The notes beneath the pieces are model-generated. The model had not been told where the DNA came from. It worked only from the letters and a program-made list of their open reading frames with translations, and did not search any database. Made by a program: the position numbers and the translations under genes. From contig NZ_BEWN01000002.1 in assembly GCF_002723955.1 (NCBI RefSeq), forward strand, positions 186,001-250,000: a DNA stretch of 64,000 nucleotides. Reading direction: 5' to 3'. Below, piece by piece: positions 1 through 64,000 of this stretch. The stretch's first letter is position 1, and every line of letters begins with the position of its first letter. The DNA comes from Gluconobacter frateurii. GTDB taxonomy: Bacteria > Pseudomonadota > Alphaproteobacteria > Acetobacterales > Acetobacteraceae.

Positions 1-320
1 AAAAGAACGTGTCCGTAATGTAGGCCAATGTATCCACAATAAACAGCAGAATCTATTTCATGATAATCCCAAAGTTGAGAAATTTTTGTTTCTCTGGGGT
101 GAGAGCTGAGAATATTGTCTTTATGCCAGAACATTGAGCATTCGTTGACCAATCTTCCGTATCTATCAAATATGCCGAAATACCCTTGGTCCCGGTGAGG
201 ATTTTTGGGTAAATATAAGGCATTTGGAACCACTCTAATATCCGGAAGACCTTCAATTGTGTAATCTTGGTTGTCCTTAGAGTTACTTTTGCATTTCATG
301 GCTTCCGAGAACATAGTCAT
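1..320 (-). CDS. Glycosyltransferase family 61 (DUF563)-like protein, 3' part cut by window edge
   Basis: An open minus-strand frame starts near 320 (ATG; alternatives at 314 and 299) and runs off the window start without a stop, so about 106 N-terminal residues are visible. The pattern is a short leader, 'LPDIRVVPNALYLP', 'GYFGIFDRYGRLV', then 'YCGYIGLHYGHVL'. This matches the N-terminal layout of the GT61 protein at 25211 (LPNEREARNAVFIPP, WGLFDPSGRSV, DYVFVGNLDPSYAYF), including the small-residue/HY-GH step before the catalytic region. GT61/DUF563 enzymes transfer sugars in surface polysaccharide synthesis. The stretch is clearly AT-richer than most of the window. The family call rests on this partial alignment by eye. 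Confidence 0.6.
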   Translation of the reverse strand, partial: MTMFSEAMKCKSNSKDNQDYTIEGLPDIRVVPNALYLPKNPHRDQGYFGIFDRYGRLVNECSMFWHKDNILSSHPRETKISQLWDYHEIDSAVYCGYIGLHYGHVL

Positions 321-481
321 TCCCTTTGAATTTTCTCTATGAGAAAGTTTATGTTGGACAAATTATATTACATATAAAGAATATGGCTATCAAAATTTGT
401 ATATTTACAAACATAAATAGCGCTGCATCTGGAGCAATAATTTTTGATACAACACTATTTATGTGGAACCAAATTGATGGT

Positions 482-1978
482 TTAGAGAGTAATTTTTGGA
501 GAATTTTCCATCCATTTTGGAAGTGTTATATTAAATTCCTTCGCCCATGTAATTTGTTCTTCTTGGGATCGGGAAGAGAGAAATGCGAATGCTGCATCAC
601 TTTCTTCTGCTTGAATGTGTTCTGAATAGGATTGTGGCTGAGAAAATCTGGTTAGCTTTGCAACAGTTTCGTTAATTTCTTCGGGGAATACATCTAGGCG
701 ATGAAAATGAATTTGTTCCCAAGCATGAATCCACTGACGATTACACTGCACTTCTCCACACTGCGTTTGGGAATCGGGAGCGAACCAGCAGATTGAGCGT
801 CCTGAATGAGGATTGCGTAACCCCACATTAAAATTGTCGCCCTCTGCGGCTTCAATCTTCAAAGGAATAATTGTCCCGAAGCGGTCGTCAAATGGAATGT
901 GAATAAAGTCGCTTTGTGAGACGCATGTCAGATAAAGCGTTGTCGGGTCATCTTCCACGATAATACCATAAACAGGCGTATAGCGTTCACTGTCTGCCTC
1001 TTCAGTTATACTGACCAGATTACCACTTTTTCGATCTAGGCTGGCTTTTGAAGAGTGAATGGACCTTATCTCATACACCTGAAAGTCAACCGTACCAGCA
1101 TAAGGCTTCCAAGGCTGTTTTTTCTTTATTTCGGAATAGATTGAAAGTTCGTAATTCTGGCGAATCTGACGAACAATTTTTCTGACACGGAGCAGGAAAT
1201 CATCTGCTGGCGGATCCAGCGTTTCGTTGATGTCAAAATCTTTAAAATAATTCATCGGAGTTGGCGCGTCTCGAATGTCGCTCCGTCGCTCTACTTTGTC
1301 GAGAAAGTCTGCCAGACTTCGGCAGGCATAATGGCGAACACGCGCGTTCGCCCAAGAGGGGTAGCTCTGCGTTCTTTCCGGATGAACAGCATCCCACTGC
1401 ATTTCCGTGCCATCTGAAGAAACATATAAACCCTCAACATCAAAGTGATGTGGGTTGATGTAGCGACTGCTTGTTCTGTCGAGCCGGAAAATGGATTTTA
1501 CAATCTTGTTCGCGTCGAGAGAATCAGGATGGGACCCGCGGATATAGGATTCAAAAGGAGATGAATTGGGCGGCCGGGTTATATAACCGCTGCTTCCGAA
1601 ACAGCACCAGTTTATGGCAATAGCAGAAGCCTCGGGAAATTTTTTGAGAAAAGCCGACAGATCCTGCTCTTCGCCTAGGTCTAGGTATTCGTCAGAATCC
1701 AAGAACATCAACCAATCGAACTTATTTTTGGCGTCTGAAATAGCTTTTTCGTAAGTGAATTTCTGACGGTGATTGAAGCGGATGGATTTTTCAGATGTTT
1801 CAAGCCGGACGTCAAATGACTTGGCCGCCGCTTTGACAATGTCGGCCGTTCTGTCCGTTGAGTCGTCATCGTAAACGCAGATCGTCGTGAACCCAAGGGC
1901 GATGTGCCATCCTAACCACCATGCGATATCTCGCTCTTCGTTTTTGACAAATACAGCGAGGGCTAGGCGTTCTGACAT
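482..1978 (-). CDS. Glycosyltransferase, GT2/GT92-like (Glyco_tranf_2_4 type)
   Basis: A 498-residue cytosolic protein with no signal peptide or membrane helix. Residues 5-45 hold the nucleotide-sugar fold start (AVFVKNEERDIAWWLGWH, then YDDDSTDRT at 36-44). The metal-binding DxD equivalent is DSDEY at 94-98. This layout is typical of the Glyco_tranf_2_4/GT92-like group. Roughly residues 290-498 form a second domain that I do not recognise. The start is supported by an AAGGAAG ribosome site 7 bases upstream. The gene is AT-rich, as is the partial GT61 gene beside it, so both probably belong to a cell-surface glycan region extending past the window. Substrate and product cannot be told. Confidence 0.75.
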   Translation of the reverse strand: MSERLALAVFVKNEERDIAWWLGWHIALGFTTICVYDDDSTDRTADIVKAAAKSFDVRLETSEKSIRFNHRQKFTYEKAISDAKNKFDWLMFLDSDEYLDLGEEQDLSAFLKKFPEASAIAINWCCFGSSGYITRPPNSSPFESYIRGSHPDSLDANKIVKSIFRLDRTSSRYINPHHFDVEGLYVSSDGTEMQWDAVHPERTQSYPSWANARVRHYACRSLADFLDKVERRSDIRDAPTPMNYFKDFDINETLDPPADDFLLRVRKIVRQIRQNYELSIYSEIKKKQPWKPYAGTVDFQVYEIRSIHSSKASLDRKSGNLVSITEEADSERYTPVYGIIVEDDPTTLYLTCVSQSDFIHIPFDDRFGTIIPLKIEAAEGDNFNVGLRNPHSGRSICWFAPDSQTQCGEVQCNRQWIHAWEQIHFHRLDVFPEEINETVAKLTRFSQPQSYSEHIQAEESDAAFAFLSSRSQEEQITWAKEFNITLPKWMENSPKITL

Positions 1979-2152
1979 TGCTTAACTTCCTTGATCCATA
2001 GTGAAGCTTTTGGCAGTTTCACTACGGCAATACCTTCGGGTTCGCTTACAATAATATGGTTTTTTTCTCACTGCAATCCGGCGAGCGTTTACGATTTTTT
2101 AGAAAATGAAATAACAAAAAAAATTCTACCCCAATAAATCCAAATAAAATAA

Positions 2153-2192
2153 AACTAAAAAAGACCACAAATACAGTCGCATCTATGGTCTT
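2153..2192 (-). terminator. Intrinsic terminator of the rib operon
   Basis: Reading the minus strand just after the ribH stop, AAGACCATAGAT and ATTTGTGGTCTT form a 12-pair stem (with G-U pairs) around an 8-base loop, followed directly by TTTTAGTTTT. This is a good rho-independent terminator for the riboflavin transcript. The remaining bases up to the glycosyltransferase start at 1978 are AT-rich, with no gene seen. Confidence 0.8.
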
Positions 2193-2201
2193 CTTCATGC
2201 G

Positions 2202-2678
2202 CTAATTATTTGAAATTTTCCGTAAGAAATCAATGCTTTCTATGCACGCAGCTGCAGCTTCTCGCCCTTTGTTTTCCGCATCTTCACGTGAGCGTGCTAT
2301 AGCTTGAGATTCCGTGTAAGTTGTCAGGATACCAAAAGCGATCGGCACTTCTGTTGCAAGCTGGGCCTGCATGATGCCGATGGTCGCACCTAAGGAAATG
2401 AACTCGAAATGCGCCGTGTCTCCCTTGATGACGCAGCCAAGGCAGATCACACCTTCGTACTTACCGGACTTCGCCAGCTTTTGCGCCAGAAGTGGCAGTT
2501 CGAACGCGCCAGGAGCGTCGTAAACGTCCACATCCGTAATGCCACGCTCTTCCATCCACTCAAGCGCGCCATTCTTCAGACCGCCTGTAATCTCCGTGTT
2601 GAAGCGGCTGACAACGATGGCCATTTTCGGTGCCGGCGAAAGACGCAGGTCCGGGGCGACGGGGATATGCTTGCTCAT
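2202..2678 (-). CDS. ribH: 6,7-dimethyl-8-ribityllumazine synthase
   Basis: A 158-residue protein of normal family length. It condenses 3,4-dihydroxy-2-butanone 4-phosphate with the ribitylamino-uracil to give lumazine, the penultimate step of riboflavin synthesis. Visible family motifs are VSRFNTEITGGL near the N-terminus, DVYDAPGAFELP, and the catalytic-site stretch KGDTAHFEFIS. It is the last gene of the rib operon; its ATG overlaps the stop of ribBA by four bases, so translation is probably coupled. A strong terminator follows ten bases after its stop. nusB, a common neighbour of ribH, is not present here. Confidence 0.95.
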   Translation of the reverse strand: MSKHIPVAPDLRLSPAPKMAIVVSRFNTEITGGLKNGALEWMEERGITDVDVYDAPGAFELPLLAQKLAKSGKYEGVICLGCVIKGDTAHFEFISLGATIGIMQAQLATEVPIAFGILTTYTESQAIARSREDAENKGREAAAACIESIDFLRKISNN

Positions 2679-3928
2679 GCGGGCTGTTCCTGAAGAAAAT
2701 GACCCATCCGCGTCCGCTTGGTGGCAAGATAGGCTCTGTTGAAAGGGTTGGCTTCGATTTCCAGCCGTTCGCGGGACTGAACATCAAAACCGAAGCGGAC
2801 GAGGTTCGATTCCTTGTCCGGGTTGTTTGTCAGAAGGCGCAGGGAGGTCACGCCCAGATGCCGGAGCAGATCGGCGGCGGCATCCCATTCCCGCGCGTCG
2901 GCAGGCAGACCGAGAGCTTCGTTGGCTTCAACGGTGTCCATGCCGGCATCCTGTAATTCGTAGGCGCGGATCTTGTTGGCCAAGCCGATGCCTCGGCCCT
3001 CATGGCCCCGCAGATAGACCAGCACGCCGGACTCCGCAGCAGAAATACGTTCCAATGCTTCCCGAAGCTGTGCGCCGCAGTCGCAACGCAATGAGCCAAG
3101 TGCATCACCCGTCACGCATTCAGAATGCAGACGGACAAGCGGCACCCCTTTGGACGGATCACCCTTCACGAGCGCCACATGCTCCACGCCATCAACGGCC
3201 CGGAAAGCATGAATGCGCAGATCATGGCCGCCAAAAATGCTTGGCAGAGCCGAAGCCGCAATCATTTCCCCAGTAGCGGGAATGGGAGTGCTGATCAGCT
3301 GGGCATCGTTGACGGCACCACGACCATGCTCACGGCACCATTCCTGAAGATCCGCGATGCTGACAATCGGCAGACCATGTTTTGCTGCATACCGGCGCAA
3401 TTCCGGCAGGCGCATCATGCTGCCGTCATCTGCCATGATTTCACAGATCACGCCGGCTGGTTCGAGCCCCGCAAGGCGCGCGATGTCGATCGAGCCTTCC
3501 GTGTGCCCATTGCGTGCAACCACACCTTCGGGGTGAGCGCGGAGGGGAAAGATGTGACCGGGAGAAATCACATCTTCAGCTGTCGCATTCGCATTGGCAG
3601 CAACCACGATTGTCCGTGCACGATCCGCGGCGGAAATGCCTGTCGTGACGCCTGTGGCGGCCTCGATGGAAACCGTGAACGCCGTGCCGCGCGGGTCCCG
3701 GTTTTTGCTGACCATAGGGGGTAAACCCAGACGATCAACCTGCTCGGCTTCCAGTGGAAGGCAGACCAGTCCCCGGGCTTCGCGCACCATGAAGTTGATG
3801 GCTTCCGGCGTGGCGAACTGTGCCGCCATGACCAGATCACCCTCATTTTCGCGGTTTTCGTCATCGACCATGACGACCATTCCGCCTGCGCGGATGGCCT
3901 CAATGGCGGCTTTCAGCGATGGCTTCAT
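2675..3928 (-). CDS. ribBA: Bifunctional DHBP synthase / GTP cyclohydrolase II
   Basis: 417 residues with two domains. Residues 1-205 are 3,4-dihydroxy-2-butanone 4-phosphate synthase (acidic metal site DDENRENEGDLV at 22-33; GHTEGSIDIARLAG near 141-154). Residues 210-417 are GTP cyclohydrolase II, with zinc ligands Cys271, Cys282 and Cys284 (HSEC...RCDC) and the catalytic EGRGIGL at 310-316. Both domains keep their key residues, so it should supply both precursors of lumazine from ribulose 5-phosphate and GTP. It overlaps ribE upstream and ribH downstream by four bases each. Confidence 0.95.
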   Translation of the reverse strand: MKPSLKAAIEAIRAGGMVVMVDDENRENEGDLVMAAQFATPEAINFMVREARGLVCLPLEAEQVDRLGLPPMVSKNRDPRGTAFTVSIEAATGVTTGISAADRARTIVVAANANATAEDVISPGHIFPLRAHPEGVVARNGHTEGSIDIARLAGLEPAGVICEIMADDGSMMRLPELRRYAAKHGLPIVSIADLQEWCREHGRGAVNDAQLISTPIPATGEMIAASALPSIFGGHDLRIHAFRAVDGVEHVALVKGDPSKGVPLVRLHSECVTGDALGSLRCDCGAQLREALERISAAESGVLVYLRGHEGRGIGLANKIRAYELQDAGMDTVEANEALGLPADAREWDAAADLLRHLGVTSLRLLTNNPDKESNLVRFGFDVQSRERLEIEANPFNRAYLATKRTRMGHFLQEQPA

Positions 3929-4563
3929 GATGCAACCTTTCCAAGCGTAGGGGAGAAGCGCAGCAGGTTTTCGACGTACTTGGACAGCACATCGACCTCC
4001 ACGTTCATCCGGGTGTCGATCTCCAGGGAAGAGAGGTTTGTGTGATCCCAGGTATGGGGGATGATGGTCAGACCCACCTCGAACCCCGTCTGGTTTCCCC
4101 GAATAATTCCGTCATGCAGTTCGTTGACCGTCAGGCTGATACCATCAAAGGTGATGGACCCTTTCTCCACGACGTACTGGCGCAGATCCTGCGGGACAAA
4201 GACGCGTAGGGCATAGGAATCGCCAGCTCTCTGAACACTGGCGAGGGTCGCGACATTATCAACATGTCCCTGCACGATATGCCCGGAAAGGCGTGTGCTG
4301 GCTGCAACGGCACGCTCGAGATTGACCTTCGAACCGGCCTTGAGCTGATCCAGCGGCGTACGGGATAACGTTTCGCCACTCAGGTGGAACGTCGCTAGAC
4401 CGGTGGCATCGAACGTCTCGACTGTCAGGCAAACACCATTGATCGCGACGCTTTCGCCGAGTTCCAGATCCGGAAAGCCCGTCTCGATGGTCAGATCCAT
4501 GGCCTTGTCCCGGAGGGAGACGGAACGGACAGTGCCCAGACGCTCTACGATTCCAGAGAACAT
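3925..4563 (-). CDS. ribE: Riboflavin synthase, alpha subunit
   Basis: 212 residues made of two similar lumazine-binding barrels, as usual for this enzyme. Signature pieces are the N-terminal MFSGIVE, SVAINGVCLTV in the first barrel, and the matching ITFDGISLTVN in the second. It dismutates two lumazine molecules into riboflavin and the ribitylamino-uracil. Its start lies inside the 3' end of ribD (19-base overlap) and its stop overlaps the ribBA start by four bases, so the operon is tightly packed. Confidence 0.95.
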   Translation of the reverse strand: MFSGIVERLGTVRSVSLRDKAMDLTIETGFPDLELGESVAINGVCLTVETFDATGLATFHLSGETLSRTPLDQLKAGSKVNLERAVAASTRLSGHIVQGHVDNVATLASVQRAGDSYALRVFVPQDLRQYVVEKGSITFDGISLTVNELHDGIIRGNQTGFEVGLTIIPHTWDHTNLSSLEIDTRMNVEVDVLSKYVENLLRFSPTLGKVAS

Positions 4564-5600
4564 GCGTTTTCCCTCAGCAGTCTAAGCGGGCTCTCGTCCC
4601 GCGATTGAAGTGTGATGTGATCGGTGTCGCCATCCTTGCGAATGGTCAGCCAGTCATCCCAGAGACCAGCATTCGACACAGTTTTCAGAAGAGCCGGTCC
4701 AGCTTCCACCATGGCCCAGTTCACGCCGCGATCTGCCAGCATGGACGAGACAGCCAGAAGGTCCGTGCTCGTCAGAACATCGAACCCTGACTGTTCCATT
4801 TCGGCTTTCCAGTCCGCCGGAAGGCGTCCGTGACGGTCGCACACCACCAGCAGGCGTCTGGCGCGATTGGCATGGTCTGGAACCCGACGCACGGTGAAGC
4901 GTGGCTTGTCCGCAAGAACGGTGCCAACACCCGTGATGATGGCGTCCGTTGCGCGACGAAGTCTGTGCGCTAGTGTCAGGGATGCCTCGGACGTAAAAGT
5001 TGTCTGACCGACCGGGGGGATCATGGAGCCGTTATGATCCAAAGCCTGCTTCACGCTGATCCAGGGCCGATGACGCATTACGCGGCTCTGGAACGGGGCC
5101 AGTAGCGCACGACAATCGCGATGAAGATCGGCCAGTTCCGGAACATCCTCCAGAAACGTGACATCACATCCTCCCGGCATTTCCTGAAGACGTGCAGCTC
5201 CCCCGGCGGCCTGGGGGGTAGGATCTGCAACTCCGATCCAGACATGTTCAACGGGGCTATTGCGCAGGGCCTCGCTGCATGGCGGTGTCCGGCCCGTGTG
5301 GTTGCAGGGCTCCAGCGTCACAAGCGCCGTTCGGACCTGGTTGAGCACGCCGGCATCCCGCGCCTGCGCAAGCGCCATGGCTTCGGCATGTGGCTGGCCA
5401 GCTTTCGGATGAACGCCAACCGTCAGGATACGGCCTTCGCCATCCAGCAACGCACAACCAACAGAAGGATTGGGTGAGGTCGCCCCGAGCGTGTCTACCG
5501 CGTGAGCAATGATCACACGAAAGCCGTCCCGGATCGGAGCAAGATTTGAAGATGCGGAAAAGGCGGTCTGTTTCAACAAGGCTGCGGTCTTCGGTCCCAA
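4545..5600 (-). CDS. ribD: Bifunctional diaminohydroxyphosphoribosylaminopyrimidine deaminase / uracil reductase
   Basis: 351 residues. The N-terminal zinc deaminase domain shows HAEAMAL at 71-77 and PCNHTGRTPPC at 98-108, the His and two Cys zinc ligands plus catalytic Glu. The C-terminal half (about 170-351) is the NADPH-dependent reductase domain, with WISVKQALDHNGSM near its start and GVGTVLADKP inside it. It performs the second and third steps from GTP to riboflavin. It is the first gene of the operon, about 100 bases after the FMN riboswitch. The N-terminus is about 20 residues longer than many homologues, so a start further in is possible. Confidence 0.93.
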   Translation of the reverse strand: MGPKTAALLKQTAFSASSNLAPIRDGFRVIIAHAVDTLGATSPNPSVGCALLDGEGRILTVGVHPKAGQPHAEAMALAQARDAGVLNQVRTALVTLEPCNHTGRTPPCSEALRNSPVEHVWIGVADPTPQAAGGAARLQEMPGGCDVTFLEDVPELADLHRDCRALLAPFQSRVMRHRPWISVKQALDHNGSMIPPVGQTTFTSEASLTLAHRLRRATDAIITGVGTVLADKPRFTVRRVPDHANRARRLLVVCDRHGRLPADWKAEMEQSGFDVLTSTDLLAVSSMLADRGVNWAMVEAGPALLKTVSNAGLWDDWLTIRKDGDTDHITLQSRDESPLRLLRENACSLES

Positions 5601-5700
5601 TCAGGGACGTCCGCAGGGCGCACGCTGCCCTTAACCGATGATGAGCGCAGGGACAGTGTACAATGCACACTTCTCCCTACCCGACATCGGGCAAGTGCTG

Positions 5701-5853
5701 CGTTCTCTCTCATCCGGACTATGACCGTCGGCTCTGGAGTCTCACCAGATCTGCTTGACCCTCCTTCCGGGAAGGAAGAAGGCGCTCGCGGGCTCAAATA
5801 GATTAAAACCTATCAATACCGCCGGTGGGGAGTTTCACCCCGCCCCGAGAACG
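5701..5853 (-). promoter_or_regulatory. FMN riboswitch (RFN element)
   Basis: The minus strand holds all conserved blocks of the FMN aptamer in order: GGGGTGAAACTCCCCACCGG, then CGGTATTGATAGG, GCCCGCGAGCGC, a variable stem (CTTCCTTCCCGGAAGGAGG), TCTGGTGAGACTCCAGAGCC, and GACGGTCATAGTCCGGATGA ending in GAGAGAAC. The outer stem P1 pairs CGTTCTC (5853-5847) with GAGAACG (5707-5701). When FMN binds, expression of the rib operon is expected to fall. About 100 bases of leader to ribD probably hold the expression platform; I did not resolve whether it acts on transcription or translation. Confidence 0.95.
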
Positions 5854-5975
5854 TCTGTTCAGACTGGGATATGAGACCGGGAAATTACAGATTACAAGTG
5901 GAATCACACCAAGATGGGTTAAAAACCCCTCAAGCCTCACATTTTGTGATCTTGTTGGTGCGGATTTCAGGCATG

Positions 5976-6007
5976 AAAAAACCGCCGGAGAAAGCTCCCC
6001 GGCGGTT
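5976..6007 (-). terminator. Intrinsic terminator after the entericidin-like gene
   Basis: On the minus strand AACCGCCGG and CCGGCGGTT form a 9-pair GC-rich stem followed by six T residues. It sits 34 bases after the stop of the small lipoprotein gene and before the FMN riboswitch region. Confidence 0.85.
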
Positions 6008-6041
6008 GATCCATCGATCTGTTCGTCTGAACGAAAGAAGA

Positions 6042-6233
6042 TCAGTGCGTGGATGTATCCGTGTGACGCTGGATAGCATCCTGCGTTGCGTTAGCACCGC
6101 GGGACACGTTGTGACCCACAGCACTCACGTCCTGGCCAGCACCATGAACAGTGTTGCAGGCCGAAAGCGAAACGGCAGCACCGGACAGCAGCGTCAGGGA
6201 CAGTGCAACACGGGCGATGGACTTGATGGACAT
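6042..6233 (-). CDS. Entericidin-like small lipoprotein
   Basis: 63 residues from the ATG at 6233, chosen because AAGGAG lies about 7 bases upstream and the protein then begins with a clean lipoprotein signal (MSIKSIARVALSLTLLSG, lipobox LSAC). The mature part (CNTVHGAGQDVSAVGHNVS) has the NT..GxGxDV..xG pattern of the entericidin A/B family, small envelope lipoproteins linked in E. coli to stationary-phase bacteriolysis; a toxin role here is not shown. It has its own terminator. No partner entericidin gene is beside it. Confidence 0.85.
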   Translation of the reverse strand: MSIKSIARVALSLTLLSGAAVSLSACNTVHGAGQDVSAVGHNVSRGANATQDAIQRHTDTSTH

Positions 6234-6367
6234 TAGGTATAACTCCTTCGAAAGAGCGTTCGGTATCGAAACGCTATCCTGAGTGGAAAGTTCATTGAGG
6301 GTAAGGATTTTGTATGACTGAAATGTTTCAAAATGAAACATAAATTTCGGGTCAGAATCATAAGCTT

Positions 6368-7876
6368 ATGAACAAATCGGTCTGTCAGACGCTATTTCCT
6401 TCATATCATAGCAACGAGGGCCAGATGTCTGCCAAAGGTCACCAAACTTCCGCTTCACCTGTCATTGTCTGGTTCCGGGAGGACCTGCGGTTCAGTGATC
6501 ATCCAGCACTCCAGGCAGCTACCGCCACAGGACGCCCTTTGATTTGCGTTTATGTTCTGGACGATGAGACGCCTGCTCTCCATGCCCTTGGCAGTGCCTC
6601 GCGATGGTGGCTGCATGGGGCGCTGTCAGAACTGAGAAACACTCTAAATCGACATCACGGCACACTTCTGACGCTCAAAGGGTCGGCAGAAAAGCTGATT
6701 CCACAACTGGCTAAAGACACAGGTGCAGAAGGCGTCTACTGGCATCATCGGCTACACCAGAAAGAGCGCGAGCAGGATGAGCGGATCGCATCCACTTTGA
6801 ATAAACAAGGCACCCCTTCAGACGCATTCTGGGGAACAGTTCTGCTTGATCCAACGCTGGTGCAAACAAAGGAAGGACGATTTTACCAGGTCTTCACGGC
6901 GTTCTGGAAAGCCTTTCAGAAACAGGATGTGCCGGAACCTCTTGATCCTCCTGCGCATCTGTCGTTCTCCCCTCTGCCCGATGACCTCCTGAGCAAATAC
7001 CGTCTTGATGAGGCAACTCTTCTCCCCGCCCACCCGGACTGGGCATCTGGTTTGCGCGCCACTTGGGAGCCTGGGGAAAAGGAAGCACACGAGCATCTCG
7101 AAGACTTCCTCCGGCATGATTGCGTCCGGTACGGTAAAGGCCGCGATGAAATGGGCCGGGAAGGAACGTCCCGTCTGTCGCCCTATCTTGCCTCTGGCGC
7201 CATTTCTCCCCGTCAGGTGTGGGAAGCCATTCAGAAGAAAGGCGTACATGATGAAGGAGCGAGTATCTTCCTGTCTGAAATCGGATGGCGAGAGTTTGCG
7301 AAATATACGCTTTTTCATCAGCCGCGTCTGCCTGACGTCAGTCTAGGTCAGAAATTCGGAAAGATGGCGTGGCGAACAAGCGAAAAGGATCTGATCGCCT
7401 GGCAACAGGGGCGAACGGGGGTCCCGGTCGTGGATGCTGGAATGCGTCAGTTGTGGAAGACGGGGTGGATGCACAATCGTGCCCGGATGATCGTGGGATC
7501 GTTCCTGACGAAGCATCTGCTAATTGACTGGCGTCAGGGCGAAGCGTGGTTTCGCGATACGCTTGTGGACGCAGATTGGGCGAGCAATGCCATGAACTGG
7601 CAGTGGGTCGCTGGAACAGGCATAGACGCATCCCCATTTTTCCGCATTTTCAATCCGACACGCCAAGGTGTTAAATTTGATCCGGATGGGGATTACATTC
7701 GCCAATGGGTCCCGGAGCTTAAGAAACTGTCTGGCAAAGATCTGTTCGAACCTTGGAATGCGAAAGAGGACGAACTGGAGAGAGCAGGGGTAAGGCTCGG
7801 GAGAACGTATCCAAGACCGATCGTGGATCTGAAAGACGGCCGGGATCGGGCCATGGGTGCTTTCAGAAGTCTGTAA
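6368..7876 (+). CDS. phrB: Class I deoxyribodipyrimidine (CPD) photolyase
   Basis: 502 residues if started at 6368; the ATG at 6425 (MSAKGHQT) is also plausible, since the conserved part begins at VIVWFREDLRFSDHPAL. The N-terminal alpha/beta domain binds an antenna cofactor; the C-terminal helical domain binds FAD, with GRDEMGREGTSRLSPYLASG and the strongly conserved TGWMHNRARMI...WQWVAGTG stretch. It repairs cyclobutane pyrimidine dimers using blue light. It stands alone, between the divergent lipoprotein gene and a hairpin shared with the convergent gene downstream. Confidence 0.93.
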   Translation: MNKSVCQTLFPSYHSNEGQMSAKGHQTSASPVIVWFREDLRFSDHPALQAATATGRPLICVYVLDDETPALHALGSASRWWLHGALSELRNTLNRHHGTLLTLKGSAEKLIPQLAKDTGAEGVYWHHRLHQKEREQDERIASTLNKQGTPSDAFWGTVLLDPTLVQTKEGRFYQVFTAFWKAFQKQDVPEPLDPPAHLSFSPLPDDLLSKYRLDEATLLPAHPDWASGLRATWEPGEKEAHEHLEDFLRHDCVRYGKGRDEMGREGTSRLSPYLASGAISPRQVWEAIQKKGVHDEGASIFLSEIGWREFAKYTLFHQPRLPDVSLGQKFGKMAWRTSEKDLIAWQQGRTGVPVVDAGMRQLWKTGWMHNRARMIVGSFLTKHLLIDWRQGEAWFRDTLVDADWASNAMNWQWVAGTGIDASPFFRIFNPTRQGVKFDPDGDYIRQWVPELKKLSGKDLFEPWNAKEDELERAGVRLGRTYPRPIVDLKDGRDRAMGAFRSL

Positions 7877-7885
7877 GCTGGAACT

Positions 7886-7911
7886 GTCAGCCGGGAGAAT
7901 GCCCGGCTGAC
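7886..7911. terminator. Hairpin between convergent phrB and the coiled-coil gene
   Basis: GTCAGCCGGG and CCCGGCTGAC form a perfect 10-pair stem with a six-base loop, midway between two convergent genes. There is no strong T run on either side, so it is a likely but not classic bidirectional terminator. Confidence 0.6.
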
Positions 7912-7921
7912 AACGAAAGTC

Positions 7922-8374
7922 TCAGAGACCGCCGTTCAGGAAATTGCTCGCGTCGCTGCGGCTCTTCTTGCCGAGGGCGTTCAGGCGGTTCTTCTGTTCC
8001 TGAGGCGCATTCTTCAGCGTCTGAAGTCTTTGGGTCTGTTCCGTACGCGTCGTGTTCAGCTTGTCACGCTCATTGTTGATCTGCTTCTGAATGCTCGCCT
8101 TCTGATTGGCCGGAGCATTCGTGTACTGATCCTTCAGAGACTGGATCTTCTGGGTACGCTGTTCCTGTGCAGCCTTGGACTGTGCCTGATAGTTCTGAAG
8201 CCGCGTATTGGCGCGATCTTCCTTCTGCGTTAGATTTCCCAGGAAATCATTCTGGCTGGTGCTGCTCTGCGTGGCGGCAGCCGGGTCAGCCGCATGGGCT
8301 TGAGAGATGACAGCAGCGGAGCCCGTCAGAAGACTGAAGGCGAGCATGGAACGGAAGAAAAAACGGGATTTCAT
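7922..8374 (-). CDS. Periplasmic coiled-coil protein of unknown function
   Basis: 150 residues from the ATG at 8374, which has ACAGGAGA just upstream and gives a proper signal peptide (MKSRFFFRSMLAFSLLTG, cleavage after QAHA). The mature protein is almost all charged, Gln-rich helix (for example RTQKIQSLKDQYTNAPANQK) with heptad-like spacing, and has no cysteine. It resembles secreted structural or chaperone-like helical proteins in general form only; I do not recognise a family. It is downstream of the FNR-type gene but separated by about 75 bases. Confidence 0.7.
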   Translation of the reverse strand: MKSRFFFRSMLAFSLLTGSAAVISQAHAADPAAATQSSTSQNDFLGNLTQKEDRANTRLQNYQAQSKAAQEQRTQKIQSLKDQYTNAPANQKASIQKQINNERDKLNTTRTEQTQRLQTLKNAPQEQKNRLNALGKKSRSDASNFLNGGL

Positions 8375-8450
8375 GAAGTCTCCTGTAAATGTCTGGCAGG
8401 AAGACAACAGTTCATCATGGCGGGAATGTGGCCCTGCAGAGATGACAGGA

Positions 8451-9179
8451 CTATTCGAGACCTTCCGCGATGGCAGAAACACGTTCAGGTTGCATGATTG
8501 TAATGTGTGTAATGCCGCGAATGCCTATGAGGCCTTCACGTTTGAAGGCGCTCAACACTCGACTGACTGTCTCAATAGTGAGTCCTAAATAATCGGCAAT
8601 ATCCGTACGGGACATTGGGAGGTCGAGTTCGATCTGATGCGGAGTGCCCTGACACATAGGCCCCAGAAGCTTGATACGTTCCATAAGGAAGGTGGCAAGG
8701 CGTTCCCGGGCTGTCTTGCGACCCAGGAGGGTCATCCGTGCCTGCATCAAAGTCAGCTCCCGAGACGCTTCCTGTCTGAGTCGATGCTCCAGATTGGGAA
8801 AGCGGTCCGTGAGTCTCTGCATGGATGCATGGGGAAAGCGACATAGAACCGCAGTGCCGAGCGCCTCTGCACCAAATGCATAGCTTTTCGAGGCTGCCAG
8901 CCCCAGAAAATCGCCACCTTCAGCAAAGCCGGTAATTTGGCGGCGTCCATCAGGAAGAAGTGTGAAAATTTTGACACGTCCCCCGGTTACAACAAAGAAA
9001 TCATGAGCCGGAGAGCCTTCTTCTATAAATGATCGACCATTCGGGACGGTCATTTTTGAAGACTCGCTTGCGAGGATAGCCAGATCACAGTCTTCGATCG
9101 CACGGCAGATACTGTGTTCACGCCCGATGCAGTGTGAGCAACGGTCATGAATTTCTTCCGGGATGCGTGACGATGTCAT
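8451..9179 (-). CDS. FNR/FnrL-type oxygen-sensing Crp-family regulator
   Basis: 242 residues from the ATG at 9179. Cys14, Cys17 and Cys25 (C-x2-C-x7-C) plus Cys113 in the VLCRFP stretch match the four cluster ligands of FNR proteins, so a [4Fe-4S] oxygen sensor is expected; Cys31 is an extra cysteine. A cyclic-nucleotide-type beta roll (about 40-130), a dimer helix, and a helix-turn-helix with SRTDIADYLGLTIETVSRVL follow. In FNR the E--SR recognition residues read the TTGAT half site; here ETVSR is kept. It is divergent from ompW with an FNR box between, which suggests autoregulation. Confidence 0.88.
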   Translation of the reverse strand: MTSSRIPEEIHDRCSHCIGREHSICRAIEDCDLAILASESSKMTVPNGRSFIEEGSPAHDFFVVTGGRVKIFTLLPDGRRQITGFAEGGDFLGLAASKSYAFGAEALGTAVLCRFPHASMQRLTDRFPNLEHRLRQEASRELTLMQARMTLLGRKTARERLATFLMERIKLLGPMCQGTPHQIELDLPMSRTDIADYLGLTIETVSRVLSAFKREGLIGIRGITHITIMQPERVSAIAEGLE

Positions 9180-9250
9180 GACTGTTTGTTCTCTCCCGGC
9201 ATGAAACATTTCCTCTGGCAGCCACACCTATAACACATAATTCCCCAGAC

Positions 9251-9264
9251 TTGATCCAGGTCAA
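9251..9264. promoter_or_regulatory. FNR box between the FNR-type gene and ompW
   Basis: TTGATCCAGGTCAA fits TTGAY-N4-RTCAA and has 5-base arms with one departure from perfect symmetry. It lies 72 bases before the regulator's ATG and 59 bases before that of ompW. The position allows control of both genes; which one is activated or repressed is not clear, as I see no strong -10 at the classic spacing. Confidence 0.7.
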
Positions 9265-9322
9265 GGTGAGGTGGGGGGAGGAGTGCTTTCTGAGGTCAAC
9301 TATTGTTGATGGAACCTCCCGT

Positions 9323-10096
9323 ATGAAGACGTCCGCTTTTGCGCTGGTCGCTGCCCTGGGTCTGGTAGCTGCTCCTGCTTTTGCACAGACAACAGCCCCG
9401 CAGGCCACTGTTTCTGCTCCGATGACCACGGCTCCCGTTCCGCAGGTTAATATCGTGCCCCCAGCTTCGGGTCATTGCGGCCTGTTTGAAACCTGCGCGA
9501 ACACGAAGATCGGTTTGGGCAAGGGTGACTTCCTGATCCGTCTGTCGGCTCTGGGTGTGATCCCTGAAGACACGTCTTCTCGCGTGAAGGTGATCGGGGG
9601 GCGGGTGAAAGCCACCAATCAGGTCGCTCCCGAATTCACGTTCGAGTATTTCTTTACGGATCATATCTCTCTTGATCTGATCGCAGCCAGCACCCGTCAT
9701 GAACTGGCCGCTGAAGACACAGCTCTGGGCAAGGTTGATCTGGGTAGCACATGGGTTCTGCCGCCAACGCTGACGCTCGCCTGGCATTTCCGTCCGCACA
9801 AGCGTTTCAACCCGTATGCAGGTGTCGGCCTGACGCTGGCGTTCTTCCATAACATCAGCCCGGCTGGTGGCGCTGTCCAGAAACTTGACCTTCGCACGAC
9901 CGTTGGGCCGGCCGCGAATATCGGCTTCGACTATCAGCTCGTCGGCAACTGGTTTTTCAACTTCGATGCAAAGCAGATGTGGCTCTCCGTTCCTGCTTTC
10001 GTCAACGAGCGCGGCGGAGCTTCGGGTCCCTACATCCACGCACGTGACAGCCTGAACCCGACGACGGTTGCAGCAGGTATCGAATATCGTTTCTGA
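9323..10096 (+). CDS. ompW: OmpW-family outer membrane protein
   Basis: 257 residues from the ATG at 9323, chosen because it gives a signal peptide (MKTSAFALVAALGLVAAP, cut after AFA). The body has the small eight-strand barrel features of OmpW: GDFLIRLSALGVIPED near the mature N-terminus, APEFTFEYFFTDHISLDLIA, LPPTLTLAWHFRP, YAGVGLTLAFF, and the terminal aromatic (AGIEYRF). OmpW proteins form narrow hydrophobic channels in the outer membrane. A strong terminator follows. The upstream FNR box suggests oxygen-linked expression, as is known for ompW in enterobacteria. Confidence 0.92.
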   Translation: MKTSAFALVAALGLVAAPAFAQTTAPQATVSAPMTTAPVPQVNIVPPASGHCGLFETCANTKIGLGKGDFLIRLSALGVIPEDTSSRVKVIGGRVKATNQVAPEFTFEYFFTDHISLDLIAASTRHELAAEDTALGKVDLGSTWVLPPTLTLAWHFRPHKRFNPYAGVGLTLAFFHNISPAGGAVQKLDLRTTVGPAANIGFDYQLVGNWFFNFDAKQMWLSVPAFVNERGGASGPYIHARDSLNPTTVAAGIEYRF

Positions 10097-10117
10097 TCTG
10101 AGGCTTTCAGATTGAAT

Positions 10118-10156
10118 GAAAAAGCGGCTCATTCTTTGGATGAGCCGCTTTTTTCA
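10118..10156 (+). terminator. Intrinsic terminator of ompW
   Basis: AAGCGGCTCAT and ATGAGCCGCTT form an 11-pair perfect stem with a short loop, followed by a run of T. A-rich bases precede it, so it could work in both directions. Confidence 0.9.
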
Positions 10157-10313
10157 TGTAATTTTTAAGTCAGAAGCATAAAATTTTTGCAATACGTGGC
10201 GGAGAGGCTTTAGAAAATCCGAGTTTTCAGCTTCTAGTGGTTCCGACTGACTGTGGTAGGATGTTGTTCCTGCCATGAAATCGTCGGGGTTCAGGAATAG
10301 CAGGGCGCTTTCC

Positions 10314-10339
10314 GCCTTTGCCGCCGTCGCGGCAAAGGC
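10314..10339. promoter_or_regulatory. Perfect 11-bp inverted repeat upstream of the RND operon
   Basis: GCCTTTGCCGC, a CGTC loop, and GCGGCAAAGGC form a perfect 11-pair hairpin ending 30 bases before the adaptor start. No T run follows, so it is not a simple terminator. It may be an operator or a leader hairpin for the efflux genes. The rest of 10157-10369 shows no gene. Confidence 0.55.
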
Positions 10340-10369
10340 TGTCCAGCAGATACGGGGTTTTCAAAAAGT

Positions 10370-11509
10370 ATGCGTGTTGCGCGCGTCAGCGCTCTGGCCG
10401 TTGGCCTGCTGATTCTTGTCCTTCTTCTTGGTTTCTTTCTGAGAACTCATCTGTTTGCTCCAGCGCATGTGGCTGCACCTGATGCACCCATGATGACCCG
10501 ACAGAACGGAAGTATTGTTGTCAGGGATGGCAGCCCTCTTCAGAAGCGCCTGGTTGTAACCCCCGTTGTATCGGCCCGCGATACGACTGCCATGGTGCTG
10601 CCCGCTCAGGTTGTGCCCATTCCCGATCATCAGGTGAATGTGCTGGCCCCTGCCACGGGCCGCATCATGAGTGTTGCCGTTCAGCTTGGTCAGCATGTTT
10701 CCCGTGGACAGGTTCTCGCAACCATTGCTGCCAGCGATCTGGATCAGGCCTGGGCGGACGATCGCCGCGCCCGGGCTGCACTCGACTTTGCCAAACGTGC
10801 CTATGACCGTGCCCGGGGCGTTCTGGCAGCCGGTGGGAACGCGGTAAAAGACCTGGAATCTGCGCGAAATGATCTTGCGCAGGCAGAAGCAGAGTCTCAG
10901 CGGACACATCAGCGGCTTCAGGTTCTGGGTGCACGTTCCGATTACGCTGCTCAGGGACAGGTGCCGTTGGTTTCTCCTGTTGATGGTGTCGTCTCCACAA
11001 CAAATATGGCTGTCGGGGAAAACATTACTGACTCAACGGCTGTTCAGATGACCCTGCTGGACCTTTCGTCTGTATGGGTTGCGGCAGCAGTACCAGAAGA
11101 TCGCACTGATGATCTGGCGGGTAATGTCACGCTGGATATAACCTTCCCTGCAATGCCGGGAAGGCACTGCGCGGGGCCGATGGCGACCCTTGACCCCCTC
11201 GTCAAGCCAGATACGCGGCGGGTGAACGCCTATGTGGTTTGCCCTAATTCGGATGGCACTCTGCGGCCCGGCCTTTTTGCCTCGGCAAAGCTGAATATTC
11301 CCGCGGAAGTCTCCATTTTGGTACCGAAATCTGCACTGTTGATGAACAACGATCAGGTATCCGTCTTCATTGAGACGTCTCCGCGTGTTTTCCAAAGACG
11401 CGTCGTGACGATTATCTATGATGAAGGCGATGATGTTCGCGTGCAGTCTGGTCTTTCAGCGGGTGAGCGGGTCGTGACAAGCGGCGCCATCCTGTTGAAC
11501 GACGACTGA
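10370..11509 (+). CDS. RND efflux periplasmic adaptor (HlyD/CzcB-like)
   Basis: 379 residues with an N-terminal membrane anchor (about 7-25), then the membrane-fusion fold: a lipoyl half (VNVLAPATGRIMSVAVQLGQ), a helical hairpin (about 120-185), the second lipoyl half (PLVSPVDGVVSTTNMAVGEN), a beta barrel and a membrane-proximal domain. The stretch PMATLDPLVKPDTRRVNAYV is typical of CzcB-type adaptors. It should bridge the inner-membrane pump and the outer-membrane channel encoded just downstream, 18 bases away. The metal or drug substrate is not evident; it has no His-rich tail. Confidence 0.88.
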   Translation: MRVARVSALAVGLLILVLLLGFFLRTHLFAPAHVAAPDAPMMTRQNGSIVVRDGSPLQKRLVVTPVVSARDTTAMVLPAQVVPIPDHQVNVLAPATGRIMSVAVQLGQHVSRGQVLATIAASDLDQAWADDRRARAALDFAKRAYDRARGVLAAGGNAVKDLESARNDLAQAEAESQRTHQRLQVLGARSDYAAQGQVPLVSPVDGVVSTTNMAVGENITDSTAVQMTLLDLSSVWVAAAVPEDRTDDLAGNVTLDITFPAMPGRHCAGPMATLDPLVKPDTRRVNAYVVCPNSDGTLRPGLFASAKLNIPAEVSILVPKSALLMNNDQVSVFIETSPRVFQRRVVTIIYDEGDDVRVQSGLSAGERVVTSGAILLNDD

Positions 11510-11527
11510 CCGGACAGGCCAGCCATA

Positions 11528-14500
11528 ATGATCGAACGTTTTATCGCCTGGTGCTTCGTGCGCCGGAACATCGTTTTCTTCGCTGCGGTTCTGCTGGCCC
11601 TTATGGGGAGCTTTGCGTGGCGTATTCTTCCTGTTGAGGCTTACCCTGATCTGGGCGCCGTCAGCGTTTTGGTTACGACGCAGCAGTCCGGTCTTGCGGC
11701 CGAGGAAATGGAACAGCAGGTTACCATTCCTCTGGAGCGGATGCTGGCCAGTGTGCCGGGCGTGGCAGACAGTCGCTCGACCAGTACGTTCGGCCTCTCC
11801 CTGATCACATTGATTTTTCGGGATGGCACAGACGTTTTCTGGGCCCGCCAGCAGGTGGAAACCATTCTGGCCAGCAATACGCTGCCAAATGGTGCACAGC
11901 CAACGCTTGGTCCGATTTCCGGCCCGACAGGCGAGATCTATCGCTATACGCTGGAATCCGATGACAAGAACCTGATGCAGCTTTCGGACTCGCAGAAATG
12001 GACGGTTATTCCTGCGATGCTGCATGTGCCGGGTGTTGTCAGTGTCGATAATTTCGGGGGCTTTACCCGCGAATATCAGCTGATCCTGAACCCTTCCTCC
12101 CTGATGCGGTATTCGGTTGGCCTTGAAGACGTTCTGAGCGCCATCAAGAACAACAATATCAATGCTGGCGGCGGTCGCGTCTCCCGTGGCGAACAGTCCT
12201 ATATCGTTCGCGGTGTAGGGATGATTCATTCTCTGGCAGACATGGGCAATATCGTTGTCGCCCAGCGCCACGGTGTACCGGTTCTGATCCGTGATCTGGG
12301 AACGGTACAGTTCGGACATCAGGTCCGTGAAGGCATTCTTGGCAAGGATCATAACCCCGACACCGTCGAAGGGGTCGTGACCATGCTAAGCGGGGCGAAC
12401 CCGTCCGTCGTGCTCGAAGACCTGCACCAGACGGTCGCCAAGCTCCAGAAGCAGCTTGCGCCCCAGCATATTCGCCTCGTTCCCTACATGGACCGTGACA
12501 ACCTCGTTCTTTCCACGACCCACAAGGTCACGGAAACGATGATTGAGGGCATTCTGCTGGTCGGCGTCATCCTGACGCTCTTCCTTGGCAGTCCGCGCAG
12601 CGCCATCGTTACGGCGGTAACCATTCCGCTCGCCTTGTCCGTCGTCTTCACCCTCATGCACTTCTTCGGCATGGCGGCAAACCTGTTCTCGCTTGGTGCG
12701 GTTGATTTCGGCGTGATCGTAGATGGCGCCATCGTCATCATGGAGACCATCCTTCGCATTCGCGAGGAGCGTCCGACCGAGGCCCTGAATGCCGAGGATG
12801 TTTTGACCGTCGCCAAGCGCGCTGGACATGCGATCTTCTCGTCCACGCTTGTCATTATTCTTGCTTATAGCCCGCTCTTTGCCTTTGAAGGCAGCGAGGG
12901 CAAGCTGTTCCGCCCAATGGCCTACACGGTCAGCTTTGCCCTTCTTGGCGCATTGCTCTGCGCTCTGGCGCTGATTCCGTCCTTGAGTTTTCTGGCTCTC
13001 CGCAAACCACGCCATATCTGGCACAACCGCCCGCTTGAATGGTTGCACGGACGTTATACCCACTGGCTCGGTCATTTCATTGACCGTCCGTTTATCGCCT
13101 ATATCGGGGGTGTTGGCGCACTCGTCGCAGTCGTATTCCTTGGCATGACCATCGGCCGGGAATTCCTGCCGGATCTGGATGAAGGCGCTCTCTGGATTCA
13201 GGTTCAGATGCCCACGGGTATTTCCCTGGAGAAAGGGGAGCAGATCGCCAATGAACTGCGTGATGCCGTGCGGGAATTCCCGGAAACGTCCTATGCGATT
13301 ACGCAGCTTGGTCGCTCGGATGACGGTACGGATCCCTGGACCCCGTCCCATATTGAAATGCCGGTTGGTCTCAAGCCTTACGATCAGTGGCCTTCAGGTG
13401 AGAACAAGGCGCAGTTCGTGCAACGTCTGCGCGCCAGACTGGCCAAGGTGCCGGGGATTGATTTTGGCATCAGCCAGCCGATTCAGGATAACATGAGCGA
13501 TCTGGTGGGCGGTGCTCATAGCCCGCTCGTCCTGCGTGTCTACGGAAATGATTTTCAGGAACTGCGTCGGATCGGCCAGCAGATCGTGGACGTTCTGCAT
13601 CAGGTTCCCGGAACGGCAGAAGCCTCGATCTTTCAGGAGCCCCGTATCCCGCAGATCGCCGTTACGGCAGATCGTCTTGCTGCGGCCCGTTATGGAATCA
13701 GCGTCTCCGATATTTCCGACATGGTGTCCTACGCCATCGGTGATGCGCCGATCTCTACCGTCTATGAGGATGACCGCTTCTACAACGCAACGCTCCGTAT
13801 CCCGCGCAAGGATGCACAGGATCTCCAGAGCCTTGCCCAGCTTCCCCTGCTGGACGCAGAGGGGGCCTACATTCCTCTGTCACAGGTGGCGCATGTGGGT
13901 GTACGCATGGGGGAGAGCAACATTGCCCATGAGCTGAGCCATCGCCAGATCACGATCCGAGTGGATAATGGTCAGCGTCCCCTGTCGCAGTATCTGGCAG
14001 ATGCACAGGCGCAGATCGAAAAGTCCGTCCACTACGACAAGGAAAAGTACACGCTTGAATGGGCTGGAACCTTCCAGCAACAGGAGCGTGCGCAAAAGCG
14101 TCTGACCATCGCGCTGGCCATCATGTTCGCCATGATGCTGGTCCTGCTGTTCATCGAGTTCGGCAAGATCCGCCATGCCCTGCTCATTCTGAGCGTGGTG
14201 CCTCTAGCCACGCTGGGCGGTCTGATTGCCCTGCATGTGCGCGGTGAAACCCTCAATATCGCCACAGCCGTTGGATTTATCGCTCTGTTCGGGGTCGCGG
14301 TGCAGAACGGCATCATCATGATTTCCAGCATCAACCGCCATCGCGCGGAAGGTCATCCGGTCCGTTCGGCGACGATTATGGGGGCTGCCGAACGGTTCCG
14401 CCCGGTTCTCATGACCGCCACGGTTGCCAGTGCCGGTATGCTTCCGGCGGCCATGGCAACTGGTGTTGGAACGGACGTACAGCGCGGTCTGGCTACTGTG

Positions 14501-14638
14501 GTGGTTGGGGGGCTTGGTATCGCCACGCTTCTTACGCTCTTTGCTTTGCCAGTCTATTTCAGTGAACTCGAAATGTGGGTGGAGCGCCGGAATGTCCGTC
14601 GTGCCAAGCCTGTGGAAGAAAGCGGAGCCCAGTCATGA
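11528..14638 (+). CDS. Heavy-metal-type RND efflux pump (CzcA/CusA family)
   Basis: 1036 residues, the usual length for the family, with 12 expected membrane helices in two sets of six split by large periplasmic loops. The motif DFGVIVDGAIVIMET in the fourth helix is the signature of the heavy-metal (HME) branch, where the acidic residues carry protons. The start ERFIAWCFVRRNIVFF and the loop EAYPDLGAVSV are also typical. It works with the adaptor upstream and the outer-membrane factor downstream, whose ATG overlaps its stop. Likely exports divalent or monovalent metal cations; specificity is unknown. Confidence 0.9.
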   Translation: MIERFIAWCFVRRNIVFFAAVLLALMGSFAWRILPVEAYPDLGAVSVLVTTQQSGLAAEEMEQQVTIPLERMLASVPGVADSRSTSTFGLSLITLIFRDGTDVFWARQQVETILASNTLPNGAQPTLGPISGPTGEIYRYTLESDDKNLMQLSDSQKWTVIPAMLHVPGVVSVDNFGGFTREYQLILNPSSLMRYSVGLEDVLSAIKNNNINAGGGRVSRGEQSYIVRGVGMIHSLADMGNIVVAQRHGVPVLIRDLGTVQFGHQVREGILGKDHNPDTVEGVVTMLSGANPSVVLEDLHQTVAKLQKQLAPQHIRLVPYMDRDNLVLSTTHKVTETMIEGILLVGVILTLFLGSPRSAIVTAVTIPLALSVVFTLMHFFGMAANLFSLGAVDFGVIVDGAIVIMETILRIREERPTEALNAEDVLTVAKRAGHAIFSSTLVIILAYSPLFAFEGSEGKLFRPMAYTVSFALLGALLCALALIPSLSFLALRKPRHIWHNRPLEWLHGRYTHWLGHFIDRPFIAYIGGVGALVAVVFLGMTIGREFLPDLDEGALWIQVQMPTGISLEKGEQIANELRDAVREFPETSYAITQLGRSDDGTDPWTPSHIEMPVGLKPYDQWPSGENKAQFVQRLRARLAKVPGIDFGISQPIQDNMSDLVGGAHSPLVLRVYGNDFQELRRIGQQIVDVLHQVPGTAEASIFQEPRIPQIAVTADRLAAARYGISVSDISDMVSYAIGDAPISTVYEDDRFYNATLRIPRKDAQDLQSLAQLPLLDAEGAYIPLSQVAHVGVRMGESNIAHELSHRQITIRVDNGQRPLSQYLADAQAQIEKSVHYDKEKYTLEWAGTFQQQERAQKRLTIALAIMFAMMLVLLFIEFGKIRHALLILSVVPLATLGGLIALHVRGETLNIATAVGFIALFGVAVQNGIIMISSINRHRAEGHPVRSATIMGAAERFRPVLMTATVASAGMLPAAMATGVGTDVQRGLATVVVGGLGIATLLTLFALPVYFSELEMWVERRNVRRAKPVEESGAQS

Positions 14639-16146
14639 AGCGGCTTCTGAACGGTTCGACAACCCTTCTGGGTCTGCTGGTTCTGTCAGCCTGTGCGGTC
14701 GGTCCGGACTTTCATCGCCCTGATCTCCCAAAAGGCATGGACTATCAGTCTGCTCCACGCACGCCCACGGCTGGCCATGGCGTAACGGGATCTGGTGTGT
14801 CCCAGACGTTCCAGAGTGGCGTGGATATTCCAGGCAAGTGGTGGGAAATCTTCCAGAACCCCTCGCTTAACGCGCTGGTGGAACAGGCCCTCACTAATAA
14901 CCAGTCCCTGAAAGCCATGCAGACAGGCCTGAAATCTGCGTGGGAACAACGCCGGATTGAAGGGGCGGGTCTGTATCCAACGCTCTCGGCTTCGTTCAAT
15001 CCGACACGGAACAAAACCTCCCGCGTCTACTCACCGGTTCCGAACAACAATAGCTGGCTCTACAACGTCCATACGGCTCAGCTGACCGTCGGTTATGTAC
15101 CTGACCTGTGGGGCGGAACGCGGCGTGCCATTGAAGCTGCTGGAGCACAGGCGGATATCCAGAAGTTCCAGCTTGAAGCCACTGCCCTGACGATGATCTC
15201 CGATCTGGTCAATGCAACGATCGAGGAAGCGTCTCTTCGGGCGCAAATTTCGGCGACGCAGGACCTCATTACGTCTCAGAAATCTACGCTGACCCTGATT
15301 ACGAAGCGTCAGAAGCTAGGCGATGCGTCCCAGCAGGATATGGTGGCCCAGCTTGCCTCCGTTGCGCAGCTTGAAGCCACACTTCCAACTTTGAAGCTGC
15401 AACTGGCACAGACACGGGATCAGATGGCCGTTCTGGTCGGTGTGGCGCCCAACTCACCTTTGCCGGAATTCCGGCTCGAACAGTTCACCTTGCCTCAGAC
15501 GCTTCCCGTTTCATTGCCTTCTGATCTCCTGAACCAGCGGCCTGACGTCCGGGCTGCCCAGGCTCAGATCCAGTCTGCAAGTGCACAGGTCGGCGTTGCC
15601 ATTGCCAACCGTCTGCCCAATGTGCAGCTTAGTGCGCTGCCCGGGCAGGCGGTTGGTACGATGAGCGATTTCTTTAAGCCGGGATATGGGAACTGGACGA
15701 TCGCCGCCACTGTGATGCAGCCAATTTTCCAGGGCGGTTCCCTCCTGCATGCAGAGCGGCAGGCACGCGACAACTTGCTGCAGGCGAACGAGACCTATAA
15801 GGCAACTGTGCTGACAGCCATTCAGGATGTGGCTGACAGCCTGCATGCACTGGATTTTGACGCAGATGCCTTGCAGGCAAACCAGAGCACTTATGATGCA
15901 ACAGCTCAAAGCCTGAAAATCGCTCACGCGCAGCTTCGGCTCGGGGATGCCAGCCAACTCATGGTGCTGCAGGCCCAGCAGGCCAATGCCCAGGCGCGGC
16001 TCGCGCTCGTACAGGCACAGGGTGCACGCTATTCGGATAGCGTTGCCCTGTTCCAGTCACTCGGGGGGGGCTGGTGGAATCGCAACGATCTGGGAATGAC
16101 CCCGGCAGCGCAGAAGGCGCTCGGAAAGTCCCTCGTTCCCTGGTGA
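14635..16146 (+). CDS. Outer-membrane efflux lipoprotein (NodT/TolC family)
   Basis: 503 residues from the ATG at 14635, which overlaps the pump stop by four bases. It starts with a lipoprotein signal (LLGLLVLSAC), then CAVGPDFHRPDLP, standard for NodT-type factors. The two OEP repeats form the trimeric alpha-helical tunnel; typical pieces are WWEIFQNPSLNALVEQALTN, PDLWGGTRRAIEAAGAQ and SDLLNQRPDVRAAQAQI. It completes a three-part efflux system with the two preceding genes. No dedicated metal regulator gene is next to the operon. Confidence 0.9.
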   Translation: MKRLLNGSTTLLGLLVLSACAVGPDFHRPDLPKGMDYQSAPRTPTAGHGVTGSGVSQTFQSGVDIPGKWWEIFQNPSLNALVEQALTNNQSLKAMQTGLKSAWEQRRIEGAGLYPTLSASFNPTRNKTSRVYSPVPNNNSWLYNVHTAQLTVGYVPDLWGGTRRAIEAAGAQADIQKFQLEATALTMISDLVNATIEEASLRAQISATQDLITSQKSTLTLITKRQKLGDASQQDMVAQLASVAQLEATLPTLKLQLAQTRDQMAVLVGVAPNSPLPEFRLEQFTLPQTLPVSLPSDLLNQRPDVRAAQAQIQSASAQVGVAIANRLPNVQLSALPGQAVGTMSDFFKPGYGNWTIAATVMQPIFQGGSLLHAERQARDNLLQANETYKATVLTAIQDVADSLHALDFDADALQANQSTYDATAQSLKIAHAQLRLGDASQLMVLQAQQANAQARLALVQAQGARYSDSVALFQSLGGGWWNRNDLGMTPAAQKALGKSLVPW

Positions 16147-16197
16147 AGACACGGAAGAAAAGCAGTTTCGCGAAGTAAAGATCACGGACTGCGTTTC

Positions 16198-16419
16198 TCA
16201 GAGGTTTTGAAAAGCCTGTGCAAGCTCTTTCTGAGCATCTGATGGATCTCTGAAGCCAGCATCGACTTGTCCATTCAGCCAGCCGTGGCAGTAGGACGGA
16301 GATTTGTCAGACCCTGGTTCCGTCATTCCATGGAAGCCATCCAGATAGCCTTCCAGAATGTCGGCATCATCCAGTTTCCGGAATTCGGGTATCGTTCTGA
16401 CCGGCTCGAACTCGGCCAT
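16198..16419 (-). CDS. Small protein, possibly ribosome-modulation-factor-like
   Basis: 73 residues, soluble, with GAGGA eight bases before the ATG. The core is EGYLDGFHG...SPSYCHGWLNGQVDAGF: an aromatic-Gly pair, a gap, then a YxxGWxNGxxDxG half. This two-part layout recalls Rmf-superfamily proteins (GYxAGLxG...WxxGW), which bind 70S ribosomes in stationary phase. The match is by pattern only, so the function is inference. It is convergent with the efflux operon and divergent from the acyltransferase gene. Confidence 0.5.
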   Translation of the reverse strand: MAEFEPVRTIPEFRKLDDADILEGYLDGFHGMTEPGSDKSPSYCHGWLNGQVDAGFRDPSDAQKELAQAFQNL

Positions 16420-16514
16420 TTTCGTTCCTCATACAATAACGACTGCAAGATGCCTGACCGCAGGCCGGCCAGCAAATACTCTTGGTGTGTCCCACAACAT
16501 GGAGCACACAAGAG

Positions 16515-17261
16515 ATGTCTCTCAAAACTACCCCATTCCTCCAGGGTGCATCGGTTCAAACCCGATTACCCCAGCATCCTCGGCTGAGCGCCCCGGATTA
16601 TACCGCGAAGCTCGCGATTGATCCTCAGACATGCGAAGACGCATACCGCCTAAGGTATGAAAGTTATCTTACTTCCGGGTACATAGAACCAAACGCGACC
16701 GGCCGGTTTGTTGATGACTATGACCCAATGGCCAACAGCCGCACCGTCGTCATCTACCGGAACGATGTTCCACTGGCGTCTGTCCGGGTATCCTTACTCG
16801 TTGCCGGAACGAATCTGCGCTCCCCGGGGGCCGATACCTTTCCTGAAACAGTGGAAAGACTTCTGACGGCGATTCCTCTTTCTGCAAGCGGGCCTGGGCG
16901 AGGGCTGGAACTCACGCGACTGGTTCGTAGCCCGGCAGCGCAGAACAATCAGGGACTTGTTTTCCTGCTGTACCGAGTAGCCGGTTATCTGGGCATGATG
17001 GCTCATGCGCAGGTGGGTTTTGCGTGCGTCCGGAAGAACCATGTGTCGTTTTACAAGCGACTTGGTTACCAGCCCGAGACGGACCTGCGCCCCTATCCTG
17101 GGCTGAATTGCCCCATGCAGCTCATGTCATCGAACCGGCAACGGTATGACGAGATCCGGGCCTCTTTTCCTCTGATCGATCCCTTCACGAGTGCCACCGA
17201 TGGTCTCGAAAATCTTCTTTCTGGCGGCAGTGTCGCCCTTTGGCTGCGAGGAGCCGCGTAA
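16515..17261 (+). CDS. FeeM-like N-acyl amino acid synthase (GNAT fold)
   Basis: 248 residues from the ATG at 16515; an in-frame start at 16482 also exists. The sequence follows the FeeM/autoinducer-synthase-like group: DAYRLRYESYLTSGYI, FVDDYDPMANSRTVVIYRND, ASVRVSLLV, then GLELTRLVRSP and GMMAHAQVGFACVRKNHVSFYKRLGY. These enzymes move an acyl chain from acyl-ACP to an amino acid. The C-terminal 60 residues carry no clear motif. The stop overlaps the next start (TAATG), so it is coupled to the methyltransferase-like gene. The amino acid and acyl chain used are unknown. Confidence 0.75.
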   Translation: MSLKTTPFLQGASVQTRLPQHPRLSAPDYTAKLAIDPQTCEDAYRLRYESYLTSGYIEPNATGRFVDDYDPMANSRTVVIYRNDVPLASVRVSLLVAGTNLRSPGADTFPETVERLLTAIPLSASGPGRGLELTRLVRSPAAQNNQGLVFLLYRVAGYLGMMAHAQVGFACVRKNHVSFYKRLGYQPETDLRPYPGLNCPMQLMSSNRQRYDEIRASFPLIDPFTSATDGLENLLSGGSVALWLRGAA

Positions 17262-17806
17262 TGTCCATTTTTCTTATTTTTGTTCTTTCCGCCCTCAACT
17301 TTCTCTCATTCAGCTGGGGGGTGCGCGGTCACTTCCAGATGGGAAATGGAATGCCTTTCCCAATGAAGGTTCTGTCCGCATGTAGCCTCGTTTTCTATGG
17401 GATATTCCTGATTTCAATGAAATCTGCGCATCTGGACTCTTGGGTCTTGGCAGGGACGACATTTCTTTTTGTTTCCGCGCTGGCTCTTTTTTGGTGGACC
17501 ATCGCTACAACCCGCAGGAATCGGCCAGATGTTGCACATCATGAAGCTGCTCCGCATCAGCTTTACTGCAATGGCCCCTATCGTATAGTCCGGCACCCTT
17601 TCTACTTGGCTTATCTCCTGTTCTGGATTGGGACGGCCGTGAGCGCTGGTGCGTGGCAGTGGCTGGGCGCGATTCTGTTTACCGTTTGGTATGGTTTGTT
17701 GGCTTATCAGGAAGAACGTCGTTTTATTCAGTCGGATCTTGGTGATATTTATGCGGATTATCAGAGAAAATCCTGGATGCTGTTCCCAGTACCCTGGTTA
17801 AAATAA
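17261..17806 (+). CDS. ICMT/PEMT-like integral membrane methyltransferase
   Basis: 181 residues, start chosen at 17261 for its TAATG coupling and internal GAGGAG site. It has about five hydrophobic helices and the family signature NGPYRIVRHPFYLAYLLFW, which binds S-adenosylmethionine in isoprenylcysteine carboxyl methyltransferases and phospholipid methyltransferases. It ends with ERRFIQSDLGDIYADYQRK, also usual. Such proteins methylate carboxyl or amino groups of lipid-like substrates at the membrane. Its neighbour could supply an N-acyl amino acid with a free carboxyl; that link is inference. Confidence 0.75.
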   Translation: MSIFLIFVLSALNFLSFSWGVRGHFQMGNGMPFPMKVLSACSLVFYGIFLISMKSAHLDSWVLAGTTFLFVSALALFWWTIATTRRNRPDVAHHEAAPHQLYCNGPYRIVRHPFYLAYLLFWIGTAVSAGAWQWLGAILFTVWYGLLAYQEERRFIQSDLGDIYADYQRKSWMLFPVPWLK

Positions 17807-17814
17807 AGAAAATA

Positions 17815-20106
17815 ATGGCGGGCGATAGTAAATCGATACAAATTCCGTTTTTGGAATATCTGACAAATATCTGGAAAATGTTCCAGATTAGTCAGCATGA
17901 CGAAAACGCGTCCTCACTTCGTCATGAGCAGGCATCGGTTCTATCGCACGTCATATGGTTGTTTTCCATCCTGGGAATCAGCAGCAGTACACTTTTTACT
18001 CTCCGATTTGGTAACGGTTTTCGGCTGCTGGTTTCTACTTTCTATATTTCGATCGTCTGTCTTTATCTTTTATTGATCGCCGCTAGCCTTCGCTGGCGGC
18101 GTGACCAGAACCATGACGCCCTTATTCGGACGTCAATTCGAATTCTTTTCGTTCTGGGGATCGTATGGGGTGGTTTGGTCAATATATTTGCCATGATGGT
18201 CGAGCATCCCGGTGAAGAAGGGGCTGTTTTCGGGCTCATCATGGGATTGGTCTCAACGCCCATGCTGGGTGTGCCAATCCGTGCCGCGCTGGCCTTCTTC
18301 TTTCCTATCAGTCTGTTTTGTACCATTGCAGCCTTGGTAACGCTTCAACCAGTCGAAAACGTTGCATTGCTGTCGTTCCTGGGCTTTCTGGCCTTTGCCT
18401 TTATCGGCATCGTCTACATGAACAAGACGTTTCTGGAACGTTCTATCGGCCGTTTGAATTTACAAAAGCAGCACGAAACTCTGCAGGTGTTTCTACGGGA
18501 ATACGAGCAGGTCGTATCAGACTGGTTATGGGAAACAGATGAAAATGGCTGTCTGCGGAACGTTACCGCACGGATGCGGCAGTTTTTTCAATCCTTTCCC
18601 GGCGAAATCGAAGGCCGCACTCTAGGGGCATTGGGGGTGCAGACTGAGCATTCATCAGATCTGGGTATCGATTATCATATTCGTCAACGTAAAGCTTTCA
18701 GGGATTTATCGGTTATTCTTCGTCAGGAGAGCGTGGAACGCTACCTGAAATTTACAGGATATCCGGTGCATGGTCGGAATGGCAGCTTCCTGGGATTCCG
18801 TGGTGTTGCATCAGATGTTACGGAACAATGGAAAGCCCAGAAGCGTATACGTTATCTGGCGATGCATGATGACCTGACGGGTGCATTGAGCCGAACGGCA
18901 TTTCTGGAAGCCATGCACGAATGTTGTGCAATGCAGCATCCCTTTGCGCTTCTGCAGGTCGATCTGGATCATTTCAAACCTATCAATGACGAATTCGGCC
19001 ACGCAGTGGGAGACAGCATGCTCAAGGCCCTGTCTGAACGTATTCGAAGCGTCATTGGCCCTGATCATCTGATTGGGAGGCTGGGAGGTGACGAATTCGC
19101 CGTACTTCTGCACGATGCTAACGAACGGGAAGCTGTTGCACGCAGTCAGGATATTGTTCGAATTCTGAATGGAGAGTTAAGCGCAGGGAAGGTTACGCTG
19201 GCGCCCAGCGTCAGCATCGGTATTGCGGTCGCGCCTGTTCATGGAGAAACGACGGACCTTCTGTTTCGAAGATCAGATCTCGCTCTGTATGCTGCCAAAG
19301 AGCGTCGCAATATCTGCTGTCTTTTCGAAGAGAGCATGGAAGTCAGCTATTTCAACCGGATCAGGCTGAGAGCTGACCTGATGAATGCTCTGGAAAGAAA
19401 CGAGTTCTTTCTGGATTACCAGCCGATCTTTGATACCTTCACGCGTAGACCTGTTTCCGTGGAAGCACTTGTGCGCTGGCAGCACCCGACGGATGGCGTG
19501 GTCGGACCCAACCATTTTATTGCGACAGCAGAAAGCTGCGATCTGATTGAAGAGCTCGGCGCCTATGTGCTGCACGCAGCCTGTAGTGAGGCGATGAACT
19601 GGTCAACGCCTCTTCCGGTCGCCGTCAATATTTCTCCGAAACAACTTCGCTCGGGGAGGCTGCCGGTTATTGTTCAGGACTGCCTTTTCCGGACGTCCCT
19701 TCCGGCGGAGCGGCTTGTTCTGGAAGTGACTGAAAGCGTCTTTCTGGCTGAAACAGCCCGAACCCTCATGCAACTCGCAGCGATCCGGGCCTTAGGCGTT
19801 CGGCTGGTGCTTGATGATTTCGGAACGGGTTATTCATCCCTGACTTATCTGCGTGGTTTTGATGTGGATGGAATTAAGGTTGATGCCTCTTTTACAAGAG
19901 ATATCGTCCAGTCCCGGAAAGTCGCAGCCATCGTTCGCACGATTGCGCGTTTGGCTTGTGACATGAATGTCTATGTGGTTGCTGAAGGGGTTGAGACGGA
20001 CGAGCAACTGAACTGGCTGGAGCAGAACGGCATCGCTTTTGCTCAGGGCTACCTGCTGGGGCGTCCGCAGAGTCCCGAAAAATTGCAGTCTCTTCTCGCT
20101 TCCTGA
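17815..20106 (+). CDS. Membrane-bound diguanylate cyclase/phosphodiesterase (PAS-GGDEF-EAL)
   Basis: 763 residues. Residues 40-220 hold about six membrane helices, followed by a PAS-like region (WLWETDENGCLRNVT; FRGVASDVTEQWKAQKRIR) to about 350. The GGDEF motif is intact at 424-428, but no RxxD inhibitory site lies before it. The EAL domain keeps EAL at 550-552, NISPKQL, LDDFGTGYSS, KVDASF and AEGVET, so phosphodiesterase activity is likely as well. It starts eight bases after the methyltransferase-like gene, in the same transcript. It should change the c-di-GMP level in response to a membrane or PAS signal. Confidence 0.92.
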   Translation: MAGDSKSIQIPFLEYLTNIWKMFQISQHDENASSLRHEQASVLSHVIWLFSILGISSSTLFTLRFGNGFRLLVSTFYISIVCLYLLLIAASLRWRRDQNHDALIRTSIRILFVLGIVWGGLVNIFAMMVEHPGEEGAVFGLIMGLVSTPMLGVPIRAALAFFFPISLFCTIAALVTLQPVENVALLSFLGFLAFAFIGIVYMNKTFLERSIGRLNLQKQHETLQVFLREYEQVVSDWLWETDENGCLRNVTARMRQFFQSFPGEIEGRTLGALGVQTEHSSDLGIDYHIRQRKAFRDLSVILRQESVERYLKFTGYPVHGRNGSFLGFRGVASDVTEQWKAQKRIRYLAMHDDLTGALSRTAFLEAMHECCAMQHPFALLQVDLDHFKPINDEFGHAVGDSMLKALSERIRSVIGPDHLIGRLGGDEFAVLLHDANEREAVARSQDIVRILNGELSAGKVTLAPSVSIGIAVAPVHGETTDLLFRRSDLALYAAKERRNICCLFEESMEVSYFNRIRLRADLMNALERNEFFLDYQPIFDTFTRRPVSVEALVRWQHPTDGVVGPNHFIATAESCDLIEELGAYVLHAACSEAMNWSTPLPVAVNISPKQLRSGRLPVIVQDCLFRTSLPAERLVLEVTESVFLAETARTLMQLAAIRALGVRLVLDDFGTGYSSLTYLRGFDVDGIKVDASFTRDIVQSRKVAAIVRTIARLACDMNVYVVAEGVETDEQLNWLEQNGIAFAQGYLLGRPQSPEKLQSLLAS

Positions 20107-20122
20107 CGCGGTCCATCTTGAA

Positions 20123-20150
20123 AGTCGGGGTGGCTGAAACCACCCCGACT
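20123..20150. terminator. Bidirectional hairpin between convergent genes
   Basis: AGTCGGGGTGG and CCACCCCGACT form an 11-pair perfect stem with loop CTGAAA, centred between the GGDEF/EAL stop and the M61 peptidase stop. T runs are weak, but position and strength favour a shared terminator. Confidence 0.7.
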
Positions 20151-20156
20151 GTGTGC

Positions 20157-22094
20157 TCAGCGCGGCGTGTAAATAGCGCTCAGGTAATCGGTGGTACCAT
20201 CAACACGTTCCAGATGGGGGTAGCGCAGACCCTCATGATAGGGGATGGAAACCGTATTGATATGCTCTCCTGACTTCACAACCAGACGGATAGTCTGCTT
20301 CGGATCTTTCTGGGCATCCGTAATCGCATGGCGCAGACGATCACTGGTGTATGACATGTCATTAACGGCAAGAATGGTTTCTCCCGACGTCAGACCGGCC
20401 TTGAAGGCTGGGCTCATCCAATGAACCCGAGCGGTCTTGCCGGAGCTGGTCACGGTCATTCCTAGCGAGAATGTCAGATCCAGGCTGTGCCGCATACCTT
20501 CCATGGCTTTGATGAAAGATGTTGGCTTGTCCGTGTAAACCAGCTTGTACCCGCCGTTCTTCAGGCCATCCAGAGGGGCGTGTGGCTGGATGGTGTCCAG
20601 ACGGTCATGCAGGAACTTCGCCCAGTCATAGGGCTGTACGCTGTTCAGCGTCGCCGCAACTTCATCGAACTGATAGGGGCTGACAATGAAGCTGCCGTTA
20701 TTCGTGCCGAAGAAGGCTTTGGCAAAATCGTCGAGAGATTTCTGCCCGTTCGACAGCTTGCGGATCAGCGTATCGGCATCCAGCCAGACCAGTTGGCCTT
20801 CGACGTAGTAATCTTCCGAACGCTGCCAGTCGCGCCATGACAGGGGGGCACGCTGGGCAATGACTGGATCATTGGTGGTGTCTTCAAGCGGGCGCCAGAG
20901 ACGGCCGGACTGATTGTCATAAGTCGCCGCCATGTAGGCCAGTGCTTCAAAGCCCTGATCCTTTGTGACCAGCCCTGAACGCGCGGCCAGCACATTTCCC
21001 CAGTACTGGGTCTGTCCCTCGTAAACCCACAGTAGGGACCCACGCTGCGGAACATTGAAGTTCGGTGCCCACATATCAGCCGGGCGGCGATATTTGCCGT
21101 TCCAGGAATGGGTGTACTCATGCGCCAGAAGGTCGCGTTCCGGGAAGGTCTTGTCCCATTCCGTGAAATAACCCGGAGCTGCTGCATTTTCGCTGGACTG
21201 ATGATGCTCAAGACCGATCATGCCCAACTCTTCCGTCAGGGCGAGCAGGAAGTCGTAATGATCGTAATGATGAGAGCCAAAGAGCGTCGTCGCCTGACGA
21301 ACAAGATTACGATGAGCTTCAATCTGGGCCGGGGTGGCATTCAGGGAGTCAGGGTCGTCTGCGACCACATTCAGGGCCACCGGCACATGGTCCGGACCGG
21401 TCAGATCGATTTTCCGGAAATAACGGCCCGCGTAGATCGGGGAGTCGACCAGAGTGTTATAGGTCGTGGCGTTAAAATGCGTCTCATCGCCGTAAGCGGT
21501 GGCGCGGAGAGCCGAGCCAATCTGCCAGCCATGTGGAACCAGAACGCTCGGCTTTACCGTAATGTCGCGCGTGAAATAGCCAGCCGGATAAAGCGAAACC
21601 TGATCCCACTGCACATTCACGATCGAAGGCGTCATGACGACGCGGCCCTGCTCCGGGGTGACTGGTGACAGAAGCTGGAAATGCAGATCCAGCGTCGGCG
21701 TGGTCGCGGAAACCGGAATGTGGAAGGCGGCAACATTGACGTTGTCCCGCTTCCAGGAAACGGTTTTTCCACCAGACTGAACCTTCAGGCTGGCAAGCTG
21801 CTCAATGACGCCGGTCGGGGAATGGTCACCTGGGATCCACATGGGATACAGAAGGATCATCTCGCCCTTCTGCATGGCCTCTTTCGGAACCGGAACCGTT
21901 TCATGAATGGACATGATGTGGTGTGCGGTGTCAGTCGCATCAACTGAAACTGAGAGAGTGCCGGGGAAAGGCTTGTCCTGTGGATCGGGGACGACCGGAG
22001 GCAGCGGTAATGGTGCCGGCTGTGGTTGGGCGAGAGCTGGAGAGACCAGCCCACTGAAAGCCGTCAGTGCAACCAGGAGGCGTAAGCGCATCAT
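20157..22094 (-). CDS. M61-family (glycyl aminopeptidase-like) periplasmic metallopeptidase
   Basis: 645 residues with a signal peptide (cut after ALA near residue 22) and a Pro-rich start. The zinc motif HEYTHSW is at 325-331 and the third ligand Glu is probably E359 in WVYEGQTQYWG; GLEHHQSS at 294-301 is also conserved in M61. The C-terminal 100 residues or so form a PDZ-type domain (SPAFKAGLTSGETILAVND). Such enzymes trim N-terminal Gly or Ala from peptides. A short hairpin lies upstream of its start. Alone, with no operon partner. Confidence 0.85.
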   Translation of the reverse strand: MMRLRLLVALTAFSGLVSPALAQPQPAPLPLPPVVPDPQDKPFPGTLSVSVDATDTAHHIMSIHETVPVPKEAMQKGEMILLYPMWIPGDHSPTGVIEQLASLKVQSGGKTVSWKRDNVNVAAFHIPVSATTPTLDLHFQLLSPVTPEQGRVVMTPSIVNVQWDQVSLYPAGYFTRDITVKPSVLVPHGWQIGSALRATAYGDETHFNATTYNTLVDSPIYAGRYFRKIDLTGPDHVPVALNVVADDPDSLNATPAQIEAHRNLVRQATTLFGSHHYDHYDFLLALTEELGMIGLEHHQSSENAAAPGYFTEWDKTFPERDLLAHEYTHSWNGKYRRPADMWAPNFNVPQRGSLLWVYEGQTQYWGNVLAARSGLVTKDQGFEALAYMAATYDNQSGRLWRPLEDTTNDPVIAQRAPLSWRDWQRSEDYYVEGQLVWLDADTLIRKLSNGQKSLDDFAKAFFGTNNGSFIVSPYQFDEVAATLNSVQPYDWAKFLHDRLDTIQPHAPLDGLKNGGYKLVYTDKPTSFIKAMEGMRHSLDLTFSLGMTVTSSGKTARVHWMSPAFKAGLTSGETILAVNDMSYTSDRLRHAITDAQKDPKQTIRLVVKSGEHINTVSIPYHEGLRYPHLERVDGTTDYLSAIYTPR

Positions 22095-22136
22095 AGGACA
22101 GGTTCCGGTTTGTAAATCAAAGTCCTTCCTGCCCTA

Positions 22137-22167
22137 ATTGCCTCAGGCGATGCACACAAGAGGCAAT
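22137..22167 (-). terminator. Weak hairpin after the repeat-bearing glycan gene
   Basis: ATTGCCTC and GAGGCAAT form an 8-pair stem with a 15-base loop, 15 bases after the stop of the 22182-23357 gene. No T run follows, so the call is tentative; it may also lie in the leader of the M61 gene. Confidence 0.35.
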
Positions 22168-22181
22168 GAATTCGATAACAC

Positions 22182-23357
22182 TTAGGCGCGTGGCTTGTAG
22201 CCCATCTTATGTCCAACGATCATGTAATGATCGAGGAGCGTATCATATCGCCCCATGGCAACGTCCATCGCCGCAGAAGGATAGGCGTTCGCATAGTATT
22301 TATCGTCGAACTGGACAGGATGTTTTCCTTCCCAGAAGCCATCACTGCAGAAATGATTGATCAGACCAACGGCTCCATAAGTGCTATGGAAGGAACTGAT
22401 ATCTCCATAGGTATTGAGATAATCCGTTACGCTGAAAACGCTCAATGCATCATTGAGGGTGGGTTTGTTGGGGCAAGCGCATGCTTGCCTTAACTCTTCT
22501 GTGGGCACGTACTGCCAGGCGGTCCGTACAGGGTCGAGATATTCCCGATAATGTGAAACATCGCGCGAGTGATAAATCGGGAAAACATAGAATTCATAGC
22601 GAGGATCATCAAATGGTAGCAGCATTGACGAGCGATGTTGCTTTGGAGAAAGGACGCCAGCAACTGGAAAAAAGATTTTCTTCGCGTCCGAAAGCCATGC
22701 GGCAAGCCATGAAAAAGTACTTAATGCAGGTACAATGTAGTGTGACCGGCGAATGTAATCGAAGTCCAGCGCTTCCCCACGTGACGCAATAAAGCGCGCA
22801 CCGGGGAAACGCTGTTTTAGTTCGTCCAGATAGGGAGAGGGCGTCAATTGGCCATAGAAAATCGGCTTCTTGCCTGTTTTCTGGATGAGGTGTTCATAAA
22901 ATTCAGGAGGGAGCACGGTGTAGTCGGGGTGCAGCCCAGTCAGGATTTCACCGCCGCGAATATTGATGACAAGGTCGTCCGGACCACCATACTGATCATT
23001 GTCTGAACAAAAGGGGAAAAGCTTTTCGTATCCTGCGGTTCTCCGATCAGGGAAGTTCTCAACATGCTGGCTGTAGCCTTCGAGACTGATAAATGCCGCA
23101 TTTGAATTTGGAAGAATGTGGCGATAGCCATCGTTGGAAAGACGACCATGAACACGGGAGTTGATATATTCCCGATCATGAATTCCAAAACTTCGACTGG
23201 TATCAATGTCAGGAATTGAAATGTTAAAAAGCGGAATTCTTACATTGCAGACAGTGCCATAACCCAGATCTGACTGCAGTTTCAAAGCAGACAGATACAT
23301 CATCATGATGTTTCCGGTATTGCCGTGCAGCGATACTTTTATTGTAAGATCTTTCAT
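22182..23357 (-). CDS. Putative glycosyltransferase-like protein with C-terminal YLxxYxD-type repeats
   Basis: 391 residues from the ATG at 23357 (a GTG 39 bases upstream is possible). The start TIKVSLHGNTGNIMMMYLSA recalls the GGLGNQMFQYA opening of fucosyltransferase-like enzymes, and NIRGGEIL plus FIASRGEALDFDYIRRS have the look of that fold, but I cannot assign the family. The last 85 residues contain two copies of a Y-x-x-x-Y-x-D ... G-x-x-E-G-K/R type unit (YLNTYGDISSF...GFWEGKHP; YYANAYPSAAM...HYMIVGHKMG), known from surface and glycan-related proteins. Probably acts in cell-surface polysaccharide synthesis. Confidence 0.5.
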   Translation of the reverse strand: MKDLTIKVSLHGNTGNIMMMYLSALKLQSDLGYGTVCNVRIPLFNISIPDIDTSRSFGIHDREYINSRVHGRLSNDGYRHILPNSNAAFISLEGYSQHVENFPDRRTAGYEKLFPFCSDNDQYGGPDDLVINIRGGEILTGLHPDYTVLPPEFYEHLIQKTGKKPIFYGQLTPSPYLDELKQRFPGARFIASRGEALDFDYIRRSHYIVPALSTFSWLAAWLSDAKKIFFPVAGVLSPKQHRSSMLLPFDDPRYEFYVFPIYHSRDVSHYREYLDPVRTAWQYVPTEELRQACACPNKPTLNDALSVFSVTDYLNTYGDISSFHSTYGAVGLINHFCSDGFWEGKHPVQFDDKYYANAYPSAAMDVAMGRYDTLLDHYMIVGHKMGYKPRA

Positions 23358-23447
23358 GGTCTGCAATCCGGTTGTAGTTTGGTGCAACCATATCACCCAC
23401 TGAAACAGGGGTCCATTGCTGGCCCCTGCTGGACGTCATCAGTGAGT

Positions 23448-24050
23448 TCAGACGTTTTCCGGAATACAGGGTAGAATGGACCATCCGTTCTCTGATGGTG
23501 TTAAATACAGCGGGACAGCATTGGGCAAGCGAACATTCACGGGTAGGCTCATGCCTGCCCGAAGGCTCCTGAACAGAGCACCATGTGCCACAAAAAGGGG
23601 CGTCCCTGCGTCTTCCAGCGTTCTGTTGACGGCATTCACTGCGCGGGCCTGAAGCGTTGCGAAGCTTTCCGCACCTTCAGGGGTGTAGCCATCCTCAATC
23701 CATGGATCGTACCATTCTCCCATGGGGTGGCCTTCCTGTATGCCAAAGCAGACTTCCTTAAGTTCGGGGTCGACAATCAGAGGAAGGTCTGGTCCCCCGC
23801 TATGGCGAATGGCGTCACGGGTATATTCGGCTGTAATGAGCGCGCGGGAGAGTGGAGAGGCAATGATCCGATCAAACGGGGTCTCCCCGTTCCGGAACAG
23901 ATCCGCAAGAATCCGTCCAGCCCGACTTGCCTGCGCCAGCCCGGTGGCATTCAGAGGAATATCAGTCCGGCCTTGAGAAAGGCCCCGAAGATTCCAGTCA
24001 GTTTCACCATGACGCAGATACCAGTAAGGCTTGGTAATGATCTTCGGCAT
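23448..24050 (-). CDS. Histidine phosphatase family protein (phosphoglycerate-mutase-like)
   Basis: 200 residues. The catalytic RHGETDWN is at 13-20, followed by LSQGRTDIPLNATGLAQA; ASPLSRALITAEYT and PELKEVCFGIQEGHPMGEW supply the second Arg and the Glu, and FVAHGALFRSLRA the second catalytic His. The lack of long insertions makes it a broad histidine phosphatase (GpmB/CobC-like) rather than a glycolytic mutase; substrate unknown. It lies 27 bases after prs on the same strand, so co-transcription is likely. Confidence 0.85.
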   Translation of the reverse strand: MPKIITKPYWYLRHGETDWNLRGLSQGRTDIPLNATGLAQASRAGRILADLFRNGETPFDRIIASPLSRALITAEYTRDAIRHSGGPDLPLIVDPELKEVCFGIQEGHPMGEWYDPWIEDGYTPEGAESFATLQARAVNAVNRTLEDAGTPLFVAHGALFRSLRAGMSLPVNVRLPNAVPLYLTPSENGWSILPCIPENV

Positions 24051-24077
24051 AGTGAAACCTTCGGAGTTGGGGAAAAC

Positions 24078-25010
24078 TCAGTCGAAGAGAGAAGAGACCG
24101 AGCTTTCGTCTGCGACAGCGCTCATGGCGCGAGCCAGAAGATTGGCAGTCGTAATCTGGCGAATGTTTGGCGTGTCGAGCAGCGCTTGTGTGGCAGGGAT
24201 GCTGTCCGTCAGGGTCAGCATGTTCAAAGGACTGTTTTTCACGCGTTCGCACGCATTGCCAGTCAGAACGCCGTGAGTGACATAGGCCTCAACGCCTTCT
24301 GCGCCACGGCTCATGAGGGCATTGGCAGCGTTGCAGAGGGATCCGCCACTGTCCACGATGTCATCGACCAGTACGCAGTAGCGGCCGGAAACATCCCCGA
24401 TCACGTTCATGACTTCCGAAACACCTGCGCGCTCACGACGCTTGTCAATGATGGCCAGATCAACATTCAGACGCTGTGCGAGCTGACGGGCACGGACCAC
24501 ACCACCCACATCCGGGGAAACGATCATCAGCTCACGGTCCGGCAAACGCGTTTTGAGATCGCGGACAAAGAGCGGTGCTGCGTAAAGGTTATCCGTTGGG
24601 ATGTCGAAGAACCCCTGGATCTGCATCGCGTGCAGATCCATCGTCAGGATACGGTTGGCGCCAGCTTCCGTCAGAAGGTTCGCCACCAGCTTGGCGCTGA
24701 TGGGCGTACGCGGGCCGGACTTACGGTCCTGACGGGCATATCCAAAATAGGGCATGACGGCCGTGACGCGCTTGGCAGAGCCGCGACGCAGGGCGTCCAG
24801 CATCACCAGCAGCTCCATGAGATGATCGTTTGTCGGCATGCAGGTGCTCTGCACGACGAAAACGTCCTCACCGCGGACGTTCTCCTGAATTTCGACAAAC
24901 ACTTCACCATCGGCAAAGCGTTTGACGACTGTTTTGCACAGGGGCATCCGCAGTTCGTTCGCCACCGCACGGGCCAGCGGCAGATTACTGTTGCAGGCAA
25001 CGATCTTCAT
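24078..25010 (-). CDS. prs: Ribose-phosphate pyrophosphokinase
   Basis: 310 residues, standard length. It makes PRPP from ribose 5-phosphate and ATP for nucleotide, histidine, tryptophan and NAD synthesis. Visible are the N-terminal [43 protein letters not shown] at the ATP site, [18 protein letters not shown], and the PRPP loop [17 protein letters not shown]. It is divergent from the GT61 gene and precedes the histidine phosphatase gene on the same strand. Confidence 0.96.
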
Positions 25011-25210
25011 GAAAACGGCCTCGTCCGGTATCCGTCAGGGGGAGAATTGCGCGCTTTCTAACAGCGGACCTTCCCGCTGTCATCTGTTCTGCGACATTCT
25101 TTGAGAATGGAGTCAGACTTGATGTGGCAGAGGATGCAGGCGAAACACATCAGAAGACTGTCTTTGCGGCCCCTTTCAAAGGTCGCTTCACGCTTCGGAA
25201 AGGTCAGAAC

Positions 25211-26227
25211 ATGCCCCTGAAAGACTGTACGGGTTTTGTTGGCAGAAGACTTCTGATTCAGGACCTTCCCAATGAGCGGGAAGCCAGAAATGCTGTATTC
25301 ATTCCGCCAGGAAATGGCCCGGAATGGGGACTTTTTGACCCTTCAGGCCGCAGTGTTCCGGAAGCCATGGTCTACACTGGCGCTGGAGGCCTCCATACAC
25401 CGCTTTGCTCGCGAACAACGCAGACCCTTCCGGAATGTCCGGTGGCCAGTGATGCGTTCGACTACGTGTTTGTCGGAAATCTGGACCCGTCTTACGCTTA
25501 CTTTCTGGCGAACTCTTTTTCGAGGCTTTGGAGTCTGCCGGCCTACCGCAGAAGCGGACTCAGGGTCGTTTTCAGTAGCTCGCACTCCATCGCACAGTTG
25601 ATGCAACAGGATTACTTCCGACTCATTGTGACAGCCCTGGGGCTGTCGGAGCAGAATTTCCTGCAGGTTGTTGCACCTCTTCGTTTCCCCAGGATCAGGG
25701 TAGCAGCAGCAGCTTTTGAAGAGCTTTCGCTGATTCATACTGTGTTTGCCGATCTGGCCCATCATGTTGGTCGTCAGGTTCTCCCTGAAGGAGCGCAGGT
25801 TCAACCAGGGCGTGTTCTGTTTTTTTCACAGGAAACGCTGAAACAGGGAAATGTCCGCGTCGAAAACGAGGCTGTGCTGACTGCGGCACTGCGTGAACGC
25901 GGCGTTGGAATCATTCATCCTCATCAGATGACTTTCCGGGACCAACTCAAGCTCTGGGCCTCAAATCCGCTGGTCATCGCTTATAATGATGCTTGCCTGC
26001 ACACTAGTATTTTCTTCCCGCAACGTCGGGTGATTACCTTGGCGCATGGATCTGATATGTGGGTCAATCAGTGCCTGGTGGACATGGCAAATGGCAATGA
26101 TGCGCGATATCTCCATGACACGGCTGGTCTGGAACCAGTGGGTGCCGGCCATGGCTTCCACATGAATTACCGTATCCCTGATCCAGAGGAGCTCGCGAGC
26201 GAGTTGGTGGAGTTCGCGCTGGGCTAG
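25211..26227 (+). CDS. Glycosyltransferase family 61 (DUF563) protein
   Basis: 338 residues from the ATG at 25211, which follows GGAAAGG by seven bases; a GTG at 25124 would add 29 residues. The DUF563 pattern is seen in LLIQDLPNEREARNAVFIPP, DYVFVGNLDPSYAYFLANSF, and the C-terminal LFFSQETLKQGN ... NPLVIAYNDACLHTSIFFPQ. GT61 enzymes transfer xylose, GlcNAc or related sugars. In this family an E followed by a conserved small-residue run near the end marks the nucleotide-sugar site. Its relative at 1-320 is the partial gene. Likely glycan role; acceptor unknown. Confidence 0.75.
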   Translation: MPLKDCTGFVGRRLLIQDLPNEREARNAVFIPPGNGPEWGLFDPSGRSVPEAMVYTGAGGLHTPLCSRTTQTLPECPVASDAFDYVFVGNLDPSYAYFLANSFSRLWSLPAYRRSGLRVVFSSSHSIAQLMQQDYFRLIVTALGLSEQNFLQVVAPLRFPRIRVAAAAFEELSLIHTVFADLAHHVGRQVLPEGAQVQPGRVLFFSQETLKQGNVRVENEAVLTAALRERGVGIIHPHQMTFRDQLKLWASNPLVIAYNDACLHTSIFFPQRRVITLAHGSDMWVNQCLVDMANGNDARYLHDTAGLEPVGAGHGFHMNYRIPDPEELASELVEFALG

Positions 26228-26232
26228 TGTCG

Positions 26233-26268
26233 AAAAACACGGCGCACAGGTTAGCTGTATGCGCCGTG
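26233..26268 (-). terminator. Intrinsic terminator of the outer-membrane barrel gene
   Basis: On the minus strand CACGGCGCA and TGCGCCGTG form a 9-pair stem, with a small inner CAG/CTG stem, followed by TTTTT. It ends the gene at 26275-27201 and also lies after the convergent GT61 gene, though the plus-strand side has no T run. Confidence 0.8.
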
Positions 26269-26274
26269 ATTGGC

Positions 26275-27201
26275 TCAGAACTGATAGGCGAGACCTGCAT
26301 GCAGTGTCAGGTCGTTTGACAGACTGGTGGAGTGACTACGAAGACGGGAGAAGCTTTCCGTTCCGAAAATTCCAACGCTGCCAAAGGTGTTTGAATAATA
26401 GGTGTTACTGGCATCGGCGTGTCCGATGTGGGTGTAGGAATAATCTCCGCCAGCCGTCAGATGCAGGTGGCGTGTCATGCGGTAGTCCGCCCCAAGTCCG
26501 CCCTGCCAGAGAGAATGTGTCGATGAGGACTGGGAGTAGGTATAGCCTTTATCGTCGCTCAGGACCGCAGCCCAGCCAAAGCGACCCCGCAAAACCAGTC
26601 TGGATGTAAGGGCATAATCTGCCTTGATTCCTGCTCCAACGAAGAAATTTCCCAAATCATCGAAGCTGTCATAGCCGGTTGACAGATAGCCGCCCTGAGC
26701 AAAAGGCGTCAGAAGCAGCGACTGGGAAAACAGCAGGAAGCCCTTGCCGATCTCTCCGCGCGTTGAAGTCGCCTTTGCATCGTCATTGCCCCCAAAACGG
26801 AACGTGTAGGGAGAGTTTCCTGTACTGCGTGAAACAAATCGATATTTGTTGTTCCGCTGTCCGTCCTGCAGTCCGAACTGGGCAGAGGCGTAAAGATTGC
26901 TGATTCCAAAAGCATTGAACATGACAGAACTGTCGGCGCGGAACCCCGGCGTCCACCCAATGCGCCTGTTCTCGCTGCTCCACACGTCTTCATAGGCGCG
27001 TGTTCTCCCTCTCCCTATAGATTCGGTACCGGACAGGGAGGTCGTCGTTGAGGAGAGAGCGTCCTGAAAAGACCCTGTAATCGAAAGCCCGATTTCTCTG
27101 TTCACCGCAACGACGGGGGCCGTTTCTGCAAAAGCAGACGGAATCGAGAAACCGGCTAGACCCAGAATGCCCAATAATGTTGGACGCAGACGCAGACGCA
27201 T
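26275..27201 (-). CDS. Outer-membrane beta-barrel protein of unknown function
   Basis: 308 residues with a signal peptide (cut after AFA near residue 25). The rest alternates polar and hydrophobic residues in strand-length blocks with many Ser, Gly, Tyr and Asn, and it ends with LTLHAGLAYQF, the terminal Phe needed for barrel insertion. Strands such as LVLRGRFGWAAVL and HLHLTAGGDYSYTH support a barrel of around 12 strands. I see no match to a named porin family. A GGAG site lies seven bases before the ATG; a palindrome is found upstream. Confidence 0.7.
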   Translation of the reverse strand: MRLRLRPTLLGILGLAGFSIPSAFAETAPVVAVNREIGLSITGSFQDALSSTTTSLSGTESIGRGRTRAYEDVWSSENRRIGWTPGFRADSSVMFNAFGISNLYASAQFGLQDGQRNNKYRFVSRSTGNSPYTFRFGGNDDAKATSTRGEIGKGFLLFSQSLLLTPFAQGGYLSTGYDSFDDLGNFFVGAGIKADYALTSRLVLRGRFGWAAVLSDDKGYTYSQSSSTHSLWQGGLGADYRMTRHLHLTAGGDYSYTHIGHADASNTYYSNTFGSVGIFGTESFSRLRSHSTSLSNDLTLHAGLAYQF

Positions 27202-27212
27202 GCGGGAGCTCC

Positions 27213-27243
27213 AGAATAGAAGAGGGTCTGGACCCTATATTCT
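27213..27243. promoter_or_regulatory. Nested inverted repeat upstream of the barrel gene
   Basis: AGGGTC-TG-GACCCT (27223-27236) is a 6+6 palindrome, flanked by AGAATA and TATTCT in inverted order, just upstream of the 26275-27201 start. It could be an operator or a leader hairpin. No regulator gene is adjacent. Confidence 0.4.
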
Positions 27244-27287
27244 GTTACTCAATGAAACAATAATGGCTCCCCGACAGCACTGACGAT

Positions 27288-28202
27288 TTATTTGCTCTTT
27301 GTCGGATTTGTCACAGGCAGAGGTGTATGCTCACGGCCGGAATAATTCGTGACGATTGTTCGGACCGCGCCTGCAGCTTCTTCGGCAGCCATGCTTGCGG
27401 TGTCGCCCCATGCCCCATCAAGGGAATGTGCCGGAATATCGTGAAGCTGCGTGGCGGCACCAGCTTCCTTGCCGTCAGGCGTCAGAACATGCCATGCGAT
27501 TTCGATATGCTGTGACGGCTTGCCATCGAGAGAGCCGCCATCAGCCAGTTTAACGACACCGCGAACAGTAAAATCTGCGCCCTTGGACTGTGTTTGAACC
27601 GAGTTCGTCGCATCGGGCAGGGACGCATAAAACGCGCGGGCCAGAGAGTTGTCACCATCACCCGGCGCACCCGTCACGCCAGAAAAATAGATCCGGGCTG
27701 CTCGGTGCATCAGGCTGTGCTGATCCTGCTGCATCATGTCAGCCTGAATACCGGTGAGCAGATTGGCCAGTTCCGGGGCTTCCTGTGTTGCTGCGCCCTT
27801 GAGCGCCAGGGCATCCCCCGCACTCCACCCCGCCATATCAACAGCAGGACCGTCGCTTTCTGCCCGGGCTTTCCCTTCTGGCGTCATAATGACGTAATGC
27901 GGAATCACACTGGCATTGTGTGTGCGGGCGCTCATCTTCACCCACCAGTCCCCCGGCTTTTTGGGTTGGGCGATTGCCGGAACAGACTGCGCTACCATGG
28001 CTTCCGCCAGTGCGTGCGCCCAAAGCTGGGCGGCATCATCAGAGAGCAGGGAGTCCGCAGGTGTCGGAACAGCCAGGCGTGCTGGGGGAAGATTCGCCGT
28101 TGCCAGTTGCCGGGCACGCTGGCCGGGATCCGAAAATGGATGGGGCATGTCAAAACACCCAGCCAGACAGAGGGGCAGCAGAACAGGCAGGAAACGACGC
28201 AT
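27288..28202 (-). CDS. Lipoprotein of unknown function
   Basis: 304 residues from the ATG at 28202, with CCGGAGC upstream and a lipobox LAGC at the end of a short signal (MRRFLPVLLPLCLAGC). The mature part is Ala-rich and has an alternating helix/strand look with no cysteine beyond the lipidated one. I do not recognise a family. The gene is downstream of tonB on the same strand (gap about 70 bases), so it may be part of a TonB-linked envelope function, but that is only a guess. Confidence 0.6.
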   Translation of the reverse strand: MRRFLPVLLPLCLAGCFDMPHPFSDPGQRARQLATANLPPARLAVPTPADSLLSDDAAQLWAHALAEAMVAQSVPAIAQPKKPGDWWVKMSARTHNASVIPHYVIMTPEGKARAESDGPAVDMAGWSAGDALALKGAATQEAPELANLLTGIQADMMQQDQHSLMHRAARIYFSGVTGAPGDGDNSLARAFYASLPDATNSVQTQSKGADFTVRGVVKLADGGSLDGKPSQHIEIAWHVLTPDGKEAGAATQLHDIPAHSLDGAWGDTASMAAEEAAGAVRTIVTNYSGREHTPLPVTNPTKSK

Positions 28203-28272
28203 TGGTGCTCCGGGGTAGTGAAGGGACATCATGGAGTTTAAGGGAACACCCTCATGATGTCGAAATGGAGGA

Positions 28273-29385
28273 TCAGCGGCGGATCAGGATGTAATTGATC
28301 GTCACATCGATATCGAAGTGGTCGCCCTTCATATCAGGCGGAACAGGCGGCAGATGCGCGCCTTGGAACATGCCGGTCGTGGCCGCATCCAAAGAGTATG
28401 AGCCAGACTGCCCTGTCAGACGAACGGATTTCACATGGCCGGATCGATCCAGCACGACATGCACGGAAGAGGGGCCATCCTCGCCAGCACGGGCCGCATC
28501 TTCCGGATAGTACATATGCGAGCGGATCCAGCGGTCGATCTCGCCGCCATAATCCTCGCTGACGCCCTTGACGCTGGTGCGTGTCTGGTAAGGCGCATTG
28601 ATGGCGCCATTCAGGCTCAGTGGTCCAAGAGACATGTCAATCGGGCCACCTGAACCGGCGGGGCGACCTCGGCGATGGCGGTACGGAGAAGGCTGTTCAC
28701 CGAACGAATAATCCATTGGATGAGACAGTGGATTGCTGTTGTTCGGTCGAACGGAGCGATGTGCCCTGTGGCTGTGAGGTGTTGTCTGCTGGCTGCGCTG
28801 ACTTGGCGCACTGCCAGGCGTGACAGGGGCCGGACTTGGCACTGTCTTGGGAAGTTCGGCGGACGGCTCCTGCGGCACAGGCGGAGCCGAAGGGGCCTCA
28901 GGTGTGGGAACGGCAGGTGTGGGAGCAGATTGCTGTTGCTCTGGCTGCTGCTGTTCCTGTTCGGTCTCCTGCTGGCTTTGCGGGGATGGTGGAGGAGGTG
29001 CGCCGCCTTCCTCCTGGGCACGGGGCCCCTGCATGCTGCTTTTGGATGGCGGTTGATCGAACACCATCTCGACCTGGGGTTCATTCCCGGCGGGAGAGCC
29101 ATGCATGCCATGATGCTGCGTGAGCAGAAGCGCCAGAACAGCGGCATGAATACCCGCAGAAATGCAGAACGGAACGGTAGGCCCTGGCTCTACAATGGTC
29201 TGCGGACGCATCATAGGCGTCAGAACAGGACGAACAGCCGTAGCGGCCGGAACATAGTCCCGGAGCCTGGATCGTAGCCCGGCTGGTGTGTGAACCGGAC
29301 CTACAGGCGTGCGTGATCTTCCCGCGAACAGCTTGGGTTCGCGGCGTTCAGCCTTACCGCTGGAAGTTGGCATCGTCCCGCTCAT
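28273..29385 (-). CDS. tonB: TonB-like energy transducer
   Basis: 370 residues from the ATG at 29385; a TTG at 29424 is possible and neither start has a strong ribosome site. A cytoplasmic part of about 70 residues precedes one membrane helix (VPFCISAGIHAAVLALLLT). A long Pro/Gln/Ser-rich spacer follows (rich in QQ, PAP and PP), then a TonB_C domain (RSHMYYPEDAARAGEDGP, VHVVLDRSGHVKSVRLTGQS). It should pass proton-motive force to outer-membrane receptors. No exbB/exbD is next to it. The N-terminal extension is longer than in classic TonB. Confidence 0.8.
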   Translation of the reverse strand: MSGTMPTSSGKAERREPKLFAGRSRTPVGPVHTPAGLRSRLRDYVPAATAVRPVLTPMMRPQTIVEPGPTVPFCISAGIHAAVLALLLTQHHGMHGSPAGNEPQVEMVFDQPPSKSSMQGPRAQEEGGAPPPPSPQSQQETEQEQQQPEQQQSAPTPAVPTPEAPSAPPVPQEPSAELPKTVPSPAPVTPGSAPSQRSQQTTPHSHRAHRSVRPNNSNPLSHPMDYSFGEQPSPYRHRRGRPAGSGGPIDMSLGPLSLNGAINAPYQTRTSVKGVSEDYGGEIDRWIRSHMYYPEDAARAGEDGPSSVHVVLDRSGHVKSVRLTGQSGSYSLDAATTGMFQGAHLPPVPPDMKGDHFDIDVTINYILIRR

Positions 29386-29582
29386 ACGTCGCGGCTGTGC
29401 CCGGAAGAGGAAAGGTGGCGGCAAGTCATCGCCAGGCTTTGTGCACCAGGGCGGGCGGGTTTGTCATCCGGCAGGCTGGTATCCGGTCTGGGGGTGGGCG
29501 TTGCGTCAGGGACCATCATGGCAGTAATGGACCTTTCACGAAAGAGACAAAGCGCCTCGTAATCCACAGGAAAGACAACTGC

Positions 29583-30233
29583 ATGACAGACAGTCTCATA
29601 TCGTGTCTTTCTGTTGATCCGGACGTTGCCGCCGCCGTCGAACGGATTGGGCCCTGCCGTCTCCGGGGGGATGATGGGCAGGAACCTTATGACGCGCTGT
29701 TACGGGCCATTGCCGGGCAGCAGCTTCACGGTGCGGCTGCCCGACGGATTTTCGGTCGTCTGTGCCTTCTGGGGCCTGCGTCTTCCGAAGACGGACCGCC
29801 TCCCGTTCCAGAAGCTCTTCTGGCTTTTCCTGAAGATGCGTTGAGAGCCTGTGGTTTGTCTGCCAGCAAGCAGGCTGCCATGCGGGGCGTGGCGCAGGCG
29901 CGGCTGGAGGGGCTTGTGCCTACGCGTCTGGAGGCATCGAGGCTGGAGGATGAAGATCTGATCCAGCGTCTGATCACCCTTCGCGGTGTTGGTCGATGGA
30001 CTGTAGAAATGATTTTGATGTTTACGCTTGGCCGCCCGGATGTCATGCCAGTTGATGATTTCGGCGTCCGCGAAGGCTGGCGACGCATCAAGAGACTGGA
30101 TACTGCCCCCAGACCCAAAGACCTCAAGACCGAAACACTCCGTTTCTCTCCGCACAGGTCCGCCCTTGCCTGGTATTGCTGGCGGGTCGCGGAAGAGGGA
30201 AAGAAGACGGCCCCTAACACATTGACCGGCTAA
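29583..30233 (+). CDS. alkA: DNA-3-methyladenine glycosylase II (AlkA-like)
   Basis: 216 residues from the ATG at 29583, with AGGAAAG upstream. It has the helix-hairpin-helix DNA repair fold: AIAGQQLHGAAARRIFGR, then LITLRGVGRWTVEMILMF for the HhH loop and the catalytic Asp region MPVDDFGVREGW. It lacks the N-terminal domain of E. coli AlkA, which is common in bacterial short forms. It removes alkylated purines. Divergent from tonB; its 3' end is convergent with and overlaps the hydrolase end by four bases. Confidence 0.88.
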   Translation: MTDSLISCLSVDPDVAAAVERIGPCRLRGDDGQEPYDALLRAIAGQQLHGAAARRIFGRLCLLGPASSEDGPPPVPEALLAFPEDALRACGLSASKQAAMRGVAQARLEGLVPTRLEASRLEDEDLIQRLITLRGVGRWTVEMILMFTLGRPDVMPVDDFGVREGWRRIKRLDTAPRPKDLKTETLRFSPHRSALAWYCWRVAEEGKKTAPNTLTG

Positions 30234-31000
30234 AGGGACTGTCCAGTCAGGAACGCCATCATTTCAGTAATGAAAGGGCATGGCTGTTCCGCATGGAGCC
30301 AGTGCCCGGCACCTTCCAGCGTTCGAATCCGGGCGTGAGGGAACAGGGCATGGATGAGCGGGTGATGTTCAGGCCTGACATAGCTTGAGTTGCCGCCTCG
30401 CAGGAACAGGGCTGGACCGTCATAAGGAGCAACCTGAAGATCGGGCCAGCCCTCAATCAGGCTGATCCCCTGTGTAATCTCGTCAAAGCCGATCGCCCAT
30501 CCCGGAACGTCATTCAGAGAAACGTTCTGTGCCATCAGTTCGGCGACGGCCCGACTGCCTGTGATCGGCTCCAGAAGATCCAGCGTTTCACTCCGTGTGA
30601 GCTCCGACGGAAACGTGATGGCATCCAGCTTTGCAATCATGTCCCTATGCCCCTGCTGGGTCGGTGCCGGGGCCATATCCGCCACCATCAGGCGGGTCAC
30701 GCGATCAGGATCAGCGAGTGCCAGCATCATGGCGACTTTACCGCCCATCGAATGACCAACGACGGCAAAATGCTTGACCCTAAGATCGTCAAGCGTTTCC
30801 AGAACATCCTGTGCCATAGCGGGGTAGCTCACGGGGCCATGCGGGCTTTCTCCATGGTTGCGGAGATCCAGGGCAATCGTCCGGAACGTCTGGGAGGCTT
30901 CCCGCTGGAGAAACCCGAGATTGCGGGCTCTTCCGAACAGACCATGCAGGAAAACAACTGTCTCCGGTCCATCCCCACGTTCGATGGCGTTGAGTTTCAT
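30230..31000 (-). CDS. Alpha/beta hydrolase (YbfF-like esterase)
   Basis: 256 residues. The oxyanion region is VFLHGLFGRARN, the nucleophile elbow is GHSMGG (VVGHSMGGKVAMM), and the catalytic His lies near the end in LEGAGHWLHAEQP. The acid is probably Asp in the loop between. The layout resembles the YbfF-type acyl esterase group, but substrate is unknown. It is divergent from the ClC gene with a short gap. Confidence 0.85.
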   Translation of the reverse strand: MKLNAIERGDGPETVVFLHGLFGRARNLGFLQREASQTFRTIALDLRNHGESPHGPVSYPAMAQDVLETLDDLRVKHFAVVGHSMGGKVAMMLALADPDRVTRLMVADMAPAPTQQGHRDMIAKLDAITFPSELTRSETLDLLEPITGSRAVAELMAQNVSLNDVPGWAIGFDEITQGISLIEGWPDLQVAPYDGPALFLRGGNSSYVRPEHHPLIHALFPHARIRTLEGAGHWLHAEQPCPFITEMMAFLTGQSL

Positions 31001-31080
31001 GCATGATCCTTCCGTGACAGCAGTTGATTGAAAACAGCGTTGCGGCCAAACAGGATTACACCTGCCGTCGGGGAGACCAC

Positions 31081-32907
31081 TTGTCCACCAGTCCCGCCCG
31101 TAACGAATTGCGTTTTCGCCTGAAGCGTCAAATGCGCTCGCTCCTGCGTCATCCGGCTCAGGCCCCTGTGACGTTGCGAGCGATGGTCCGCGCCGACGAA
31201 ATCTGGCTCACGGTGCTCGCCGCAGTCGTGGGGGCTTTGTCAGGCCTTTGTGTGGTGTTGATAACAACCGTGACGCTGTCTTTGCACAGTGTTCTGTTCG
31301 GGAGCGGAAACACCCTGAACGGGCATCTGTCCGGCCTGACATGGTTGCCCCCATGGCGTGTTCTGACGGTTCTGACGCTGGGCGGTCTCGCCCTCGGGCT
31401 GTTTGGAATTTTCACCAGCAGGATCATGCCCCGTCGGCCTGTCGATCCGATCGAGGCCAATGCCCTGCATGGCGGTCGCATGTCTGTGCGAGACAGTCTC
31501 ATTGTCGCGTTACAGACCGTTCTGTCCAATGGCATTGGCGGGTCCATCGGCCTTGAAGCGGGCTTTACCCAGATTGCTTCCGCCCTGGCTTCGCGGATCG
31601 GACAATCCTTTCGCGTCAGACGCGAAGATCTGCGCGTTCTGGTCGGGGCTGCTGCCGGCGCAGCCATTGGAGCCGCGTTTAATGCACCGGTCGCAGGGGC
31701 ATTCTACGCCTTCGAACTCGTGATTGGCTCCTATTCCCTTGTTAGCCTGCCGCCTGTGGCGATTGCGGCTCTCGCTGGTGTCGGAGTTGCGCATCTTTTC
31801 GGGCATGTTCCGGCAGCGGTCATGATTGCAGATCCCGGCGCGCTGACATGGAATGGTAGTTTCAGCGTCGTTATCATCAGCATCCTCTCTGCTTTGACGG
31901 CAATTGGCGTCATGCATTGCGTCACCCGGACGGAAACCCTGTTTCGTCTTCTTCCGGGCCCGGGCTGGCTGAAGCCCACTGTCGGCGGATTGCTGGTTGG
32001 TGGTCTGGCCGTTATTCACCCTTCCGTCCTGTCAGCGGGACATGATGCCATGCGCGTGGTGTTCGCCGGATGGATCACCCCTTGGATGGCTCTGGGCCTG
32101 CTCGTGCTCAAGGCTCTGGCCTCCTGTATTTCAATCGGGTCCGGCTTTCGCGGAGGACTGTTTTTCGCGTCCCTCTACTTGGGGACGCTGGCCGGAACCG
32201 TTTACGGCGCCCTGATGCAATGGCTGGGTCTGGCGCCCGTTTCCTTAACGGCCTGTGCTTTGATCGGCATGACCGCTATGGCCGTGGCTATCATCGGCAG
32301 CCCCATGACCATGGTGTGCCTGCTGCTGGAACTGACGGGCAGTATTTCCATGAGTGGGGCAACATTCGTGGCGGCCGTCCTATCTCTCCTGACCGTCCGG
32401 CGCCTGTTTGGATACAGCTTTGCGACCTGGCGCTTCCATCTGCGGGGGGAATCCATCCGTTCCGCCGTTGATATTGGCTGGATGCGGTCCCTGAACGTGC
32501 GCCGGATGATGCGCGGGCAGGTGCGGACAATCCCGTCTGACACGCCTCTCAACCGGGCACAGGCTCTTTTCCCGCTTGGTTCAGCCCAGCGAATTGTTCT
32601 GCTGGATCGGGATGGACGTTATGCCGGAATGGTCAACGTCGCAGAACTTCAGGCTGTGTCCCCAGCCGCAACGCCCGTAGCTTCGCTGGCGCATTTCGAG
32701 AATGCCATGCTGACCCCTCTGCTCAATGTCCGGGAAGCGGTGGAACTGTTCGAACGTGCGGAAGCTGATGCGCTCGTCGTCGTAGAAGATCTCCAGTCCC
32801 GACAGGTGGTGGGTATGCTCACGGAACAGCATGCCCTGCGCCGCTATGCCGAAGAACTGGAACGCAGCCGTCGGACGCTTGCCGGGGAAGAAGGTGCTGT
32901 TTCATGA
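31081..32907 (+). CDS. ClC-family chloride channel or transporter with CBS domains
   Basis: About 608 residues from a TTG at 31081, chosen because GGGGAG lies just upstream; an earlier TTG at 31024 and the ATG at 31132 are alternatives. About ten to twelve membrane helices, with the ClC landmarks GGSIGLEAGFTQ and GFRGGLFFASLYLGT. The usual GxEGP is GLEAG here, but the gating Glu is kept, while the selectivity loop GxFxP has changed. The C-terminal 130 residues form a pair of CBS domains (RTIPSDTPLNRAQALF; NVREAVELFERAEADALVV). It probably moves chloride or exchanges it for protons. Confidence 0.85.
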   Translation: MSTSPARNELRFRLKRQMRSLLRHPAQAPVTLRAMVRADEIWLTVLAAVVGALSGLCVVLITTVTLSLHSVLFGSGNTLNGHLSGLTWLPPWRVLTVLTLGGLALGLFGIFTSRIMPRRPVDPIEANALHGGRMSVRDSLIVALQTVLSNGIGGSIGLEAGFTQIASALASRIGQSFRVRREDLRVLVGAAAGAAIGAAFNAPVAGAFYAFELVIGSYSLVSLPPVAIAALAGVGVAHLFGHVPAAVMIADPGALTWNGSFSVVIISILSALTAIGVMHCVTRTETLFRLLPGPGWLKPTVGGLLVGGLAVIHPSVLSAGHDAMRVVFAGWITPWMALGLLVLKALASCISIGSGFRGGLFFASLYLGTLAGTVYGALMQWLGLAPVSLTACALIGMTAMAVAIIGSPMTMVCLLLELTGSISMSGATFVAAVLSLLTVRRLFGYSFATWRFHLRGESIRSAVDIGWMRSLNVRRMMRGQVRTIPSDTPLNRAQALFPLGSAQRIVLLDRDGRYAGMVNVAELQAVSPAATPVASLAHFENAMLTPLLNVREAVELFERAEADALVVVEDLQSRQVVGMLTEQHALRRYAEELERSRRTLAGEEGAVS

Positions 32908-32973
32908 CGGTTGGCCCTTGGCATGAACGTCCATGCGCTTCACCATAACAGTCTGTTCACAGGAGAAATATCC

Positions 32974-33441
32974 ATGTCCAACACGCCTGAAGATCGTCTC
33001 GCCGCTCTCGAAATCACCCTGCCAGAAGCTGCTGCACCCGTCGCCAATTATGTGACAACCGTTCTTACGGGGAACCTGCTTGTCGTGTCCGGCCAGCTTC
33101 CGCTGGTGGACGGCAAGCTGCTCATCACAGGCAAGCTGGGCGATGAAGTGTCTAACCATGCTGGTGTGGCCTGTGCCCGCGCCTGCCTGATCAATGTCAT
33201 TTCCCAGGCAAAGGCTGCGCTGGGCGGTGATCTTTCCCGCATCAAGCGCGTTGTGCGTCTCGGTGGCTTCATTGCCTGCACGCCGGAATTCACCGAGCAC
33301 GCTGTTGTCATGAACGGTGCGTCTGATCTGGCTGTTGAAGTCTTCGGCGATGCAGGCCGTCATGCCCGTTCGACGATTGGTGTTCCAAGCCTGCCGGTGA
33401 ATGCACCGGTCGAAGTGGAAGCTCTGTTCGAAGTTGTCTGA
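32974..33441 (+). CDS. ridA: RidA-family (YjgF/YER057c/UK114) protein
   Basis: 155 residues from the ATG at 32974, which has GGAGAAA upstream. The family pieces are LLVVSGQLPLVDGKL, GVACARACLINVISQAK, IKRVVRLGGFIACTPEF and GRHARSTIGVPSLPVNAPVE, where the Arg binds the 2-iminoacid carboxylate. RidA hydrolyses reactive enamine/imine intermediates from amino acid metabolism. The gene is 66 bases after the ClC stop, so co-transcription is possible. Confidence 0.9.
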   Translation: MSNTPEDRLAALEITLPEAAAPVANYVTTVLTGNLLVVSGQLPLVDGKLLITGKLGDEVSNHAGVACARACLINVISQAKAALGGDLSRIKRVVRLGGFIACTPEFTEHAVVMNGASDLAVEVFGDAGRHARSTIGVPSLPVNAPVEVEALFEVV

Positions 33442-33450
33442 GTTCGAATA

Positions 33451-33476
33451 TGCGGGAGGCCTTTAAGGCTTCCTGC
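33451..33476 (+). terminator. Hairpin after ridA
   Basis: GCGGGAGGCCTT and AAGGCTTCCTGC form a stem of about 12 pairs (two G-U) with almost no loop, ten bases after the ridA stop, followed by a short TTTG. A terminator is likely but not certain. Confidence 0.5.
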
Positions 33477-33558
33477 TTTGACGAGTTGAGGTTGTTTTTC
33501 CTCATCTAAGTCACACCTTTGTCCAGATGCGTCAGACAGATTTGCAGGATCGGCCCTC

Positions 33559-34731
33559 ATGAATAACTCTTCTGAGCCGGAGTGGTCTCTGACGCTGCAC
33601 GCGTCCATTCACGACATTGGGTCCGCGGAGTGGGATGCCTGTGCGGGGGATGAGAACCCCTTCGTCTCGTTCGGATTTTTGTCTGCGCTCGAAGACAGTG
33701 GCTCCGTTGTGGATCGAACAGGCTGGCTCGTGCGTCACGCTGCTCTCCGTGCCCCGGATGGCACAATTCTGGCGTTAGCCCCACTGTATGGAAAAGCCCA
33801 TTCCAGGGGCGAGTATGTCTTCGATCAGTCCTGGGCGCAGGCCTACGAAGCCGCCGGGGGCCGATATTATCCGAAATTCCAGTGCGCCGTTCCTTTTTCG
33901 CCGGTCCCTGGCCCACGTCTGCTGCTTCGGAAAAACCTTCCAGACCCAGATGCGGTCGGGCACGCTCTTGCCGCAGGGCTGGTGCAGGCGGGGTCGCAAT
34001 TAGGTCTGTCTTCCGTTCATGCGACCTTCTGTAACCAACAGTCCATGGTGGCTTTCGAAAGCGCGGGATACCTGACACGGCTTGGCGTACAGTATCATTG
34101 GCACAATCAGGGATATGGCAGTTTCGAAGACTTCCTGAACGCGCTGTCCTCCCGCAAACGCAAGGCCTTGCGCAAGGAACGGAAAGCCGCGCAGTCCTGT
34201 GGACTGACATTCGTGACGCGGCGCGGGCAGGACATTACGTCTGCTGACTGGTCCGCGTTCTATCGCTTCTATCAATCCACCATCGACCGGAAATGGGGGA
34301 GCGCTTACCTCTCGGAAGAGTTTTTCCCGATGCTTTCGGAGCGATTGGGGGACCGTGTGGTTCTGATGGTGGCTGAGCATGAGGGCAAGCCTGTGGCCGG
34401 GGCGCTGAACCTGATGGGTCGGGATGCGCTTTTTGGGCGGAACTGGGGATGTGAGGGAGACTGGCCCTTCCTGCATTTCGAGCTCTGTTACTATCAGGCC
34501 ATCGACTTCGCGATTGCTCATGGTTTGAGCCGCGTGGAAGCGGGCGCGCAGGGGGAGCACAAGATCCAGCGCGGCTATCTGCCAGCCTTGACGCATTCCG
34601 CTCATGCCATTGTCGATCCCGGCCTGCGCAATGCTGTGGCTGCTTTTCTGGACGAAGAGCGGGCGGCCATTCGCGACGAAGCAGAAGCCCTTGCCGCTTA
34701 TTCTCCATATCGTCAGGACGACTCGTCCTGA
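33559..34731 (+). CDS. DUF482 (GNAT/FemAB-like) protein
   Basis: 390 residues, soluble. It follows the DUF482 family: EWDACAGDENPFVSFGFLSALEDSG near the start, SWAQAYEAAGGRYYPKFQ, and RKRKALRKERKAAQSCGLTF, then CEGDWPFLHFELCYYQAIDFA and GAQGEHKIQRGYLP. The family has the double GNAT fold of FemAB peptidyltransferases, but no reaction is established. It may act in cell-envelope or peptidoglycan modification. It stands alone before the flagellar genes. Confidence 0.85.
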   Translation: MNNSSEPEWSLTLHASIHDIGSAEWDACAGDENPFVSFGFLSALEDSGSVVDRTGWLVRHAALRAPDGTILALAPLYGKAHSRGEYVFDQSWAQAYEAAGGRYYPKFQCAVPFSPVPGPRLLLRKNLPDPDAVGHALAAGLVQAGSQLGLSSVHATFCNQQSMVAFESAGYLTRLGVQYHWHNQGYGSFEDFLNALSSRKRKALRKERKAAQSCGLTFVTRRGQDITSADWSAFYRFYQSTIDRKWGSAYLSEEFFPMLSERLGDRVVLMVAEHEGKPVAGALNLMGRDALFGRNWGCEGDWPFLHFELCYYQAIDFAIAHGLSRVEAGAQGEHKIQRGYLPALTHSAHAIVDPGLRNAVAAFLDEERAAIRDEAEALAAYSPYRQDDSS

Positions 34732-34806
34732 TCGTGCCGGTTAACGATTGGGAAAGGGTCTGACGGGTAAGCTCTGTCCTGACAGCGGGATGCCGGAGCT
34801 TCAGTC

Positions 34807-35547
34807 GTGGAGAACAGTACCTATATTGCCCTTTCGCGCATGGACGCCCAGCAGCGCGCCATGTCGGTCGTTGCGGACAACATGTCGAACGCTTCGACGG
34901 TTGGCTATAAGCGCGAAAGCGTTCTGTTCAGCGATTATTTATCCAAACAGCATGCTGCCGGTCAGCCAACTGGGTCTGAGACGCAGGCTTATACCCAGGA
35001 CCGCGCAACCTATCGGGATTTCCAGCAGGGCGATCTGCAACAGACCGGAAACCCGCTTGACCTTGCCTTGGGCGGAGAAGGCTACTTTCAGGTGCAGACG
35101 GCCAACGGTGTGCGACTGACGCGTGCCGGGCGCTTCGAAAAACAGCAGGACGGGACGGTCGTCGATGAAGCCGGTAATGCACTTCTGGACCGCGAAGGGC
35201 AGCCCATCGTCCTGCCAACAACTGATCATCGACTGACGATTTCATCTGACGGTGTGATTTCAACTGAAACCGGCGAGGCCGGGCAGATCGGAATTGTGAC
35301 GGCACGCGACAACAATACGCTTCAGGCAGAAGGCAGCCATCTTCTGCGCTCCGACCAGCCGACGAATGCTGTTGATCGCCCGCAGGTCATGCAGGGGATG
35401 CTCGAAGGCAGCAATGTGCAGATGATGTCCGAAGTTACCAAGATGATGGATATCCAGCGCAATTTTGATTTCATGGCGCAGTTCGTGAATGCCGAAGCGA
35501 CCCGCCAGCAGAACGCAATCGACAAAATCGTTCAGGTTTCAGCCTGA
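34807..35547 (+). CDS. flgF: Flagellar proximal rod protein FlgF
   Basis: 246 residues with a GTG start at 34807; CGGAG eight bases upstream supports it and no better ATG is in frame. The rod-protein N-terminus (IALSRMDAQQRAMSVVADNM) and C-terminus (LEGSNVQMMSEVTKMM...ATRQQNAIDKIVQ) are both present; these helices pack in the axial structure. FlgF forms the proximal rod of the basal body. It is the first of three flagellar genes here. Confidence 0.92.
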   Translation: MENSTYIALSRMDAQQRAMSVVADNMSNASTVGYKRESVLFSDYLSKQHAAGQPTGSETQAYTQDRATYRDFQQGDLQQTGNPLDLALGGEGYFQVQTANGVRLTRAGRFEKQQDGTVVDEAGNALLDREGQPIVLPTTDHRLTISSDGVISTETGEAGQIGIVTARDNNTLQAEGSHLLRSDQPTNAVDRPQVMQGMLEGSNVQMMSEVTKMMDIQRNFDFMAQFVNAEATRQQNAIDKIVQVSA

Positions 35548-35580
35548 CAGTTTTCCTGACGGGACAAGGATACATTCCAC

Positions 35581-36372
35581 ATGCGCGCACTCGACATCGC
35601 CGGAACGGGCATGCAGGCCCAGCAGACCAACGTTGAAACCATTTCCAACAATATCGCGAACATGAGCACCACGGGCTACAAGCGCTCACGTGCCGAATTT
35701 CAGGATCTGATTTACCAGAACATCCGCCGTGTCGGCACAAGCTCTTCCGATACGGGCACGACGGTTCCGTCCGGTGCACAGGTCGGTCTCGGTGTAAAAA
35801 CGGCAGCGATTTACCGTATCAATGATCAGGGCAGTCTGGAGCAGACCAGCAATTCCCTGGATCTTGCCGTGCAGGGAAAAGGCTATTTCCAGATCCAGCT
35901 TCCATCAGGACAGCTTGCCTATACTCGTGACGGCACATTCTCGATGGACAACACCGGTTCCCTCGTTACAGCGGATGGTTATCAGCTGAGCCCGACCATC
36001 ACGATTCCAAATAACGCCCAGAGTGTCAGCATCGACCAGTCCGGGCAGGTGAGTGTAACGGTTGCCGGGCAGAATAACTCCACGGTGGTTGGTCAGATCC
36101 AGCTTGCGACTTTCACCAACGAGAACGGTCTGGATGCTATGGGTCAGAACCTGTTCACGCCAACTACTGCGTCTGGGGACGCGATGCTGGGAACACCAAA
36201 CACGACCGGCTATGGCAGTGTCATGCAGGGGTATGTTGAGAATTCAAACGTCAATGTCGTGACGGAGATCACTGATCTTATTACGGCGCAACGTGCGTAT
36301 GAGATGAACAGCAAGGTCATTACCTCCGCCGACGACATGATGCAGACGCTGACCAATCTGGGTGGCCGTTAA
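35581..36372 (+). CDS. flgG: Flagellar distal rod protein FlgG
   Basis: 263 residues. N-terminal MRALDIAGTGMQAQQTNVET and NNIANMSTTGYKRSRAEFQD, and the C-terminal MQGYVENSNVNVVTEITDLI/ITAQRAYEMNSKVI are the rod signature. The stretch of about 18 residues specific for FlgG (LIYQNIRRVGTSSSDTGT) is present. FlgG forms the distal rod, between FlgF and the hook. Translated 33 bases after flgF. Confidence 0.95.
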   Translation: MRALDIAGTGMQAQQTNVETISNNIANMSTTGYKRSRAEFQDLIYQNIRRVGTSSSDTGTTVPSGAQVGLGVKTAAIYRINDQGSLEQTSNSLDLAVQGKGYFQIQLPSGQLAYTRDGTFSMDNTGSLVTADGYQLSPTITIPNNAQSVSIDQSGQVSVTVAGQNNSTVVGQIQLATFTNENGLDAMGQNLFTPTTASGDAMLGTPNTTGYGSVMQGYVENSNVNVVTEITDLITAQRAYEMNSKVITSADDMMQTLTNLGGR

Positions 36373-36374
36373 TC

Positions 36375-37358
36375 ATGGCGCGTGGGCTGTTGTGCCTATC
36401 CCTGTTGGCGCTGCTCGCATCTGGGACTTTGCATGCAGCAACCCTGCGAACCAATATCAGCGTCGACCATCCGCGGGTTAGACTGTCTGATCTGTTTTCT
36501 GGTTTAACCGCCGGGCAGGATGCCGACATTGGCGATGCTCCGGCGTTGGGGAGCAACTACGTTGTCGGCGGCCCTCAGCTGACGGCGATTGCCGCTCAAT
36601 TCGGGGTGGACTGGCCGGATGCATCGCCTCTTGTTTCCACAACCGTAACGCGTGCAACCCGAATGATTGAAGAAGACGATGTGCTGCCCGTGTTAAGGCA
36701 AAGCTTCGACTTCCCGGAAGATGCGCATGTTGAAATGACCTTGGCCGGTTTTAAACCGGTGGCTGTCCCTGCTCAGGAGACAGCTGCTCCGACTATTTTG
36801 CATCTTGATCGCCCGCCCCATGGGGGAGGGCATTTCAGTGCCCGCATGGAAATCCCTTCCCGTGTGGGTGGAAAAGGGACAGCATTTTCTGTTACCGGCA
36901 CTGTCACGATGGAAGTTAAGGCTGTTGCTCTCCGGCATTCCCTTCGGCCGGGGCAGCCCATCCTGCCTGAGGATGTCAGTGTAGTGCTGGTCAGATCCTC
37001 GGATGTTCCGGATGATGCGTTGCAATCAGTGGATGATGCTGTGGGGCTGGAAACAAGAAGCAGCCTGTCTGCCGGGCAGGTGTTGGCCTCTTCGCAGCTT
37101 GTTCATCCGCAGCTTGTCAGACGAGGATCACCAGTCGTTCTGTCCTACTCCCAGTCTAGTCTCCACCTGACTGTATCCGGCACGGTCATGGAAGCAGGAG
37201 GGAAGGGCGACATGGTGCATGTTTATAATGCAGGCAGTCGCATGGTTCTGACGGGGCGCGTTATTGGCAGGACGGAAGTGGAAGTCATTCCCGGGATTAC
37301 GCCCCTTTCTGCTGACAGTCGAAACCGCCCCGAGGCGGTCAGCCTGCCGACGCTCTGA
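36375..37358 (+). CDS. flgA: Flagellar basal-body P-ring assembly chaperone FlgA
   Basis: 327 residues with a signal peptide (MARGLLCLSLLALLASGTLHA). The SAF-type part (AVALRHSLRPGQPILPEDVS; SLSAGQVLASSQLVHP) and the C-terminal strand pattern (VTVSGTVMEAGGKGDMVHV-like, NAGSRMVLTGRVIG) are FlgA features. It assists periplasmic P-ring assembly. It is about 100 residues longer than E. coli FlgA. flgH and flgI, its usual partners, do not follow; its stop is four bases from the convergent RND pump stop. Confidence 0.88.
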   Translation: MARGLLCLSLLALLASGTLHAATLRTNISVDHPRVRLSDLFSGLTAGQDADIGDAPALGSNYVVGGPQLTAIAAQFGVDWPDASPLVSTTVTRATRMIEEDDVLPVLRQSFDFPEDAHVEMTLAGFKPVAVPAQETAAPTILHLDRPPHGGGHFSARMEIPSRVGGKGTAFSVTGTVTMEVKAVALRHSLRPGQPILPEDVSVVLVRSSDVPDDALQSVDDAVGLETRSSLSAGQVLASSQLVHPQLVRRGSPVVLSYSQSSLHLTVSGTVMEAGGKGDMVHVYNAGSRMVLTGRVIGRTEVEVIPGITPLSADSRNRPEAVSLPTL

Positions 37359-37362
37359 CACG

Positions 37363-40300
37363 TCAGGCTTTCTCCGGTTGAGAGCTGGAACGGCCCAGCC
37401 GGTGAATGCGCTGTATGATTTTTGCACTCAGCCGGCGCATCCATTTCCCGATTGCATCCATCCAGAGATAGACGATTGGCGTCGTATAGAGCGTCAGAAG
37501 CTGGCTTACGATCATTCCGCCCAGAACAGAAACACCAAGAGGTGCGCGCATTTCGCTGCCATAACCATGCCCGATGATCAGGGGCACGGCACCGAGCGCG
37601 GCAGCCAGGGACGTCATGAGGATAGGGCGGAAACGGGTGATCGAAGCCTTGAAAATAGCGTCTTTTGGCGACAGTCCTTCAAATCGTTCGGCGTGAATCG
37701 CGAAGTCGATGACCAGAATGGCATTCTTTTTCACGATACCCGTCAGAAGAATGATACCGATCACCGCCACGACGCTGAACGGCAGTCCGAAACACCACAA
37801 TCCCATGACGGCTCCAATGCCAGCGGATGGCAACGTTGAGAGAATGGTGATGGGATGGATCAGGCTCTCATAGAGAATACCCAGCACGATATACATGACA
37901 GCAATCGCAGCTGCGAAAGCGATCAGAGCGTTGATCATGACCTTGGTGGTATCGCCTGCTGTGCCTGTAAATTCACCCAGAATACCGTCAGGGGCGTGCG
38001 TTTCCTTCATGGTGTCCTGAATCAGTTTGACACCTTGGGCATAGGTCACGCCCTGAGCCAGATCGAAGGAGATGGCTGTTGAATAATAGCCTGAACGATG
38101 GGTGACATCGAGCGGCTGCTGCTTCCACAGAATGGAGGCCACATTATCTAGCGGGATCATGGTTTCTGTCGAAGACGACACGGCTGAACCACTCGATTTA
38201 TTGCCGGAAATCTGGTTGGCGAGTGAGTTCTGGATGGATGACGATGCAAGAGAAGCGAATGTACTTTCCGTCGCACTTGTAGAGGCTTTGGCCCGAATAA
38301 GATTCGAGGCTACGCCGCCCGCCGCCGTCCCGGCAGATGTGGAGATCCAGATCTGGTGCAGCATGTTCGGGTCTGTGCGGTATTTTGGATCCAGAACCAT
38401 GACGACACGGTGTGTTGTGAGTGGTAGGTGGATGGTTGAAACAATGGCCTGACCATAGGAATCATACAGCACGTTCTGGATAAGCTGGGGCGTCACCCCG
38501 TAGCGCGCTTCCGTATCCCGCCGCACGGTAATGTAAGCCGCGACAGACTGGCTTTCCGTTGCCGATGAGACATTGATCATCTTTCCGGAAGCCCGCAGAG
38601 CGCCGAGCATCTTCGGCAGGTAGTTGGTCAGGCTGGCAATATCTTCGCTACGCAAAACATAACGGTAAGCACCGGTGTTCTTCTGGCTGCTCCCGCCCTG
38701 ACTGTTGCCGCCGACATTCCAGAACATGACATCTGCGCCCGGCTGAACTGGCACCGCTTTACGGATACGGGCCAGAACCGTCGCAACCGGAGCACGCTCA
38801 CTCTTTTCCTTCAGGTGCAGATAGAGTTCGCCAGAGTTCTTGTCGTCGCTGAAAATGGTCGTGGATGTGACATCCGGATCTTTCTGGACGATCGCGCCTA
38901 CGGCCCGTAGCCGGCGATCAATTTCATCAAAGGACATGGTGGCATCCCCTTTGATACGGCCGCCAATCAGGGAAATGTCCTGCTCGGGAATAAATTCCTT
39001 TGGCATGATGATGACGGACCCGACTAACAGAACGAAGCTGAGGGGAAGTGTCAGACCCATCAGGATCGTATGGCGAAGGCACCAGTGCATGGAGCGCGCA
39101 TACAGGCGCACCATGCCATCCAACCCTGCCTCCGTGATACGGATAATCGCCCCGCTCAGGCCAGTGCGCGGCCCTGTGCCGTGATCAATCTCCAGCATGC
39201 GCGCACACATCATGGGCGTCAGTGTGAGAGAGAGCCACATCGAGATTACGATGGCGGAAATCATGGTCATGCAGAACTCGAACATGATCGAGCCTGCCGT
39301 TCCCGGAAGGAAAAGAAGCGGAATGAAGACGGCCACGAGGGAAGCACTGATGGACAGAACCGTGAAACCAATCTCGGATGAGCCAAGAATACTGGCTTCA
39401 TAACGGTCCATGCCGTTTTCCATGTGGCGGGCAATATTTTCCAGAACCACGATCGCATCGTCTACGACAAAGCCAACGGCAATGGTCAGGGACATCAGGG
39501 ACAGCACGTCCAGCGTGAAGTTGAAATACGCCATTGCCGCCAGTGTGCCTGACAGGGCGATCGGCACAGTGACAGCAGGAATGACGGTCGTCATCACTTT
39601 CCGGAAGAACAACAGGATGACCAGGACCACCAGAATGACGGAAACCACGAGAGCTTCCTTGGCATCCTGAAGAGCCGCCCGGACAGACCGGGACGTGTCA
39701 AGGCCGACAATAAGTTTGACACTGCCCGGTAGTCCGGCCCTCAGCTTGTCCAGATTGGCGTTGATCCCGTTGACGATTGCCACTGTATTGGCGTGAGGCT
39801 GCGCAGAAACAACCATTGTGAGGGCACGATGGCCGTTGATGTAACTGGTCTGGTACACGTCCTGAACGCCGTCATACACCTTGGCGACGTCTTTAAGGCG
39901 AACCGGATAAAAGCTGTTTCGATATCCGACGATCAGGTCCTGATACTGGTCTGCCTTAACGGCCTGATCGTTGGTAGACAGCAGCATCCGTTTGCCGTGA
40001 CTGTCGATGAAGCCCTTTGGTGTGAAGGCGTTGGCAGAGGCGAGAGCAGTCCGAATGTCTTCAAATCCGATACCCCATTTGTAGAGGGGGCCAGGGTTGA
40101 GCTCCACGCGGACTGCAGGATTTGAAGATCCCACAACCTCTACACGTCCAACGCCTTTGACCTGAGCGAGGTAGGGTTTGACCTGAATATTTGCCACATC
40201 ATACAGCTCAGCCTGGGTCAGCTGATCGGTTGTGACGCTGAGCAGGTAAACTGGAAAGCCGCTTCCATCGAGTTTGAACGCCTGTGGATCGTCATCCAGA

Positions 40301-40668
40301 GTGCCGGAAGGGAGGTCACTCCGTGCCGCTCTGAGCGCGGCCTGAACGTCGCGCAAGGCACCATCGATATTTCGGGAAGATGAGAACTCCAGAAAGATCT
40401 GCGCCTGCCCCTGACTGGTATCGGACTCAATGTGCTGGAGATCAGCAATCGAGCCGAGACGGCGTTCTAGAGGCGTTGTGACGGAGGTGGCCATCTGTTG
40501 CGGATCAGCGCCCGGTTGGGTGGCGACAACCATGATGTTTGTTGTCGTGGCATCCGGCATCGTTGCAACGGGAAGTAAAGGATAGCAGATGATGCCCGCC
40601 ATGAAGATGGCGATGGACATCAGTGTCGTTGCAACGGGGCGATCAATGAACAGGCGGCAGAAATTCAT
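37363..40668 (-). CDS. HAE1-type RND multidrug efflux pump (AcrB/MdtB-like)
   Basis: 1101 residues with the 12-helix RND layout. NFCRLFIDRPVATTLMSIAI starts the first helix, PLLPVATMPDATT follows it, and the fourth helix carries the proton-path pair in TIAVGFVVDDAIVVLENIARH. The C-terminal half has IGIILLTGIVKKNAILVIDFA. This is the hydrophobe/amphiphile exporting branch, unlike the metal-type pump at 11528. No periplasmic adaptor or outer-membrane factor gene is adjacent, so it must use partners encoded elsewhere. A TATAAT-like box is found 20-25 bases before its ATG on the minus strand. Confidence 0.9.
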   Translation of the reverse strand: MNFCRLFIDRPVATTLMSIAIFMAGIICYPLLPVATMPDATTTNIMVVATQPGADPQQMATSVTTPLERRLGSIADLQHIESDTSQGQAQIFLEFSSSRNIDGALRDVQAALRAARSDLPSGTLDDDPQAFKLDGSGFPVYLLSVTTDQLTQAELYDVANIQVKPYLAQVKGVGRVEVVGSSNPAVRVELNPGPLYKWGIGFEDIRTALASANAFTPKGFIDSHGKRMLLSTNDQAVKADQYQDLIVGYRNSFYPVRLKDVAKVYDGVQDVYQTSYINGHRALTMVVSAQPHANTVAIVNGINANLDKLRAGLPGSVKLIVGLDTSRSVRAALQDAKEALVVSVILVVLVILLFFRKVMTTVIPAVTVPIALSGTLAAMAYFNFTLDVLSLMSLTIAVGFVVDDAIVVLENIARHMENGMDRYEASILGSSEIGFTVLSISASLVAVFIPLLFLPGTAGSIMFEFCMTMISAIVISMWLSLTLTPMMCARMLEIDHGTGPRTGLSGAIIRITEAGLDGMVRLYARSMHWCLRHTILMGLTLPLSFVLLVGSVIIMPKEFIPEQDISLIGGRIKGDATMSFDEIDRRLRAVGAIVQKDPDVTSTTIFSDDKNSGELYLHLKEKSERAPVATVLARIRKAVPVQPGADVMFWNVGGNSQGGSSQKNTGAYRYVLRSEDIASLTNYLPKMLGALRASGKMINVSSATESQSVAAYITVRRDTEARYGVTPQLIQNVLYDSYGQAIVSTIHLPLTTHRVVMVLDPKYRTDPNMLHQIWISTSAGTAAGGVASNLIRAKASTSATESTFASLASSSIQNSLANQISGNKSSGSAVSSSTETMIPLDNVASILWKQQPLDVTHRSGYYSTAISFDLAQGVTYAQGVKLIQDTMKETHAPDGILGEFTGTAGDTTKVMINALIAFAAAIAVMYIVLGILYESLIHPITILSTLPSAGIGAVMGLWCFGLPFSVVAVIGIILLTGIVKKNAILVIDFAIHAERFEGLSPKDAIFKASITRFRPILMTSLAAALGAVPLIIGHGYGSEMRAPLGVSVLGGMIVSQLLTLYTTPIVYLWMDAIGKWMRRLSAKIIQRIHRLGRSSSQPEKA

Positions 40669-40747
40669 GCCGACAGCTTATCCTCGATTATAGTCTTTTG
40701 GTCATTACCATTAGGACACGAAAAGTCATTTCATTGGATGAATATGG

Positions 40748-41551
40748 TCAGTAATCGGGCATTCCCGCCGGCTGGGCGGAGGGCTGCCGACAGTAATAGA
40801 GTTCTGTAAGCCGTGGTGGCAGAAGGTCCGCCAGCCGTGCGCCCAAAACAAGCCATTTTGGGAAAGTCACACGTCGTCTGCCGCGCAGTGTTCCCCGGAG
40901 TATCTGGCGCACTGCGTCTTCTGTCGAGACGAGCCCTGGCATGGGAAAACGATTCCTTTTGACCATGGGAGTATCAATAAAACCACAGCAGACGCTGGTC
41001 AGGGTGATGCCTGATTTTTCCAGTGTTGGGGCAGTCGCCACCGTGAAGCGGTCAAGAGCCGCCTTGGACGCTGAATAGGACGGGGTGCCGGGATAGGACA
41101 CAAAGCCGGCGACCGATGCCATCATGCAGATCTGCCCGCGTCGCCCATTCTGATCGCGTGCCTGCTTTTTCATAACGTCTATGGCCGGGAAGAGTGTGTT
41201 CAAGGAGCCAAGAAGATTGGTCTCAATCATGAGACGGGCATGATCTTCGCGTTCCGGAGTGGGAACTGCCGCTCCGGCTGGAGGAAGGCCTCCTGTGATG
41301 CCAGCGCAGGCGAAGACCATGTCCAGCCTGACGCTGCTTTCTTCGTGGATCCATTCGGCCATACCCTGTCGGTCGCGGGTATCAATGACGCGACTTCTGA
41401 CGGTGGCACCCTGTGCCTCGCAAAGTCGCCGCGTCGCATCCAGACCTTCAGAACAACAGTCTCCCAATACAAGGTCCTGACCTGGCCGCGCCAGACGGAT
41501 CGCCAGCCCTTGGCCAATGCCGGACGCTGCGCCTGTGATGAGAATTTTCAC
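40748..41551 (-). CDS. Short-chain dehydrogenase/reductase (SDR)
   Basis: 267 residues. The cofactor motif is ILITGAASGIGQGLAIRLA; FACAGITGGLPP corresponds to the NNAG region, and the catalytic Ser and YxxxK are in VAGFVSYPGTPSYSASKAAL. Typical classical SDR, NAD(P)H-dependent oxidation or reduction of a hydroxyl or keto group; substrate unknown. The ATG overlaps the stop of the lipase-like lipoprotein by four bases, so both are co-translated. It ends 80 bases before the RND gene on the same strand. Confidence 0.85.
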   Translation of the reverse strand: MKILITGAASGIGQGLAIRLARPGQDLVLGDCCSEGLDATRRLCEAQGATVRSRVIDTRDRQGMAEWIHEESSVRLDMVFACAGITGGLPPAGAAVPTPEREDHARLMIETNLLGSLNTLFPAIDVMKKQARDQNGRRGQICMMASVAGFVSYPGTPSYSASKAALDRFTVATAPTLEKSGITLTSVCCGFIDTPMVKRNRFPMPGLVSTEDAVRQILRGTLRGRRRVTFPKWLVLGARLADLLPPRLTELYYCRQPSAQPAGMPDY

Positions 41552-42732
41552 CGTGTCAGACAGCTATTGCCAGGGGACTGACCAGACATGAGGCTGCGGA
41601 CAAACGAATGCGCATCTGTCGTGACGGACCTGAGCGTCCCGTTATGGCTTGCACCGCCATAGGTATGATGGGTGACGGGTGTACCGGCAGCACAGAGTGC
41701 GGAGACCAGACGCTTCTGCTCGTTGGGTGAGGAATGAAGATCCTGCATACCTGTCGCGATCATGACGGGTGTGGAAAGTGACAGGGACGGATATTCAGCC
41801 CATTTCAGTGCAGGTACCAAAGCAGCTTCCGCCCCGGGACGCAGGGTTGTGGCTGGTGTCAGGCCCGAGCGGTGCGCCATGGGAAAGAAGTCTGAACTGC
41901 ATGTTGTGGCAGCGTCGTGCATGAGCGCCAGTGCCCGCGTCGTGAATACAGCGTTTGGATCAAAAGATGGGTCGGCCTGCGAGAGGGAAGCACCCAAGGA
42001 CAGAAGTTCGGGCACGGCTGGCGAGAAACTGTGCGGATTGCGTGGATGGAGGAGACCCTGCACGCCCTGTGCGTCGAGATAAGGCGGAGCGACGGCTACA
42101 GTCCCGACGATATGCAGTTGCGGCGCGTAAGTTGCAGCCATGGCGGAAGCTGCAAGAGCAGCCTGCGCCCCTTGCGAATGGCCGCTGAGAACGGTTGTCA
42201 GAGAAATATCTGGAAAACGGGCATGGGCGGCGCGAACGGAGTCCAGCATGCTCATGCCTTCAGAGCGTGCATTGAGCAGCAGGGCATCCCCCGGTTCTCC
42301 GAGGCCTGGATAATCCGTCGCCACGATCGCGAAGCCCTGTTGCAGCCATGGCGCATAGAAATGCTCCTGCACGGTTCCCAGACCCATAACAGAGGGGGCA
42401 CAGGTCAGGTGAAGGCCGCTTTCTCCGTGCCCCCAGGCCAGAACAGGCCAGCCGCCAGCAGGAGGTGTGCCACGCGGGATCAGGACTTCAGCAGACACGC
42501 GCACAAGCTGTTTCGGGTTTCGCGCATCCGAACTCCGGTAAGTCAGACGCCATGCCTGTCCAGGCATGTGGGAGATCATGTGATCGATCTGAATGGCCTG
42601 TCCGGCGGCGACTGGAGCGCTCAGCGAGTAGGAATCCCCATCGTCCTGAGACGCGCAGCCTGAGAGAAGGGCGAGGGACAGTCCGAAAAGAGCGGTCGTA
42701 CCGAGTGTCGTGCAAAGTCGGGTCAGAGTCAT
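41548..42732 (-). CDS. Secretory-lipase-like alpha/beta hydrolase lipoprotein
   Basis: 394 residues from the ATG at 42732, giving a lipoprotein signal (MTLTRLCTTLGTTALFGLS, lipobox LLSGC). The hydrolase core shows WPVLAWGHGESGLHLTC, IVATDYPGLGEPGD, the nucleophile GHSQGAQAAL, and a C-terminal acid/His pair in IATGMQDLHSSPNEQKRL and YGGASHNGTLRS. This layout resembles secretory lipases (LIP family). It probably cleaves esters in the periplasm. Starts upstream of 42732 would not give a normal signal peptide. It is linked to the SDR by an ATGA overlap. Confidence 0.8.
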   Translation of the reverse strand: MTLTRLCTTLGTTALFGLSLALLSGCASQDDGDSYSLSAPVAAGQAIQIDHMISHMPGQAWRLTYRSSDARNPKQLVRVSAEVLIPRGTPPAGGWPVLAWGHGESGLHLTCAPSVMGLGTVQEHFYAPWLQQGFAIVATDYPGLGEPGDALLLNARSEGMSMLDSVRAAHARFPDISLTTVLSGHSQGAQAALAASAMAATYAPQLHIVGTVAVAPPYLDAQGVQGLLHPRNPHSFSPAVPELLSLGASLSQADPSFDPNAVFTTRALALMHDAATTCSSDFFPMAHRSGLTPATTLRPGAEAALVPALKWAEYPSLSLSTPVMIATGMQDLHSSPNEQKRLVSALCAAGTPVTHHTYGGASHNGTLRSVTTDAHSFVRSLMSGQSPGNSCLTR

Positions 42733-42860
42733 GGCTGCTTGTGATCTCCAGCGCAGGAACGAACACCATAGCAGTGTAGAAGTCCGTCGGGGAGCCTTCC
42801 CGACTTGGAGGACCGGCAATCCGGCGCTACAGAAGAGGCACAGTAAGAAAAGGATAAACC

Positions 42861-43112
42861 ATGAGCGATACCCCTCCCGATCGTCTGTGCGCCAGCCCGG
42901 ACAGCCCATACTACAATGAAGACGTGCTGACGCGCGGCGTTGGCGTTCGTCTCAAGGGCGAAGAGAAGACCAATGTTGAAGAATATTGCATCAGCGAAGG
43001 CTGGGCTCGTCTGTCCGTCGGCAAGGCCGTGGATCGCAAGGGCCGCCCGATGACGCTGAAGGTCACTGGCCCGGTTGAAGCCTGGTTCAAGGACGACGCG
43101 AAAGACGCATGA
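42861..43112 (+). CDS. DUF3297 family protein
   Basis: 83 residues. It follows the DUF3297 family closely: SDTPPDRLCASPDSPYYNED, GVGVRLKGEEKTNVEEYCIS, VGKAVDRKGRPMTLKVTGPV, EAWFKD. Function is not known. The AAAAGGATAAACC leader gives a fair ribosome site. Its stop overlaps the nucleoside hydrolase start (ATGA), so these two are coupled. A GTCGGG/CCCGAC hairpin (42786-42804) lies upstream in the divergent promoter region. Confidence 0.9.
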   Translation: MSDTPPDRLCASPDSPYYNEDVLTRGVGVRLKGEEKTNVEEYCISEGWARLSVGKAVDRKGRPMTLKVTGPVEAWFKDDAKDA

Positions 43113-44062
43113 TGACGCAGGTCAGCCCCCGCCGGATCATCATCGACACGGATCCGGGACAGGACGATGCCGTGGCGATTCTGCTGGCGCTGGCCTCGCC
43201 AGAACTGCATGTGGAAGCGATCATGACCGTTGCCGGTAATGTGCCGCTTTCCCAGACGACCAAGAACGCCTGTGCCCTGCTTGAACTGGCAGGACGCGAG
43301 GAGGTCCCTGTGTATGCTGGAGCGGCCCGTCCGCTTCACAAGGCGCCCATCAGCGCCGAGCATGTGCATGGCGAAACGGGGATGGGTGGTGCAAACCTGC
43401 CTGAACCTCACCTTCGTGCGCAGGGCATTGATGCGGCTACCCATCTTGTGGATATGCTACGGAAAGAGCCAGCAGACAGCATCACGCTTGTCTGCCTGGG
43501 GCCGATGACCAATCTGGCTCATGCCTTGACGCATGCCCCCGATATCGCGCCAAAAATTGCCCGTCTTGTCGCGATGGGCGGTGCGCAGCGGGAAGGCGGC
43601 AATATTACGCCAACCGCCGAGTTTAATTTCTTCGTTGACCCTCATGCCGCGAAAATCGTGATAGCTGCGGGCATTCCTACTACGCTTCTGCCGCTGGACG
43701 TCACTCATCGCGCTATCGCCACACCACGCAGGCTTGCACCAATTGCAGACTTAAAAACGCCGGTCGGCGATATGGTTGTTCGGATGCTGGGAGCGGAAGA
43801 CCGCTTCGAGAAGATGAAATACGGCTGGGAAGGCGGTGCTCTGCATGATCCACTGACGATTGGCTGGCTGCTGTGGCCAGACCTGTTCAGTGGTCGGGAG
43901 TGCAATGTTGAGATTGAGGTCGAGGCACCTCTTTGCCTTGGACAGAGCGTGGTTGATCTCTGGAAAGTAACCGATCGCCCTGCCAATGCGTTATGGATTG
44001 ATCATATTGATTCCGACGCGTTCTATACCCGTCTGACGGAAAGACTGGCCCGTCTGAACTAG
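43109..44062 (+). CDS. Nucleoside hydrolase (IunH/RihA-like)
   Basis: 317 residues. The calcium-binding aspartate cluster DTDPGQDDAVAILLAL is near residue 14, and ITPTAEFNFFVDPHAAKIV and VTHRAIATP continue the family pattern; GPMTNLAHALTHAPDIAPKI is also typical. It splits ribonucleosides into base and ribose for salvage. Specificity (inosine-uridine or pyrimidine) cannot be read with confidence. It is overlapped by DUF3297 and followed by an sqr-like gene 41 bases away, probably in one operon. Confidence 0.9.
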   Translation: MMTQVSPRRIIIDTDPGQDDAVAILLALASPELHVEAIMTVAGNVPLSQTTKNACALLELAGREEVPVYAGAARPLHKAPISAEHVHGETGMGGANLPEPHLRAQGIDAATHLVDMLRKEPADSITLVCLGPMTNLAHALTHAPDIAPKIARLVAMGGAQREGGNITPTAEFNFFVDPHAAKIVIAAGIPTTLLPLDVTHRAIATPRRLAPIADLKTPVGDMVVRMLGAEDRFEKMKYGWEGGALHDPLTIGWLLWPDLFSGRECNVEIEVEAPLCLGQSVVDLWKVTDRPANALWIDHIDSDAFYTRLTERLARLN

Positions 44063-44103
44063 GGTTTCCTCATTGTCAGTCCCGTGACTTTGGAGCATCG
44101 AAC

Positions 44104-45339
44104 ATGGCAGACCCGACCCCACAGGATCGCTTCTCCGTTGTCATCGTCGGCGGCGGTGCCGCTGGTATCACGATTGCTGCACAGCTGAAGCGCCAGAGAC
44201 CGAATCTTTCGGTGGCGATCATTGAACCCTCAACGACGCATGCCTACCAGCCAGGCTGGACGCTTGTTGGTGCAGGCGTCATGACGCTGGCGGAAACGTT
44301 GCGTCAGGAAGGTGGCCTGATCCCGAAAGACGTTACCTGGCTTCGGGATAGTGCCGTTTCATTTGAGCCGGATGCCAACACCGTCACGCTGGCAAGCGGG
44401 CGTGTTGTTGAATATCGCCGCCTTGTCGTCTGCCCCGGCCTGCAACTGGATTGGGACAAGATCGAAGGTCTTCCCGAAACGCTTGGCCGCAATGGCGTGA
44501 CGTCCAATTATTCCCGCGAAACCGCTGCTTACACCTGGGAGTGTATTCGTCACCTGGATGGCGGAAAAGCTCTGTTCACCCAGCCTCCGATGCCGATCAA
44601 ATGCGCAGGCGCTCCCCAGAAGATCGTGTACCTTGCCAGCGACCACTGGCGTAAGGAAGGGTCACTCCACCGTACGGAAGTTGATTTCTCTATTGCGGGA
44701 GACGCTCTGTTCGGGGTGAGCTATTTTGTCCCGTCTCTTCAGCGCCAGATCGATTTTTACGGGATCAACCTTCACAAGAAGGAAAATCTCATCAAGGTGG
44801 ATGGCGAGAAGCGGGAAGCGACCTTCCAGATCGTTGGAACGGAGGAGACCGTTGTCCGTAAGTTCGACATGCTGCACGTCGTCCCGCCACAGAGCGCCCC
44901 GGACTTTGTAAAGAAAAGCCCGTTGGCCAATGCGGGCGGCTGGCTGGATGTCGATCCTTCAAGCCTGCGCCATGTGAAATATGACACGGTGTTCGGGGCC
45001 GGAGATGTTCTGGGTACAAGCAATGCCAAGACGGCGGCCGCAGCCCGTGAGCAGGCACCAGTTGTCGTGACGAACCTCCTTGCTTCGCTGGATGGTCGAC
45101 CGCAGACGGGTGCCTACGATGGTTATGGTGCCTGCCCGCTGACGGTATCTTACGGCAAGGTTGTGCTTGCAGAGTTCCTGTATGGTGGGAAGGTCGCTCC
45201 CAGTTTCCCATACGACCAACGCAAGCCAAGCCGTTTTGCTTGGTTGCTGAAAACCGAAGTCTTTCCTCGGCTCTATTGGATGGGAATGCTTAAGGGGTAT
45301 GATGTGAAGGTCAAGCACAAGGTTAAGGAAAGCGCCTGA
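44104..45339 (+). CDS. sqr: Sulfide:quinone oxidoreductase, type II-like
   Basis: 411 residues. FAD-binding VVIVGGGAAGITIAAQLKRQ at the N-terminus and TVFGAGDVLGTSNAKTAAAA for the second flavin contact. Cys167 in PPMPIKCAGAPQK and Cys344 in YDGYGACPLTVSYGKV match the two redox cysteines of eukaryote-like type II enzymes. It oxidises sulfide and hands electrons to the quinone pool at the membrane. GGAG sits nine bases before the start. The neighbouring nucleoside hydrolase has no clear link to this job. Confidence 0.85.
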   Translation: MADPTPQDRFSVVIVGGGAAGITIAAQLKRQRPNLSVAIIEPSTTHAYQPGWTLVGAGVMTLAETLRQEGGLIPKDVTWLRDSAVSFEPDANTVTLASGRVVEYRRLVVCPGLQLDWDKIEGLPETLGRNGVTSNYSRETAAYTWECIRHLDGGKALFTQPPMPIKCAGAPQKIVYLASDHWRKEGSLHRTEVDFSIAGDALFGVSYFVPSLQRQIDFYGINLHKKENLIKVDGEKREATFQIVGTEETVVRKFDMLHVVPPQSAPDFVKKSPLANAGGWLDVDPSSLRHVKYDTVFGAGDVLGTSNAKTAAAAREQAPVVVTNLLASLDGRPQTGAYDGYGACPLTVSYGKVVLAEFLYGGKVAPSFPYDQRKPSRFAWLLKTEVFPRLYWMGMLKGYDVKVKHKVKESA

Positions 45340-45364
45340 CGTTACAGGCGTTTAAAAAACGACG

Positions 45365-45391
45365 AAGCCGGGAAAATTTCCCGGCTTTTTT
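45365..45391. terminator. Bidirectional terminator after sqr and the cupin gene
   Basis: AAGCCGGGAAA and TTTCCCGGCTT form an 11-pair stem followed by TTTT on the plus strand; on the minus strand a T run comes a few bases later. It ends the sqr operon and probably also the convergent cupin gene. Confidence 0.85.
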
Positions 45392-45436
45392 GTGGAGAGC
45401 GTTGTGATTTGCAACGATAGACTTGTTGTCACGGTT

Positions 45437-45955
45437 CTATTTAAACCTGCACGGCTGATCGACAGTGGGCTGCTCATCAGTCTGAATGACCATCAGGGTG
45501 ACGGCATCGTCTCCGACATTCCCGGCGAAATGTCCGAAATGGCCTTTTGAGTCCTTGCGGCTCATCTGGTCCTCCCCGAGGGAAACATCTCCCGGTCCCA
45601 TCTCAACCCGCGTTCCATCCATGGACGTAACATACCAGGTTCCCTTGAGTGGAACGATCCATTGGACTTTCGGATCTGGATGCCAACTGCCATCCCAATG
45701 AGGTGGCTGTACTGTGGAAATGACCTGAGCCTGTCCTTCCTTGAGGCGGTCCTGCCATTGTGGGCCAGCAGGTTTGGACATGGTTTTCAGGACGTAATTG
45801 TGGAAAGGGCAGCGGGTCATGTGACTGATGCCGTTATGGTCCGTCCAGTTGTGCCAGTAATAGACTGTCGGGGGTGTTGGGTCCGCCGCTAACGCCCCCT
45901 GGCCAAAGGTGGCAAGTGCAGACATGACGGTAAGGGAAAGCAGGATGCGACGCAT
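45437..45955 (-). CDS. Secreted cupin-domain protein
   Basis: 172 residues with a signal peptide (cut after ALA, MRRILLSLTVMSALATFGQG). The mature part has a single-cupin look: PHWDGSWHPDPKVQWIVPLKGTWYV and MGPGDVSLGEDQMSRK...HFGHFAG, with His residues placed for a metal. Two cysteines (one in the mature N-terminal third, one at the end) could pair. Substrate unknown. It starts three bases before the VOC gene stop, same strand; the two are probably co-transcribed. Confidence 0.75.
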   Translation of the reverse strand: MRRILLSLTVMSALATFGQGALAADPTPPTVYYWHNWTDHNGISHMTRCPFHNYVLKTMSKPAGPQWQDRLKEGQAQVISTVQPPHWDGSWHPDPKVQWIVPLKGTWYVTSMDGTRVEMGPGDVSLGEDQMSRKDSKGHFGHFAGNVGDDAVTLMVIQTDEQPTVDQPCRFK

Positions 45956-45958
45956 GGC

Positions 45959-46507
45959 TTATGCCTCCTCATGGCGTGGGGGTGGTTGGTACCGTTTGGT
46001 CGGTGCGATGTCGTCGAAGCGTTCCCGGCTGGGGGTAGAGAGAAGTTCGATGATCATTCCCCACGGGGTACGACCGTAGCAGAACATGTTTCCAGGGCCG
46101 GCTTCGAGGGAAGGTTGACCTTGTGGCTCAGTCAGTAGTTCGCCGCCAGCTTTTGTAAAACGAGCACAGGCAGCGTGAATGTCATCGACGTAAACCGCGA
46201 AATGCTGGAGGCCGAAATCGCTGGCACGAAGGGGGTTCCGTTGATCGGGGCCATGCATTTCGAAGAGTTCAATCCCCGGACCGTGACCGACCGACATCAT
46301 GCACATTTCCCAGACCACAGTTCCTTGCGGCAGACCAAGGATTGCTTCTGTCTGTAAGCCTTGTTGAGGAGAGGCATGGGTCACATTGCGATAGAGCGCA
46401 ACCGCACCAAGAGCCGTCTCTAGAAATGTGATGGCAAGGTTAATGTCCGGGACGGTGACGCCCACGTGATCTATGCCGCGTGGAAGTCCCGAATGGTCTG
46501 GGGTCAT
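45959..46507 (-). CDS. VOC-family (glyoxalase/bleomycin-resistance-type) protein
   Basis: 182 residues from the ATG at 46507, which has GAAGGA upstream. Two beta-alpha-beta-beta-beta modules: GIDHVGVTVPDINLAITFLE with its metal His, and FGLQHFAVYVDDIHAACARF with the second, ending in FCYGRTPWGMIIELLSTPS with the Glu ligand. A divalent metal enzyme such as a lyase or dioxygenase is likely. The ribosome site is inside a small hairpin (46515-46530), which may slow translation. Confidence 0.85.
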   Translation of the reverse strand: MTPDHSGLPRGIDHVGVTVPDINLAITFLETALGAVALYRNVTHASPQQGLQTEAILGLPQGTVVWEMCMMSVGHGPGIELFEMHGPDQRNPLRASDFGLQHFAVYVDDIHAACARFTKAGGELLTEPQGQPSLEAGPGNMFCYGRTPWGMIIELLSTPSRERFDDIAPTKRYQPPPRHEEA

Positions 46508-46514
46508 GGAGAGA

Positions 46515-46530
46515 TCCTTCACTGATGAAG
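46515..46530 (-). promoter_or_regulatory. Hairpin covering the VOC ribosome site
   Basis: On the minus strand CCTTCA-TCAG-TGAAGG forms a six-pair hairpin that includes the GAAGGA ribosome site, ending 8 bases before the ATG at 46507. It could control translation of the VOC and cupin genes. Confidence 0.4.
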
Positions 46531-46543
46531 GTCTCAACAGACG

Positions 46544-46572
46544 GACGAGGGTCAAGGTTTCCATGACCCTCG
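46544..46572 (-). terminator. Hairpin between hpnN and the VOC gene
   Basis: ACGAGGGTCA and TGACCCTCGT form a perfect 10-pair stem with a nine-base loop, 26 bases after the hpnN stop. No strong T run follows; it may be a terminator or a processing site. Confidence 0.5.
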
Positions 46573-46597
46573 TGAGTTTATGACGGAGTATTGCTGT

Positions 46598-49186
46598 TCA
46601 GACGTCGTCGATGGGGCGCTTGGGCAGCAGGGCGGGCACGAAGAAGAGAGTGCAGATCAGGGTGCAGCCCAGAGACATCAGCAGCAACCGGCCCATACTG
46701 GCCGTACCCGGGTGGGCCGAAGTTGCCAGAGAGCCGAACGCTGTTGCGGTGGTCAAGGCTGAGAACAGGACGGCGCGCGCTGTTGGGGACGTCAGCGGAC
46801 CTTTAATGCCTTCACGCCAGTTCATCACGAAGTAGATGTTGAACGAGACGCCCACGCCCAGCAGTAGCGGCAGGGCAATAATATTGGCGTAGTTCAGCGT
46901 CTCAGGGACCGTGACAATCAGGATGACTGTCAGCAGCGCGGAGAGCAGAAGCGGTGCCATGACGAGGGCGGCATCAAGAATGCGACGCAGCACAACCAGT
47001 AGGATGATGCTGATCATGATGAGTGCGGAAATTGCAGCAACCGTGAACGCGTGAACGATCGTGTTGGCGCTCTCCGTGATCTCCATGGCCGGACCACTAA
47101 TATCCGGATTGACCGAGCGTAGCTGTGACACGAACTGATGCATGACAGGCGTTTCGGAAATCTGACCTTTCGGGTGAATGGTCAGGCGCTGGCGCCCATC
47201 AGGAAGGGCGTAATCCCTGCGAACGTAGTCAGGAATATTATCCATCGTGATGGCCTGAGGCTGCAACGCCGTCCGAAGCATGGAAAGCTGGTCTGGCAGA
47301 AAGCGCGTCAGGGCGTGGCTGGCATTGATCAGTGTGGCGTCCGGCGCTGTTGAAAGTGCCGTGAGGGCCTGACGGATCTTTTCCAGAGGGGCGGGAAGCT
47401 GTGTCTTGACGTCATTCAGTTTGGTCGCGGCAGCTACGGCAGCAGCGCGAATGGCAGCAGCGTCTGGTTCAGCAGCAGGGTTTTGAACCGTGATGGTTGG
47501 CAACAGGATTGAGGCCGTATCCTCGATCATTGCCAGCTTGTCGGTCTGGTCGTCTGGAACCAGAGCGCCGAGCCACAGCACATCATGGACACTTGAAAGC
47601 TTCGAGAATGCTGCCGCATTTTTCGCGGCATCCGGGACATTCGGAACCAGAAGCTGTGCGAAATAGGGTGTAGTGATCGGGTTGTCTTCCAGAAGATGAA
47701 GCGCGCGCATTCCTTCTGTATTCGGGTTTTTGGTGTGTAGAGGGTCTGCGTCGAACTTCAGCAGCGGCATGAGAGCGACGCCCACAACACCAAGAAGCGC
47801 AAAGACCCCGACGACCTTCTTTCGCTTGTGGCGCAACAGATGATCGACGGGCGCCATGAACGTGAAGCCCGGCTCACCAGAGCCAAGTCTTGCCCTGAAG
47901 AGGGAAAGAAGCGCTGGGAGGAGCGTCATGGTGCAGAAGAATGCGATCAGCATGCCGAACCCGGCGATCAGGCCGAGCTGCGCAACACCAATGAAGCTTG
48001 TCGGCGTGAAAGCCAGGAAGCCAGCAGCAGTCGCAAGGGACGCTACGAGGATCTGCGCACCGCTTTCCCGACCGGTCAGCACAATGGCGTCATGGAGAGT
48101 TGGCATGGTGCCGTCGTCATGACGCTGGCCGCGGAAACGCACGCTGTACTGAATGGCAAAATCCACGGCAATGCCAACGAACAGGATCGCGAAGGCAACG
48201 GAGATGAGGTTCAGTTCCTTCACCGTCAGAGCTGCAAAACCTGTTGTGAGGAAAAGTCCGGAAATCAGCGTAAGCAGAATGGGAACGATGACGCGGATCG
48301 AATGAACGGCAAGTACGAGCCATAACGCAACCAGAACCAGCGAAATCACCAGCCCCAGAACCATACCGTGCGCGACGGTTGAGAATTCCTCGTCGTTCAG
48401 TTTGACTTCGCCTGTGATGGCTCCGGAAGCCTGACCGGACTTCACAAACTCAAGGCTGTCGATTGCCTGACGCATTGCGATGGTTGCGCCCTGGCCTGGC
48501 TGAAGGGAGCTGTAATCGAGCTTCGGTTTCGTAACGACAAACTCATAGCGGCTTCCCAGTTCGGCCAACCGTCCGACCAAAAGATTCTGCCATGACAGGT
48601 CCTGAGGGTGGCCTGCTGCAGCTTTCGTCAGGGAGTCTGCAAATCCGTCCAGCGCGCCATTGAAGCCGCTTGGAATGCCTTGGCCAGCCTTGATGCCGTC
48701 GCCGATCAGACCCAGAGCACCAAACAGGCCACGGGCAGAAGGATCTGCGGCCAGAGTTCCGAGGAACGGCTGGGCAGAGACGATGGAGTCCAGTAGTGGC
48801 TCAAGGTCTTTCTTGTCGAGGAACAGGAAGCCATGGCTGTTGAAAAAGGGGTTGTCGCCCGGCAGGCTGACCATCTCGAAATGGTCATGATCCTGACTCA
48901 GCTTTGCTGCGAGCGCGCGAGCCGTTGCCCGACCCTGTTCCGGAATCTGGCTGTCGATGATGGCAACCAGCTGATTATCATCCTGCGGGAAGAGACGATT
49001 CATTTCGTCGGTCCGCTGTTTCCAGGGCAAACTGCTGGCAAACATCTTGCCCGTGTCAGTTGTCACACTGAGGCGCGTAATACTCAGTGCGACACATCCC
49101 GCACAGAGAAGCGCAAACAGAACCACCACCAGTGGCGCACGACGTGCACAGGCGGCATTCAGCCGGCCGATCAGATCCGAAAACAT
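46598..49186 (-). CDS. hpnN: Hopanoid-associated RND transporter HpnN
   Basis: 862 residues from the ATG at 49186 (AAGGG upstream); an ATG at 49258 would add 24 residues that do not look like a membrane start. It has the MMPL/RND layout of two six-helix sets: VVVLFALLCAGCVAL, then LVISLVLVALWLVLAVHSI, FVGIAVDFAIQYSVRF for the charged fourth helix, and PLLLGVGVSFNIYFVMNWRE in the second half. HpnN moves hopanoids to the outer membrane. No squalene-hopene cyclase or other hpn gene lies in the window. Divergent from yigZ. Confidence 0.85.
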   Translation of the reverse strand: MFSDLIGRLNAACARRAPLVVVLFALLCAGCVALSITRLSVTTDTGKMFASSLPWKQRTDEMNRLFPQDDNQLVAIIDSQIPEQGRATARALAAKLSQDHDHFEMVSLPGDNPFFNSHGFLFLDKKDLEPLLDSIVSAQPFLGTLAADPSARGLFGALGLIGDGIKAGQGIPSGFNGALDGFADSLTKAAAGHPQDLSWQNLLVGRLAELGSRYEFVVTKPKLDYSSLQPGQGATIAMRQAIDSLEFVKSGQASGAITGEVKLNDEEFSTVAHGMVLGLVISLVLVALWLVLAVHSIRVIVPILLTLISGLFLTTGFAALTVKELNLISVAFAILFVGIAVDFAIQYSVRFRGQRHDDGTMPTLHDAIVLTGRESGAQILVASLATAAGFLAFTPTSFIGVAQLGLIAGFGMLIAFFCTMTLLPALLSLFRARLGSGEPGFTFMAPVDHLLRHKRKKVVGVFALLGVVGVALMPLLKFDADPLHTKNPNTEGMRALHLLEDNPITTPYFAQLLVPNVPDAAKNAAAFSKLSSVHDVLWLGALVPDDQTDKLAMIEDTASILLPTITVQNPAAEPDAAAIRAAAVAAATKLNDVKTQLPAPLEKIRQALTALSTAPDATLINASHALTRFLPDQLSMLRTALQPQAITMDNIPDYVRRDYALPDGRQRLTIHPKGQISETPVMHQFVSQLRSVNPDISGPAMEITESANTIVHAFTVAAISALIMISIILLVVLRRILDAALVMAPLLLSALLTVILIVTVPETLNYANIIALPLLLGVGVSFNIYFVMNWREGIKGPLTSPTARAVLFSALTTATAFGSLATSAHPGTASMGRLLLMSLGCTLICTLFFVPALLPKRPIDDV

Positions 49187-49257
49187 GGGGCCTACCCTTA
49201 ACAGAACGGGCAGCATTTCCCTACCCCAACCTGACATTTCCGCCATCATGGGGCACA

Positions 49258-49854
49258 ATGGAAGCCATGACGTGGACTCTCGATGGCATGGCTGAACATG
49301 AAAGTGTGATCAAGGGAAGCACTTTCCTTGCGCGTGCTGCCCCTGTGCCGGACGAAACAGCCGCTCTGGCGTTCTTCAACGACGTTGCGGTGCCGGATGC
49401 GACACACAACTGCTGGGCTTTCCGGACGGGCCAGCGTTATCGCACGAGCGATGATGGAGAACCTTCCGGCACGGCAGGACGTCCGATCCTGTCTGCTATC
49501 GAAGGGCAGGATTTCGATAATGTGATGGTCGTTGTGACGCGCTGGTTCGGGGGTGTGAAACTTGGGGCCGGTGGACTTGTCCGGGCTTACGGTGGGGCTG
49601 CTGCTGCCTGCCTGCGTGAAGCAGCTAAAATCGAACGCATTGAAACGCTGCCTTTACGGTTTCATTGCCCTTTCTCGGTCTATGCTCAGGTTGAAGCCAA
49701 ACTGCCCGGATGGCGTGCTGAAAAAACCCTTTGCGATTTCGATGCGGAAGGAGCCTGGCTAACGCTTGCCGTTCCGGTTGAGGATGCAGATGCGGTAACG
49801 GATTATCTCCGTGACCTGACGCGCGGCCAGATGGTCATCAGTCGACCAGAATAA
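49258..49854 (+). CDS. IMPACT/YigZ family protein
   Basis: 198 residues from the ATG at 49258; the ATG at 49267 is equally plausible, while longer forms run into the divergent hpnN start. The family core is KGSTFLARAAPV, NCWAFRTG, SDDGEPSGTAGRPIL and VVVTRWFGGVKLGAGGLVRAYGGAAAACL. The cellular role is not settled; mammalian IMPACT regulates translation control kinase GCN2. Single-gene unit; an AT-rich promoter stretch follows it. Confidence 0.88.
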   Translation: MEAMTWTLDGMAEHESVIKGSTFLARAAPVPDETAALAFFNDVAVPDATHNCWAFRTGQRYRTSDDGEPSGTAGRPILSAIEGQDFDNVMVVVTRWFGGVKLGAGGLVRAYGGAAAACLREAAKIERIETLPLRFHCPFSVYAQVEAKLPGWRAEKTLCDFDAEGAWLTLAVPVEDADAVTDYLRDLTRGQMVISRPE

Positions 49855-49957
49855 TACAACTATATTTAAAAGTTATAAATAAAATCATACTTTACATAGT
49901 GTGTAATATAAGGCTCACTCACGGTTCTGGTTCATTTTTGCCAATCCGTGGGTCTCA

Positions 49958-51652
49958 ATGGTCTTTTCTGTTCCCCGTTACCGTCAGGAAAGGCGTCTTT
50001 CTGCCGGCCTGTTCGTTCTGGTCGCAGGTCTTGGGGGTCAGGCACACGCTCAGACTGCTATCCTGAAAACCAACCCATTGGAGCAGCCGCCTGCCGATGA
50101 AGAATGGATCAAGGTTCCATCAACCGAACGGCCAATCATCCAGGATTATCCTCATGCTGGTGTCGTGGGGCAGCCCCGGCGGATCACGGCCAAGCAGAAT
50201 CGCGCACCAAACGGTCATCAGGGTCCTTGGGGCGATTTCAATTATGGGAACGGTGAAGCGGCAGGCTTTGGCCCGGTTGGCCGCTATGGTGCGGCGGCCT
50301 GGGCAGAGGACTGGAGTTACCTGCGGGACAAGAGCAAACGCACAGATTTTTTCGATCCACTGAAATTCATTGCACTGAATAACAGTCAAACCATCTGGCT
50401 GACTCTCTCTGGAGAGTCGCGTTTGAGAAATTGGTACGAGGAAGCGCCATTTCTGGGCAGAAGCGGCAAGGCGCAGTCAGGCCGTTTTGGCGTCCGTAAC
50501 CTTCTGGGAGCAGACCTCCATCTGGGCGAGCACGTGCGGCTTTTCGGGCAACTCATCAATGCAGATGCTGGAGGCTGGCGGGGGTATGGTTACAGCTCGA
50601 CCTATCGGAAGAGGCTGGATCTGCAACAGGGCTTTATCGAGCTGAAGGGCAAGGTCGCTGGAGCGCAGACGGGGTTCATGTTTGGTCGCCAGCAGTTTCT
50701 CGATGCTCCGTCCTACATGCTGTATAATCGTGAAACGCCGAACGTCCCATTGTCATGGAATGGTGGTCGGTTCTATGCGCTCTGGCCCCGTATTCGCGTG
50801 AATGCTTACGATTTCGTCCAGACCAAGACGGACAGTTATCTGATGTTCCACAATACCGAGGATTACGGAACACGTCTCTACGGTGGGAATACCACTATGA
50901 TTGTTCCAGCTTTTACGGTTGCCGGGGAGAAGGTGCATTCATTTCTGGATTTGTTTTATATTCGGTATCGCTATAGCAGCGGTCTTTCCGCCGTGCCGAC
51001 GGCCTCTCGTGTTCTCAAGGGGACGTCGTCCCGAGGAAATCTGGGCTTTCGGTGGTACGGCACATCGGCTTCGGTCGAGTATTCCGTGGGCGCGCTCTAT
51101 CAGGGCGGCGCATTCCAGTATGCGGGCACTCAGCGCAAAAGCAGCGTGCGAGCCTGGGCGGTTAATGCGATCGTAGGATATCGTCATACGCCGTCACCGC
51201 TGCATCCCTTTCTCGGTGTACAGGCCGATGTGTATTCCGGCGGATCGGACGGTCAGAATGGCACAATTCATACCTATATGGCGCCGTTCAATCCACAGAC
51301 GAACTATCTGGACACCACGACCTATATTTCGCCGTCCAATCTGATCAGTCTTTCGCCTGTTGTAAGCATTACCCCGTGGAAGGGCTTTGCGTCCCTGCGG
51401 CTGAAAGCGCCTTTCATGTGGCGCCAGAACGCGAATGGAGCGATCTGGAGTTCGTCTGGCCCTTACACATTCGCCCGGTCTTATCGGGGTGGCTATGTGG
51501 GCGTTGTGCCGCAGGCTTCCCTGACATTACAGCTGGACCATCATCTGACCTGGCAGATCTACGGTGCGCGGTTCATGGCTTCGAAAAGTCTGCGGGCTGC
51601 GGGTGCGCAGAGCGGGAGTTATGCGCAGTCCAATGTGACGTTCAGATTTTAG
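49958..51652 (+). CDS. Alginate-export-type outer-membrane porin
   Basis: 564 residues with a signal peptide (cut after AHA) and AT-rich leader (49855-49957). The body follows the alginate-export domain: IWLTLSGESRLRNWYEEAPF, NLLGADLHLGEHVRLFGQL, GFIELKGKVAGAQTGFMFGR and WQIYGARFMAS, and it ends with NVTFRF. It is predicted to form an outer-membrane beta barrel that exports or imports acidic sugars. Its stop is eight bases from the convergent glycosyltransferase stop, without a terminator. An export role for a surface polysaccharide is plausible but not shown. Confidence 0.85.
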   Translation: MVFSVPRYRQERRLSAGLFVLVAGLGGQAHAQTAILKTNPLEQPPADEEWIKVPSTERPIIQDYPHAGVVGQPRRITAKQNRAPNGHQGPWGDFNYGNGEAAGFGPVGRYGAAAWAEDWSYLRDKSKRTDFFDPLKFIALNNSQTIWLTLSGESRLRNWYEEAPFLGRSGKAQSGRFGVRNLLGADLHLGEHVRLFGQLINADAGGWRGYGYSSTYRKRLDLQQGFIELKGKVAGAQTGFMFGRQQFLDAPSYMLYNRETPNVPLSWNGGRFYALWPRIRVNAYDFVQTKTDSYLMFHNTEDYGTRLYGGNTTMIVPAFTVAGEKVHSFLDLFYIRYRYSSGLSAVPTASRVLKGTSSRGNLGFRWYGTSASVEYSVGALYQGGAFQYAGTQRKSSVRAWAVNAIVGYRHTPSPLHPFLGVQADVYSGGSDGQNGTIHTYMAPFNPQTNYLDTTTYISPSNLISLSPVVSITPWKGFASLRLKAPFMWRQNANGAIWSSSGPYTFARSYRGGYVGVVPQASLTLQLDHHLTWQIYGARFMASKSLRAAGAQSGSYAQSNVTFRF

Positions 51653-51660
51653 AAGAAACG

Positions 51661-53613
51661 TTAGTTCAGAACGGGTGCGGAAGTGTCTTCTGGCAAGGGA
51701 ATCATATCCTCCATGACAGGAGGGAAAATATCTTTCAGCTGGTTCTGAATGGCAGCGTCTGAAAAACGTTCGCGTAGCAGCTTTCTGGCGGCTGTGACCT
51801 GCGCCCGAGTTGCAGTTGGTTTCAGAAGGGCCACGGCTTTCTGCGCGAAATCCTCGGCCGTATCGGCGACGGCTTTCCGCCATATGGGATCATCTCTGTC
51901 GAGCAGACCTTCGGCGGCTATGGTCGTCATGACTATCGGCAGACCCGCAGACCACGCCTCAAGCACCTTTCCCTTGATGCCGGCGCCATAGCGAAGGGGA
52001 GCCACGCAAAGAGAGACGTCTGCGAGAGCCTTTTCAAGGTTGGGAACATGCCCGACAATTTCTACGCCTTCTTCAGCCAGCATATGAACAGCGTGTGGCA
52101 TGGCGCTTCCAATCAGGCGGCAGACAAGATCGGGAACTCGCTTTTTCAGGAGCGGGAAAATATCCAGAATCAGCCATTTGGCAGCATCCGTATTGGGCGC
52201 ATGACCGAAATGCGCGACGAATGCGATGATCGGTTTCTGGGTTTTCTGGCGAGGACGAGGCCTGACGGGGACCGCCCAGGGAACGACATTCACATCTGCG
52301 GTGGGCACGACCCGCTCCAGCAACTCGGCTTCAACGGGTGAATGGGTCAGAACATGATCTGAAATCCAGGCACACATGTTTTCGCGCACTTCGATATGTG
52401 TGGCAGCCCGATCAAGCTCCGGTCGACGCTCAACATTGGCTTGTCGGTGCAGGCGCAGTGAGGCCAGGTCTGCGATGCTCCAGATCAGTGTGGCTGTCGG
52501 TGCAAAGGCGCGTGTCAGGGCTGCGTAGCTCTCGGCATTGTTTAGCCGGTGAAGGTAGACGACTTCCAAGCCTGTCCCGAGGCGTTTGAGAGCTTCTTCC
52601 GGGCCAGTGAAGACAGGCGGCATGAGGCAGGTAATGCCCAATGCTGCCAATCGGGCCTGATCCTGTTCTGAGGGAGGCAACCGAGAGGCTATGAAGCTAC
52701 AGTCATAGCCCAGAGCCTGCGCTGCCCGAATATGAGACAGCAACGCGACAGACCCTGCATCAAATGTCGGATCAGGGACGCGGTCATCAACGAAAAGGGC
52801 ACAGGGTGCGACAGGTCTGGCCGTTTCCTGACGACGTATAGCCCGTTGTTTCAGGTCTCTCTCTTTGAGGCTGACAATATCAGCCCCGCTTTCACTGCGG
52901 AGTGCGTCAGCCGTGGATGTGAGAAAAGACAAGGCGTCACTGCGGGCCTGATCCGTTGTGAGGCTCTGCATCAGTGCGGAGAAATGACGTTTGAAGGAGT
53001 CATCCAGAACTTGGGATCGGGGAATATGGAGCGGATCGCCAAACCGTTCCTGACCATGAAACAGTTGAATATCGTGGTCTTTGAGTGGGTCCAGTGGACC
53101 ACTGAAAACATAGTCGAAGCCGTAGCGTCCTGACCCCAGGCCGGCTTCTCGTAGATCCCGCCGAAACTGATTGGCTGGGAAACGGGGGATGGGGTGTCCA
53201 TCAATGAGGGCTGTTAGCCAGACTGTACGTTCCGTGTTGAGTTCATCACGCACCCAGCCCGCGATGTGCAACCGATCGGCTTTGTCTACGGATCCCGAAA
53301 GAACACTGGGGAGTGGTTCAATATAAAACGGCGATCCGTTGACTGGCCGATCAAGAAGGGAATCCAGAATTTCTATCAGGCATCCTTCATGGGGCAGTGG
53401 CTCCGGCCATACACATTCGAAAGCGCACTTGCCCTTTCTCGGAAGGCCAGTCAGATCGGCACGGAACGTATCTGCGTCAATGTCATCAACAAGCCGTCCG
53501 TCCATCAGGATACGAAGACGCACGGGGTGGTCTGCTGCTTCCAGGTCGACAACCCATCCCGCGACGCGTTCTCGGTCACAAACATCAATGTAACCGACCA
53601 GAGGCTTCGGCAC
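51661..53613 (-). CDS. Family 4-like glycosyltransferase with N-terminal repeat domains
   Basis: 650 residues. The N-terminus has two repeats of about 90 residues (VGYIDVCDRERVAGWVVDLE; GSVDKADRLHIAGWVRDELN), a module seen in large surface-glycan enzymes. From about 280 the GT-B fold follows: FIASRLPPSEQDQARLAALG, WSIADLASLRLHRQ, and the C-terminal half with IIAFVAHFGHAPNTDAAKWL, CRLIGSAMPHAVHMLAEEGV, APLRYGAGIKGKVLEAWSAG. This indicates a glycosyl-1-transferase. It is in the same transcript as the Hint-domain gene (23-base gap) and may glycosylate it or a polysaccharide; the link is inference. Confidence 0.8.
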   Translation of the reverse strand: MPKPLVGYIDVCDRERVAGWVVDLEAADHPVRLRILMDGRLVDDIDADTFRADLTGLPRKGKCAFECVWPEPLPHEGCLIEILDSLLDRPVNGSPFYIEPLPSVLSGSVDKADRLHIAGWVRDELNTERTVWLTALIDGHPIPRFPANQFRRDLREAGLGSGRYGFDYVFSGPLDPLKDHDIQLFHGQERFGDPLHIPRSQVLDDSFKRHFSALMQSLTTDQARSDALSFLTSTADALRSESGADIVSLKERDLKQRAIRRQETARPVAPCALFVDDRVPDPTFDAGSVALLSHIRAAQALGYDCSFIASRLPPSEQDQARLAALGITCLMPPVFTGPEEALKRLGTGLEVVYLHRLNNAESYAALTRAFAPTATLIWSIADLASLRLHRQANVERRPELDRAATHIEVRENMCAWISDHVLTHSPVEAELLERVVPTADVNVVPWAVPVRPRPRQKTQKPIIAFVAHFGHAPNTDAAKWLILDIFPLLKKRVPDLVCRLIGSAMPHAVHMLAEEGVEIVGHVPNLEKALADVSLCVAPLRYGAGIKGKVLEAWSAGLPIVMTTIAAEGLLDRDDPIWRKAVADTAEDFAQKAVALLKPTATRAQVTAARKLLRERFSDAAIQNQLKDIFPPVMEDMIPLPEDTSAPVLN

Positions 53614-53636
53614 AGTTCCAGCTTATCCTTTGTTCT

Positions 53637-55187
53637 TCAGGCGGCTTTCTCAGAGAGAGCCTGCTGGGCGTAGTCCTTCAGGCGTTGATGAATGCGGGCC
53701 AATTCTTCCCCATCCTCCAGACGCGGTGCGCAATACTGCACAGGCACAACGGGGGCATCCGGGTAGAGTTCGCTGTATTCGTGAGCGTTGTGAAACATCC
53801 CGCGCGAACTGTCATCCAGAAAACTTTCGGAAGGCGCACCTTCAGCCAAGAGAATATCGTGGGTTTCCAGCTCAATATGAATGTAACTGATATGGCTGGG
53901 TTTTTCGATCTGGATGATGGACAGCCCATTGACCAGATGAAGCGCGGGAATGAGGTAGCCATCTACAAACATGGCGTGGAGGGGGGAAACAGTAAGATCC
54001 CTGCGAGGCAGTTGATTGCCCAATGACCCTTTCTGGAAAACGATGGGTAAAATATCGCGGTTTCCATAGGCAAACATCGGATCGTATGATCGGCGACCGA
54101 TCCAGCGGATCGGCCTTGTTTCGCCGGTAGCAGTCAGAACATTGTCGCCGATCATCAGCTTTTCTACCGGGCGCTCGCCATCCGGTGTGGCGATTAGGGT
54201 TCCCGGGCAGTAGCAGGGGGTTCCGATCATCAGATCGATACCTTGGCCGGAAGGGGCGCTTTTAAAATAATATGGTGAAGAAAAGCCGTCTTTGACTGAA
54301 ATGCGGTTCATGATTGCACCGCTGGATACGACTTCCAGGACAGAACCGGCGGTAGTGTTATCTTTTACTATAACGCCACTGACGGCAGACGGATTATTGC
54401 CAAGATCAGTCAAACTGATTGTTGTCTGGTACATCTCTTGAAAAGTGCCGGTGAGATTGGCATTGCGATCAAGGATGATAACGCCACCACTTGTGACGAC
54501 GTTTTCAACGCTTTGATCAGCACTGACTGAAAGGACACCGCCCTGATTCACAAGAACATCTGATAGTGTTCCGGTTTTTTGCAGAACCGTGCCTGTGCCG
54601 ACGGTTATATGATCTGCGCTTCCTCCGTTCAGAATGAGCGTTCCGCTGCTTCCGAGGGTTGCTGTGTGGAGTATGCCACCGCTGGAGACAATTTGTGTGG
54701 CTGAGAATAGTGTATTAAAGCCGGGTATCATCATCGGGTCGCCAGACCGTAAAGACGCACCCATAATAGTCACATTATCTGATATGCCGCCATTATTGAT
54801 GATGGATGTGGTAGCGGGGCCTAAATATGTATTGCTTGCAAATCCGCCAGATTCAATAATTTGGGTTGCGGGAATTGGCGTCCATGTGTCGTCGCTCATC
54901 GTGGAAGGGCCAACTAACGTTGTTATTCCTGAAATGACACTATCAATGGATGCCGCATCTGAGGTGACTACCTGTGAAACAGGAAAACCAACTTGTTCTC
55001 TTATATTTGCAGGCGGCACCATAAATTGTACCGCCCCACCAGCGAATACCTGTGTGCCTGACACAGCCGTTCCGCTCTGAATTGTTTGAACTGTCCCGTT
55101 AAGATCATTACCCGATACTACGCCACCAGATACGACGGTATATGTTTTTCCGGTTTCTGGAGACGTATAAGTTGAGGAAGCACTCAT
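53637..55187 (-). CDS. Hint-domain protein with AIDA-like N-terminal repeats
   Basis: 516 residues. Residues 1-320 are repeated SGG/NGG-rich strand units (VVSGGVVSGN, QIIESGGFASNT, QIVSSGGILHTATL, ILNGGSADHITV) as in AIDA-type adhesin passengers. A Hint_2-type domain follows: Cys325 at the start of CYCPGTLIAT, ERPVEKLMIGDNVLTA, LTVSPLHAMFVDGYLIPA and HIELETHDILLAEGAPSESF. No signal peptide or beta-barrel is visible. The C-terminal 80 residues carry no extein-like splice partner, so it may cleave itself only. Its promoter region (55188-55372) is AT-rich. Confidence 0.8.
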   Translation of the reverse strand: MSASSTYTSPETGKTYTVVSGGVVSGNDLNGTVQTIQSGTAVSGTQVFAGGAVQFMVPPANIREQVGFPVSQVVTSDAASIDSVISGITTLVGPSTMSDDTWTPIPATQIIESGGFASNTYLGPATTSIINNGGISDNVTIMGASLRSGDPMMIPGFNTLFSATQIVSSGGILHTATLGSSGTLILNGGSADHITVGTGTVLQKTGTLSDVLVNQGGVLSVSADQSVENVVTSGGVIILDRNANLTGTFQEMYQTTISLTDLGNNPSAVSGVIVKDNTTAGSVLEVVSSGAIMNRISVKDGFSSPYYFKSAPSGQGIDLMIGTPCYCPGTLIATPDGERPVEKLMIGDNVLTATGETRPIRWIGRRSYDPMFAYGNRDILPIVFQKGSLGNQLPRRDLTVSPLHAMFVDGYLIPALHLVNGLSIIQIEKPSHISYIHIELETHDILLAEGAPSESFLDDSSRGMFHNAHEYSELYPDAPVVPVQYCAPRLEDGEELARIHQRLKDYAQQALSEKAA

Positions 55188-55372
55188 AAACTCTCTCTCC
55201 CGAATGAATCGGAATATGTTTTAGGAGCGGAGCATGCTCCATAAATGAATGATTAATATTTCCTCATTGTACTTAATGAATTGCTTTACAAAAACGTCGG
55301 TAATAATTCGTTAATATTGAAATTTCATTTTGGTTTTTTATGGAACTTTTTTTGGTATCGAAAAATTCGTGA

Positions 55373-56779
55373 TCAGGTCTTATCTTTTGATGGTGCAAAA
55401 ATCCCAACAAGATCTGTCAGATGTCCAATCTCACACAACTGGAGGCCTGCAGGGGGTTTCACGCGTGCCGAGGCAGTAGATACCCGCCTTGGAAGAATCG
55501 CTTCGCCAAAACCCAGTTTGGCCACTTCTTTCAGTCTCAAGTCAGCTTGGCTGACCTGGCGGATCTCGCCAGAGAGTCCGACCTCACCAAAATAAGCTGC
55601 TGTCGAGGAGGTCGGTTGCCCAGTTGCGGCTGAAATCAGTGCCGCTGCAACAGCCATATCCGCTGCGGGTTCATTGACGCGCAGACCACCTGCAACATTC
55701 AGGTGAACATCCATATTGGCCAACTTCAGGCCGCATCGTGCATCCAGAACGGCCAGAAGCATATTCAACCGGGACGTGTCCCAACCCACGACGGCACGGC
55801 GAGGAGCACCGTCACCTGCTTTGGGAGACAAGAGCGCCTGGACTTCCAGAAGAACCGGTCGGGTTCCTTCAAGACCTGCGAAAACAGCGGACCCTGCGAT
55901 ATTGCCCCGTCGTTCTGCAAGAAACAGGGCAGAAGGATTGGGAACTTGCGTCAGCCCGGTGTCCGTCATGGCGAAGACGCCGATTTCGTCCGTTGCGCCA
56001 AAACGGTTCTTGGCAGCGCGCAGGATACGGAACTGGTGCCCGCGATCGCCTTCGAAATACATGACCGCATCAACCATGTGTTCCAGAACGCGCGGGCCAG
56101 CCAGAGAGCCTTCTTTCGTGACATGTCCAATCAGAATCAGGGCAAAACCAAGCGTCTTTGCAAGCCGGATCAGTTCAAAAGCGCTGGCCCGAACCTGCGC
56201 GACAGAGCCGGGGGAGCTTTCCACGCTCTCAAGCCACATGGTCTGGATGGAATCGATGACAACCACAGTGTGGGAGCGGTCATTCTCCAGCGAGCCCACA
56301 ATGTCCCCAACATTGATGGAGGCTGCGAGATCCAGTGAGTCCAGCGTTTTGCTATCTTTGGCCAGCTCCAGTCTTTGCGCACGAATGCGGATCTGATCCA
56401 CGGATTCTTCGCCCGAGACATACAGAACCTTGTGGCCGCTTCGGGCTAGGGCGCAGGTTGTTTGGAGCATCAAGGTGGATTTGCCGATCCCCGGATCGCC
56501 GCCCACCAGCACGACGGATGCAGGCACGAGGCCGCCGCCCAGAACGCGGTCCAGTTCTGCGATGCTTGTCGTAATGCGCGGCGGCGGTTTGGCTTCTCCG
56601 TCGAGCCTGACCGTCTGAAGTCGCCCGGAACTCAGTTTTCCGGTTTTGCGTGCTGTTGGTTCAGCGGCCTCTTCAACCAGCGTGTTCCATTCCCCGCAGG
56701 CTTCGCACTTCCCGGCCCACTTGGAGTAAACAGCTCCGCAGGACTGGCAGACAAAACGTGCTGTAGGTTTCTTGGCCAA
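55373..56779 (-). CDS. radA: DNA repair protein RadA
   Basis: 468 residues. The N-terminal zinc finger is FVCQSCGAVYSKWAGKCEACGEW, Walker A is GGDPGIGKST, the RadA-specific KNRFG is in RAAKNRFGATDEIGVF, and the C-terminal Lon-protease-like domain includes VNEPAADMAVAAALISAATG. It helps branch migration in recombination. It is the last of a long same-strand run that begins at pspA. Confidence 0.95.
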   Translation of the reverse strand: MAKKPTARFVCQSCGAVYSKWAGKCEACGEWNTLVEEAAEPTARKTGKLSSGRLQTVRLDGEAKPPPRITTSIAELDRVLGGGLVPASVVLVGGDPGIGKSTLMLQTTCALARSGHKVLYVSGEESVDQIRIRAQRLELAKDSKTLDSLDLAASINVGDIVGSLENDRSHTVVVIDSIQTMWLESVESSPGSVAQVRASAFELIRLAKTLGFALILIGHVTKEGSLAGPRVLEHMVDAVMYFEGDRGHQFRILRAAKNRFGATDEIGVFAMTDTGLTQVPNPSALFLAERRGNIAGSAVFAGLEGTRPVLLEVQALLSPKAGDGAPRRAVVGWDTSRLNMLLAVLDARCGLKLANMDVHLNVAGGLRVNEPAADMAVAAALISAATGQPTSSTAAYFGEVGLSGEIRQVSQADLRLKEVAKLGFGEAILPRRVSTASARVKPPAGLQLCEIGHLTDLVGIFAPSKDKT

Positions 56780-56859
56780 GGGGATGTCTCGCTGGATGGG
56801 GGGCGGGATGCCTTCCCGATATAGGGAGTGTTCCCGTTATGATCCAGTCAGTGAGGGCG

Positions 56860-57063
56860 TCAATCGTCCGAACGGATGATGAGCCGTGCCATGATCCGGG
56901 CTGCCGTGACGATCAGGAGCAGCATCAGTGCCTGGATTAGCAGGTTCTGGGTCTTAGGCGGATGCATGAAAAGGATGAACAGCATCGGCAGCGCGATAAG
57001 GTAGGTCAGACCAAGGCGCTGCCAGACTTTTTTGGAAATCGGTGAACGGCGGAATTTGTTCAC
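56860..57063 (-). CDS. Small two-helix membrane protein
   Basis: 67 residues. A basic N-terminus (MNKFRRSPISKKVWQR) precedes two hydrophobic helices (about 19-36 and 43-62). The ATG overlaps the mlaF stop by four bases. I do not recognise a family; the position and size suggest an accessory protein of the lipid transporter, but this is inferred from context alone. Confidence 0.65.
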   Translation of the reverse strand: MNKFRRSPISKKVWQRLGLTYLIALPMLFILFMHPPKTQNLLIQALMLLLIVTAARIMARLIIRSDD

Positions 57064-57848
57064 TTCCGCAGTTCCATGGTGATTGGCCCTTCGCGGCGCC
57101 CATGAGTGAACTGGTCCACCATGGCATTACCAGAATTCATCAGGTCCGCAGCCAGTCCCTGCCAGACCAGTTTGCCATGATAGAGCATGGCCGCCCTGTT
57201 CCCGATGCGCTGGGCGGAAGCCATGTCATGTGTGATGGCGATGGCCGTCGAGCCTAGCTTCTGCACGCAATCCACGATCAGGCCATCAATGACGGCCCCC
57301 ATGATCGGATCAAGCCCGGTCGTTGGTTCGTCAAAGAAGAGGATATTGGGCTGTCCGGCGATGGCGCGCGCCAACCCGACGCGCTTCTGCATGCCACCGG
57401 AAAGCTCGGATGGGCTGAGTTGTCCAACGGATGGGTCCAGCCCTACCTGCTGAAGAATATTTCCTGCAAGTTCCCGTGCTTTGGCACGCGAAGGGACGGG
57501 GCCATCACGGTCTGAGTGCTTGGCGCGCAGACCGAAGGCGATGTTGTCGGCCACGCTCATACTGTCGAACAGGGCGGCATTCTGGAACAGCATGCCAATC
57601 TGTCGACGAATGGCTTCCTGACGGCTGCGAGACGCAGTGAGGATATTCTCGCCATCGATCTCGATCGTGCCGGCATCCGGTTGGATTAAGCCAAGGATGC
57701 AGCGCAGAAGAACGGATTTGCCGGAGCCCGAGCCACCAATGATGACCATCGAGGTGCCGGTTTCGACATCCAGGTCAATTCCATCAAGCACGACCTTGGA
57801 GCCGAAAGCCTTCGAGAGGCCGCGGATGCGGATTTTGGGTGTGCTCAT
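57060..57848 (-). CDS. mlaF: MlaF-like ABC transporter ATP-binding protein
   Basis: 262 residues. Walker A is GGSGSGKS, the signature motif is LSGGM, Walker B is ILFFDEPTTGLDP, and the switch His is in AIAITHDM. N-terminal KIRIRGLSKAFGSKVVLDGI is typical. It drives the MlaFEDB complex, which moves phospholipids at the inner membrane to keep outer-membrane asymmetry. It overlaps mlaE and the small membrane protein by four bases each. Confidence 0.92.
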   Translation of the reverse strand: MSTPKIRIRGLSKAFGSKVVLDGIDLDVETGTSMVIIGGSGSGKSVLLRCILGLIQPDAGTIEIDGENILTASRSRQEAIRRQIGMLFQNAALFDSMSVADNIAFGLRAKHSDRDGPVPSRAKARELAGNILQQVGLDPSVGQLSPSELSGGMQKRVGLARAIAGQPNILFFDEPTTGLDPIMGAVIDGLIVDCVQKLGSTAIAITHDMASAQRIGNRAAMLYHGKLVWQGLAADLMNSGNAMVDQFTHGRREGPITMELRK

Positions 57849-58630
57849 TGGGAGAAAAACAGATCTGTCAGGAGGTAATCAAAAAGCAGAAGCAGGATGG
57901 ATGCTCCCACCACAGCAGCGGTTGTGGCAGAGCCGACGCCTTCTGCGCCCCCACGGCTGTTATAGCCATGATAGCAGCCCAGCAGCGCGATCAGAAAACC
58001 GAAGACAGCGGCTTTGACCAGCCCGACCACGACATCAATGGTTTTCAGGGAATCCAGCGTAGCCGTAATGTAAGTGGAGGGTGAGAAACCGAGTTTCGCT
58101 ACCGAGACGGTAAAGCCGCCCAGAACACCCAGAACGTCCGCCACGATGACGAGGCAGGGCAGGGCGATTGTTCCGGCAAGCAGGCGCGGCGTCACCAGAT
58201 ATTTCATCGGGTTGGTCGAAAGCGTCGTGAGTGCGTCGATCTGATCCGTGACGCGCATTGTGCCGATCTGGGCAGACATGGCCGCGCCAACGCGTCCAGC
58301 AACCATCAGGCCCGCCAGAACGGGACCAAGCTCGCGGGTGACTGCCAACACCACAATTCCGGCAATCGCGCTCTGCACATGGTACTGCCCGAAGCCAACA
58401 TAGGACTGAAGGGCAATGACCGCTCCCGAGAACAGGGCCGTCAGCGCGACGACCGGCAGGGAAAAGAAACCTGTTTCGATCAGCGTGGACAGGAAGATGC
58501 GCCAGTAGAACGGCGGTCGCACCAGATGCGACAGCGCCTCCAGCGCAAACATGGCAAGAGCGCCCGATTGACGGACGAGGCCGAGGACGGCACGGCCAAG
58601 GGCCGCTATGGGATCAAGAACGGCATTCAC
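57845..58630 (-). CDS. mlaE: MlaE-like ABC transporter permease
   Basis: 261 residues with about five or six membrane helices. The family motifs are LQSYVGFGQYHVQSAIAGI, VLAVTRELGPVLAGLMVAGR, GAAMSAQIGTMRVTDQIDAL and YLVTPRLLAGTIALPCL. It is the permease for the MlaF ATPase encoded next. It starts 48 bases after the stop of the second psp-linked protein, so co-transcription is likely. No mlaD is adjacent. Confidence 0.93.
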   Translation of the reverse strand: MNAVLDPIAALGRAVLGLVRQSGALAMFALEALSHLVRPPFYWRIFLSTLIETGFFSLPVVALTALFSGAVIALQSYVGFGQYHVQSAIAGIVVLAVTRELGPVLAGLMVAGRVGAAMSAQIGTMRVTDQIDALTTLSTNPMKYLVTPRLLAGTIALPCLVIVADVLGVLGGFTVSVAKLGFSPSTYITATLDSLKTIDVVVGLVKAAVFGFLIALLGCYHGYNSRGGAEGVGSATTAAVVGASILLLLFDYLLTDLFFSQ

Positions 58631-58678
58631 CCTTCTGCCCCTACCCTGACCAACCGCCTACGTCAAAGTCTGTCTTGT

Positions 58679-60076
58679 TCAAGCCGACCGTTCCAGGTCC
58701 CGGAATTGCCGTTCCAGAGCGAAATCCGGAGACGTGACGAACTGTTCCATCCGCGCAAGTCTTGGTTCGAGGCGTGCGAGCCGGTCGTTCAGGCGGATGA
58801 GCGCGGGGCTGAGGGATATGCCATCCGAAGCGGAAGAGTGCACCCGGCGGGCATGACGCTGCTTCTGTTCACGGGCGGTGTGGATGACCTCTTCGTAAAG
58901 ATCTATGGCCCGGCGGGTATAATGAATATGGGGGGGCTCGACGCTTGTATGGGTGTCTTCGCCACGACGTTCCCGCATCCGTGCTTCCCAGTTGCGGACA
59001 AACGAGGCGTAACCTTCTGAAGCATCAGTCCAGAGATTTGTGAAAAACGACTGCCCGGTGCGCTTCCGGTATCGACGGGCCCGGCGGAGGATGAGCCCAA
59101 TGATCACCAGTGTGATGACCAGTCTCATGACGCTGTGATGATGAGACGACTGTGTGTTCAGAACTGTCGTTGCGTGAGTGATATCCGTACCGGGCAGTCT
59201 GCTGCCAATGCTGGCCAGAACGTCCCGCGCAATCGCGTTTCCATCCACCTCATTTGTCTTGCTGATATGTGCGCCAGGATCTGTCTGAACGTTGAGGCTA
59301 CCGCTGCCGTAATGTGTCTGGGACAAGGCCCCTGAGACATGATCGACCGTGACATCTCCGCTTCCGAAAAGTTCGAGATGGGCCTGTGTGGTACGGACAT
59401 GGGCCGTGATGTTGGAAGACCCCATATCTCGAACAGACAGATCTTTTACGATGCCGTCTTTGATGAGAATATTACCGCTGGACGTGGCTGCAAGTTCGAT
59501 CCGTTGTGAATTGGCCTGTGCGATTGACAGATCGCCGTTAGAAAAATTCTGGACTTTAACGTTGCCGAACACTCTGTCGATCGAAACGTTTCCGTTGCCC
59601 GTTATCCGGAGCAAAATGTCGGACGCCTGTTCGATCTCAACGTCACCATTTGCGGTAAAACCGCTCATGCGTCCTAGAAGACCTGTGGCGATGACGTGGG
59701 TATTGTTGCCCCGGAAGCCGATATTCGTGCCCGTCGGAACCTGAATTTCCGCGCTTGTATCCGTATTGCAGGATTGGTCCTTGAGGATGAGTTCCAGCTT
59801 GTCCGGGCGTTCGCTGATCAGAACAGCATTTCCGCTCACAACGGACGGTGTAAGACCGCTACGGATATGCAGGTCTGTCAGGCAACTGGGTGCCAGATCC
59901 AGAGACGGGCCGGATGAGGGAGCATTTCCGGGCGGTGGTGCTGGCGGGCTGGGAGATGGTGGTGGTTCAGGGGGAGCAGGGAGCGTTTGCGCCAGACCCA
60001 TGCCCATGAACGAAGCGCTTAAGACAAGTGCCGCACATCCTTGGCCAAAACGCAGCAGAAATTTGGGGCTCGTCAT
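58679..60076 (-). CDS. DUF2807/Toastrack-like envelope protein with PspC-like C-terminal tail
   Basis: 465 residues: signal peptide (to about 30), Pro-rich linker (31-57), a beta-rich DUF2807/GIN-like domain (60-300; units such as FTANGDVEIEQ, NFSNGDLSIAQA, GSGDVTVDHVSG), a membrane helix (316-331) followed by basic residues, and a cytosolic C-terminal part with helices. The last 40 residues (RLARMEQFVTSPDFALERQF...DL) closely resemble the tail of E. coli PspC (RLREMERYVTSDTFTLRSRF, by memory). It has no PspC N-terminal domain. Follows the preceding gene after two bases. Confidence 0.7.
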   Translation of the reverse strand: MTSPKFLLRFGQGCAALVLSASFMGMGLAQTLPAPPEPPPSPSPPAPPPGNAPSSGPSLDLAPSCLTDLHIRSGLTPSVVSGNAVLISERPDKLELILKDQSCNTDTSAEIQVPTGTNIGFRGNNTHVIATGLLGRMSGFTANGDVEIEQASDILLRITGNGNVSIDRVFGNVKVQNFSNGDLSIAQANSQRIELAATSSGNILIKDGIVKDLSVRDMGSSNITAHVRTTQAHLELFGSGDVTVDHVSGALSQTHYGSGSLNVQTDPGAHISKTNEVDGNAIARDVLASIGSRLPGTDITHATTVLNTQSSHHHSVMRLVITLVIIGLILRRARRYRKRTGQSFFTNLWTDASEGYASFVRNWEARMRERRGEDTHTSVEPPHIHYTRRAIDLYEEVIHTAREQKQRHARRVHSSASDGISLSPALIRLNDRLARLEPRLARMEQFVTSPDFALERQFRDLERSA

Positions 60077-60078
60077 CG

Positions 60079-61311
60079 TTAGCCTCCCTGCTTGCTCGCC
60101 TCATCGGAGGCTGGCTTTGAGGGTGTCGGGGCTGTGGTAGAAGGCGCCGGATCGACATGCTGCGTTTCAGGAATGGTAGAGCCTGTGGTCGTGGGTGGGG
60201 ATACCAACTGAGGTGCAGAAGGCTCCTGTTGGCTCTGGGCGGGTAGCTTTGCCGGGGGAGTTGCTGCTTCAGGAACGGTGGCTTTAGCCTCGGGTGCAAC
60301 GGTTGGCGCAGGTGGGACGGCTTGCGGGATAGACTGAGAAGGGGGAGCTACAGGGTCTTTTGATAAAGGCGGCACGTCCTGTGGCTCAGCTTGTTGGCTG
60401 GGCTGAGGTGCCGGAGTCAGAACGGGTGCTGGAGGGCGCGGGGCCGGGGCTGTGGGAGCGCTTTCTGGCACGGCTGGAGATGCAACTGGACTTTGAGGCG
60501 CAGCGGGCGGTTGAATGACGGATGTCGGGGCGGCTTCAGTCGGGCGATAGACTACGCCGTTCTGCGCGCCTACGCGGACAGAGCCATTGCCGGACCGCAC
60601 GATCGGGCCAGAAACGCGCTCAATATTGACGGCGCCTGTGCCATTGGCTGTGACGGTGGCGACGGAGGCATTCCCAAGAACGGTAGCGGATGCGTTATCC
60701 GCGGTGACAATCGTCAGAGCCTCAATGTCTCCCTGGGAAATCGTGAACGAGGCCTGATTGGTCAACTGCGCCGAGAGGGCCGTAAGCTGCGCGGAGTCGG
60801 CTGTGAAGGTCGATGTACCGGAGGCAACGATCTGGGCGGCTCTTTCAAGTGATCCAATATGGACATTCGAGGAGCCATGCATACTCAGGTCCAGCGACTG
60901 GGTGTTCTCGATCTCCATGGATGTTGAGTCGAGACTGGCATCCAGCGAAGCAAGCTTTCCCTTGATCACGAAGCTTGTGTCATGGCTGTCATGGATCGAG
61001 ACGCCGGTATAGGGCGAGACGCTGATGGTCAGCTTGCCATTGGGGGCGCAACTTTTGGTGGCAATGGAAATGCGGCTGTCCGCGTCTTCCTTGCCTGTTC
61101 GCATGGTGACCTGTGTGGCGCTGCTGCTATCGAGCGTGGCGCCATCTTTCATGGTGGAGTCCACAACAATCCGCACCTGACCTGTGCACGGAATCGCCAG
61201 ATCCAGATCTTCGCCGGACATGGAAACGCGTGCGGCATTGGCCGGATGGACAGAAGCTGTCCCTGCCAGCGTGGCCAGCAGCAGCATGCGCAGGGCGGTG
61301 CGGGGCGTCAT
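60079..61311 (-). CDS. DUF2807/Toastrack-like secreted protein with Pro-rich tail
   Basis: 410 residues with a signal peptide (cut near residue 26, ANA). Residues 30-250 are repeated beta units in the DUF2807 style (SLDLSMHGSSNVHIGSL; QIVASGTSTFTADSAQ; TVTANGTGAVNIERVSG). Residues 256-410 are a Pro/Ala/Gln-rich low-complexity tail without a membrane helix, suggesting a periplasmic or wall-spanning extension. Its ATG overlaps the pspB stop by four bases. The function is unknown; location in the Psp operon points to an envelope-stress role. Confidence 0.65.
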   Translation of the reverse strand: MTPRTALRMLLLATLAGTASVHPANAARVSMSGEDLDLAIPCTGQVRIVVDSTMKDGATLDSSSATQVTMRTGKEDADSRISIATKSCAPNGKLTISVSPYTGVSIHDSHDTSFVIKGKLASLDASLDSTSMEIENTQSLDLSMHGSSNVHIGSLERAAQIVASGTSTFTADSAQLTALSAQLTNQASFTISQGDIEALTIVTADNASATVLGNASVATVTANGTGAVNIERVSGPIVRSGNGSVRVGAQNGVVYRPTEAAPTSVIQPPAAPQSPVASPAVPESAPTAPAPRPPAPVLTPAPQPSQQAEPQDVPPLSKDPVAPPSQSIPQAVPPAPTVAPEAKATVPEAATPPAKLPAQSQQEPSAPQLVSPPTTTGSTIPETQHVDPAPSTTAPTPSKPASDEASKQGG

Positions 61312-61559
61312 CGTGAACTCCTAGCGCGCCAGCCCGGGATATCCTCGTCGAGGATGCGTTCGAGCTGGTCGATCCTTTCTTCCAGACGCGTAGCATGGGC
61401 TTCGGCCTGTGTCAGGGCGGCCTGAAGATGTGGGTCGGGTACCCCCTGATTTATAGGTCCACCTGCACGAGCACGAAGCAGCCGCGGCCCGAGGACAAGC
61501 GCCGGGATGAACCCAAGGGTCAGGACGACGGCGACAAGGCCAACAAAGTCCTCATTCAT
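61308..61559 (-). CDS. pspB: Phage shock protein B-like
   Basis: 83 residues. One N-terminal membrane helix (FVGLVAVVLTLGFIPALVLG), then a charged helix with RLEERIDQLERILDEDIPGW, which matches PspB (RIQALESILDAEHPNW in E. coli). PspB joins PspC at the inner membrane to sense stress and release PspA from PspF. It follows pspA after 25 bases and overlaps the next start. A normal PspC gene does not follow. Confidence 0.85.
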   Translation of the reverse strand: MNEDFVGLVAVVLTLGFIPALVLGPRLLRARAGGPINQGVPDPHLQAALTQAEAHATRLEERIDQLERILDEDIPGWRARSSR

Positions 61560-61584
61560 AAGTCAGACTTTCTTCCTGCTCTCA

Positions 61585-62268
61585 TCAGGCATCGCGCTTC
61601 TTGTCAGCAATCCGACGCTTCAACGCTTCAAATTCATCTTCTACTGCAGCGTCCGTTTCCAGCGCAGCCAATTCATCATGCAGGGAAGGGCGACCGGACC
61701 TGCGACCAAGATCATAGGCCTCTGCCTTGCCTTCCAACTCGTCGAGCGCACGCTCCACCTGCTCGAAACGACCCAGCGTATCGTCAATGCGGGTATCATA
61801 GAGCTTTTCACGCGTTTTGAGGCGCCCTTCTGCCGTGCGGGCGCGCATGGTCAGGGTCTTCTCGCGGGATTTCGCATCCGCCAGCTTGGCCTGAAGTTTG
61901 GCGATATCGTCGTTCTGCTGTTCCAGGCCTTCCGTCACCTGTGCAATCTGGCGTTCCAGACCTTCCCGGGACTGTTCGACCGTATGACGTGCGGAGAGTG
62001 CCGCTTTGGCGAGATCGTCGCGGTCTCGCTCAATGGCGAGAGCGGCCTTGCGGTGCCATTCGTCTTCCTCGTGCATCATGGTGCGCACGCGGCGTTCAAG
62101 CTGCTTGCGTTCCGCAATGGTGCGGACGGCCTGGCTGCGGACTTCAACCAGCGTGTCTTCCATCTCCTGGATCACGAGACGGATCATCTTCTGCGGGTCC
62201 TCGGCCGTGGCGAGAATCGCATTGAGATTGGAGTTCACGATATCGGCGAGCCGAGAAAAAATACCCAT
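61585..62268 (-). CDS. pspA: Phage shock protein A
   Basis: 227 residues from the ATG at 62268 (AAGGAAAG upstream). MGIFSRLADIVNSNLNAIL is the amphipathic membrane-binding N-terminus, and nearly all the rest is coiled coil (RERKQL..., LEQQNDDIAKLQAKLADAKS, TLGRFEQVERALDELEGKAE). PspA/IM30 family proteins form ESCRT-III-like assemblies on damaged inner membrane and inhibit PspF. It is divergent from pspF, as in enterobacteria. Confidence 0.95.
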   Translation of the reverse strand: MGIFSRLADIVNSNLNAILATAEDPQKMIRLVIQEMEDTLVEVRSQAVRTIAERKQLERRVRTMMHEEDEWHRKAALAIERDRDDLAKAALSARHTVEQSREGLERQIAQVTEGLEQQNDDIAKLQAKLADAKSREKTLTMRARTAEGRLKTREKLYDTRIDDTLGRFEQVERALDELEGKAEAYDLGRRSGRPSLHDELAALETDAAVEDEFEALKRRIADKKRDA

Positions 62269-62380
62269 GACGCTTTCCTTCCTGAGAACTGGATTAGAGC
62301 ACAATGACCTGTCTTGTCAGCGGGCTCGTTTTGGGGATGTTATGGTTGTGACAATCTGAAGTGGCGAACGAGGCTCAGAA

Positions 62381-63433
62381 ATGGCGAGATCCACCCAAGC
62401 GGACGAGGTTCCGACACCCATCGGGCGGGCTCCGGCATTTCTGGCGATGCTGGATCAGATCTCGCGTCTTGCTCCCCTGAAGCGACCCGTTCTGGTGATC
62501 GGGGAGCGTGGGACAGGCAAGGAACTGGTGGCTGCACGTCTTGCTCTCCTGTCGGATCGCTGGGACGCGCCACTGATCAAGTTGAACTGTGCGGCTTTGC
62601 CGGAAGCTCTGCTGGACAGCGAGCTGTTCGGGCATGAGGCTGGCGCGTTTACTGGTGCGCAGAAGCGGCGTCTGTCGCGGTTTGAGCGTGCAGATGGCGG
62701 AACACTGTTTCTGGATGAAATTGGCACAGCCTCTCTCGCCGTTCAGGAAAAACTGCTGCGCGTTATTGAGTACGGCAGTTTCGAGCGTGTTGGAGGCAGT
62801 GAGACGATCCGGGTGGATGTGCGTCTGATCGGTGCGACCAATGCGGATCTGCCCACTATGGCGCAGGAAGGAACTTTCCGACCGGATCTTCTGGATCGAC
62901 TGGCTTTCGATGTGGTCAATGTTCCGCCGTTGAGAGCGCGGGAAGAGGACATTCCTCTTCTGGCCGAGCATTTCGCCACGAAGATGAGTGCCGAGTTGGG
63001 CCGCAAGCTTTTCGTTGGCTTCTCCGCGAAGGCGTTGCAATGTCTGATGGATCACAACTGGCCGGGCAATGTGCGAGAGCTGCGGAATGTGGTGGAACGT
63101 AGTGTCTATAGGATGGAGCAGCCGGAGCGTCGACTGGACGAGATTGTCCTTGATCCGTTCGTGACGCCCGACTGGGACGCACATGTCGTTGCTCCGCCGA
63201 CCGTAATTTCCAATGCGGCTTCGGGAAGTCCTCAGACGTTTCCGCTGGATTTTTCCGAGACTGTCAAAAGCCATGAGCGGACTCTTTTGGAGGCTGCCCT
63301 GCGTGAGGCGCAGTTCAGTCAGCGGCAGGCTGCGGAGCTGCTGGGGCTGACCTACTACCAGTTCCGGCATCACCTGCGGCTGCATGGTCTTGCAGACAAG
63401 GAAGCGCGGAAGGCTTTGACCAAAAAGGGATAG
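62381..63433 (+). CDS. pspF: Sigma-54-dependent activator PspF
   Basis: 350 residues with no N-terminal receiver domain, as in PspF. AAA+ features: Walker A GERGTGKE at 41-48, the sigma-54 contact loop GAFTGA at 88-93, Walker B GGTLFLDEIG at 106-115, and RLAFDVVNVPPLRAREEDIP with the arginine finger. A Fis-type helix-turn-helix ends it (SQRQAAELLGLTYYQFRHHL). It should activate the psp operon with sigma-54, held inactive by PspA. Divergent from pspA; the gap is 112 bases. Confidence 0.92.
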   Translation: MARSTQADEVPTPIGRAPAFLAMLDQISRLAPLKRPVLVIGERGTGKELVAARLALLSDRWDAPLIKLNCAALPEALLDSELFGHEAGAFTGAQKRRLSRFERADGGTLFLDEIGTASLAVQEKLLRVIEYGSFERVGGSETIRVDVRLIGATNADLPTMAQEGTFRPDLLDRLAFDVVNVPPLRAREEDIPLLAEHFATKMSAELGRKLFVGFSAKALQCLMDHNWPGNVRELRNVVERSVYRMEQPERRLDEIVLDPFVTPDWDAHVVAPPTVISNAASGSPQTFPLDFSETVKSHERTLLEAALREAQFSQRQAAELLGLTYYQFRHHLRLHGLADKEARKALTKKG

Positions 63434-63535
63434 ACGCGGGTTCATGTCTGAAGTGATGCATGAAACGTGCCAAATTGAGTTTTTGCGTTTTTCTGGTTTG
63501 AAATCATAAAACAGGAAAAGGGCATTTCGGGGAAA

Positions 63536-63563
63536 ATGGCCACGAATTGATGAAATTGGCCAT
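63536..63563. promoter_or_regulatory. Inverted repeat upstream of cysH
   Basis: ATGGCCA (63536-63542) and TGGCCAT (63557-63563) are exact inverted arms with 14 bases between, in an AT-rich gap of 283 bases (63434-63716) between pspF and cysH that has no gene. It may be an operator for cysH. No regulator is adjacent. Confidence 0.4.
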
Positions 63564-63716
63564 AATTGTTCGATAAATGCGAATGATGAGAATTCGTCAA
63601 ATAAACCATTTAATATAGTTATACAAAATAAAATAGTTGAATAATAGCCGGTGCGCGCCTATGTCTCCTTCACGTCGTGATTCTGGCGCGTCTGAACATG
63701 GATATGGGTGCAGTAA

Positions 63717-64000
63717 ATGCCTCTCTCACAATCCGAACTTCGACATCTTATGGAGACGCCGGAGAGTCATGCGCTTGAGGAAGCACTGGTGAGTCTGAAA
63801 GGACGCGTTGCAGTCATTTCCTCATTTGGTGCGGAATCTGCGATCCTGCTGGATGAGATCGCCCGGATTGATCCGTCTGTTCCGGTTTTCTTTCTGGATA
63901 CACGCCGGCATTTTCCGGAAACGCTCTCCTACCGTGATGAGCTTTCTGATGTGCTGGGCTTACAGGACGTTCGAACCATTTCTCCGGCAGCGCGGGAGCT
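63717..64000 (+). CDS. cysH: Phosphoadenylyl-sulfate reductase, N-terminal part
   Basis: The ATG at 63717 directly follows a TAA in frame, so the start cannot be earlier. About 94 residues are visible before the window ends. The CysH family pattern is clear: VAVISSFGAESAILLDEI for the PP-loop region and PVFFLDTRRHFPETLSYRDE. It reduces (phospho)adenylyl sulfate to sulfite in sulfate assimilation. The rest of the gene lies outside the window. Confidence 0.85.
   Translation, partial: MPLSQSELRHLMETPESHALEEALVSLKGRVAVISSFGAESAILLDEIARIDPSVPVFFLDTRRHFPETLSYRDELSDVLGLQDVRTISPAARE

Follow-up and report, generated by a model that had tools for sequence, protein, structure and literature searches.

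A probable PspC substitute in Gluconobacter frateurii that joins a Toastrack domain to the C-terminal tail of PspC

The psp operon of Gluconobacter frateurii encodes a membrane protein, here called Y, in which a Toastrack domain is combined with the C-terminal tail of PspC, and from which the PspC head is missing. Y is probably (with a likelihood of roughly two in three) a headless substitute for PspC, acting as a single-pass receptor with its Toastrack in the periplasm, its tail in the cytoplasm, and a dedicated PspB as its partner in the sensor pair. This suggests that, in the acetic acid bacteria, the sensor was exchanged and its connection to the stress machinery retained. The original prediction, that an envelope sensor had taken the place of PspC, is supported by the tail match, the absence of the head, and the comparative evidence, with the amendment that the unit exchanged is the PspB–Y pair, and not Y alone. 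The sensing of membrane damage by PspC, and its relay to PspA, has long been an open question, and a hard one to approach, since a single small protein, whose topology is debated, contains the head, the membrane part, and the tail. In Y, the tail is separated from the head and attached to a protein for which the predicted layout is clearly outside-in, which opens the tail to tests as a transferable module. Natural comparisons are offered by the genomes that have both sensors, by the one in which PspA is missing, and by the operons that have lost the sigma-54 promoter.

The window is the whole stretch of 64,000 nucleotides that was analyzed, and belongs to a genome of 3.31 Mb that is 99.97% complete. 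It contains the operon pspA-pspB-X-Y, followed by mlaEF, with a divergent pspF (Table 1), and X overlaps pspB by 4 nt and is separated from Y by a gap of 2 nt. PspA and PspF exceed the cut-offs of their family models (TIGR02977, 282.1 bits against 242.95, and TIGR02974, 505.5 bits against 443.55), while PspB passes that of PF06667 (33.3 bits against 25.6) and falls just short of that of TIGR02976 (48.7 bits against 51.7). The predicted set of pspA, pspB, and divergent pspF, with two beta-rich proteins in overlapping or touching frames, is thus confirmed by both the gene coordinates and the family models.

Table 1. Features of the psp locus, in positions of the window.
Feature	Position	Strand	Remarks
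pspF	62381-63433	+	Walker A, GAFTGA, and W-loop present
pspA	62268-61585	-	TIGR02977, 282 bits; start set by homology
pspB, Y-partner lineage	61559-61308	-	Pfam match and tree
X	61311-60079	-	410 aa, probably secreted, Toastrack fold
Y	60076-58679	-	465 aa, probable type-I membrane protein
Y Toastrack beta-helix (DUF2807)	59258..59905	-	Residues 58-273, predicted periplasmic
Y transmembrane helix	59078..59134	-	Residues 315-333, then a positively charged stretch (positive inside)
Y PspC-type C-terminal tail	58694..58807	-	Residues 424-461
pspA-pspF intergenic region	62269..62380	.	Without a good sigma-54 -24/-12 element
mlaE permease gene	57845..58630	-	48 bp downstream of Y, same strand
mlaF-type ABC ATPase gene	57060..57848	-	

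Y begins with a signal peptide, continues with a Toastrack beta-helix and a single transmembrane helix, and ends in a tail of 38 residues that is homologous to that of PspC. Residues 156–264 of the beta region match DUF2807 (PF10988, 26.2 bits against a cut-off of 24.2), while PF13349 remains below its cut-off (21.5 bits against 22.9), and the NCBIfam model of LiaG reaches 25.9 of the required 285 bits. The AlphaFold2 model includes the beta-helix at 58–273 (pLDDT mostly above 90), the membrane helix that had been predicted for this protein, at 315–340, and two tail helices (424–448 and 450–464, pLDDT about 60–80), and its best match in Foldseek is a loose one, to the DUF2807-type structure 3pet (E 2.4e-4, TMt 0.48, rmsd 8.1). 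The signal peptide and topology were read from the helices of this model and from hydropathy, rather than from a dedicated predictor, and indicate that Y is a probable type-I protein, with a periplasmic Toastrack and a cytoplasmic tail. The positive charge is greater after the transmembrane helix than before it in 31 of the 35 aligned Y rows, with four deviating from the positive-inside pattern. A putative disulfide may be supposed in the Toastrack, where C65 and C103 are both invariant in nine close rows, and only C103, and not C65, across the 35. Of the four parts of Y measured in these 35 rows, conservation is highest in the tail (mean majority fraction 0.68, against 0.47 for the Toastrack, 0.37 for the transmembrane helix, and 0.28 for the linker).

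The beta-helix fold and the Psp/Lia context of Y are common to the Toastrack proteins (DUF2807/DUF4097/DUF2154), including LiaG/LiaF, 3PET, 3LJY, 3JX8, 4OPW, and 4QRK. The Toastracks described in PMC11237479 tend to be C-terminal to transmembrane domains and are predicted to be intracellular, whereas that of Y is N-terminal, behind a signal peptide, with the PspC tail placed after the transmembrane helix. This speaks for a periplasmic location of at least one Toastrack, contrary to the general prediction for the domain. A different arrangement is found in the PspA-PspB-PspC-Toastrack operons of other Acetobacteraceae (L039–L044), in which PspC is complete and is adjoined by a Toastrack that, unlike Y, carries a basic stretch and a hydrophobic segment at its N-terminus and the beta domain at its C-terminus, with no tail.

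The tail of Y is homologous to that of PspC, and its likeness is not due to chance. Residues 420–461 match positions 80–121 of the 121-position PspC model TIGR02978 (E 1.2e-6), with a score of 28.4 bits that derives from the tail positions only and is far from the full-length cut-off of 104 bits. A model built from the tails alone of 18 PspCs gives Y a score of 56.0 bits, while only 609 of 2000 shuffled copies of residues 406–465 scored at all, with a maximum of 7.5 bits. In the profile–profile comparison of the Y tail with PspC, the probability was 98.9 (E 1.4e-17), with 43% identity across 37 columns, so that the predicted resemblance lies far above background. The tail is carried by 92 of the 129 homologues among the matches listed (P0001–P0129, which comprise all nine matches of one search and the best 120 of the 137 of another), and the 37 without it are nearly all remote Toastracks, with one, P0092, being close but truncated. 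Convergence, or the likeness of one generic coiled coil to another, is a very improbable source of these matches: the tail is helical and heptad-like, and PspB, another coil, is weakly similar to it, but neither the scores nor the identity, nor the distribution of the tail among the homologues, would be expected from this, and the generic coiled coil was ruled out by the shuffle control together with the linkage to pspB described below. A homology between the tail and PspB was also considered and set aside, given its weak profile probability (29 for the Y tail, 74 for PspC); a divergent PspB fused to PspC is reported in Ravi 2024 (PMC11237479). A derivation of the transmembrane helix from PspC was likewise rejected, since the profile alignment covers the tail alone, although some TIGR02978 matches begin at position 35–48.

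No PspC head was found with this tail, as had been predicted for the locus. Searched with E as high as 1, Y gives no match to model PF04024, and none above the cut-off is present in the psp locus or in the rest of the genome, where the best match has an E of 0.69. A PspC head above the Pfam cut-off is missing from 35 of the 39 Y-bearing genomes tested, and the remaining four have a separate pspFABC locus. Y thus resembles PspC (TIGR02978/PF04024) in its C-terminal tail, its pspB partner, its position in the psp operon, and probably the cytoplasmic side of its tail, and differs from it in the lack of a head, the predicted periplasmic Toastrack and signal peptide found instead, and a single transmembrane helix that cannot be aligned with that of PspC. 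In a count made by hand across 299 genomes of the family, 27 of the 28 headless tail matches (21 of 22 genomes) lie within 5 kb of pspB on the same contig, and the lone exception is weak (E 6.9e-4) and lies inside a 1115-aa frame. Five of the 26 genomes of the same genus are without Y, and are likewise without PspA. The replacement of PspC by Toastrack proteins in some Alphaproteobacteria has already been published (Ravi 2024, PMC11237479), and the operons with several Toastracks in the place of PspC presented there (for example, ANQ40502.1) are very probably loci of the same kind; the PspC tail, the type-I topology, the separate pspB-Y units, and the promoter change are not described in the accessible part of that paper. 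A literature search on psp in acetic acid bacteria gave nothing relevant among the entries listed.

It also appears, from the PspB tree, that Y has a PspB lineage of its own, which is new here. In this tree, of 81 columns only, a branch (94/87, 96% of the bootstrap trees) sets the Y-partner PspBs apart from those that accompany PspC at other loci in the same genomes. In six relatives, pspB-Y is located away from pspA, and four of these genomes, from three genera, also have pspFABC, with a PspC that has lost the tail motif; both findings are likewise new. The motif is present in 19 of the 26 PspCs of the family without Y, against none of the four with Y (Fisher 0.012, with relatedness ignored), and since the tail has also decayed in seven of those 26 genomes (five of genus code g120 and two of g82), its loss is not specific to Y. 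The tracking of pspB, the loss of the PspC tail beside Y, and the sigma-54 elements on pspB-Y favor, on comparative grounds, a hand-over of the tail. In the Toastrack tree, which is biased by other rows that were obtained by searching with Y itself, the main-type and separate Y are not joined; the placement of Y in a single clade narrowly escapes rejection (p-AU 0.053, or 0.129 with X), so that either one or several graftings are possible.

A sigma-54 element (a -24/-12 score of at least 16 within 400 nt, with a chance of about 6% for 16) precedes pspA in all 30 PspC operons of the family, and in none of the 27 Y loci; L019, L026, and L027, whose stretches do not include pspA, and L074, which lacks the gene, were dropped before this count. 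All six separate pspB-Y units have an element scoring 16.5–17 at most 135 nt from pspB (random 400-mers reach 16.5 in 0.7–1.3% of cases), and are therefore probable members of the PspF regulon. These elements, and the disappearance of that of pspA where Y follows pspA-pspB, are new here. A promoter loss in the four genomes with both PspC and Y was discarded once 400 nt were examined, as the element was found at -288 to -329. Exact sites for TGGCACGNNNNTTGCW number three in the genome, and the reversed control pattern has one match. The PspF beside the Y operons retains Walker A and the W-loop in 27 of 27 cases, and GAFTGA in 26 of 27, and rpoN is present in the source genome. It is tentatively proposed, at somewhat less than even odds, that the tail of PspC is a PspA-docking module that can be carried from one protein to another. 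In the Acetobacteraceae, it would have been moved onto a periplasmic Toastrack with its own PspB lineage, serving first in a second sensor, separate and driven by sigma-54, in genomes with pspFABC, whose PspC then lost its tail. Later, this sensor would have replaced pspBC in the main operon, where the sigma-54 control of pspA would also have been given up, and the result would be a Psp response in which both the sensor and the wiring are new.

The binding partners, switching, and signal of Y, like its topology, are those that we infer for a receptor of this kind. At rest, PspB would hold the tail of Y, and under envelope stress, the Toastrack would change state, perhaps together with the secreted Toastrack X, and the freed tail would capture PspA at the membrane. 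The docking to PspA and PspB is proposed by analogy with PspC, for which, rather than for Y, the binding of the tail to PspA or PspB is reported in PMC5596341 and PMC3068692; in the latter, the leucine zipper and G48 of PspC are required for the PspA interaction, and the side of the tail in Escherichia coli PspC is debated, with two topologies being proposed. In the relatives with a separate pspB-Y, the capture of PspA would probably also release PspF to act on sigma-54 promoters. Given the absence of the pspA element, this classical output is unsupported in the Y-operon lineage, despite the GAFTGA of PspF, and the transcriptional output may differ, with the recruitment of PspA to the membrane probably being the main one. 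This absence would also suit a Y that is mainly an anchor or scaffold fixing PspA at the inner membrane, as an effector that neither senses nor regulates transcription, which is a possible role, if a doubtful one, considering the conserved PspF kept beside the operon, the sigma-54 elements on the separate units, and the large periplasmic domain, which seems costly for a mere anchor. A receptor that acts with PspB alone, with no need for PspA, is quite unlikely: one genome (G071) has pspB-X-Y and no PspA match, but the end of its tail is degenerate, and PspA is present in all nine other main-type Y genomes tested (G000, G002, G024, G033, G074, G086, G097, G127, and G133), beside pspB in eight of them, and on a different contig from Y in G002.

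The other beta-rich protein, X, has a beta part (29–247) and a Pro-rich part (252–410), with no C-terminal membrane helix in its structure model. It has the same fold as Y (best Foldseek match to the DUF2807-type 3ljy, E 1e-5, TMt 0.71), with no Pfam match above the cut-off (PF10988, 10.9 bits against 24.2), so that a Toastrack is supported for Y by both PF10988 and fold, and for X by fold only. The mlaE gene follows Y in each of the 38 main-type loci whose sequence extends past it (with duplicates kept), and is a neighbor in none of the 16 longer PspC-type loci and none of the six separate pspB-Y loci. This association, and its persistence in the genome without PspA, could mean that PspB-X-Y serves the adjoining MlaEF phospholipid transporter, with the tail merely bringing PspA there. 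This is unlikely, however, as mlaEF does not adjoin the separate pspB-Y units, the main-type gene order is probably one inherited arrangement, and the genome contains two other MlaE genes.

Residues 420-461 of Y, the 465-aa predicted membrane protein of the psp locus, align with the final 42 positions of the PspC model (E 1.2e-6), and a tail HMM built from 18 PspCs gives Y 56.0 bits, against 7.5 for the best of 2000 shuffled tails, which bears out the original prediction of a PspC-like tail on this protein. A profile-profile comparison of the Y tail with PspC yielded a probability of 98.9 (E 1.4e-17, 43% identity over 37 columns), with the TM helix remaining outside the alignment. The predicted absence of the PspC N-terminal domain, or head, was also confirmed, given that a whole-genome search returned a best head match of E 0.69. 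The tail is present in 92 of the 129 homologues fetched, and almost all of the 37 lacking it are remote Toastracks. Named relatives of Y belong to Gluconobacter (17 of 17 loci in one set), which places the window's genome within or close to that genus.

Features of the psp locus and one further frame in the window
Feature	Position	Strand	Remarks
pspA	62268-61585	minus	PspA above NCBIfam cut-off
pspB	61559-61308	minus	PspB above Pfam cut-off, slightly below NCBIfam cut-off
X	61311-60079	minus	
Y	60076-58679	minus	DUF2807 cut-off exceeded
pspF	62381-63433	divergent from pspA	PspF above NCBIfam cut-off
mlaE/mlaF			downstream of Y
516-aa repeat-bearing frame	53637-55187	minus	contains a stretch possibly resembling a Hint/intein-type processing domain

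The AlphaFold2 model of Y (35 Y rows; mean pLDDT 78, pTM 0.55 overall) comprises a beta-helix at 58-273, with pLDDT mostly above 90, and a TM helix at 315-340; it also has linker helices and a pair of tail helices modelled with moderate confidence. The top solved structures recovered by Foldseek are of the DUF2807 type (3pet, 3ljy, 3jx8, 3lyc and 4opw, with 4qrk weaker), and these folds, together with the domain match, uphold the description of Y as a Toastrack-like membrane protein; the superposition on 3pet is loose (TMt 0.48, rmsd 8.1), and a PDB profile search recovers the same structure at E 2.1e-11. The model of X, the 410-aa, probably secreted protein encoded between pspB and Y, has a Y-like fold (3ljy, E 1e-5, TMt 0.71) and ends in a Pro-rich stretch; its Pfam search returned nothing above cut-off. 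C65 and C103 of Y are invariant among nine close rows, and C103 alone across all 35, while C42 and C88 of X are invariant in 18 rows, and these pairs would fit a periplasmic disulphide in each protein. The C-terminal flank of the Y TM helix is the more positive in 31 of 35 rows. Y is thus most likely a type I membrane protein, with the tail inside and the Toastrack outside.

Multiple Toastrack proteins are known in place of PspC in some Alphaproteobacteria (e.g., ANQ40502.1), according to passages of PMC11237479, which also argue that the Toastrack is intracellular, unlike the most likely outside location in Y. These passages make no mention of a PspC tail on a Toastrack, and no report of such a graft was found in the titles and abstract openings of a literature search. 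Passages of PMC5596341, citing Flores-Kim and Darwin (2015), state that in the on state PspA is bound by the C-terminal cytoplasmic domain of PspC and PspF is thereby set free; the reference list of that paper includes Flores-Kim and Darwin (2016), which by its title attributes silencing of the response to PspB-PspC cytoplasmic contacts. In E. coli, the interaction of PspC with PspA requires the leucine zipper (77-98) and G48, and two PspC topologies have been proposed (passages of PMC3068692). By homology, the Y tail should act as the PspC tail does. On the best reading, Y would be a receptor displaying the PspC tail, held in check by PspB and driven by a periplasmic Toastrack.

Two arrangements were found. 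The main type has pspF and pspA-pspB-X-Y(-Y2)-mlaEF, and the separate type (L060, L061, L062, L067, L070, L073) has pspB-Y, with pspA and pspF absent from the examined stretch, less surely so in L062, where just 493 bases lie upstream of pspB. Four separate-type genomes (G092, G098, G128, G225) also carry pspF-pspA-pspB-pspC elsewhere, and the other two are 85% and 66% complete. Among 39 Y genomes, a head passes the PF04024 cut-off in precisely these four and in none of the other 35. In a PspB tree (48 rows, 81 columns), the Y-adjacent PspBs lie on one side of a branch (94/87, not starred), separate from the PspC-locus PspBs of the same genomes, and a tree that joins separate-type PspBs to the PspC-partner PspBs of their own genomes is weakly rejected (p-AU 0.046). 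The mlaE gene follows Y in all 38 main-type loci with sequence past Y (duplicates included); neither the 16 longer PspC-type loci nor the six separate pspB-Y loci carry it beside their psp genes. The window's genome has two additional MlaE genes. In L074 (G071, given as 100% complete), pspB-X-Y-mlaEF is present, the PspA search gave no match, and the terminal stretch of the Y tail is degenerate.

Headless tails occur in 21 of 26 same-genus genomes; among the five without one, PspA had no match in any, and PspB none in the four sampled. The 299 family (Acetobacteraceae) genomes hold 28 headless matches in 22 genomes (model start of at least 35; counted by hand), and 27 of these (21 genomes) lie no more than 5 kb from a PspB match of the same contig. 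Tandem pairs of tail-bearing Toastracks occur in genus g109 and in G033. In the overlapping samples of 385 class and 398 phylum genomes, no headless tail outside the family lies in a frame of at least 300 aa, and those found are short frames alone (79-168 aa). The headless mini-PspC of two alphaproteobacterial f51 loci (L088, 3826-4068; L089, 3316-3552), of 78-80 aa with one TM and an intact tail, is a further instance, in the order pspC, mini-PspC, second pspB. Short one-TM frames with a PspC/PspB-like tail also lie away from pspC in L085, L086, L095 and L096 (f190, f226; phylum), and look partly PspB-like.

The V[TSA][STA]..[FY].L motif is found in family PspCs of 19 of 26 genomes without Y and none of four with it (Fisher 0.012). 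The seven motif-less PspCs in genomes without detected Y, and the spread of the four PspC+Y genomes over three genera, argue against a simple hand-over. In genus g120 (L050, L051, L052, L054, L055), where Y was not found, the sigma-54 element and pspABC are kept, the PspC tails are degenerate, and three of five genomes have two consecutive pspB genes.

Each of the six separate pspB-Y units carries a good -24/-12 element 49 to 135 nt upstream of pspB, scoring 16.5-17 (random 400-mers reach 16.5 in 0.7-1.3% and 16 in about 6%), and on these elements they are probable members of the sigma-54 (PspF) regulon. In the 400 nt upstream of pspA, family PspC operons score at least 16 in 30 of 30 cases and at least 16.5 in 29, and none of the 27 Y loci, the window's included, reaches 16 (maximum 14.5), these loci being mutually related and one genome possibly counted twice. 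The score overlooks some elements, since only six of nine extra-family PspC loci reach 16 (G591, G1005 and G047 fall below). Several Y loci retain weak sigma-54 remnants at -44 to -46, and the absence across the 27 may reflect a single loss; in the lineage of the window, recruiting PspA may matter more than inducing transcription. PspF is intact although pspA shows no visible sigma-54 target, with Walker A and the W-loop in 27/27 Y loci and GAFTGA in 26/27, and rpoN is present in the window's genome. The Gluconobacter pspA-pspF gap (window 62269-62380) contains a block conserved in 12 sequences, CTGACAAG...CTAA, which could be a piece of another promoter type. In L048, L053, L056, L066, L088 and L089, the best sigma-54 element lies some 280-330 nt before pspA, rather than 48-85, leaving room for a leader or small gene.
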